DNA of 33,588 nt from Erysipelothrix sp. GTDB taxonomy: Bacteria > Bacillota_I > Bacilli_A > Erysipelotrichales > Erysipelotrichaceae. This document shows, in pieces, positions 1 to 33,588 of this stretch. The position numbers and the translations under genes are program-made. Position 1 is the first letter of the stretch. Each line of letters starts with the position of its first letter. The notes under the pieces are model-generated. The model saw only the letters and a list, made by a program, of their open reading frames with translations. It made no database searches and had not been told where the DNA came from. The stretch spans positions 1 to 33,588 of the forward strand of contig JAAZDN010000004.1 of NCBI GenBank assembly GCA_012512805.1, read 5' to 3'.

Positions 1-112
1 CATTAAAGAGAAGGCGAGAGACAAGCTCGATGACCCTTCAGCAACCTGCTACGGTAAGGTGCTAAAGCTTGATAGATGGGATAAACATTCAACAATGCCC
101 ATCTACCGATGG
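1..112 (+). promoter_or_regulatory. SAM-I class riboswitch (5' end cut by window)
   Basis: The conserved SAM-I core is readable: GAAGG (10-14) can pair with CCTTC (35-39) as P2, GATGA (29-33) follows the P2 loop, then CAGCAACC (40-47 region), a very short P3 (ACC...GGT), AAGGTGCTAAA, and the 3' P1 strand with GATAAAC. The 5' strand of P1 lies upstream of the window. P3 and especially P4 are much shorter than in typical Bacillus examples, so this may be a compact variant. In this family SAM binding stabilises P1 and turns transcription off. The downstream gene is the 141-aa protein at 140. Confidence 0.82.
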
Positions 113-119
113 TTTTTTT
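99..119 (+). terminator. Riboswitch-controlled intrinsic terminator
   Basis: CCATC (99-103), loop TACC, GATGG (108-112), then seven T. The 5' arm overlaps CCCATCTA (98-105), which is fully complementary to TAGATGGG (73-80) in the 3' part of the aptamer. The two pairings exclude each other, the expected layout of an OFF switch: ligand sequesters 73-80 in P1 and frees the terminator. Confidence 0.75.
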
Positions 120-139
120 ATGGTTAGAAAAGAGGGGTT

Positions 140-565
140 ATGAACCGTAATAATCATAAGAAGAAAGAATTGAAAGAAAATTGCGATGGTCATACGAATA
201 AGAAGCAAGAAATTTCGTACAGTGATTTTATACTCGGAAAAGAGTTTATGGAAAATGAAGGGCAGTACTATATCGAAGCACAAGAAGATCATCAAGTATT
301 GTATGGACTTGTTCTTAATCGAACTAATTATGGGGCTGAGGTTACAAGTGAAATCCAAAATTTAGGTTGTTTTGATGAGCTAGAAGATGCATGTGAAGTA
401 TTCTTGCATATGATGAAAGGTGCGATGATGCATGGTAAATCGAAGGAAATATTATTTAAACGTGATTCATTAAATGAGAATATTTTTCGAAGGGGATATA
501 GTGTCCTTACTCAAAGTGGAATAACAAGAATTGTAATCTTTGAATTGGCGTTTTATTTAAGATAA
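140..565 (+). CDS. Unrecognised 141-aa protein under SAM riboswitch control
   Basis: I do not recognise this protein. It begins at an ATG preceded by AGAGGGG only 2-3 bases away, and it is the first gene after the riboswitch terminator. The first 22 residues are hydrophilic and rich in Lys, Asn and His; no signal peptide or membrane segment is visible. The middle (about residues 40-95) looks like a small alpha/beta domain, with EAQEDHQVLYGLVLN, then an acidic helix DELEDACEVFLHMMKGAM. A distant likeness to the small DUF6514-type proteins of clostridia is possible but weak. Riboswitch control suggests a link to methionine, SAM or sulfur supply. It is followed by a hairpin shared with the convergent acetyltransferase gene, so it is probably transcribed alone. 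Confidence 0.75.
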   Translation: MNRNNHKKKELKENCDGHTNKKQEISYSDFILGKEFMENEGQYYIEAQEDHQVLYGLVLNRTNYGAEVTSEIQNLGCFDELEDACEVFLHMMKGAMMHGKSKEILFKRDSLNENIFRRGYSVLTQSGITRIVIFELAFYLR

Positions 566-580
566 ATAGTTAATGTAAAA

Positions 581-600
581 GGCACATCAATGGATGTGCC
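581..600. terminator. Hairpin terminator between convergent genes
   Basis: GGCACATC (581-588), loop AATG, GATGTGCC (593-600): perfect 8-bp stem. Read on the minus strand it is followed by TTTTACATT, a fair U-tract; on the plus strand the tail TAAACTATTT is weaker. It probably ends both the 141-aa gene and the acetyltransferase gene. Confidence 0.7.
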
Positions 601-1190
601 TAAACTATTTCTTTATATTGAATGCTATCATTTTCTGTGATTGTTCGGATTACCTTACATGGATTACCTACTGCTACAACATGGGGTGGAATATCTTTTA
701 TAACAACACTACCTGCTCCAATTACGGCTCCTTCAGAAATTGTTACACCAGGTAGGATTGTAACATTAGCTCCAAGCCAAACGTTATCTTCTAGTGTAAT
801 GGGTAATGCTTGCTCTAGACCACTGTTTCGTTCATCGATCAAAAATGGATGATTTGCTGTGTACAATCCACAGTTGGGTCCGATAAAACAGTGTTTTCCA
901 ATGGTTATGGTTGCTCCATCCATTAAATACACGTTGTGATTGATAAAGGTATGCTCACCAATAAAACAGTTGGTCCCATAGTCTGTATAGAAGGGGCTTA
1001 AAATGGTAATGTTTTCTTGTGCGTTTGGTAAGAGTTGTTTTAAAATCTTTGTTTTCATGCCGATATTTGATGGGCGAACGTGATTGTAGTCAAAACATAA
1101 ATCTTCCGCAAGTAAGCGATCTTTGATTAAGGCAGGATCATAATTGGCATCATACCAGAGTCCGTTTTTCATTTTCTCATGTTCATTCAT
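600..1190 (-). CDS. maa: Maltose/galactoside-type O-acetyltransferase
   Basis: A left-handed beta-helix acetyltransferase expected to move an acetyl group from acetyl-CoA to a sugar hydroxyl in the cytoplasm. The N-terminal Mac domain is typical (MKNGLWYDANYDPAL, then DYNHVRPS), and hexapeptide repeats run from about residue 75 to 180 (TIGKHCFIGPN, VWLGANVTILPGV, AVIGAGSVVIKDI). The catalytic histidine is His114 in TANHP. The end VVAVGNPCKVIR is the family signature, and 196 aa is a normal length. The start is set by GGAGGT six bases before the ATG. It is monocistronic, with its own promoter carrying a palindrome over the -10. The exact sugar is uncertain; maltose is only the usual family label. 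Confidence 0.88.
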   Translation of the reverse strand: MNEHEKMKNGLWYDANYDPALIKDRLLAEDLCFDYNHVRPSNIGMKTKILKQLLPNAQENITILSPFYTDYGTNCFIGEHTFINHNVYLMDGATITIGKHCFIGPNCGLYTANHPFLIDERNSGLEQALPITLEDNVWLGANVTILPGVTISEGAVIGAGSVVIKDIPPHVVAVGNPCKVIRTITENDSIQYKEIV

Positions 1191-1217
1191 AAAGTACCTC
1201 CATTAAGTCTTATGATA

Positions 1218-1246
1218 ATTGTATACAATCTGAATGTCCAATGCAA
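1218..1246 (-). promoter_or_regulatory. maa promoter with palindromic operator over the -10
   Basis: On the minus strand TTGCAT (1241-1246), 17 bases, TACAAT (1218-1223). The perfect 12-bp palindrome ATTGTATACAAT (1218-1229) covers the -10 box, the position of a repressor site. The TTGTATACAA core resembles GntR-family operators, but no such regulator is encoded in the window. Confidence 0.6.
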
Positions 1247-1302
1247 AAATATTGATAAAGACCATCTGAATGTGTATCATTTTAGAATGTGATAAAAGTA
1301 AC

Positions 1303-1330
1303 TTTACAATACATATAAATGTGCTAAAAT
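1303..1330 (+). promoter_or_regulatory. Candidate promoter of the ZIP transporter gene
   Basis: TTTACA (1303-1308), 16 bases, TAAAAT (1325-1330). The expected transcript start near 1337 leaves a 58-base leader before the ATG. Confidence 0.5.
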
Positions 1331-1336
1331 ATAGTG

Positions 1337-1353
1337 GTTACTCAAGGCTAACT
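1337..1353 (+). promoter_or_regulatory. Inverted repeat at the zupT transcript start
   Basis: GTTAC-N6-CTAAC at 1337-1352 sits on the predicted transcription start, where a repressor would act. A site of the same 5-6-5 geometry (GTTAG-N6-CTAAC) occurs at 10712-10727 upstream of the PFOR gene; see findings. Confidence 0.35.
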
Positions 1354-1394
1354 GTGGTCTTGTGGCAAGGGGAAATTTAGAGTGAGGGTGGATT

Positions 1395-2186
1395 ATGCAC
1401 GAAAATATAGGAGTTGCGATACTTTTAACGACGATTGCGGGTTTATCAACAGCAGTTGGTGGGTTAATTGTATTTTTTGTGAAGGAAACGAATCGAAAGT
1501 TTCTATCATTAAGTTTAGGATTTTCAGCAGGAGTTATGATTTATGTATCATTTATTGATATATTGACGGAGGCCCAACATATTTTACAAACAGATATGGG
1601 AGATAAGGTGGGAGCACTCGCAATGGCGATTGCCTTCTTTTTTGGAATATTGATTATTTATTGTATAGATCTATACATTCCTGAATCACATCCAACAAAT
1701 AATATCGATATAGAAGATAAAACGTTTGAACAAAAACGATTAATGCGTACCGGTATCTTTATGGCGGTGGCACTTGCGATTCATAATTTACCAGAAGGGA
1801 TCATTACCTTTGTATCTGCACTTTATGATCCTAAGGTTGCGATCCCAATTGCGGTGGCGATTGCGATACATAATATTCCTGAAGGAATCACTGTATCTGT
1901 TCCTATTTACTATGCAACCGGGAATCGATTTAAAGCCTTAGTGTATTCATTTTTATCAGGACTTACAGAGCCCTTAGGAGCCATTGTAGGCTACTTACTG
2001 CTCTTACCACTCCTTAGTGACTTCGTCTATGGTATCGTCTTTGCAGCAGTTGCGGGAATTATGATCTATATTTCATTTAATACACTCTTACCTGTTTCTC
2101 GTGAATATGGTGGTCATAAGTTATCGATGCTTGGTATGTTTAGTGGTATGGCTTTTATGTCTTTCAGTTTAATATTATTCATGTAA
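1395..2186 (+). CDS. zupT: ZIP-family divalent metal transporter (ZupT-like)
   Basis: A polytopic membrane protein of the ZIP family, which brings Zn2+ and other divalent metals (Fe2+, Mn2+) into the cytoplasm. About eight membrane helices can be read. The paired metal-site motifs HNLPEG (near residue 129) and HNIPEG (near 160) are intact, with EPLGA in a later helix. The cytoplasmic loop after helix 3 is acidic and includes PESHPTNN, shorter and less His-rich than in some relatives. The length of 263 aa is usual. The start is supported by GAGGGTGG upstream. It appears to be a single gene; the next gene has its own promoter. The metal preferred in vivo cannot be told from sequence. Confidence 0.9.
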   Translation: MHENIGVAILLTTIAGLSTAVGGLIVFFVKETNRKFLSLSLGFSAGVMIYVSFIDILTEAQHILQTDMGDKVGALAMAIAFFFGILIIYCIDLYIPESHPTNNIDIEDKTFEQKRLMRTGIFMAVALAIHNLPEGIITFVSALYDPKVAIPIAVAIAIHNIPEGITVSVPIYYATGNRFKALVYSFLSGLTEPLGAIVGYLLLLPLLSDFVYGIVFAAVAGIMIYISFNTLLPVSREYGGHKLSMLGMFSGMAFMSFSLILFM

Positions 2187-2200
2187 GCAAGTTATCGTTA

Positions 2201-2228
2201 TTGCTTATATTATAGAAGACGTTATAAT
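2201..2228 (+). promoter_or_regulatory. Promoter of ndk
   Basis: TTGCTT (2201-2206), 16 bases, TATAAT (2223-2228), ending 20 bases before the ndk ATG, so the leader is very short. Confidence 0.55.
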
Positions 2229-2248
2229 GGTAGTGAAAGAGGTGGCTT

Positions 2249-2665
2249 ATGGAACAAACACTCGTAATGATTAAACCAGATGGCGTAAAGCGTCATTTAA
2301 TTGGAACAATTATGCAACGCTTTGAACAAAAGGGATTAACGCTTGTAGGAGCTAAACTTGTATTAATGAGTAATGAGAAGGCAATGATTCATTATATTGA
2401 CCATCGAGAAAAACCATTTTATCAAGATCTCGTAAGTTTTATAACAAGTGGACCTGTCTTTATGATGGTATGGCAGGGCGAGGATGTTGTGAAAATTGCA
2501 CGCTTAATGATTGGTGAAGTGGATCCCTTAAGAATGATTCCTGGAACAATTCGTGGTGATTTCACAAGTCATTTATCATTAAATGTAATTCATGGTTCTG
2601 ATTCATTACATAATGCAGAGCGTGAGATTGCGCTTCACTTTGATGCAAGTGAACTTATCGAATAA
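2249..2665 (+). CDS. ndk: Nucleoside diphosphate kinase
   Basis: Transfers the gamma phosphate from ATP to nucleoside diphosphates, balancing NTP and dNTP pools in the cytoplasm. The N-terminus [14 protein letters not shown] is typical, and the active-site block NVIHGSDS holds the phosphorylated histidine His115. The Arg and Gly residues of the RGDF segment (about 102-105) are present. The 138-aa length fits the family. AGAGGTGG lies at proper distance from the ATG. It is apparently monocistronic. No strong terminator follows; a weak CTAT-AAAA-ATAG hairpin is the only candidate. Confidence 0.96.
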
Positions 2666-2711
2666 AAGCTATAAAAATAGTATAATTTTTAAACAAAATG
2701 TCATAAAAGAC

Positions 2712-2812
2712 TTGAAGAACTTTTATTAAGTGCTATAATAACTAAGTCGATAAAAAGACGGAGTCATAAAGTGGTAATCGAGTAAAGACTTTACGGAATT
2801 ATGCTTGACTTA
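2712..2812 (+). promoter_or_regulatory. Upstream promoter and possibly structured leader before tRNA-Ile
   Basis: TTGAAG (2712-2717), 16 bases, TATAAT (2734-2739). The following DNA has nested complementary blocks: TAAGTC (2743-2748) with GACTTA (2807-2812), TCGAT (2747-2751) with ATCGA (2777-2781), and hairpin GTAAA-GAC-TTTAC (2782-2794). The outer and middle pairs share two bases, so not all form fully together. It may be a small RNA or only the leader of the tRNA transcript; no known RNA family is recognised. Confidence 0.35.
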
Positions 2813-2859
2813 ATACAATCTAGATCATCAATTAATTTGATAAAAAACTTCGAAATTAG

Positions 2860-2888
2860 TTGACAACATTATTCATAAATGTTATAGT
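2860..2888 (+). promoter_or_regulatory. Strong promoter of the tRNA-Ile/tRNA-Ala transcript
   Basis: Consensus TTGACA (2860-2865), ideal 17-base spacer, TATAGT (2883-2888), 22 bases before the first tRNA base. Confidence 0.8.
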
Positions 2889-2910
2889 ATCTAGGCAGTC
2901 AAAAGTATAT

Positions 2911-2987
<77 letters not shown>

Positions 2988-3017
2988 TTAACTTTGACTA
3001 AAAATTTATATATTACT

Positions 3018-3093
3018 GGGGGCTTAGCTCAGCTGGGAGAGCGCCTGCCTTGCACGCAGGAGGTCAGCGGTTCGATCCCGCTAGCCTCCACCA
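3018..3093 (+). tRNA. tRNA-Ala (TGC)
   Basis: A 76-base cloverleaf with acceptor GGGGGCT/AGCCTCC (one G-U), anticodon loop CTTGCAC (TGC), T loop TTCGATC and encoded CCA. The Ile-GAT/Ala-TGC pair is usually found inside rRNA operons; here no rRNA is adjacent. Confidence 0.97.
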
Positions 3094-3111
3094 ATAAATA
3101 TAAAATTAGTG

Positions 3112-3137
3112 AACCCTTATTCGTAAGGGTTTTTTAA
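3112..3137 (+). terminator. Terminator of the tRNA-Ile/Ala transcript
   Basis: AACCCTTA (3112-3119), TTCG tetraloop, TAAGGGTT (3124-3131), followed by a run of T. Perfect 8-bp stem. Confidence 0.9.
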
Positions 3138-3205
3138 TATTCCAATGTCTTGAAATATCATAGTTTTAAATATAGAATTTAGGTATAATAAATAAGAGGT
3201 GGATT

Positions 3206-4027
3206 ATGAACAATATAGTACTCAGTGATTTGGATGAAACACTACTCTATGATCACAATACATTAACAAAACATACGATTGATACGATCAATCAATTTAT
3301 TGAAGAAGGCGGTATTTTTATACCGTGTACCGCAAGAACATATACAGCACTACCGACCCAACTTAGAGACTTAAACATTCGTTATGTTGTCTGTGCAAAC
3401 GGTGCAATTATTTATGATATTATTGAACAAAAAGTTGTGAAATCCTATCCCTTAGCAATTGACGTTGTTCAAGGTATTTTAAAGGATTTAGATACAGATC
3501 GTTTTTATACAACCTTTGTTTCAAATGGCGAGCTTATATCAGAAAAAGGCTTACTTAAGATTATGCAAAATCTTTGGGGCTTAAGTAAAGAACAAATTGA
3601 TGAGATTCAAACAAAACGCTTATTCTTAGATGATGTCTTTTCTAAACTGAATACAAATGATACTGTTGATAAGCTGTTATTTAGCTTTGAGACGATTGAA
3701 GATCGTGAATATGTTGAACAAACAATTAAGATGACGGGTGAATTTCAAGCACTATCAAGTTCAGAGTACAATCTTGAATTTACAAATATTAAAAGTGATA
3801 AGGGCTTAGCAGGTAAAGAAGTAGCTCAACTTTTAGGAAGTGATGATTATACGTTATATGCCTTTGGTGATAATTATAATGATGTACCAATGTTTAAGGT
3901 TGCGGATGTTGGAGTGGCGATGCTTAATGCACATCCTATTGTTCAAAAGCTTGCGCATACAGTATCAGATCATACAAATAAGGAAGATGGCGTTGCGAAT
4001 TATATATTGAAGTATATTATGGTTTAG
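3206..4027 (+). CDS. Cof-type HAD phosphatase
   Basis: A cytoplasmic haloacid dehalogenase-superfamily hydrolase of the Cof/YbiV (type IIB cap) group, which dephosphorylates sugar phosphates, FMN or similar small phosphoesters. Motif I is SDLDET with nucleophile Asp8 and acid Asp10. Motif II lies near TARTYT, and motif IV is GDNYNDVPM (about residue 222) with the Mg2+ aspartates. The 273-aa length is normal. A TATAAT box at 3184-3189 with a weak -35 (TAGTTT) lies just upstream, and AAGAGGTGG precedes the ATG. The substrate cannot be predicted. The gene lies between two tRNA pairs and is followed after 64 bases by the Crp/Fnr regulator. Confidence 0.88.
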   Translation: MNNIVLSDLDETLLYDHNTLTKHTIDTINQFIEEGGIFIPCTARTYTALPTQLRDLNIRYVVCANGAIIYDIIEQKVVKSYPLAIDVVQGILKDLDTDRFYTTFVSNGELISEKGLLKIMQNLWGLSKEQIDEIQTKRLFLDDVFSKLNTNDTVDKLLFSFETIEDREYVEQTIKMTGEFQALSSSEYNLEFTNIKSDKGLAGKEVAQLLGSDDYTLYAFGDNYNDVPMFKVADVGVAMLNAHPIVQKLAHTVSDHTNKEDGVANYILKYIMV

Positions 4028-4091
4028 CAATATACTTGAAATAATCAAACATTAATGGGAAGATAAAAGTATATAGGAAAGGGTGGTTTAT

Positions 4092-4757
4092 ATGAGTTGT
4101 GAACATTGTAAAGGTGATTTATGTGTTAGTCGTGTCCCAATTTTTAATCATCTTGATTTAGAACAACAGATGCAAATAATGCAGCTATCAATTACAAAGC
4201 ATTACAAACGTAATGAAGTCGTTTTTAATGCGGATGATGTATCAGACAGTTTGTTTATTGTAAATAAAGGACGCGTTAAGGTGTTCTCACTTGATGAGAA
4301 TGGTAAGGAACATTTAATCAATGTTTTAAATGCTGGGGACTACATCGGAGAAAATTCTCTCTTTATGAATGAGGTTCAACAAAACTATGCAACAACAACT
4401 GAAGAAACTTCAATCTGTTTAATACGTAAACAAGATGTAATGGGCTTATTAAGCGAGTATCCAACGATTGCGATTAAAATCCTTGAGGAGTTTGCCCGTC
4501 GCTTAGATAGCTCACAAACTCAGGCTAAGTGGCTTGGAACTACGAATGCCAAAGAGCGTTTGAATAAGTATTTAGTTGGAAGTGCTGTACAAGGAAACAA
4601 GCGCTTAATGACAACCTTATCAATGCCAAGAAAAGATCTTGCGAACTATTTAGGAATGTCTGCAGAGACACTCAGTCGTGGATTTTCTGCACTTGAAGAT
4701 GAAGGGATTATTCGACAATTAAACAATCGTGAGATTGAAATTTTAGAAGTACAATAG
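4092..4757 (+). CDS. Crp/Fnr-family regulator with FNR-like cysteine set
   Basis: A transcription regulator with an N-terminal cyclic-nucleotide-binding-type beta roll (about residues 18-125) and a C-terminal winged helix (LSMPRKDLANYLGMSAETLSRGFSALEDEGII). The ORF track begins at a GTG, but the ATG at 4092 fits better: GGGTGG lies at good distance, and the protein then begins MSCEHCKGDLC. Cys3, Cys6 and Cys11, with Cys109 in EETSICLIR, mirror Cys20/23/29 and Cys122 of E. coli FNR, which bind an oxygen-labile [4Fe-4S] cluster. It could instead be a Flp/ArcR-type redox regulator using thiols. No terminator is seen. Length is 221 aa. Confidence 0.88.
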   Translation: MSCEHCKGDLCVSRVPIFNHLDLEQQMQIMQLSITKHYKRNEVVFNADDVSDSLFIVNKGRVKVFSLDENGKEHLINVLNAGDYIGENSLFMNEVQQNYATTTEETSICLIRKQDVMGLLSEYPTIAIKILEEFARRLDSSQTQAKWLGTTNAKERLNKYLVGSAVQGNKRLMTTLSMPRKDLANYLGMSAETLSRGFSALEDEGIIRQLNNREIEILEVQ

Positions 4758-4802
4758 TAATTAAGAAAATGGTAATTTTTAAAAGAAAAACGCTTAAATG
4801 AC

Positions 4803-4832
4803 TTGCCTTAGAAGGATGACCTATGCTATACT
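4803..4832 (+). promoter_or_regulatory. Distal promoter upstream of tRNA-Asn
   Basis: TTGCCT (4803-4808), 18 bases, TATACT (4827-4832). It would give a leader of about 95 bases before tRNA-Asn. Confidence 0.4.
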
Positions 4833-4894
4833 ACTTAAGCAGTGATGAGGAGGGCCTAGCAGTTCAAAAAGGTTTCCAAATTATGCAAATATCC

Positions 4895-4923
4895 TTGACT
4901 CAAACAAGTCATTATGGTATTAT
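4895..4923 (+). promoter_or_regulatory. Proximal promoter of tRNA-Asn/tRNA-Glu
   Basis: TTGACT (4895-4900), 17 bases, TATTAT (4918-4923), ending 12 bases before the first tRNA base. Confidence 0.7.
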
Positions 4924-4935
4924 AAATGAGCGCTT

Positions 4936-5011
4936 GCCTGAATAGCTCAGCTGGTAGAGCAATCGGCTGTTAACCGATCGGTCACAGGTTCGAATCCTGT
5001 TTCAGGCGCCA
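4936..5011 (+). tRNA. tRNA-Asn (GTT)
   Basis: A 76-base cloverleaf with acceptor GCCTGAA/TTCAGGC, anticodon loop CTGTTAA (GTT), T loop TTCGAAT, discriminator G and encoded CCA, close to Bacillus tRNA-Asn. Confidence 0.97.
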
Positions 5012-5044
5012 TTTTCAAAAATTTAATTTCGTTTACACATAAAC

Positions 5045-5120
5045 GGCGCGTTGGAGAAACGGTTAACTCATCAGCCTTTCACGCTGACATTCACGGGTTC
5101 GAACCCCGTACGCGTCACCA
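5045..5120 (+). tRNA. tRNA-Glu (TTC)
   Basis: A 76-base cloverleaf with acceptor GGCGCGT/ACGCGTC (one G-U), three-pair D stem GAG/CTC, anticodon loop CTTTCAC (TTC), T loop TTCGAAC and encoded ACCA. Confidence 0.96.
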
Positions 5121-5172
5121 ACTTTATACTAGAATCTAATGTTATCATTAGAAATAATAACGAAAATAAAAG

Positions 5173-5204
5173 ACTCTTTAATCAATAGGTTAGAGAGTTT
5201 TTTA
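5173..5204 (+). terminator. Terminator after tRNA-Asn/tRNA-Glu
   Basis: ACTCTTTAA (5173-5181) pairs with TTAGAGAGT (5190-5198), nine pairs with one G-U, followed by a T run. Confidence 0.8.
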
Positions 5205-5218
5205 TTTGGGTAGTATTT

Positions 5219-5267
5219 CATTTAGATTTTAATCAATATAATAATTATATTGATTAAAATTGAAATG
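5219..5267. repeat. 49-bp near-perfect palindrome
   Basis: A perfect 16-bp inverted repeat with a single central base (5227-5259; each arm TTTTAATCAATATAAT) is flanked by three unpaired bases and a further matching CATTT/AAATG pair. It is composed almost wholly of A and T and lies between the tRNA terminator and the Abi-like gene. It could be an operator, a cruciform or a relic of an insertion; it lacks the T-tail and GC stem of a normal terminator. Confidence 0.75.
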
Positions 5268-5390
5268 TAAATTAACTAATATGTCAGTATTGAACATTAA
5301 TAAATGTGGTCATATAAATTGGATAGCACTGTAATAATTGATGTATTTAACTTTTGTGCTTTCATTTTTGAAATATATTGATATATTGTA

Positions 5391-6176
5391 ATGGGTGATG
5401 GTATGATGAAAAATACTTTGGGAAGAGATACACTAGTTTATAAAAAAATTAGGATAATTGATGAGCAAGTTGAAATTTTAGTTAATAACAAGAATTTTAT
5501 TAAAGATTCTATAGATGATAACGCAAAAGATTTTTTGCTGAGATATAACTATATAAATGTAATTACTCCGTTTAAGTATAAATATGCAGAACTCAAGATT
5601 ATTAATGATAGACCTCATTACATTAAAATAAAAATAGATAATGTAATGAGGCATGCATATAACAAAGAAGTTGATTTTAAGGAAATTGAAAATCATTTTA
5701 TGATGGAACGAGCATCTTATCAATTCATAGCTTCTGGACTTATTACATTTGAAACAACTTTTAAATCTTTAGTTAATTATTATTTATTCACCGAATATAA
5801 GTGTGATAATGACTTGGAATTAATTTGTACTGTTAGACACTTCATACAATCTGTAAAATTTTTGAATTTGGGATATGAGTTTAATGATAAAAAAACTGAA
5901 GCTAATAAAAGAAGGAAGTCTCATATACGAAGAAGTTTTGATAAGATTATTGCTGAACTTGAAGGAACATCTGATGAATTTCCATTTTGTGGTGGTAATA
6001 AAGTATCTAATATTTTTGTGTACTTTGATAAAATGACTTTAAAAAATATTATTAATATTTTTTATTGCTTTGATAAAGAAATACAACTTATTATTTTTGA
6101 ACATATGAAAAGATATAAACTTAATTTAAATAGTTTGGAAATCTCGGTTTTAAAGATAGATTATTTAACATTGTAA
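5391..6176 (+). CDS. Abortive-infection-like protein (AbiD/AbiF, Abi_2-type)
   Basis: A soluble 261-aa protein resembling the AbiD/AbiF (Abi_2) group of phage-defence proteins. The likeness is in the architecture: an N-terminal QVEILVNNKNF segment, FLLRYNYINVITPFKYKY (families have a 'YYRLsgYwyPf' block here), an acidic DFKEIENHF, then MMERASYQFIASGLITFETTFKSLVNYYL, the helix just before the HEPN core. The usual late motif Arg-Asn-x-x-x-His is not seen; VRHFIQS occupies its place and no RxxxxH occurs anywhere. It may be inactive, use other residues, or belong to a sister family. Three candidate starts (5391, 5403, 5406) exist; GGGTGATGG favours 5403/5406. Codons are far more AT-rich than in neighbouring genes, suggesting transfer beside the tRNA genes. 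Confidence 0.55.
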   Translation: MGDGMMKNTLGRDTLVYKKIRIIDEQVEILVNNKNFIKDSIDDNAKDFLLRYNYINVITPFKYKYAELKIINDRPHYIKIKIDNVMRHAYNKEVDFKEIENHFMMERASYQFIASGLITFETTFKSLVNYYLFTEYKCDNDLELICTVRHFIQSVKFLNLGYEFNDKKTEANKRRKSHIRRSFDKIIAELEGTSDEFPFCGGNKVSNIFVYFDKMTLKNIINIFYCFDKEIQLIIFEHMKRYKLNLNSLEISVLKIDYLTL

Positions 6177-6193
6177 CAATAAGGGATTGTGTG

Positions 6194-6328
6194 ATGCATA
6201 GTAACAGTTTAGAAATTGTGTTTTTATTTTCGGATGTCAATAAAAATGTATTTAGGACTCAAAAAAGTAGGAGTGAATACGAACGGATTACAAATGCGCA
6301 AAAAGAAATAGGTCATAGAGTTGAGTGA
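6194..6328 (+). CDS. Possible 44-codon ORF after the Abi-like gene
   Basis: ATG at 6194 with AAGGG about eight bases upstream; stop TGA at 6326-6328. The peptide (MHSNSLEIVFLFSDVNKN...) is not recognised. It ends in a charged region, SEYERITNAQKEIGHRVE, that could form a helix. It might be a partner of the Abi-like protein, a remnant of a larger gene, or chance; coding evidence is only the ribosome site and position. The rest of 6177-6524 holds a terminator and a possible operator and otherwise nothing I can name. Confidence 0.25.
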   Translation: MHSNSLEIVFLFSDVNKNVFRTQKSRSEYERITNAQKEIGHRVE

Positions 6329-6377
6329 AATCAAATTGAAGTATAAACTATATACAAAACCGGTCCTTTGGGATCTA

Positions 6378-6402
6378 GGCGCCACTGGGTGCCTTTTTTT
6401 AT
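6378..6402 (+). terminator. Terminator of the Abi-like unit
   Basis: GGCGCC (6378-6383), loop ACTG, GGTGCC (6388-6393), then seven T. Six pairs with one G-U. It closes the AT-rich pocket. Confidence 0.8.
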
Positions 6403-6449
6403 TTTTATGTATTATAAAAATAGGAGCATATTAAATGAATGAACGTGAA

Positions 6450-6463
6450 TTGTAAGCACTTTA
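6450..6463 (+). promoter_or_regulatory. LacI/GalR-like operator candidate upstream of mscS-galR-galK
   Basis: TTGTAAGCACTTTA shares TTGTAA-N-C-N-CTT with the TTGTAAACGCTTA site at the galM promoter and has the pseudo-palindromic look of LacI-family operators. Weak on its own. Confidence 0.3.
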
Positions 6464-6513
6464 GGTAAAATGTCACGATATTGACTAAAAATTAACTAAA
6501 AAGATGGTTTTTG

Positions 6514-6553
6514 TGCAATGTTAATTGCAATCAAGGGAATATTAGTCCATAAT
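6514..6553 (+). promoter_or_regulatory. Promoter of mscS-galR-galK with inverted repeat on the -35
   Basis: TTGCAA (6525-6530), 17 bases, CATAAT (6548-6553). The inverted repeat TGCAAT-GTTA-ATTGCA (6514-6529) covers the -35 box, consistent with a regulator site. Confidence 0.5.
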
Positions 6554-6581
6554 AGAATTATATTTGAAGGCAGGTGACTTT

Positions 6582-7400
6582 ATGTTAAATGTAATTTTAG
6601 AGTTTTTGACAAAGAATGATATACTGTCTAAATCTATTGTTTTAATCATAAAACTTGCTATTGTAATGTTCATTGGTTTTATTTTGACACTAATTGTTAA
6701 TAAAGTTCTATTTCGTCACGTAATTGACGGTAAACGTAAACAACAATCAAAGACCATTAAAGCCTTTCTAAATAGTGTGATTAAATTTGGTTTAATGTTC
6801 TTTATGACCTCAATTTTATTACAGGCTGTAGGTGTTGATGTGTATTCATTAGCTGCTGTAGCAGGGATAGGATCTGTTGCCATTGGATTTGGAGCACAGA
6901 CGCTCGTTAAAGACGTCATAAATGGTGCGTTCATTTTAATTGAAGAACAATTTCAAGTCGATGACATGGTGTCAATACAAGGAAAAACGGGTGTTGTTGA
7001 AGTGATAGGACTTCGTACAACAACCTTACGTAATATTGTGAACAATGAAGTGTATATTATTCCAAACAGTCAAATATCAATAGTAACAAATATGACAAAA
7101 GATGTTCAAAAAGTCAGTTTTATTATTCAAGTTGAATATGTTGAAAATTTAAAAGAATTAAACGAAAGAGTCCAAACAGCTGTTTTAAATTTTGCGGATG
7201 ATAAGCGGATCTTATCAAGAATTACAAGTTCTGCATATTATGATTCAAAGCATCCATTTGTAAATATTTTTGTTAGTTGTTCAGTGGTACTTAATGCATC
7301 GATAGGTGTAAAAAATACTTTAAATGATGCAGTAGTAGAGATGATTCATCAATATGATTATAAACAAGCAGTAAAACCAATTATTGTAGAAAATAAGTAA
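6582..7400 (+). CDS. mscS: MscS-family mechanosensitive channel
   Basis: A small-conductance mechanosensitive channel subunit that would open on membrane tension to release solutes in osmotic downshock. Two N-terminal membrane helices (about residues 15-42 and 60-82) are followed by the pore-lining helix with the Ala/Gly-rich stretch VAGIGSVAIGFGAQTLVKD. Then come the beta domain (VDDMVSIQGKTGVVEVIGLRTTTLRN) and a C-terminal alpha/beta domain. The track starts at a TTG; the ATG at 6582 is preferred because AGGTG lies five bases before it. Length is then 272 aa, near E. coli MscS (286). The stop lies 18 bases before galR, suggesting cotranscription, an uncommon pairing. Confidence 0.9.
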   Translation: MLNVILEFLTKNDILSKSIVLIIKLAIVMFIGFILTLIVNKVLFRHVIDGKRKQQSKTIKAFLNSVIKFGLMFFMTSILLQAVGVDVYSLAAVAGIGSVAIGFGAQTLVKDVINGAFILIEEQFQVDDMVSIQGKTGVVEVIGLRTTTLRNIVNNEVYIIPNSQISIVTNMTKDVQKVSFIIQVEYVENLKELNERVQTAVLNFADDKRILSRITSSAYYDSKHPFVNIFVSCSVVLNASIGVKNTLNDAVVEMIHQYDYKQAVKPIIVENK

Positions 7401-7418
7401 GAGTGAGGAGGGTTAGCT

Positions 7419-8411
7419 ATGGCCACAATGCAACAAGTAGCAAAAAAAGCAAAAGTATCCATTGCAACCGTATCTCGGATACTAAATAATGATCGGACAT
7501 TAAACGTTCGTGAGGAAACACGTGCACTTGTATTTCAGGTTGCGAAAGAAATAGGCTACGAACTAAAACCTAAAAAAAGTATAAATAACTTTAGGATTGG
7601 TATCGTCCAATGGATTCCTAGCTATGAAGAAATTCATGATATATACTATCAAGCCATTCGGATGAGCATTGATACATACTGTATCGTAAATGACATTAGA
7701 GTAAAAAAATACTTCAAAGAGAATCTTGAGGATATTTTTCTGGATACAACTTTAAACGGTGTCATATGTATTGGGAAATTTTCAACCTCTCTAGCTGAGA
7801 AAATACACTTACACCATAAAAACGTTATTTTTGTGGACTCGAATCCCGACAGTAGTAAGTATGATGCTGTTGTCAGTGATTTAAAAGATGGTACACGCCA
7901 AGCAATGGATTATTTTGTCAGTAAAAATCATAAGCATATTGGATATATTGGTGGTCGTGAAGTATTAGAGACGAAAAGTGGTAAACAGTTTATTGACCCA
8001 CGTGAAAAAGAATATTTAAACTATATGATTGAACATCATTTAGAAAATGATCAAGCCTTCTATCTAGGCGAATTTACTGCGGAGTTTGGATACAGTGCAA
8101 TGCTAGAATTACTTAAGCTTAATGTTATTCCTACGGCAGTATTATGTGGGAATGACTCCATTGCAGTTGGAGCACTACGTGCACTCAATGAAACAAACAA
8201 TGCTGGGCTTATTTCAATCATTGGCTTTAATGATGTTCCAGATGCAAAGTTCTATTCTCCGCCCTTAACAACAGTTAATATTGACACACGTTCTATGGGA
8301 GAAATTGCGTGCGCAATGTTACTCTCAAAATTTTCCTTAAAGAATGGAACGAATGTGCGCGTAATGTGTAGCGTAAATTTAGTAATTAGAGATTCTGTAT
8401 ATCAAATATAA
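7419..8411 (+). CDS. galR: LacI/GalR-family transcriptional regulator
   Basis: A sugar-responsive repressor. The N-terminal helix-turn-helix and hinge are classic (MQQVAKKAKVSIATVSRILNND, then REETRALVFQVAKEIGYE). A periplasmic-binding-protein-like sensor follows (IGYIGGRE, AVLCGNDSIAVGALRA, IIGFNDVP, PPLTTVNID). The 330-aa length matches the family. GAGGAGGG precedes the ATG. The gene is followed 15 bases later by galactokinase, so galactose or a derivative is the likely effector. Operator-like sites lie upstream of mscS and of galM; whether this protein binds them is inferred. Confidence 0.9.
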   Translation: MATMQQVAKKAKVSIATVSRILNNDRTLNVREETRALVFQVAKEIGYELKPKKSINNFRIGIVQWIPSYEEIHDIYYQAIRMSIDTYCIVNDIRVKKYFKENLEDIFLDTTLNGVICIGKFSTSLAEKIHLHHKNVIFVDSNPDSSKYDAVVSDLKDGTRQAMDYFVSKNHKHIGYIGGREVLETKSGKQFIDPREKEYLNYMIEHHLENDQAFYLGEFTAEFGYSAMLELLKLNVIPTAVLCGNDSIAVGALRALNETNNAGLISIIGFNDVPDAKFYSPPLTTVNIDTRSMGEIACAMLLSKFSLKNGTNVRVMCSVNLVIRDSVYQI

Positions 8412-8426
8412 AAAGGAGATCAAGAT

Positions 8427-9584
8427 ATGAATCTAAAACAAGTGTTTAATGAAGTATTTAATAGTGAAGTCTCAAATGAGTATTTTTCACCAGGACGCAT
8501 TAATCTAATTGGTGAGCATATTGATTATAGTGGTGGAGTTGTCTTACCCTGTGCAATTAGTATTGGTACTACGGTCTTAACAAGTGTACGACCTGATTTG
8601 AAACTTAAGTTTTATTCGCATAATATGCCAGATATCGGAATTATTGAAATTGACTTGAATGATTTAGAATTTAAAGAAGTGGATAATTGGACAAATTATC
8701 CAAAAGGGATTTTTAAATTACTAAAGGATCAAGGATATAATTTTGATCATGGTTTGAATATTTTATTTTCGGGCAATATTCCATATGGATCAGGTTTATC
8801 GAGCTCTGCATCAATATTAATGGCAACAGCATTTCTAGTGAATGATATTTATAATTTAAACATTGAACTCATTGATTTGGTTAAACTTACACGTAAAGTT
8901 GAAAACGAATATATTGGAGTAAGTACTGGGATTATGGATCAGTTTGCGATTGGCTTTGGTAAATATGCGCATGCAATTTTATTAAATACGAATAGTTTGG
9001 ACTATACATATCTTCCACTTGATTTAAAAGATAATGACATTGTTATTATGAATACTAATAAAAAACGAGGACTTGCTGATTCAGCATACAATGAACGTAA
9101 GGCATCGTGTGATCGTGCCCTTGAAATTTTACAAGAAGTATATCCAGTAGAATATTTATGTGATCTATCTCTCGATCAATTAATGGATCAAAAAGATCGC
9201 TTACAAGAGGGAGATCTTTATGATCGGGCCTATCATGCTATTGATGAAAACGAACGAACAAAAAAAGCGGCATCAGCACTTCAAAATGGTGATCTTGAAT
9301 TGTTTGGACACTATCTAAATGCAAGTCATGATTCACTACGTGATAAGTATGAAGTAACGGGATTTGAACTTGACACCTTACAAGATCGAGCGATAAGTAT
9401 TGATGGATGTCTAGGTGCTCGTGTAACAGGAGCGGGCTTTGGTGGCTGTGCCATTGCGATTGTTAAGCGTGATCAAGTAGAGCACTTTATTGAAGATGTC
9501 TCACAACATTATTTAGAAAAGGTTGGCTATGCAGCGGACTTCTATGTTGCCCAAACTGGAAATGGAACACATCGCGTAAATTAA
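8427..9584 (+). CDS. galK: Galactokinase
   Basis: Phosphorylates alpha-D-galactose with ATP to galactose 1-phosphate, the first committed Leloir step. All GHMP-kinase motifs are visible: the galactose-binding signature SPGRINLIGEHIDYSGG (about residues 21-37), the phosphate loop GNIPYGSGLSSSAS, catalytic Asp in GIMDQFAIGFG, and the C-terminal GARVTGAGFGGCAI. At 385 aa it is full length. AAAGGAG supports the start. It is cotranscribed with galR. galT and galE do not follow; the gene is closed by a strong bidirectional terminator, so the rest of the pathway must lie elsewhere. Confidence 0.96.
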   Translation: MNLKQVFNEVFNSEVSNEYFSPGRINLIGEHIDYSGGVVLPCAISIGTTVLTSVRPDLKLKFYSHNMPDIGIIEIDLNDLEFKEVDNWTNYPKGIFKLLKDQGYNFDHGLNILFSGNIPYGSGLSSSASILMATAFLVNDIYNLNIELIDLVKLTRKVENEYIGVSTGIMDQFAIGFGKYAHAILLNTNSLDYTYLPLDLKDNDIVIMNTNKKRGLADSAYNERKASCDRALEILQEVYPVEYLCDLSLDQLMDQKDRLQEGDLYDRAYHAIDENERTKKAASALQNGDLELFGHYLNASHDSLRDKYEVTGFELDTLQDRAISIDGCLGARVTGAGFGGCAIAIVKRDQVEHFIEDVSQHYLEKVGYAADFYVAQTGNGTHRVN

Positions 9585-9589
9585 GATTA

Positions 9590-9631
9590 AAAAAGAAGAA
9601 TTGCATGATTGATCATGTGGTTCTTCTTTTT
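9590..9631. terminator. Bidirectional terminator between galK and galM
   Basis: AAAAAGAAGAATTGCATGA (9590-9608), loop TTGA, and the complementary arm 9613-9631: 19 pairs including three G-U. A-rich and T-rich ends make it work in both directions. Confidence 0.88.
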
Positions 9632-9637
9632 ACTATA

Positions 9638-10639
9638 TTAATTTTTTGAAATGCGGAAAATCGTATACGTTGTAAATAACTCATCAGCTGCCTTAAGTGG
9701 TGACTTTAGCCAAGGCATGTTGACGCTGTTTGGAGCAAATTGTGTTTCAAAGGCTATTCCTCCATGCTTAGGATAGGAAATACCACCCTTACCTTTTAAT
9801 GGCTCAGGAAAGTGATTCGCTGTATAAACGTGCATTGAGTTTTGATCAGAAAGTATTTCAAGCGTAATATTTGTTTGATCACTATGTAAGCTCGCAAGTA
9901 AATGATTATCCTGATAATTAATAAGATAGTTATTATCAATACCCTGCGTTCTGATGATTTCAGCATAGTTTTGTTTAAGTTGTGTACCAAGATCGATAAC
10001 TCTTGTGAAATCATAGGGAGTATCTTTTACGTTTAAGATTTCCTTAGTAGGATAGTTATCCTTATTATTTGGCATATAATGATCTGCGTGAATAAAGAGT
10101 GTGTGATCATAAATTGTGGAATAATCGTGTCCATTTAAATTAAAATAACTATGGTTACATAAATTTATAATCGTATCCTGATCACTTACAGCTTCATAAG
10201 ATACTTTTAAATCATAGCCATTGAGTTCATAAATGACTTTTACAGATAAGTTTCCAGGAAATCCATCAGATAGACTTAAGATCCGTGTTGTTAAGATGAC
10301 TTTATTGTCTTCTTTATATCCATCAAAGAGTCGTTTTGCTAATCCGTTACTTCCAGAATGAAGGTTATTATTCCCATCATTTTTTTCTAATTGATATGTT
10401 TTATTTGCAATCGTAATTTCAGCATTTTCAATACGGTTCGCATTACGTCCAATGACAACACCATGGTTGCCTGGATTTGTAAAATAGTCCTTTAGATTGT
10501 CGTATCCCAAAACAATATCCAAAGGGTTCATCTCGTCTTTTACAATTAATTTAAAGATGGCAGCTCCTATGCTACCAATTTCTACGTGTAAAAATTCATT
10601 TTCTAGCGTAAATATTTGAATATCTGATATTTTTTTCAT
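9638..10639 (-). CDS. galM: Aldose 1-epimerase (galactose mutarotase)
   Basis: Interconverts beta- and alpha-D-galactose so that galactokinase receives its alpha substrate. The catalytic acid/base pair is present: His in NLCNHSYFNLNGH (about residue 170) and Glu in GIAFETQFAPNSVN (about 295). VVIGRNANRIENA and NDGNNNLHSGSNGL are also typical of the family. Length 333 aa is normal. AGGTG six bases before the ATG supports the start. It is convergent with galK and has its own promoter carrying a LacI-type operator, so it is probably induced with galK. Confidence 0.94.
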   Translation of the reverse strand: MKKISDIQIFTLENEFLHVEIGSIGAAIFKLIVKDEMNPLDIVLGYDNLKDYFTNPGNHGVVIGRNANRIENAEITIANKTYQLEKNDGNNNLHSGSNGLAKRLFDGYKEDNKVILTTRILSLSDGFPGNLSVKVIYELNGYDLKVSYEAVSDQDTIINLCNHSYFNLNGHDYSTIYDHTLFIHADHYMPNNKDNYPTKEILNVKDTPYDFTRVIDLGTQLKQNYAEIIRTQGIDNNYLINYQDNHLLASLHSDQTNITLEILSDQNSMHVYTANHFPEPLKGKGGISYPKHGGIAFETQFAPNSVNMPWLKSPLKAADELFTTYTIFRISKN

Positions 10640-10657
10640 CGGTTACACCTCACTACT

Positions 10658-10704
10658 ATTATACGCTATTTTAGCCAATTAGCGCTACCTAATAAGCGTT
10701 TACA
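10658..10704 (-). promoter_or_regulatory. galM promoter region with LacI-family operator
   Basis: On the minus strand TATAAT lies at 10658-10663; no good -35 is present at 17 bases (AGCGCT). The pseudo-palindrome TGTAAACGCTTA (10693-10704) resembles GalR/CcpA sites and differs from the cre consensus in two places. Both GalR and CcpA are possible binders. Confidence 0.5.
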
Positions 10705-10708
10705 ACAG

Positions 10709-10730
10709 TGAGTTAGCAAAGACTAACTCA
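10709..10730. repeat. Perfect inverted repeat between galM and PFOR genes
   Basis: TGAGTTAG-CAAAGA-CTAACTCA: 8-bp arms with a six-base centre. No T-tail, so it is more likely a protein site than a terminator. The inner 5-6-5 spacing is that of Crp/Fnr sites. Confidence 0.6.
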
Positions 10731-10835
10731 TAAGTCAATCAATAATGCAAATAAAATGCTCAATATTTCACAATTTTTCTTTTATTAATGCATTTAATAC
10801 AGTATAATGGACTATATATACTTAGGAGGTTTATA

Positions 10836-13800
10836 ATGACAAGAAAATTTATGTCTATGGATGGAAATACAGCCGCAGCACATGTTGCATATATGTTTAC
10901 TGACGTTGCTGGAATTTATCCAATTACGCCATCATCAACGATGGCAGAACTTGTTGATGAGTGGGCATCACAAGGTCGCAGAAATATCTTTGAATCTGTT
11001 GTTAATGTTGTTCAATTACAATCTGAAGCAGGAGCAGCAGGAACAGTTCATGGTGCTTTACAAGCTGGAACCTTAGCGACTACTTTTACGGCATCTCAAG
11101 GATTACTCTTGATGATTCCAAATATCTACAAATGGGTTGGTGAAATGTTACCAGCTGTACTTCACGTTTCTGCACGTTCTATCGCAACACGCGCGCTTTC
11201 TATCTTTGGTGATCACCAAGATATTTATGCAGTACGTCAAACGGGAGTTACAATGTTATCTTCTCATTCAGTACAAGAAGCAATGGACTTAGCAGGAATT
11301 GCACACTTAACTGCAATTAAAGCATCCGTTCCAGTCTTACATTTCTTTGATGGATTTAGAACATCACATGAAATTCAAAAGATTGAAGTGTTAGAAAAAG
11401 AAGATCTTCTACCATTACTTGATCAAGATAAAGTGCGTCATTTCCGTGATCGTGCATTAAATCCACATGGAAATGCAGTCACGCGTGGTGGGGCTGAAAA
11501 TGATGATATTTACTTCCAAGGACGCGAAGCACAAAATACTCATTATAATCAAGTTGAAGATATCGTTGCGGATTATATGCAAGAAATTTCAAAAATTACA
11601 GGACGTAACTATGCACCATTTACGTATTATGGAGCAGAAGATGCAACACGTATTATTGTTGCGATGGGCTCTGTTACAGAAACAATTCATGAAGTTGTCG
11701 ATGACTTAAACGCTAAGGGTGAAAAAGTTGGGATGATTAAAGTTCATTTATACCGTCCATTCTCAGCGAAGTATCTTAAGGCAGTATTACCTGAAAGTGT
11801 AACTCAGGTTGCGGTTTTAGATCGTACAAAAGAACAAGGATCACACGAACCCCTTTATCTTGACGTTGTTGCGGAATTATCTGGATATCAAAATGTTAAG
11901 AAAATTGTTGGTGGACGTTATGGTTTATCTTCAAAAGATACACAACCACGTGATATTAAAGCAGTATTTGATCACCTTCTAAAAGAAGATGCACATACTG
12001 GATTTACAATTAGTATTGTAGATGATGTCTCTAATTTATCACTACCAAGTGATAAGGAATATGATGTTGCACATAATTATACATCATGCTTATTCTATGG
12101 TTTAGGATCTGATGGAACTGTCTCAGCAAATAAAAACTCAATTAAGATCATCGGGGATCATACGGATCTTTATTCACAAGCATACTTTGCATATGATAGT
12201 AAAAAAGCGGGTGGGGCAACACGTTCTCACTTACGTTTTGGTGATGATATTATTCGTTCAACATATTATGTTGATCAGGCAGACTTTATTTCTTGCTCAC
12301 ACGATGCCTATCTTCTAAAATATGATATGGTTAAACAATTAAAACCAGGTGGAACCTTCTTATTAAGTACTACTTTTGCACCTGAAGAAATTGAAATGCG
12401 TTTACCAAATAAATTTAAGAAACAATTAGCTGATAAAAATGCGAAATTATTCATTATTAATGCAACTGAACTTGCTGAAGGTATTGGCATGGGACGTCGT
12501 ACAAACACGATTCTACAATCAAGCTTCTTTGCTTTAAATGAAGACATTATGCCATATAAGGATGCTCTAACATATATGAAGGAAGCTGCAACAAAGACCT
12601 ACAGTTCTAAAGGTCAAGAGATCGTTGATGCGAACCATCGCGCAATTGACTTAGGAAAAGAAGGATTAGTTGAAGTTGAAGTTAAAGCAGAATGGCAAGA
12701 CCTTGTTGTCGTGAAGCCAAAGGCTACTGGTGATGACTACTTTGATAACTTTGTTACTGAAATCAATAATCTTAATGGTTATGAATTACCAGTTTCAGCG
12801 TTTATGAACAATGATGTTCTTGATGGATCACTACGTAATAACGTATCCTTTGATGAACACCGTCAAATTGCGACACAGGTTCCAAAATGGATTCCTGAAA
12901 ACTGTATTCAATGTGGATTCTGTTCATTCGTATGTCCACATGCTACAATTAGAACCTTCTTATTAACGAAGGAAGAATTGGATAATGCTCCTCAAGAATT
13001 TGTAGAAACATTAAAACCAATGGGACCTAACTTAGAAGATCTTTATTACCGAGTTCAAGTATCACCTGATAACTGTGTTGGATGTTCACTCTGTGCAACA
13101 GAATGTCCAGGTAAGGGTGGTAAGAAAGCCTTAGTGATGGTTGATGTGAACGAACAAATGCATGAAGCACCACTTGCGAACTACTTATATAAAGAAACTG
13201 AATATAAATCTGATAAATTCAGTACAGATACAATTAAAGGAACACAATTCCTTAAACCATACTTTGAAGTCAGTGCAGCATGTGCTGGATGTGGAGAAAC
13301 ACCGTACTATCGTTTAGCGTCACAATTATTCGGTCGTGATATGCTTATTGCGAATGCAACAGGTTGTTCATCTATTTATTGTGGATCAACGCCATCATCA
13401 GTCTTTATTAAAGATGAAAATGATGAAGGTATTGCATGGGCAAACTCATTATTTGAAGATAATGCTGAATTTGGATTTGGTATGCAAGTTGCTCAAGAAG
13501 TTAAGTCAACACGCATTGTATCAATATTAGAAGATGCAAGAGCAGAAGTAGAACCTGAACTTGCGGACATTATTGACAAGTACTTAGCGGTTAAGGGTGA
13601 TCGTATTGAAGAACGCTTCTTAGTTAAAGATTTAATTTCATTAACTGAAGCGAGTTCATCTGAAAAAGTGAAAGAAATTCTTGAATTTGAAAATGACCTT
13701 ATCTCTAAATCAGTATGGATTATTGGTGGAGATGGTTGGTCATATGATATTGGATATGGTGGATTAGACCATGTTCTTGCGAACCGACTTAATGTCAATG

Positions 13801-14345
13801 TTTTAATTCTTGATACTGAAGTATACTCTAATACGGGTGGTCAATCTTCTAAATCATCTGCAGCAGCATCAATTGCGAAATTTGCGGCAGCTGGTAAGGA
13901 TGTAGCGAAGAAGGATATTGGACAAATTATGATGACCTATGGTCATGTGTATGTGGCTTCTATTTCAATGGGAGCAAACCGTATGCAAACGATTAAGGCA
14001 CTTAAAGAAGCAGAAGCTTATGATGGTCCATCATTAATTGTTGCATATTCACCATGTGTTGAACACGGAATCAAAGGTGGACTTGCAAATCATCAACAAC
14101 GTCAAAAAGATGCAGTATCATCAGGATACTGGACACTTTACCGTTATAATCCTGAATTAGATCAACCATTAACAATTGACTCTAAGGCTCCGGACTTTGA
14201 TACATACCAAGATTTCTTACTTGAAGAACGTCGCTATTCAGCATTAACAACAGTCAATCCTGATCACGCACAAGACTTATTTGCGAAATCAAGACTGGAT
14301 GCAGAAGCTCGATACAATCGTTTGAAACATCTTGCAGAATACTAA
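10836..14345 (+). CDS. nifJ: Pyruvate:ferredoxin (flavodoxin) oxidoreductase
   Basis: Oxidises pyruvate with CoA to acetyl-CoA, CO2 and reduced ferredoxin or flavodoxin; an oxygen-sensitive enzyme of anaerobic carbon flow. The single-chain fused form has all domains in order: domain I with GIYPITPSSTMAE near the N-terminus, domain II (IVAMGSVTETIHE), domain III with TRSHLRFGDD, a two-cluster ferredoxin domain (CIQCGFCSFVCPH and CVGCSLCATECPG), a proximal cluster start CAGCGETPYYR, and the TPP domain (GGDGWSYDIGYGGLDHV, YSNTGGQSSKSS). The track's 10788 start is too early: AGGAGGT lies six bases before the ATG at 10836, giving 1169 aa. A TATAAT box is at 10803-10808 with a poor -35, which suggests an activator. 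Confidence 0.96.
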   Translation: MTRKFMSMDGNTAAAHVAYMFTDVAGIYPITPSSTMAELVDEWASQGRRNIFESVVNVVQLQSEAGAAGTVHGALQAGTLATTFTASQGLLLMIPNIYKWVGEMLPAVLHVSARSIATRALSIFGDHQDIYAVRQTGVTMLSSHSVQEAMDLAGIAHLTAIKASVPVLHFFDGFRTSHEIQKIEVLEKEDLLPLLDQDKVRHFRDRALNPHGNAVTRGGAENDDIYFQGREAQNTHYNQVEDIVADYMQEISKITGRNYAPFTYYGAEDATRIIVAMGSVTETIHEVVDDLNAKGEKVGMIKVHLYRPFSAKYLKAVLPESVTQVAVLDRTKEQGSHEPLYLDVVAELSGYQNVKKIVGGRYGLSSKDTQPRDIKAVFDHLLKEDAHTGFTISIVDDVSNLSLPSDKEYDVAHNYTSCLFYGLGSDGTVSANKNSIKIIGDHTDLYSQAYFAYDSKKAGGATRSHLRFGDDIIRSTYYVDQADFISCSHDAYLLKYDMVKQLKPGGTFLLSTTFAPEEIEMRLPNKFKKQLADKNAKLFIINATELAEGIGMGRRTNTILQSSFFALNEDIMPYKDALTYMKEAATKTYSSKGQEIVDANHRAIDLGKEGLVEVEVKAEWQDLVVVKPKATGDDYFDNFVTEINNLNGYELPVSAFMNNDVLDGSLRNNVSFDEHRQIATQVPKWIPENCIQCGFCSFVCPHATIRTFLLTKEELDNAPQEFVETLKPMGPNLEDLYYRVQVSPDNCVGCSLCATECPGKGGKKALVMVDVNEQMHEAPLANYLYKETEYKSDKFSTDTIKGTQFLKPYFEVSAACAGCGETPYYRLASQLFGRDMLIANATGCSSIYCGSTPSSVFIKDENDEGIAWANSLFEDNAEFGFGMQVAQEVKSTRIVSILEDARAEVEPELADIIDKYLAVKGDRIEERFLVKDLISLTEASSSEKVKEILEFENDLISKSVWIIGGDGWSYDIGYGGLDHVLANRLNVNVLILDTEVYSNTGGQSSKSSAAASIAKFAAAGKDVAKKDIGQIMMTYGHVYVASISMGANRMQTIKALKEAEAYDGPSLIVAYSPCVEHGIKGGLANHQQRQKDAVSSGYWTLYRYNPELDQPLTIDSKAPDFDTYQDFLLEERRYSALTTVNPDHAQDLFAKSRLDAEARYNRLKHLAEY

Positions 14346-14349
14346 GCAG

Positions 14350-14382
14350 AACTACACTAGAAATAGTGTAGTTTTTCTTTTT
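14350..14382 (+). terminator. Terminator after PFOR gene
   Basis: AACTACACTA (14350-14359), GAAA tetraloop, TAGTGTAGTT (14364-14373), then TTTCTTTTT. Perfect 10-bp stem. Confidence 0.93.
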
Positions 14383-14386
14383 AAGT

Positions 14387-14415
14387 TTGTAAAAAAATGG
14401 TTTTTTAAATATAAT
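14387..14415 (+). promoter_or_regulatory. Promoter of the GT4-recX-yhaM run
   Basis: TTGTAA (14387-14392), 17 bases, TATAAT (14410-14415), 29 bases before the ATG. Confidence 0.65.
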
Positions 14416-14444
14416 ATAAGGTAAGAAATGAAAAGAGGTTGTAT

Positions 14445-15644
14445 ATGCGAGTAGGAATATTTACTGAAACATTTACACCGGATATTAACGGTGTTGTAAC
14501 TTCAGTTGTAGCTTTAAAAAAGGCATTAGAAAATCATGGTCACGAGGTATATATTGTTACCAATCATTCAAATGTAATTAAAACGGTTTATGAAGTTGAG
14601 GATCGTATTTTAAGACTACCTGGTGTTAAACTCGGATTTTTATATGGCTACAACGTGAGCAGTCCGATTCAAATTCAAGCAACAAAATTAATTAAAAGTT
14701 GGGATTTAGATATTATTCATATTCAGCAAGAATTTGGTATTGGAACATACGGCCGCTATTTAGCATCTCGCTGGGAGATACCACTTTTAAACACGTATCA
14801 TACAACATATGAAGACTATACTCATTATGTAAATCCATTGGATGTAGAATTTATTAGTAGTTTTTCAAAAAAAGTGATTGAACTGTATAGTAAGTCATTT
14901 ACAAAACGGAGTAATATTATTATTACGCCAAGTCAAAAGACTAAAGACATGTTAGTTGGATACAAGATTGATAAGGTTATTAATGTCATTCCAACAGGAC
15001 TAGATCTAGAAAGTTTTTCTCGTCAAAATATGAATCCAGAAATCGTGAATTCAATTAGAGAAAAACATGGAATTAGTAAGGATGACATTTTATTTACATA
15101 CGTAGGGCGTATTGCCCAAGAGAAGAGTATTGATATGATCATTGATGCTTTTGAACTTTTAAATGAAGAAGATACAAAGGCACGTCTTCTCATCGTTGGT
15201 GGCGGTCCTGATTTAGAAATGTTAAGAAAAGATGTAGAAAACCGAAACCTCACACACATTGTTCAATTTGAGGGACAAGTAAGCAGTGATCAAGTAGCGC
15301 ATTACTATCATACTGCTCAAGCCTTCATTAGTGCCTCAACATCAGAAACGCAAGGATTAACGTATATCGAAGCATTGGCCTCAGGTATTCCAATTTTTGC
15401 ACGCAAAGATGAGGTCTTAGATCACATCGTACGCGATCGAGAAAATGGCTTCTACTTTGATGATAGTAAGCACCTTGCAGAAGTAATTACACAATATATA
15501 AGTCAGCCAGAACGTCATGCAGCGATAGGTGAGAAAGCACTCGAAACAAGTCAAGTGTATAGTTTGGATAACTATTATGACAACATCATAAAGACATATC
15601 GTGAAGCCATAGAAATTGAAGAATATGAAAATAGTATCGATTAA
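14445..15644 (+). CDS. GT4-family glycosyltransferase (diacylglycerol glucosyltransferase-like)
   Basis: A GT-B fold retaining glycosyltransferase using a nucleotide sugar. The N-terminus MRVGIFTETFTPDINGVVTS and the segment NTYHTTYEDYTHYV are characteristic of the 1,2-diacylglycerol 3-glucosyltransferase branch that makes membrane glycolipids. The donor-site EX7E-type segment is SETQGLTYIEALASGIP (about residue 305). The track starts at TTG; the ATG at 14445 follows AAGAGG and gives 399 aa, normal for the family. No membrane helices; a peripheral membrane enzyme is expected. Its 3' end overlaps recX by 20 bases. Acceptor identity is inferred from likeness only. Confidence 0.85.
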   Translation: MRVGIFTETFTPDINGVVTSVVALKKALENHGHEVYIVTNHSNVIKTVYEVEDRILRLPGVKLGFLYGYNVSSPIQIQATKLIKSWDLDIIHIQQEFGIGTYGRYLASRWEIPLLNTYHTTYEDYTHYVNPLDVEFISSFSKKVIELYSKSFTKRSNIIITPSQKTKDMLVGYKIDKVINVIPTGLDLESFSRQNMNPEIVNSIREKHGISKDDILFTYVGRIAQEKSIDMIIDAFELLNEEDTKARLLIVGGGPDLEMLRKDVENRNLTHIVQFEGQVSSDQVAHYYHTAQAFISASTSETQGLTYIEALASGIPIFARKDEVLDHIVRDRENGFYFDDSKHLAEVITQYISQPERHAAIGEKALETSQVYSLDNYYDNIIKTYREAIEIEEYENSID

Positions 15645-16416
15645 AGTTACACATAACTTTGTAGAGATCACACTTGATGATGGTGAAAAATATAAGGTCT
15701 CAGAAGACTTTTACTATGATGAAAAAATCAAGGCAAACTTAGAATTGACTCATGAAAAGCTAAGACAAATTATTGAGGCTGCGAATTATCATGCAGCATA
15801 TTTAAAAATATTGAACAAATTAAAGTATCGGGATTACAGTGAATATGAACTGCGTACGTATTCCAATGATAATTTTAGTTTAACACCAAGTGAATTGGAT
15901 TCGATCTTTGAGAAGCTGAAACGCTATGACTTTATTAATGATGAGCGTTATGTGAAATATCAAATTGAAAAACTTCAAAGTAAGAGTTATGGATATCATT
16001 GGATTCTACAACAATTAAAAAATGTAAGAATTGATACCATACTCATTGAAACGTATTTAGAAAATAATTTTGATGAGGAAGTTGCACGAGCACACGCAAT
16101 CAGTAAAAAAATAGTAAAGACAATAAAAAATAAAAGTGAACTTGAACTTAAAAACTCACTGAAGTCTAAATTGATGACAAGAGGTTATAGTAGTGCTACA
16201 GTACAGGCAGTAGTAAGCGATCTGGATGTTGTCGTTGATGATGATTTAGAACGCCTTAACGCAACGAAGGAAGCGACTAAGGTAATGCGCCGTTTAGGTC
16301 GGAAACACCAAGGTAAAGAGTTAAAAATGCGATTGAGACAACACTTGTATGCAAAAGGGTACAAGGATCAAATAATTAGAGACACAATAGAAGAAATGGA
16401 GTATGAAAATGAGTAA
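15625..16416 (+). CDS. recX: RecX-family regulator of RecA
   Basis: RecX proteins bind RecA filaments and restrain recombinase activity. The protein is almost all helix, with the three-helix repeats of the family: YLKILNKLKYRDYSEYELRTY, LKRYDFINDERYVKYQIEK and the C-terminal LRQHLYAKGYKDQIIRDTIEEM. At 263 aa it is of the long Firmicute type, with an N-terminal extension of about 55 residues. The track's TTG start at 15616 is less likely than the ATG at 15625; the ribosome site (GAAG) is poor and translation is probably coupled to the upstream GT gene, which it overlaps. Confidence 0.85.
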   Translation: MKIVSIKVTHNFVEITLDDGEKYKVSEDFYYDEKIKANLELTHEKLRQIIEAANYHAAYLKILNKLKYRDYSEYELRTYSNDNFSLTPSELDSIFEKLKRYDFINDERYVKYQIEKLQSKSYGYHWILQQLKNVRIDTILIETYLENNFDEEVARAHAISKKIVKTIKNKSELELKNSLKSKLMTRGYSSATVQAVVSDLDVVVDDDLERLNATKEATKVMRRLGRKHQGKELKMRLRQHLYAKGYKDQIIRDTIEEMEYENE

Positions 16417-17350
16417 AGTATATATTAAAGAGTTTAGTGAAGGAATAAGAATTGATGAAACATTATTAGTGACTAACGTTTCACGCGGGCTAACAAATGC
16501 TGGAGCAACATATTTAAATGTAGAGTTTCAAGATAAGAGCGGCATAATTGACGCAAAGATTTGGGATGCTAATGAAGAGATCATTGAAATTGTTCAAGTC
16601 GGAAATGTTATAAAAGTAATGGGTGATGTTTTACTGTATCGTGGTAATTTACAATTACGTATTAATCGTGTCTATGCTTTAGAGGCAAATGAATATGATA
16701 TTACGGACTTCTTAAAAGCATCTCCAGTTGATCGTAGTCAGTTAGAAGAAGAAATTATGGGCTACATCGAACAAATTGATAATGAAATCTTACATACACT
16801 AACACTTAAAATTGTTCGTGATCATTTAGAAGAATACTTTACGTATCCTGCAGCATCACGCATTCATCATGAATTTGTTGGAGGTTTAGCAACACATGTT
16901 TTAGGGATGTTAAAAATTGCGGATACACTCACGCATCTCTACCCCTTTGTAAATAAGAGTTTACTGTATAGTGGAATTATACTTCATGACTTTGGGAAAA
17001 CAAAAGAATTATCAGGACCAATTTTAACGAAGTATACAACAGAAGGAAAACTATTGGGCCATATTTCACTCATGCAAGCTGACTTATTAGTCTTTGCAAG
17101 AGAACTTGGTGTCCAAGATAGTGAAGAAGTCATGCTCTTAAGACATTTAATTCTCTCACATCATGGAGAATATGAATATGGATCACCAGTCTTGCCTCTT
17201 GTTGTCGAAGCAGAACTATTAACCTTCATTGATAACTTAGATGCCCGTATTAATATGTTAGATAAGGCGATGGATACAATTGAGGTTGGGGAATTTACAA
17301 GCCGTATTTTTTCACTAGAGAATAGAGCGTTCTATAAGCATAATATTTAA
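16409..17350 (+). CDS. yhaM: 3'-5' exoribonuclease YhaM
   Basis: A cytoplasmic exonuclease trimming single-stranded RNA (and DNA) from the 3' end. An N-terminal OB fold (about residues 10-85: TYLNVEFQDKSGIIDAKIWDAN) is followed by an HD phosphohydrolase domain. The metal-binding His residues are visible in RIHHEFVGGLATHVL, SGIILHDFGKTKE (HD pair) and LILSHHGEYEYGSP. At 313 aa it equals B. subtilis YhaM. The second ATG (16409) is chosen because GGAG lies eight bases before it, and because it gives the ATGAGTAA overlap with the recX stop. Confidence 0.93.
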   Translation: MSKVYIKEFSEGIRIDETLLVTNVSRGLTNAGATYLNVEFQDKSGIIDAKIWDANEEIIEIVQVGNVIKVMGDVLLYRGNLQLRINRVYALEANEYDITDFLKASPVDRSQLEEEIMGYIEQIDNEILHTLTLKIVRDHLEEYFTYPAASRIHHEFVGGLATHVLGMLKIADTLTHLYPFVNKSLLYSGIILHDFGKTKELSGPILTKYTTEGKLLGHISLMQADLLVFARELGVQDSEEVMLLRHLILSHHGEYEYGSPVLPLVVEAELLTFIDNLDARINMLDKAMDTIEVGEFTSRIFSLENRAFYKHNI

Positions 17351-17365
17351 TAAGAAGGGAAAACT

Positions 17366-19264
17366 ATGCAAAAATTTAAAACGATGTTAGTTGTCACAAT
17401 CTTTACAATACTCGTTAGTCTGTTTAATATGCAACCAATTGAAGCGATTAATAACTTTAATATTGATAGCTTGGCGGTTGATATTGTTGTAAATGAAGAT
17501 GGAACGTATGACATAACAGAAAAATTTGTTATGGACTACTTCATACCAGCCTTAGGCTTTTATCGTAATCTTCCATCTGCATATAAAATGGAATTTATTG
17601 ATAAGGACAAAAATGTACATAATGAAAAATACTACTTTCCAATTACTGATGTAAAACTGGAAGGTGATGTTTACTCCATTGAGAACGAAATTAAGGGTAA
17701 AACAATTGTTGTTGGTCCTGAAGAATATCCAAGAATTACCGGATTAAAGGAATATACGATCTCTTACAAGGTGCATACACAAAAGATTGGTCTAGACTTT
17801 GCTGAAGAATTGTTCTTTCAAAATCTTGTTAGTGATTGGGAAGCTACAATTAAACAATTTAGTGCAAAGGTTACCTTTGTAAAACCTGTTGACCTATCAA
17901 AACTTGAAGTTATTGGAACCATTGATCAAAACGATTTTCCGGTGGACTGCAACATTGAACAGAGTAGTTTCACATGTACTAAAGATGATTCATTTGTTTT
18001 AAATGAAGGAAATGGTATTACAGCAAGATTAGAATTACCAAATGATTACTTTAATCGTCCTGAAATTACAAATCCATTCTTTATTCCTTTTGGTATTATT
18101 GGAGGAATATTGCTTGTTGTTGCACTCTTGGCAAAATTTACCATCGGCGTACATCAACCTGTAATTGAAAAGGTTATGTTTACAGCACCAGATGGATTTA
18201 ACAGTCCAATGATTAAACAAGCATACACAAAATTTGTTACTGTTTCGGATATTCATTCTCTACTCTTTGAATGGGCAGCGAGCGGTACAATCATGATTGA
18301 TGAGCGAGAGGATGATCTTTACTTCACAAAATTGAAAGATTTAGAGTCTCCACGTGCTTCAGAGAACCGATTATTTAAAGCACTTTTTCCAAATTTTGAA
18401 GAAACATCGATCAAAAAGTGGCAAAAAGATGAAATGTATGAGACCTTTGTACAATATTCAACGAACATTTCAAAGGATATTTCATCAATTGTGACCTTTA
18501 ATAAGACAAAAAACTACGTTATTGCATCTCTTTTAGCAGTAATTACAGTAGTAATTATGTTTATTTACAACGCATTAATGATCAATAACTATATGCGAAA
18601 CTTCTCTAGCGCAGCATTACTGAGTCTTCTATACACACTTGTTCCGTTAATTGCCTTCGTCATCTTATTAATTCTTGCATTAAACGCTAAAAAAGAAAAT
18701 AAAATTAGTGTTGAAAAAGTGTTGATAGTGTTGAACTTGATAATAATTCCAAGCATTTTACTTGCAATAAATAAACTGAATATTCTAGGAATTAGAGTAA
18801 ATAACACGGAATACGTTTTTATTTACATGATTTTAACCTTAGTTTTAATGATAGTATACTTTATTCCCCAAAAGACACGTAAGGGTGCAGATATTTATGG
18901 AGAAATTATTGGACTAAGAAATTTCATTAAATATGCTAAAGAAGATGAATTAATTGCCATGCAAAATGAACACCCAAACCTCTATTATGACGTGCTCCCA
19001 TACGCTTTCGCCTTTGGAATCACGACTTTATGGCTCGATCACTTCAAAAATATTAAAATACCGGAATCACCATATTATCGTACATACAACAGTAGCTTTG
19101 GAAACTATTATATGTTCAGTCGTCTTGTATCATCAGTAAATGCATCCAGCCAACAACTTATACCTAAGGTGACAACGAAAACTGGTGGTTCGAGCTTTGG
19201 TGGAGGAATGGGAGGCTTTTCCGGTGGCGGCGGATTCGGCGGCGGAGGCGGCGGTGGACGTTAG
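17366..19264 (+). CDS. DUF2207-family membrane protein with Gly-rich tail
   Basis: Function unknown. A signal peptide (residues 1-27, ending PIEA) leads an extracytoplasmic DUF2207 beta domain (about 28-230; VNEDGTYDITEKF, GFYRNLP). A membrane helix follows at about 235-255, then a cytoplasmic winged-helix-like stretch, about four further helices (385-510), and a cytoplasmic part ending in an almost pure Gly/Phe/Ser tail (SFGGGMGGFSGG...). The tail is typical of this family and gives a sharp local rise in GC. The length of 632 aa is usual. AAGAAGGGAAAA precedes the ATG 15 bases after yhaM, so it may belong to that transcript. A role in the cell envelope is inferred. Confidence 0.8.
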   Translation: MQKFKTMLVVTIFTILVSLFNMQPIEAINNFNIDSLAVDIVVNEDGTYDITEKFVMDYFIPALGFYRNLPSAYKMEFIDKDKNVHNEKYYFPITDVKLEGDVYSIENEIKGKTIVVGPEEYPRITGLKEYTISYKVHTQKIGLDFAEELFFQNLVSDWEATIKQFSAKVTFVKPVDLSKLEVIGTIDQNDFPVDCNIEQSSFTCTKDDSFVLNEGNGITARLELPNDYFNRPEITNPFFIPFGIIGGILLVVALLAKFTIGVHQPVIEKVMFTAPDGFNSPMIKQAYTKFVTVSDIHSLLFEWAASGTIMIDEREDDLYFTKLKDLESPRASENRLFKALFPNFEETSIKKWQKDEMYETFVQYSTNISKDISSIVTFNKTKNYVIASLLAVITVVIMFIYNALMINNYMRNFSSAALLSLLYTLVPLIAFVILLILALNAKKENKISVEKVLIVLNLIIIPSILLAINKLNILGIRVNNTEYVFIYMILTLVLMIVYFIPQKTRKGADIYGEIIGLRNFIKYAKEDELIAMQNEHPNLYYDVLPYAFAFGITTLWLDHFKNIKIPESPYYRTYNSSFGNYYMFSRLVSSVNASSQQLIPKVTTKTGGSSFGGGMGGFSGGGGFGGGGGGGR

Positions 19265-19266
19265 TG

Positions 19267-19294
19267 TTGACGGAATCCAGATGTAACGTATAGT
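19267..19294 (+). promoter_or_regulatory. Distal promoter candidate of the SipW operon
   Basis: TTGACG (19267-19272), 16 bases, TATAGT (19289-19294), just after the DUF2207 stop. Confidence 0.4.
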
Positions 19295-19337
19295 GTGTAG
19301 AAGAGTTGCTCAATAAGTCCTAAACTTTTAAAGGTAG

Positions 19338-19381
19338 ATAACTTACAGAAGTTATAACTTACAACAATGCGACAATATAAT
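19338..19381 (+). promoter_or_regulatory. Direct repeats and proximal promoter of the SipW operon
   Basis: ATAACTTACA occurs twice (19338-19347 and 19354-19363), 16 bases apart, and the first copy also forms an inverted repeat ATAACTT-ACAG-AAGTTAT (19338-19355). A perfect TATAAT follows at 19376-19381 with only a weak -35 (TATAAC), the look of an activator-dependent promoter. Confidence 0.5.
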
Positions 19382-19401
19382 GTCAAGAAAGAAGGATTTA
19401 T

Positions 19402-19968
19402 ATGAAAACAACTAAAATTTTTAGTGCGGTAACACTTGTATTACTATTACTCGTATTAACTACATTTACATACGCATACTGGGCTGGAGACTTAAATGTC
19501 AATGCAGCATCAGCAAATGGTCAAACACTTACAATCGGATCAGGAGAAAACGTTAAAACTTTAATTGAAGTTACTGACGTAGCAGACACTACTAAGTTAT
19601 TAGTACCTGTTGACCGTGTTGTAAACGAAAACCAAGTATCTTCATACACATATGATTACAAAGTTAACTGGTATGATGCTGATGACGCAACTGTTGGATC
19701 TCTTGAAAAAACAGACTTAATCGTTACTCCAGTATTAACAATTACTAATTCTGGTTTAACGGCTGAGCAAATTTTAGAAATGTTCACTGTTACAGTAAAT
19801 GAAGGAAAAGCTATCCCAATTACATTAAGTGGTGATCAAGTCAACGTAAGCGTCGTTCTAACATTTAAAAATGAACCAGCTTCAAAAGCTATTTACGACA
19901 AAGTTGTAAATGGTAAATTAAATTTAGCGTTAACATTTGCAGTTAACCCTGAAGCACCTACAGAATAA
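19402..19968 (+). CDS. SipW-type exported protein (TasA/CPF_0494-like)
   Basis: A secreted surface or matrix protein of the alternate-signal class processed by SipW-type peptidases. The signal peptide (1-27) ends in the hallmark TYAYW (23-27), followed by AGDLNVNAASANGQTLTIG, the short linker and first strand seen in TasA and CPF_0494-type proteins. The rest is beta-rich with no cysteine and no membrane anchor: an immunoglobulin-like fold would fit. Relatives form fibres or surface layers; that it does so here is inferred. AAGGA precedes the ATG. It is first in a three-gene operon ending in the SipW-type peptidase. TasA itself is longer (261 aa), so this is the shorter type. Confidence 0.8.
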   Translation: MKTTKIFSAVTLVLLLLVLTTFTYAYWAGDLNVNAASANGQTLTIGSGENVKTLIEVTDVADTTKLLVPVDRVVNENQVSSYTYDYKVNWYDADDATVGSLEKTDLIVTPVLTITNSGLTAEQILEMFTVTVNEGKAIPITLSGDQVNVSVVLTFKNEPASKAIYDKVVNGKLNLALTFAVNPEAPTE

Positions 19969-19980
19969 TAGGTAAATTTT

Positions 19981-20829
19981 ATGAAAAGAAGAAGATACTT
20001 ATATCTTCTTTTTTCGCTAATATTGATAGTCTCTAATTTTGAGAGTTTAGAATCTTATTGGTACGAATTAAGTACTTCATTTTCAACACAAAGTGATGCA
20101 AGTATTAATATCGGACAATGGATGTGGAATCAAGGAGGGGCTTCAAGTTATGTTAAAAAAGAAGATCTCTCTACAGTTAATAACGCTCATTGGCTAGCAC
20201 TTATTAATGGAGAACCTTTGAATAAATTTGATATTGTTGTTATGCAAGGTAGTCTTGGTAATTTCTATAAATACAATGTTCAAGAATTCCCATGGATTTG
20301 TAACCCTGAAGGTGCGGATAATATCTGTCGAGATCCAGATACATATGATATGTCAATAAGTGGATATCGACCATTAGATTTTGATTTAAAAAATTTATCT
20401 CCATATTATATTGGTGATATTGTAATTGTTGATGGAATTGTATACACTCCAAATTATGAAACGCACGGTCGTGCAGGTAGTCCTAAATATAATTTTGGAG
20501 AATATAGTCCATGGAGGACGGTACGTCATCTTGATGAACAAAATGCAATTGCTGGTGAGCTTGTATATACAACAGTTAATAATCAAATTGAAGTTTATCG
20601 AGCAGAAAGTAACAATAATGATAGAAGTCCTATAGATTCAAATAACAGAAATTGGACAAGATTGAATATTGACTTTAGAGTTGGTAATACATATAAATAT
20701 GGAGATGTAACCAAATATAATGGAGACTTTTATATATATATGGGTAATGGTAAAGTTAGAAATTCGTTTGACCCATGTGATTGGCGCTATGGGAATAGTA
20801 CAAAAAATAAAAAATTAGACGGTTGTTAA
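19981..20829 (+). CDS. Exported protein with about four CBM5/12-like modules
   Basis: I know of no named family for the whole protein. Residues 1-26 are a signal peptide (MKRRRY then a hydrophobic run), and ESYWYELSTSFSTQSDASINIGQW resembles the SipW-type junction, so it is probably a second SipW substrate. The mature part has four segments of the form [D/G]-[IEV]-V-x-x-(x)-N/G-x-[IF]-Y: near 83 (FDIVVMQG), 145 (GDIVIVDGIVYTP), 192 (GELVYTTVNNQIEVYRA) and 241 (GDVTKYNGDFYIY). At least three are followed by Pro and a Trp (SPWRTV, NWTRL, DPCDW). This is the pattern of chitin-binding CBM5/12 domains. Two cysteine pairs (107/116, 266/282) could form disulfides. It lies 12 bases after the TasA-like gene. 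Binding to a polysaccharide or capsule is inferred. Confidence 0.7.
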   Translation: MKRRRYLYLLFSLILIVSNFESLESYWYELSTSFSTQSDASINIGQWMWNQGGASSYVKKEDLSTVNNAHWLALINGEPLNKFDIVVMQGSLGNFYKYNVQEFPWICNPEGADNICRDPDTYDMSISGYRPLDFDLKNLSPYYIGDIVIVDGIVYTPNYETHGRAGSPKYNFGEYSPWRTVRHLDEQNAIAGELVYTTVNNQIEVYRAESNNNDRSPIDSNNRNWTRLNIDFRVGNTYKYGDVTKYNGDFYIYMGNGKVRNSFDPCDWRYGNSTKNKKLDGC

Positions 20830-20830
20830 A

Positions 20831-21346
20831 ATGAAGAAGCACAAATTAACACTTTATGATTTTGTTGTTTATATTGCTTTATTTCTAGTTATTGCTTATA
20901 TATATTTTCAATTGATAGCTCCTTCTAACTTTGATGAAATGCGACAAGCACAATATTTTGTCGTAGTTACTGATAGTATGGAGCCGACAATACCTGTTAA
21001 TTCGCTTATAAGAGTGAATAAGTCAGATCGTGACTTTGAGGTCGACGATATTGTTTCGGTCTTCATTGACGTTAATAATGATGAAGCACGAGAAATCGTA
21101 ACTCACCGTATTGCGTCTATTCATGAGGAATCAGGAACACTTCGTACCATGTCTGATCACTTTCGTGAAATTGATCGATGGGTTGTTAAAAAAACGGATG
21201 TTATTGGTAAGGTAGAATTAATTATTCCACATGTTGGATGGTTAGCGATGTTTCTTCAAAGAAACGTTATTGTCTTCATTATCTTAGCGATCATTAGTGT
21301 AATGATATACTTATACATTTTAATTAATAATTGGCATAAACAATAA
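20831..21346 (+). CDS. sipW: ER/archaeal-type signal peptidase I (SipW-like)
   Basis: A membrane protease that removes signal peptides from the special class of exported proteins encoded just upstream. Helix 1 spans about residues 8-28 and helix 2 about 146-166. Catalytic Ser49 lies in VVVTDSMEPTI. The second catalytic residue is His92 in VTHRI, not Lys, which places it in the ER/SipW class, and Asp109 (MSDH) is the candidate third residue. The 171-aa length is usual. No clear ribosome site precedes the ATG, which starts one base after the upstream stop; translation is probably coupled. A strong terminator ends the operon. Confidence 0.92.
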   Translation: MKKHKLTLYDFVVYIALFLVIAYIYFQLIAPSNFDEMRQAQYFVVVTDSMEPTIPVNSLIRVNKSDRDFEVDDIVSVFIDVNNDEAREIVTHRIASIHEESGTLRTMSDHFREIDRWVVKKTDVIGKVELIIPHVGWLAMFLQRNVIVFIILAIISVMIYLYILINNWHKQ

Positions 21347-21350
21347 ATGA

Positions 21351-21386
21351 AGTAACAGTTAGAAGCAATTCAACTGTTACTTTTTA
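21351..21386 (+). terminator. Terminator of the SipW operon
   Basis: AGTAACAGTT (21351-21360), 11-base loop, AACTGTTACT (21372-21381), then TTTT. Perfect 10-bp stem. Confidence 0.88.
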
Positions 21387-21395
21387 AACAACTTA

Positions 21396-21424
21396 TTGAC
21401 TGAATGTTTAATTGTCGTTATAAT
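21396..21424 (+). promoter_or_regulatory. Promoter of the choline-kinase-like gene
   Basis: TTGACT (21396-21401), 17 bases, TATAAT (21419-21424). Confidence 0.8.
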
Positions 21425-21445
21425 GAAGGCAGATAGGATGATACT

Positions 21446-22390
21446 ATGAATACATACAAAACAATAACAAGCTTGAAAAATAGCGATGAAAGATATAATT
21501 TTGTTGATGAGAATATTGTAATGGATAATATACAAAAACTCTTTCCAACTCAGGAAGCAGTAAAATTTCAAGTAATAGAAGATGGATATACAAATTTAGT
21601 TTTTAATTTTACAGTTGAAGGACTACGCTATGTGTATCGTTATCCTGGTGTGGATACTGAATATATTAATCGTGAAACAGAATATAATGCAAATAAAATT
21701 GCAAGTGAATTGGGTTTAGATGCGACACTATTATGGAGCGATAAATCAGGTCATAAGATTATGAAATATATCGTAAACTTTAGATACCTTGAATACAGCA
21801 TAAAAACTGATGTTGAATTGATTATTGAAACATTTTTAAAACTACATAATTCTGAACAGTTATCAGGGCAGGTGTATGATATTATTGGTGACATCAATAC
21901 GTTCTATGTTGATAATTTTGAATACAATGCATCTATTTTCCCTAATATGAGTAAACTCTTTGAACGGGTAAAAACAATATATAAAGAATTTAATTATGAA
22001 GATCGTAAACATGTATTATGTCATAATGATATTTATCGTACAAACGTACTCATTACCCTTGATCGTTACTATATTATTGATTGGGAATATGCTAAAGATG
22101 GTGATCCTTCCTTCGATCTAGCGACATTTATTATTTGTTCGGACTACTCTGATTATGAGGTAAGTCGACTACTTAAAATGTATCTTAAGGATGATTATAC
22201 ACAGGAGTTGGCATATGCGTATTACCAAGGGTTCGCAATTGCGAGTTTCTACTGGCTTTTATGGGCACTACATGTTGAGAAAAATGGTGGAGACACTGAA
22301 GGTTTCGTCGACAAGTATTATGGTTATTTATTACGTTTTTTAAAAATCATTACGAAACAAGCAAAAGCCTTAAACAATCCACAAAAATAA
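21446..22390 (+). CDS. licA: Choline/ethanolamine kinase-family protein (LicA-like)
   Basis: A cytoplasmic APH-fold small-molecule kinase. The choline kinase branch makes phosphocholine for decoration of surface polymers. Nucleotide-binding strands (DGYTNLVFNFTVEGLRYVYRYPG) resemble LicA. The catalytic block is HNDIYRTNVL (Asp base and Asn), and the Mg2+ motif IDWEYAKDGDPSFDLATF follows. The aromatic-rich C-terminus (YYQGFAIASFYWLLWALH) could form the choline cage. 314 aa fits. Erysipelothrix capsule is known to carry phosphorylcholine, which suits the call, but licB, licC and licD are not next to it, so another alcohol substrate remains possible. Confidence 0.78.
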   Translation: MNTYKTITSLKNSDERYNFVDENIVMDNIQKLFPTQEAVKFQVIEDGYTNLVFNFTVEGLRYVYRYPGVDTEYINRETEYNANKIASELGLDATLLWSDKSGHKIMKYIVNFRYLEYSIKTDVELIIETFLKLHNSEQLSGQVYDIIGDINTFYVDNFEYNASIFPNMSKLFERVKTIYKEFNYEDRKHVLCHNDIYRTNVLITLDRYYIIDWEYAKDGDPSFDLATFIICSDYSDYEVSRLLKMYLKDDYTQELAYAYYQGFAIASFYWLLWALHVEKNGGDTEGFVDKYYGYLLRFLKIITKQAKALNNPQK

Positions 22391-22439
22391 AATTTTATGA
22401 AAAACGCATATTGTCACTAATGATGGTGTAGGAGGCAAT

Positions 22440-22907
22440 ATGCGTTATATACTTTTAATCATTATTCTCATAATGATTTTTTTATTTCGACCCTTAAATT
22501 TTAATGATTTACAAAAAATTAAAGATCGTAGCATTAGTATTGAAGTAAAGGGAGAACTTGACAATCCGGGTATTTTTCAAATAAAACCACAATCGACACT
22601 TGATGAATTAATGAAGGAATTACAGTTAAAAGAAGACAGTGACATTTCACACCTTAATTTAAATCAAATCTTATTAAATAAGGATGTCGTAATTATTCGA
22701 AAAGTGAGTCCTCAAGCACTCGTTTCTATTAATAGTGCAAGCGTCAATGAATTAAGCAGTTTACCTGGAATCGGACTTAAGATTGCCCAGAGAATCATTG
22801 ACTATCGTGAAACTCATGGATTTTTTCAAGCACTTGAAGACTTGAAAAATGTTAAAGGTATTGGTGATAAAGTATACGAAAAATTAAGTGCTTTTATAAC
22901 ACTATAA
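22440..22907 (+). CDS. comEA: Competence DNA-binding protein ComEA
   Basis: A membrane-anchored DNA receptor of the natural transformation machinery. A single N-terminal helix (residues 2-17) is followed by a SLBB domain (about 30-87: ISIEVKGELDNPGIFQIKP) and a tandem helix-hairpin-helix DNA-binding domain (about 93-153: INSASVNELSSLPGIGLKIAQRIIDYRE...LKNVKGIGDKVYEKL). The Gly-rich hairpins are intact. Length 155 aa is slightly short. AGGAGG precedes the ATG. It is directly followed by comEC (about 14 bases), the usual order without comEB. Confidence 0.93.
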   Translation: MRYILLIIILIMIFLFRPLNFNDLQKIKDRSISIEVKGELDNPGIFQIKPQSTLDELMKELQLKEDSDISHLNLNQILLNKDVVIIRKVSPQALVSINSASVNELSSLPGIGLKIAQRIIDYRETHGFFQALEDLKNVKGIGDKVYEKLSAFITL

Positions 22908-22921
22908 GAAACCGATGTTTG

Positions 22922-24790
22922 ATGGTCCTTGTTGGCATACTCATGAGTAATTATCTCTTGTTTGAACATGTGATACTCATGTGGATTTTTGTAATTATTT
23001 TTTCAATATTTCTACTTTTAAGATATCGAAGTGTTGGAATATTATTTTGTATTATTTTGCTATGTTTTAATGTTCTAAATAGTCATAGAAATAAAGTGCT
23101 CGATCCGCTTGCTAAGGAAGGATTAATCATAAAAACAGCATCAAGCTTTTATATTGTGAGAACCCTTAATCAAGACGTGCTTGTTTATAGTGATGAACAA
23201 TTTTTATTGCATGATCATGTCCTCTTCAAAGGTCAGTATCAACCCATTGAATCCGTCAACAACACATACGGCTTAAACTTTAAAAAAATGATGATGCGCC
23301 AGCACATACACTTTCAAATTAAGCCAACAGACATTGAACGAGTTGAGTCAAAACCAACAATATTAAATCGTGTGCATCAATCAATAAGTCAAATGCCACA
23401 TCGTAGTTATTATGAGCATGTGTATTTGAATATTCAAAGTGAACATGAAGAGCTTAAAGGCGAAATATTATCAAGTCAGATCATTATTGTACTTTTTATA
23501 AGGTTTCTTAGAAGTCTTTTTAATAAGAGGTTTGATGATACATACTTTGATTTTTATGAAGTACTACTCTACATGGTTATGATGCTTATATTTAATGATC
23601 CAGCATTTTATTTTATGCTTGGCTGTCGTCGTCTGATTCAAAAAATACCTCTAGAAAGTTTTGATAAGTTGGCACTATCACCATGCGTAACACTCTTTCT
23701 ATTTCCTAGTTTTCAATTTTCACTTCGCTTTATTATTGTCATGATGTTCCAACTGCTTGGCATGATTCAAATGCATCAGAAGCGATTTTGGCATGGATTT
23801 ATCGTTATTGTTCCGATCCTTTTAAATTCATTTTATAAGGTTGATCTTTTTGAGCTTATTCTTTTTCCAATCCATCGCATTTTAAATCTAATTTATTTTA
23901 TCATTGGTTTAATCGATATTGTATTCAAAACCAGTTTAAGTTTTAATGGTTTTCAATTAATGAATTTTAATATTTTAGCATTTAATATAACGGGCAAGTT
24001 TCCATTATGGATTTTATTTTTATGGATTATTGTAAGTTTGGCGTATTTACGAAATGGAAAATTTCGATATATTTTAATGCTCTTTTGTTTACTCATCATG
24101 AATCAAAATCAGTTGTATTTTAATCCACGTTTTATTTATGAACAGCTGTATGTTGGCCAAGGTGATAGCAGCCTTTTAATCTATCCACATCAAACAAAGG
24201 TAATGATGGTAGATACAGGATCTAGTTATAGTTATAAACGCGTAGAAAGTGCATTAAACTACTATGGGATAAATACAATTAAACATCTTATGATTAGTCA
24301 TGATGATGAAGATCATAGCGGTAATCTTAAACAACTTGAACAAGATTTCAAAATAGAACATATTATGACGACTGCAGATGATTTCCAGTTTTATGATTTG
24401 AATATACACTTATATCAATATGATGAAGAGGGAAATGATGGCAGTCTCATTGCTTATTTCACAATTAATGAGTACACATATTTACTTCTAGGTGATGTTT
24501 CGAGTCGCATTGAACATGAATTTTTAAATGAGCACTCAGACATACAATTTGATATTGTTAAGATTGCTCATCATGGAAGTAAAACGAGTACCTCATCTCA
24601 ACTCTTATCACATCCATCCATAAAGTTATTAATAAATAGTAGTGGTTTAAATAATCGATACCAACATCCTGCTCGAGAAGTTGTACAAAGAATTATGAAA
24701 CATGATCTTCCTTTTTTAGATACACAGGACTATGGGAATATTAAAATTATCTCACTTTATAATCTGACTTATATATCTTTAAAGCCTTAA
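22922..24790 (+). CDS. comEC: ComEC/Rec2 DNA uptake channel (short form)
   Basis: The polytopic membrane channel that passes single-stranded transforming DNA into the cell. The N-terminus has membrane helices and a small OB-like DUF4131 region (DHVLFKGQYQ). A hydrophobic Competence core follows (about 195-400), then a metallo-beta-lactamase-like domain with DTGSS, SHDDEDHSGN and KIAHHGSKTS. At 622 aa it is clearly shorter than usual (about 730-780), and the Competence core seems reduced. Metal motifs are complete, so it is not an obvious pseudogene. The track starts at TTG (22919); the ATG at 22922 is equally possible. No ribosome site is seen, pointing to coupling with comEA. Confidence 0.85.
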   Translation: MVLVGILMSNYLLFEHVILMWIFVIIFSIFLLLRYRSVGILFCIILLCFNVLNSHRNKVLDPLAKEGLIIKTASSFYIVRTLNQDVLVYSDEQFLLHDHVLFKGQYQPIESVNNTYGLNFKKMMMRQHIHFQIKPTDIERVESKPTILNRVHQSISQMPHRSYYEHVYLNIQSEHEELKGEILSSQIIIVLFIRFLRSLFNKRFDDTYFDFYEVLLYMVMMLIFNDPAFYFMLGCRRLIQKIPLESFDKLALSPCVTLFLFPSFQFSLRFIIVMMFQLLGMIQMHQKRFWHGFIVIVPILLNSFYKVDLFELILFPIHRILNLIYFIIGLIDIVFKTSLSFNGFQLMNFNILAFNITGKFPLWILFLWIIVSLAYLRNGKFRYILMLFCLLIMNQNQLYFNPRFIYEQLYVGQGDSSLLIYPHQTKVMMVDTGSSYSYKRVESALNYYGINTIKHLMISHDDEDHSGNLKQLEQDFKIEHIMTTADDFQFYDLNIHLYQYDEEGNDGSLIAYFTINEYTYLLLGDVSSRIEHEFLNEHSDIQFDIVKIAHHGSKTSTSSQLLSHPSIKLLINSSGLNNRYQHPAREVVQRIMKHDLPFLDTQDYGNIKIISLYNLTYISLKP

Positions 24791-24818
24791 TTTTGATATA
24801 CTTATTAAAGGTGATACT

Positions 24819-25781
24819 ATGAATTACGCATTGTTTGCTGAGAGTGAATATTTAATCAAAAAAACCTTAAATAAGCTTTTATTGAAACTGAATGAACACT
24901 ATGAAAGTGAGTTTATTGAATATGATGGATCAACAAAAGACTTTAGTCTAGATGAACTTTTACTTGATTTAAATACTTTTTCACTGTTTAATGAACATCG
25001 GATTATACTTTTGAAAAATCCACTGTTTTTAAGTGCAAAGGGAAGTTTAAGTGATAGTGAAACATCATTATTCGGAAACTATCTTTTAAAGCCATCAGAA
25101 AGTGCAACTTTAATCATTGTTGTTGATCAATTTAAGGTTGATCGTCGTAAGAAGATTTCAAAATTAGTCATGAAACAATGTGAAGTTTCAGACTTAGAAA
25201 CGTTAGACCAGCGTGACATGGAACATATTATTGAACGTGATTTAAAAGAACATCACTTTAGTATGGATCACTTAGCAAAAAATGAATTGTTTAAAAGAAT
25301 GCTGGGATCATTTGAAAATTGGGAATCGGAACTTGAAAAAATAATACTATACAATAAAGAACATTTAAGCTATGATGATATCAATGTATTAATTTCAAGT
25401 AATGAATCCGATAATATCTTTGATTTAACGAATGCGGTTTTAGCCCGTAATTTAGTCGATAGTTTCAACGTATACAATCAACTAGAAATAAAGGCAAAGG
25501 AGCCGATTGCGCTAACGATGTTATTGGCCAGTCAATTTAGACTTGTTTATCAAGTGTCAACCTTATTGAAACAGCGCATGGATAATAAAAGTATTGCTAG
25601 TGAATTGAAGGTACATCCGTACCGTGTTCAAATTGCATCTGGACTTGCTCGAAAGTATGATAGTTTTATGATATTATCAATCTTAAATAAACTAGCGAAT
25701 TTAGAACAAAATATAAAAAATTCAACGATTATTCCTGAAATTGGATTTGAACTCTTTCTTGTGGAGGTATGTCAAGCATGA
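24819..25781 (+). CDS. holA: DNA polymerase III delta subunit
   Basis: The clamp-loader subunit that opens the beta sliding clamp. The AAA+-like N-terminal domain (ALFAESEYLIKKTLNKLL; SLFNEHRIILLKNPLFL) and the middle and C-terminal helical domains (NIFDLTNAVLARN; LLASQFRLVYQVSTLL; HPYRVQIASGLARKY) match the family. 320 aa is normal. AAAGGTG precedes the ATG. The comEA-comEC-holA order is widespread in Firmicutes. The stop overlaps the next start (ATGA). Confidence 0.93.
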   Translation: MNYALFAESEYLIKKTLNKLLLKLNEHYESEFIEYDGSTKDFSLDELLLDLNTFSLFNEHRIILLKNPLFLSAKGSLSDSETSLFGNYLLKPSESATLIIVVDQFKVDRRKKISKLVMKQCEVSDLETLDQRDMEHIIERDLKEHHFSMDHLAKNELFKRMLGSFENWESELEKIILYNKEHLSYDDINVLISSNESDNIFDLTNAVLARNLVDSFNVYNQLEIKAKEPIALTMLLASQFRLVYQVSTLLKQRMDNKSIASELKVHPYRVQIASGLARKYDSFMILSILNKLANLEQNIKNSTIIPEIGFELFLVEVCQA

Positions 25782-26995
25782 AATCATTAAAAGAAATATA
25801 TAAAATTGGACCAGGTCCAAGCAGTAGCCACACCTTAGCGGTACAAAGAGCATGTCTTTTGTATAAAGAACACCATGCTGACTTAAAAAGAGTGGAGGTT
25901 GAACTGTTTGACTCTCTAGCATTTACAGCAGAAGGTCATCATACCTTTGAAATTATACGATCAAGTTTTAAAGATATTGAAGTAAGTATATCTAAAACCT
26001 TAGACAAGTGGCGTCATCCCTATGCGACAGCATTCGACATTAATGGTTATGATGAACATAATGAACACTTATCACTATGGGAAGTGGCATCAATTGGTGG
26101 TGGTAGTATTCGTATTATTGATCATGATTTTGGCTTTGAAGATGAAATCTATCCTCATCAACATTTTGATGAAGTAAAGGCCTTTGTAACTGAGCACAAT
26201 ATGAATCTCTTTGAATATGTCCTACATTTTGAGCCGAATATTGTCGAATATATGGAACAGATTGTGAATCAAATGTTAACGACGGTTAAGACAGGACTTT
26301 CTGCTTCAGGACTTTTACCGGGTCGTTTAAAAGTACCACGCGTATCCAATGATTTATTAATGCGTGCCAACAATACAAGTGATAAACCACAACGTGATCG
26401 CTTGAATCTTATGGCTTACGCCTATGCCGCTAGTGAAGAAAATGCCAGTGGTGGAATATGTGTTACAGCTCCAACCTTAGGAGCATCTGGATCCATTGCG
26501 GGATTAGTATATCATTACTATCATAACCTCAACTTTTCTAAGGCTAAGATTATTGAGGGCCTATGTGTTGGGGGTATCTTTGCAAATGTCATTAAGACCA
26601 ATGCAACCTTAGCAGGATCTGAAGGCGGATGCCAAGCTGAAATTGGAAGTGCATGTGCTATGGCGAGTGCAATGATCACACATTTAAATGGTGCCAATCT
26701 AAAGAGTATTGAATATGCTGCTGAAATAGGGATTGAACATCACTTAGGTTTAACCTGTGATCCGATTGGTGGCTATGTCATTATTCCGTGTATTGAACGC
26801 AATGCAGTTGCGCTACTTCGTAGCTTTGATGCTGCCTTGCTTGCTGAACAAATGTCAGAAATTAGAACGAATAAAATTACCTTTGATAGTGTTGTACGAA
26901 CAATGAACTATACGGGAAAAATGATTATTAAAGAACTTCGCGAAACCTCACTTGGTGGATTGGCGACTGAAGTTGTCTTTGATAGTGAAGACTAA
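25778..26995 (+). CDS. sdaA: L-serine dehydratase, iron-sulfur dependent, single chain
   Basis: Deaminates L-serine to pyruvate and ammonia with an oxygen-sensitive [4Fe-4S] cluster. The N-terminal beta part has KIGPGPSSSHTLAVQRA, and the C-terminal alpha part has GGICVTAPTLGASGS, so both domains are fused in one chain. The three cluster cysteines are those of SEGGCQAEIG, GLTCDPIGG and IPCIERN. About 405 aa, somewhat shorter than E. coli SdaA (454). The second ATG (25778) is preferred: GGAGGT abuts the first ATG but lies nine bases before the second, which also gives an ATGA overlap with holA. Its pyruvate would feed PFOR encoded upstream. Confidence 0.92.
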   Translation: MKSLKEIYKIGPGPSSSHTLAVQRACLLYKEHHADLKRVEVELFDSLAFTAEGHHTFEIIRSSFKDIEVSISKTLDKWRHPYATAFDINGYDEHNEHLSLWEVASIGGGSIRIIDHDFGFEDEIYPHQHFDEVKAFVTEHNMNLFEYVLHFEPNIVEYMEQIVNQMLTTVKTGLSASGLLPGRLKVPRVSNDLLMRANNTSDKPQRDRLNLMAYAYAASEENASGGICVTAPTLGASGSIAGLVYHYYHNLNFSKAKIIEGLCVGGIFANVIKTNATLAGSEGGCQAEIGSACAMASAMITHLNGANLKSIEYAAEIGIEHHLGLTCDPIGGYVIIPCIERNAVALLRSFDAALLAEQMSEIRTNKITFDSVVRTMNYTGKMIIKELRETSLGGLATEVVFDSED

Positions 26996-27019
26996 GAATA
27001 CCCATGGGTGTTCTTTTTA
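26996..27019 (+). terminator. Terminator after sdaA
   Basis: GAATACC (26996-27002), loop CATG, GGTGTTC (27007-27013), then a T run. Seven pairs with one G-U. Confidence 0.8.
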
Positions 27020-27076
27020 TTATTCACACTATGAATTACTTTTTGTCACCAATTTAACAAATAAACATTTAAAAAA

Positions 27077-27106
27077 TTGACTACCGGTCAAAAAACATGC
27101 TACAAT
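27077..27106 (+). promoter_or_regulatory. Promoter and self-operator of the TetR gene
   Basis: TTGACT (27077-27082), 18 bases, TACAAT (27101-27106). The inverted repeat TTGAC-TACCG-GTCAA (27077-27091) starts on the -35 box and resembles known TetR-family operators, indicating autorepression. Confidence 0.7.
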
Positions 27107-27127
27107 GTTTTAAGGTGAGGAAAAATA

Positions 27128-27706
27128 ATGAGTGAACACAATGAAATCCAAAAGAAAAATGACATTATCAATGCCGCGTCAATATTGTTTTTAAAACAAG
27201 GTTATGAGAAGACCTCAGTCGCATCCATTGCGAAAGGTGCAAATGTTGCGAAAGGTTTAGTCTATTACTACTTTGAATCAAAGGATGAAATACTTGAAGA
27301 TGTCATTGTATCTGAAAGTAAAAATAACATCTTAACGCTTCGAAGTACAATCTTAGAAAACAAAGAGAATTATCTCGATAACTTGATCTTATTAATGGAG
27401 GCTTACTATGCGATTCATCCATTAAGTCATAAAACAACCTTTGAACTAACGCCTGATAATCAATCGTATATTGAGGCATTTCATGCTTATTATCTTAAGC
27501 AAGTCGATGATATACTCGATGTTATCATTACGGAGGCACAACGCGATGGCGCACTTCAATTAAAATATCCAAGTCATATGATAATTATGACCTTAGAAGG
27601 ACTTTTTAAACTGATGCGTATACGTGATGTATCACATGATGTAATGCTTACTGTTTTCGAACAATCACTGAATTTAATTCCAAACAGCTTACTTCATCGG
27701 AAGTAG
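27128..27706 (+). CDS. TetR-family transcriptional regulator
   Basis: The N-terminal helix-turn-helix is typical: IINAASILFLKQGYEKTSVASIAKGANVAKGLVYYYFESKDEIL (residues 13-56). The C-terminal ligand domain is divergent, so the ligand cannot be told. 192 aa is normal. AGGTGAGG precedes the ATG. It lies 29 bases before the first V-ATPase gene with no terminator between, so its promoter and operator probably also drive the ATPase operon, making it a candidate regulator of that operon. Confidence 0.92.
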   Translation: MSEHNEIQKKNDIINAASILFLKQGYEKTSVASIAKGANVAKGLVYYYFESKDEILEDVIVSESKNNILTLRSTILENKENYLDNLILLMEAYYAIHPLSHKTTFELTPDNQSYIEAFHAYYLKQVDDILDVIITEAQRDGALQLKYPSHMIIMTLEGLFKLMRIRDVSHDVMLTVFEQSLNLIPNSLLHRK

Positions 27707-27735
27707 TCGACATTAATATAGAAGGAGGAGATAAC

Positions 27736-28056
27736 TTGCAAGCTAAATTAAAAAAAATTATTGCACTTGAAAGTGAACTGGATACAAAGATTTCTGCATA
27801 TGGCCAAAGTCATGATGAAATTATGAGTAATTATCGTCAAAAGGCAAATGCTGAAATTGTAGAAATGTATAAAACACTAGATGCAGAACACAGTCAGGCT
27901 TTAAGTGAAATTGAAGCCGCAATTAACGTTCATTCGGATACGTTATACGCAGAAAAAGCTGAGCATGCAAAGCATCTTGAAGCATTATATACAAAGAAAT
28001 TTGAAAGTGCTAAAACAGAAATGATTGAGGAGATGATGAAACATGGCAATCGTTAA
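27736..28056 (+). CDS. ntpF: V-type ATPase small stalk subunit (G/H-like)
   Basis: A 106-residue, strongly charged, nearly all-helical protein, rich in Ala, Glu and Lys, expected to form a coiled coil. It stands at the ntpF position of the E. hirae order F-I-K-E-C-G-A-B-D and would pair with subunit E as the peripheral stalk. The start is TTG, supported by GGAGGAG five bases upstream and by the lack of an early ATG. It overlaps ntpI by 14 bases. Assignment rests on position and coiled-coil character. Confidence 0.78.
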   Translation: MQAKLKKIIALESELDTKISAYGQSHDEIMSNYRQKANAEIVEMYKTLDAEHSQALSEIEAAINVHSDTLYAEKAEHAKHLEALYTKKFESAKTEMIEEMMKHGNR

Positions 28057-29965
28057 AATGAGTGAATTTAAACTGCTTGTGCGCAATGAGGCAGTGGATT
28101 CATTACTTAAATCATTACACAGTTATAAAGATATTGTATTTTCAGAAATAAAAGGTGAGTTTAATGGTTTTGAAGCATATCCAAAAGATTATGACTTTGA
28201 TTTAAACCGTCAACATCAAGAACAAATACAAGCCATCTTAAAGAAGGCAAGTACTATTAAAAAAACAAGTAAGGACTCAAAAGATTCAATTATCGATAAG
28301 TTAGCCTTACAACATATGGATTATGCAAACCTAGAAAAACTCATGGATACAACAGATTTAAATACTTTATTAAGTAAATATTCCAAACATTATGATCAGC
28401 GTGAAATTTATATTTATGATTTTAAACTTGAGACACCAAATTATACCGAAATGAGTAATGATGAACTCACTGAAGTTCGTGATAATAAGGCGGTTATTGG
28501 ACGTTTAGAAGCACAAAAAGTACAGGGATTTGTTGCGGAACTAAAACGTCAGGTTAAAGTCTTTTATATGACATCAAAAGTTGATAATGATTATTACTTT
28601 GTGATAAAGGCACCCCAAGAACTACAAGAAGTAGTTGGAATTATTTGTGAGCGATATGACTTTGAAATTCGTTCAAGTACATCGCTAAAAATTACAGATG
28701 AAGTTCAGAAAATGCAAGATGCAATCGCAACACTTATTAATAATTGTTTACATTATGAATCGAACATTAATGACATCGGTAATGATCAAGACTTATTCAA
28801 AGCACACTTTGAAGGCTTACGAAATGAAGCCTTACGTGAAGAAAGTAAATTACACTTTCTACAATCAAATTATGTGACACTCATTCATGGATGGGTCACA
28901 ACCAACGATGTAGAAAAAGTATTGAACGTCTTAAATGAGGAACTTGATGGAGTCTTAGATGTAGAGTTTAATGATGCACCGTTACATTCCACTGATGTTC
29001 CAATTAAATTAAAAAACAATAAGTTTGTGACTGCGTTTGAATCAATCACAAATATGTATTCACAGCCACGTTATGATGAACCAGATCCAACGCCAATACT
29101 CTCATTTTTCTATGCAATGTTCTTTGGAATGATGTTAGGGGACATTGGATATGGACTGATTATGGCATTGATTACCTTTGTAGCCCTTAAGTTTATTAAC
29201 TTAAAACCGGGAACAAAGGGAATGTTAAGTTTACTGTTTTACGTAAGTTTTCCAACGATGTTCTGGGGCTTTATTTACGGATCCTTCTTTGGAGATATGA
29301 TTCCTATGACGCCAATTATTGATATAAACAGTAACTATACATTTGTACTTGTTATGGCTATTGGCTTTGGTTTGATACATATTTTCTCAGGACTTGCAAT
29401 GAAGGCATACATTTATATTCGTGACTACAAGATTCGTTATGTTTTATATGATGTGATCTTCTGGTACATGACGCTCATCGGTCTTGTTGTTTTAGTAACG
29501 CAAATGTTCACACCAATCTTTGCAGCATACAATCAAATTGCATTATATGTCATGATTATTGGTATGGTAGGTATTGTCTTAACAAATGGTCGTGAAGCCA
29601 AAACGATTGGTGGAAAGATCGTCTCAGGACTGTACAGTTTATATGGACTGTCAAACTATATAGGCGATGTTGTTTCATATTCTCGTCTAATGGCCCTAGG
29701 ACTTGCTGGAGCATCAATTGGAGTTGCCTTCAATATGATGGTACGTATGACTGATGGTATGGGCATCTTTGGTATTATCTTTGGAGCAATCATCTTTATG
29801 ATTGGTCATGGTTTTAACTTATTAATTAGCGGTATGAGTGCTTATGTCCATACAGCCCGTCTAACATATGTTGAATTCTTCGGTAAATTCTTTACCGGTG
29901 GGGGAAAACCCTTTAAGCAATTTATTGCAAGTCCAACGTATATAACTATAGAAGAGGAGAAATAG
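28043..29965 (+). CDS. ntpI: V-type ATPase subunit I (a-type stator)
   Basis: The membrane stator subunit that forms the ion half-channels next to the c-ring. The N-terminal half (about 1-340) is cytoplasmic with long helices. The C-terminal half has about eight membrane helices starting at PILSFFYAMFFGMMLGDIGYGL (about 350), with the family signatures SYSRLMALGLAGASI and FNLLISGMSAYVHTARLTYVEFFGKFF near the end, including the essential Arg region. 640 aa is normal. GAGGAG lies before the ATG, within ntpF. One base separates it from ntpK. Confidence 0.96.
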   Translation: MAIVKMSEFKLLVRNEAVDSLLKSLHSYKDIVFSEIKGEFNGFEAYPKDYDFDLNRQHQEQIQAILKKASTIKKTSKDSKDSIIDKLALQHMDYANLEKLMDTTDLNTLLSKYSKHYDQREIYIYDFKLETPNYTEMSNDELTEVRDNKAVIGRLEAQKVQGFVAELKRQVKVFYMTSKVDNDYYFVIKAPQELQEVVGIICERYDFEIRSSTSLKITDEVQKMQDAIATLINNCLHYESNINDIGNDQDLFKAHFEGLRNEALREESKLHFLQSNYVTLIHGWVTTNDVEKVLNVLNEELDGVLDVEFNDAPLHSTDVPIKLKNNKFVTAFESITNMYSQPRYDEPDPTPILSFFYAMFFGMMLGDIGYGLIMALITFVALKFINLKPGTKGMLSLLFYVSFPTMFWGFIYGSFFGDMIPMTPIIDINSNYTFVLVMAIGFGLIHIFSGLAMKAYIYIRDYKIRYVLYDVIFWYMTLIGLVVLVTQMFTPIFAAYNQIALYVMIIGMVGIVLTNGREAKTIGGKIVSGLYSLYGLSNYIGDVVSYSRLMALGLAGASIGVAFNMMVRMTDGMGIFGIIFGAIIFMIGHGFNLLISGMSAYVHTARLTYVEFFGKFFTGGGKPFKQFIASPTYITIEEEK

Positions 29966-29966
29966 T

Positions 29967-30440
29967 ATGATAGATTTTATTTTAAATAATGGTGGTTTAA
30001 TCTTTGCGGTTATCGGAATGGCACTTGTCGTTGCGATTCCAGGCTATAACAGTGGTGTTGGTGTTGGTATGGTTGGTGAAGCTGCCTCAGGCTTGATTGC
30101 AGATGAACCTGAAAAATTTGGTAAGAGTTTACTGCTTCAAATGATGCCGGCCTCACAAGGGCTTTATGGTTTCGTTATTGCGATCATGACACTTGGTCGT
30201 TTATACACAGGAATGCCTCTACAAGAAGGATTATTTATTTTTGTAGCATGTTTACCAATGACAATTGTTGGGGGACCAACTGCACTTGCCCAAGCACGTG
30301 TTGCGGTTGCAGGTATTCAACTGCTTGCTCGTAATGAACAAGAAATGACGAAGAGTATTATTTATGCAGTTATGGTTGAAACATATACACTATTAGCCTT
30401 TGTATCTTCAATCATTATGCTTAATGCAGTTGTCTTTTAA
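29967..30440 (+). CDS. ntpK: V-type ATPase proteolipid subunit K, Na+-type
   Basis: The rotor ring subunit, a duplicated hairpin with four membrane helices (157 aa), as in E. hirae NtpK. The ion-site residues align one position earlier than in E. hirae: Met60 (Leu61), Ser63 (Thr64), Gln64 (Gln65), Gln109 (Gln110) and the carboxylate Glu138 (Glu139), in QMMPASQG, LAQARVA and MVETYT. Gln64, Gln109 and Glu138 are identical and Ser63 keeps the hydroxyl, which predicts Na+ coupling. As in E. hirae only the second hairpin bears the carboxylate, so ring stoichiometry should be low and the enzyme suited to pumping. Confidence 0.95.
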   Translation: MIDFILNNGGLIFAVIGMALVVAIPGYNSGVGVGMVGEAASGLIADEPEKFGKSLLLQMMPASQGLYGFVIAIMTLGRLYTGMPLQEGLFIFVACLPMTIVGGPTALAQARVAVAGIQLLARNEQEMTKSIIYAVMVETYTLLAFVSSIIMLNAVVF

Positions 30441-31018
30441 TGTCATTAAAAAGTTTTGAAAAGCTGATATCTTCAATCACGTCTGATGAAGCAAAAGATT
30501 ACGATCGTATTGTTAATCAGGCCCATACTGAAGGTGAAGCGTTATATAATGACATGATTAAAAAGGCTAAACTTAAGATTGAAAAACAAAAAGAGCGCAA
30601 CGAAATTAATCTAAAACATATGTATCAACAACAGGTACGAATCATTGAAAATGAGATTCAAAAAGATCTTGTACTTTTAAAAAACGACTATGTTCAACAG
30701 TTTTTAAATGCAAGTATTAATGATTTAGAAAACATGAGTGATGAGGCCTTATTTGCACTGATTGATCGCGTTTTAAATGATGAAAAAGATCATCATCGCC
30801 CGCGAATTTATATTGATTCAGCTCATTATGCAAGTGTTTTAGCAAAGTATGGAGCATCTTATCAAGTAGTAGAAAAATCAGATTTAACGACAGGTTTTAT
30901 CTTAAGTTATGAACAATTTGATATTGACTTTGAGTTTAAAAACTTACTACTCTATCATGAAGAAGTCCTCCATAAAATAGCGCAAATAAAGCTATTTGAG
31001 GCCCAAGATGAACACTAA
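30440..31018 (+). CDS. ntpE: V-type ATPase subunit E (peripheral stalk)
   Basis: A 192-aa protein with a long charged N-terminal helix (about 1-90, KKAKLKIEKQKERNEINLKHMYQQQ) for the coiled coil with the G-type subunit, and a globular C-terminal part that binds the catalytic head (TTGFILSYEQFDIDFEFKNLL). Length is close to E. hirae NtpE. Its ATG overlaps the ntpK stop by one base (TAATG), with no strong ribosome site, so translation is probably coupled. Confidence 0.88.
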   Translation: MSLKSFEKLISSITSDEAKDYDRIVNQAHTEGEALYNDMIKKAKLKIEKQKERNEINLKHMYQQQVRIIENEIQKDLVLLKNDYVQQFLNASINDLENMSDEALFALIDRVLNDEKDHHRPRIYIDSAHYASVLAKYGASYQVVEKSDLTTGFILSYEQFDIDFEFKNLLLYHEEVLHKIAQIKLFEAQDEH

Positions 31019-31628
31019 CTACTTAAGTCTTAATGCTGAATTAACGACACGTATTTCAAAAATATCTCCTTATAAAGCGGAAGATAATTTTAATGAGTAT
31101 TATGATGCAATCACAAAAGAATTGATCGATGCATGTGTTGAACAAGGTATATCAGAATCGATACTTACCTTTATTTTTCATAGTGAAAAAATATTGAAGA
31201 GAGTAGTAAGTGATGAAGCGTATTTAGAAATATTAAATGAAATGCGAGATGGATCAATACTAGAGTATCTCATCAATGTAACGATGGATCAATATGTCAT
31301 TGATTATATGCTTCGCTATAAAACAAAACCAGAGATGATGTTTTATGGAAACATAACTGAAGACATACTGGCACATGCTCGAGACTTAACTGCGCTGATT
31401 CATAAGTCAGTCTATTATCGCGTTTTGAATCAACTTGATAAAGAAACAGTACGTAAAACATTGGATGAATACCTTTATGATGAAATAAGTAAGCATGTTT
31501 ATGAAGGACTTGGAATCAATGGTGTTTATGCAAAGCTCATTACACTAAAACTTAAAGTGGATAATGAACGGTTTAAGGCAAGTAAGATTGCTTTTGCAGC
31601 AAGGTTGGTGAGACAGTATGAAAAGTAA
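31008..31628 (+). CDS. ntpC: Short V-type ATPase subunit C-like protein
   Basis: Placed between E and F, exactly where the central rotor adapter NtpC (d subunit) belongs. Typical subunit C has about 330 residues in three related helical domains; this one has 206. It is mostly helical (DNFNEYYDAITKELIDACVEQGI; VTMDQYVIDYMLRY), and there is no sign of a frameshift: both neighbours are full length and overlap it. The typical N-terminal domain is not evident. The track's TTG start (30996) is less likely than ATG 31008, which has GAGG six bases before it. It may be a reduced C subunit or a replacement protein; the call rests mainly on position. Confidence 0.55.
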   Translation: MNTNYLSLNAELTTRISKISPYKAEDNFNEYYDAITKELIDACVEQGISESILTFIFHSEKILKRVVSDEAYLEILNEMRDGSILEYLINVTMDQYVIDYMLRYKTKPEMMFYGNITEDILAHARDLTALIHKSVYYRVLNQLDKETVRKTLDEYLYDEISKHVYEGLGINGVYAKLITLKLKVDNERFKASKIAFAARLVRQYEK

Positions 31629-31920
31629 TATCGCATACCTTAGTTTTAATCAAGATGAGAAGCTTGTTCAAAATCTTGGAATGACCGTACTTTTAGTCAA
31701 TCGTACAACCATACTGAGCCGTGTTATTAGACAGTTGCACCAAGAAAACTATGAACTTGTGTATTCAAGTCCCGAAGTATATTCATACTTTGAAAATGAA
31801 ATTGAAAAACTTTCCGTTGACGTGATGCCTATTATTATTTTAGAGGCACAAACTTCAGGTTCACTGGGCCAAAATCGTATGAAACAACTTTTGGCAAAGT
31901 CAATCGGAATCAAAATGTAA
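31618..31920 (+). CDS. ntpG: V-type ATPase subunit F (NtpG)
   Basis: A small Rossmann-like central-stalk subunit that links rotor and head. The 100-aa length, the central VDVMPIIILEAQTSGSLGQNRM segment and C-terminal LLAKSIGIKM match the family ending. It overlaps the upstream gene by 11 bases and is followed 15 bases later by ntpA. In E. hirae this gene is called ntpG. Confidence 0.88.
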   Translation: MKSNIAYLSFNQDEKLVQNLGMTVLLVNRTTILSRVIRQLHQENYELVYSSPEVYSYFENEIEKLSVDVMPIIILEAQTSGSLGQNRMKQLLAKSIGIKM

Positions 31921-31935
31921 AAAGGAGGATAAATA

Positions 31936-33588
31936 ATGGAAAAAGGAATAATTACAAAAGTATCGGGTCCCTTAGTAATTGCTAAGGACATCCCGCGTGT
32001 TCGCCTCTTTGATACGGTCTTAGTTGCTGATAAGCAATTACTTGGAGAAGTTATTGAAGTAAGAGGCAATAAAGCATCAATCCAAGTGTATGAAGAAACA
32101 TCAGGTGTAAAAGTTGGGGATACGGTTAAGTCACTGTATCGTCCCTTAAGTATTTTATTAGGCCCTGGTATACTCTCACAAATTATTGATGGTGTTGGAC
32201 GTAATTTAAAAGACTTTTTAAACAACGGACAATACTTAACAGCAGGTGAACAATACGAAGCCTTAGACATAGAAACAAAATGGGATTTTAAAGCCATTAA
32301 AACAATCGGTGATCAGGTTAATGCTGGTGATCAGTTGGGCTATGTCATGGAAGCAAACATTAAACATTATATTTTAGTTCCTTATGGTGTTAGTGGGACG
32401 ATTACAAAAATTAGTGATGAAGTCGCAACGGTGACTGAGAGTATTGCTACCATCGTTTCAAACAATAAGGAAGTTGAAGTACAGATGGCCAATTACTGGC
32501 CCATCCGTAAGGCACGTCCCTATGCTAAAAAACACTTGCCAAACGAACCCTTAATAACAGGACAACGTATTATTGATACCTTCTATCCTGTTGCGAAAGG
32601 TGGAACAGCAGCAGTACCTGGACCCTTTGGATCAGGTAAAACAGTCGTTCAACATCAATTAGCGAAATGGTCAAATGCGGATATCGTTGTTTATATTGGA
32701 TGTGGTGAGCGTGGAAATGAAATTACAGACGTTTTAAATGAATTTCCAGCCATCGTTGATCCCACAACAAAAGAGCCATTAATGAATAAGACGGTCTTAA
32801 TTGCGAACACATCAAACATGCCGGTTGCGGCACGTGAAGCATCCATCTATACTGGAATTACAATTGCGGAATACTTCCGTGATATGGGACTCAGTGTTGC
32901 GCTTATGGCCGATTCAACATCACGTTGGGCAGAAGCACTACGGGAAATGAGTGGACGTTTAGAAGAAATGCCAGGGGATGAAGGCTATCCAGCATACCTC
33001 AGTTCACGATTAGCAGAAGTGTATGAGCGTGCGGGTGTTGTAACACCACTTGGAGATGGAAATGAAAATGGATCCATCACAATGATTGGTGCCGTATCAC
33101 CTGCAGGAGGAGACCTTTCAGAGCCGGTTACTCAGGCAACAATGCGTATTGTTAAAGTATTCTGGGCGCTTGATTCAGACCTTGCCTACATGCGTCACTT
33201 TCCAGCAATCAACTGGCTAGATAGTTATTCACTGTATGAAGGATCGCTAGAACGTTACTATAAACAATTTGTACGTAAAGACTTTTTAGCAAACCGTAAA
33301 GAAGCACTCTTTATCTTAAAAGAAGAAGAAAGGCTTCAAGAAATTGTTCAACTTGTTGGACGCGATACCTTATCAGATCAAGACATTTTAAAACTCGAAG
33401 TTGCACGGATGATTCGTGAAGACTTCCTCCAACAAAATGCCTTCCAAGATGAGGATACATATACATCTTATGAAAAACAAGCACTCATGTTAGAAATGAT
33501 CATTACCTTCTATAAGAGTTCCAAACAATATCTGGTTCACGACCACATCTTTATTGCGGACATTATGAATATGGATATTGTCTACAAG
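31936..33588 (+). CDS. ntpA: V-type ATPase catalytic subunit A (3' end outside window)
   Basis: The ATP-hydrolysing head subunit. It is missing from the ORF track because no stop lies in the window; translation from ATG 31936 stays open for 551 codons to the last base, about 40 short of the usual 590. AAAGGAGGAT precedes the ATG. The N-terminal beta barrel ([13 protein letters not shown]), the bulge domain with [11 protein letters not shown], Walker [22 protein letters not shown], Walker B region [24 protein letters not shown] and [23 protein letters not shown] are all present. ntpB and ntpD are expected just downstream. Confidence 0.97.

Follow-up and report, generated by a model that had tools for sequence, protein, structure and literature searches.

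In Bacillus subtilis, TasA subunits are joined by an N-terminal donor strand, and TapA, whose N-terminus resembles that strand, probably starts the fibre (PMC9674648). An aromatic residue at P2′ contributes to the poor cleavage of TasA by ordinary signal peptidase (PMC10269814). B. cereus has no TapA; there, CapP, which SipW processes and whose C-domain is repetitive, controls assembly (PMC13082335). The BsaA filaments of Clostridium perfringens are the product of a sipW operon and need no sortase (PMC7395162). Searches of the open (non-subscription) literature on SipW together with carbohydrate-binding modules, or on SipW in the lineages considered here, turned up no such pairing. CBM5/12 modules, a type known to bind polysaccharide, are usually found on secreted glycoside hydrolases.

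Here we describe a three-gene cassette from an Erysipelothrix sp. that we rate as a variant of the TasA/SipW system, conserved and seemingly not yet described, and not as a new category. The window, meaning the whole 33,588-nucleotide stretch of DNA that was analysed, is an entire contig (C19) of a 1.17 Mb draft genome that is 94.9% complete and 6.6% contaminated. The cassette and its surroundings comprise the following features.

17366–19264, + strand: DUF2207 membrane protein, left flank; native chromosomal neighbour, outside the cassette
19267–19294, + strand: promoter-like site TTGACG-16-TATAGT, 5′ of the operon; weak, proposed solely from its position
19402–19968, + strand: ORF1, presumed major fibre subunit, 188 aa; SipW-type signal TYA/YW (slash, presumed cut), beta-rich body
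19981–20829, + strand: ORF2, 282 aa; SipW-type export end LES/YW, then divergent CBM5/12-like modules
20831–21346, + strand: ORF3, SipW/ER-type signal peptidase I, 171 aa; Ser49, His92, Asp115
21350–21385, + strand: intrinsic terminator; 11-bp stem, 11-nt loop, T run
21446–22390, + strand: APH/choline-kinase-like protein, right flank, outside the cassette; adjoins DUF2207 in the same-genus genome G001

The initial annotation had described three adjacent, tightly spaced genes with a common terminator, and this architecture is confirmed at exact coordinates. All three genes are read from the + strand; 12 bp separate ORF1 from ORF2, and 1 bp separates ORF2 from ORF3. A perfect 11-bp inverted repeat at ~21350–21381, followed by T's, stands 3′ of ORF3; the terminator folds at −15.4 kcal/mol (z = −5.2), and none of 200 shuffles was equally stable (0/200). 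A consensus scanner overlooked it because its loop measures 11 nt. Besides the promoter-like site upstream of the operon, a second one with an 11/12 match (21396–21424) precedes the gene 3′ of the operon. Such sites occur 11 times, against 12.2 expected by chance from shuffles, so both are merely suggestive.

From its sequence, we claim ORF3 as an ER-type peptidase that would work like SipW, not as the Bacillus SipW equivalog. It scores 48.3 bits against TIGR02228 (signal peptidase I), just under the cut-off of 51.85, and 47.9 bits against NF046067 (Bacillus SipW equivalog), far under the cut-off of 190. L140, a relative from the window's own family (genus g73), has a SipW that passes TIGR02228 at 62.4 bits. 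Ser49 and His92, the residues named in the initial annotation, both fall in catalytic alignment columns; in an alignment with SipW-like proteins of relatives each is kept in 90% or more of the rows, and no row lacks Asp115. In a phylogeny of 43 SipW sequences, ORF3 clusters, on a long branch, with its counterparts from the three-gene cassettes of genus g73 (support 86/82). Within its own genome, the ORF3 query matched ORF3 itself and nothing else.

A separate observation concerns SipW proteins in a subgroup of family f11, where the copy beside an eight-module CBM protein has its catalytic Ser replaced by Thr or Gln and its His by Tyr or Ala (L131:7337-7912, L146:5281-5847, L149:8885-9469 and L154:4959-5669). 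A second SipW gene with an intact Ser motif lies nearby at the same loci. Retained next to the fibre genes, such a catalytically dead SipW may serve in assembly or anchoring.

Both exported proteins carry the SipW-type signal regions noticed earlier, TYAYW in ORF1 and ESYWYEL in ORF2. With the presumed cut after Ala25 of ORF1, Trp27 becomes P2′, and this residue is invariant in a 20-member family alignment (A1). The presumed cut of ORF2 follows Ser25 and precedes Tyr-Trp27, and again Trp27 is invariant in the alignment with relatives; the cleavage region itself, FESLES/YW, contains two Glu, unlike that of most relatives. A profile of this N-terminal region, built solely from the middle proteins of other genomes (those in the slot of ORF2) and run on window ORFs of at least 60 aa, picked only ORF1 (E 1.5e-7) and ORF2 (E 0.0025), with the next window ORF at E 1.6. 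Judging from Trp27 at the presumed P2′, ORF1 and ORF2 are putative aromatic-P2′ substrates of ORF3.

We rate ORF1 as a member of a putative new subunit family absent from Pfam and NCBIfam. A whole-genome search found homologues in 38 of 395 class genomes, its own included, many of them full-length and up to ~40% identical. As a single query, ORF1 had no match outside its own genome in GTDB genome_contigs, IMG/VR or plasmids, and in a search of 60 relatives its matches were no more than marginal. No Pfam or NCBIfam model matched it, including TIGR04088, TIGR04090, NF046066 (TasA) and the Pfam camelysin model, and no model in either collection covers the body of the 20-member family. Against TIGR04088, TIGR04090 and TasA, the models named in the initial annotation, ORF2 was likewise unmatched. 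Five of the 20 family members gave weak TIGR04088 matches in the signal region, and one TIGR04090 match was seen (E 0.07). SipW-linked proteins in another family of the order mostly match TIGR04088, with TIGR04090/BsaA matches below cut-off, and the ORF1 family aligns with this group (hhalign P 4.5e-6) over the N-terminal ~46 residues only, that is, over the signal and first strand.

The AlphaFold2 model of ORF1 has a beta-rich body with a mean pLDDT of 75.1, mostly 82–94 from residue 61 onward, and pLDDT below 50 at residues 21–29 and 35–49, the expected donor-strand site. Compared with the PDB, the model placed the TasA fibre 8aur at rank 3 (E 4.3e-3, TM 0.43/0.36, probability 1.00), and integrin alpha chains matched alike; the predicted fold is thus consistent with TasA, short of proof. 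Sequence searches of the PDB with alignments A1, A3 and A5 returned nothing useful. The earlier label "TasA-like" therefore holds for the export signal and gene context and, weakly, for the fold, but not for sequence across the protein body.

With the genome's own ribosomal-protein cluster (L195) as codon-usage reference, the top CAI in the window belongs to ORF1 (0.729; the runner-up reaches 0.693), and no other window gene shares its positive log-odds (+0.108) towards ribosomal-protein codons. ORF2 has a log-odds of −0.060 and a CAI of 0.684, above most window genes, and ORF3 a log-odds of −0.056 and a CAI of 0.591. In this one genome, the codon bias fits a bulk subunit (ORF1) with two lower-copy partners.

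The carbohydrate-binding-like protein originally proposed for the accessory slot is borne out by profiles from relatives. A CBM5/12 module profile made from their middle proteins, with the window left out, matched ORF2 at E 4.4e-6 over residues 137–163, 195–232 and 229–262 (next window ORF, E 0.5), and a profile of six g73 middle proteins over their full length matched it at E 1.6e-5 (next unrelated window ORF, 0.27). Against Pfam CBM_5_12 (PF02839), ORF2 itself reaches E 0.014 and 15.9 bits, under the gathering cut-off of 26.2. Among the relatives' middle proteins the E-value falls as low as 1.4e-25, over five scored stretches, and several pass PF02839. No CBM_5_12 was found elsewhere in the window's genome with this model, which misses ORF2 too. 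A single-query search with ORF2 gave no match in GTDB genome_contigs, IMG/VR, plasmids or phages, and its predicted structure, at a pLDDT of 43.6, is too poor to show a fold. Sugar binding by ORF2, and its ligand, are putative.

No Pfam or NCBIfam TapA model and no PDB sequence matched ORF2. That TapA is missing, as first noted, is correct yet not unusual, since B. cereus also lacks it (PMC13082335).

The cassette is conserved in order well beyond the window. An ORF1-family gene, a CBM5/12 protein with a SipW-type signal and SipW follow one another in 18 other genomes from families f1, f9, f11, f14 and f22, as would be expected of a conserved operon of the kind first proposed, though a same-genus genome is without the cassette. 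The three genes are directly adjacent in 15 class genomes (L129, L131, L133, L136, L139-L142, L145, L146, L148-L150, L154 and L167) and in three further genomes of genus g73 (L186, L187 and L188). Within g73, which belongs to the window's own family, L140, L186, L187 and L188 have exactly three genes, some overlapping. At five loci (L157, L161, L185, L189 and L190) the ORF1-CBM pair has no adjacent SipW or meets a contig end. Few of the 273 genomes in the window's own family carry the cassette: besides the window it occurs in six from g73 and on one contig that is doubtful. The 3.5-kb contig of G576 groups with family f11 in the SipW tree and may be misbinned. We discounted family-level ORF1 profile matches in G474, G656 and G577, which cover the N-terminus only and belong to a ~357-aa protein of another kind.

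The same-genus genome G001 (L091) has a syntenic locus, gene for gene, from which the three cassette genes are absent. The shared order runs from the end of a pyruvate oxidoreductase through glycolipid synthase, RecX, a YhaM-like protein, DUF2207, the kinase and ComEA to ComEC, with the kinase ~200 bases after DUF2207 in G001. The cassette was therefore gained or lost within the genus. In G002, a 66% complete genome, DUF2207 was not found. Two other explanations for the locus were dropped: misbinning of the window contig, because the flanks are syntenic with G001 and hence native, and a mobile-element or phage origin, given the native flanks, a GC content like theirs and no phage or plasmid match.

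The middle slot varies in content. CBM5/12 is by far its commonest domain, with one module in f9, f14 and f22, ~3–4 in g73 and 8–12 in f11. Several relatives have no CBM there, L135 carrying RCC1-like repeats, L160 other repeats and L155 unassigned ~300-aa proteins; sugar binding is hence not a fixed function of this slot. By eye, the heads fused to a SipW-type N-terminus include RCC1-like repeats, GLUG-like repeats and unassigned proteins, and examples lie at L135:7030-8535, L160:4458-5717, L131:736-1920 and L155:5692-6582. Many clusters, including L129, L133, L136, L139, L141, L145 and L148, have an extra ~195-aa paralogous SipW substrate 5′ of the ORF1-family gene, and in the same clusters (L129, L133 and others) a membrane protein lies between two SipW genes. 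Going by gene content, the window cassette is a putative reduced version of these larger clusters.

Set beside tapA-sipW-tasA of B. subtilis, the window likewise pairs a dedicated SipW-type peptidase with a beta-rich exported subunit (presumably abundant) that has an aromatic P2′; its accessory exported protein is similar to the subunit at the N-terminus. This resemblance between the N-termini of ORF2 and ORF1 parallels that of the TapA N-terminus to the TasA donor strand. In contrast to B. subtilis, the ORF1 body cannot be aligned to TasA by sequence, the order is subunit, accessory, peptidase, and the accessory protein bears CBM5/12 modules and is not TapA. The sipW-tasA/calY/capP system of B. 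cereus shares with the window the lack of TapA and an accessory protein (in the window, a putative SipW substrate) with a repetitive C-terminal part; in B. cereus this protein, CapP, is SipW-processed and governs fibre assembly. It differs in that capP is separately transcribed, the paper being silent on carbohydrate binding by CapP (PMC13082335), and ORF1 is not recognised as a member of the TasA/CalY family.

Like sipW-bsaA of C. perfringens, whose main substrate forms sortase-free extracellular filaments, the locus is a SipW operon with further putative secreted proteins, in which ORF1 would be the filament former. ORF1 has no TIGR04090 match, and the two-component system of the described operon is absent here. 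With CBM5/12 proteins (PF02839) the locus shares the pattern Y..GD.V.YNG..Y; most CBM middle proteins of relatives score at or near the Pfam cut-off, and some have several modules. Here, unlike in typical CBM5/12 proteins, there is no catalytic domain, and the modules stand behind a SipW-type fibre-subunit N-terminus.

With moderate confidence, we read the cassette as a small operon that secretes and assembles an adhesive fibre of the surface or matrix, with ORF2 as its glycan-gripping partner. By analogy with the TasA system, ORF3 would cut the signal peptide off each of ORF1 and ORF2 right before the Tyr-Trp pair. ORF1, made in bulk, would then polymerise in the manner of TasA, each subunit donating its N-terminal strand to the one that follows. 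ORF2 would present the same kind of strand, with CBM5/12-type modules in place of a fibre body, and would for this reason dock at the start or end of the fibre, in low copy, where TapA sits in B. subtilis. There it could grip a polysaccharide, either a chitin- or cellulose-like glycan, a matrix glycan or a wall glycan, and so tether the fibres; wall glycan is a possible ligand because the organism has penicillin-binding proteins. The original suggestion of a fibre plus a polysaccharide-linking protein thus stands in its SipW-linked secretion operon, presumed fibre subunit and carbohydrate-binding-like accessory protein, but its possible tie to a capsule has no support, as the window genes scanned include no cluster for a capsule or for polysaccharide export, and the glycosyltransferase nearby gives a match to a glycolipid synthase.

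A broader reading, which we hold tentatively and at slightly less than an even chance, is that ORF1 represents an unnamed fibre-subunit family, spread over at least five Bacilli families, with interchangeable heads (CBM5/12 arrays, sometimes RCC1 or others) that dock through a shared, SipW-exposed donor strand. The result would be a modular Gram-positive adhesion fibre with a glycan-binding subunit in the place of TapA.

SipW clusters often hold several unrelated substrates, and ORF1 and ORF2 might share the peptidase for export only, ORF1 as an abundant non-fibre surface or coat protein and ORF2 as a free or membrane-retained lectin-like adhesin, with no joint fibre. In favour of this, sequence does not identify the ORF1 body as TasA, and the fold match of ORF1 is weak. 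We nevertheless find it unlikely: ORF1-family and middle genes are adjacent and in the same order in five families, and the middle proteins share the N-terminal strand region of ORF1, beyond the hydrophobic signal. It seems decidedly unlikely that ORF2 is chiefly an assembly starter or chaperone, equivalent to TapA or CapP, whose repeats anchor it to the wall or surface and are not lectin-like, since CBM5/12, a polysaccharide-binding type, is by far the commonest middle domain, at 1 to ~12 modules. TapA and CapP do fill the accessory role in Bacillus, however, and CapP combines a wall-anchoring C-domain with an N-domain that drives assembly (PMC13082335). The RCC1 or other repeats of L135 and L160 also oppose a fixed sugar-binding role, and the window organism is walled, with three PBP transpeptidase matches.

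An antimicrobial or inter-bacterial function, as once proposed for TasA, is highly improbable. A passage in PMC9674648 has TasA first described with antimicrobial activity, but the cassette has no accompanying immunity-like gene, its modules indicate glycan binding, and it gave no PADLOC match and no informative PHROGs match.

If the fibre reading is right, SipW-released matrix fibres and CBM5/12 polysaccharide binders are joined in one short gene set well beyond Bacillus, and little-studied relatives in the Erysipelotrichia/Mollicutes (a placement that is itself inferred) gain a sortase-free hold on polysaccharides. It would also become testable whether the N-terminus of a non-fibre protein docks into a TasA-type fibre. 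Interchangeable heads would suggest a natural route to display different binders on such fibres.

The surroundings of the cassette offer three further observations. The ORF at 5391–6176 encodes 261 aa and has no Pfam match at E 1e-5. The APH/choline-kinase-like protein at 21446–22390 matches PF01636 and PF01633, with all NCBIfam matches far under cut-off, and, going by these matches, might modify a surface polymer. The DUF2207 protein at 17366–19264 ends in a long Gly-rich tail and is kept in G001.
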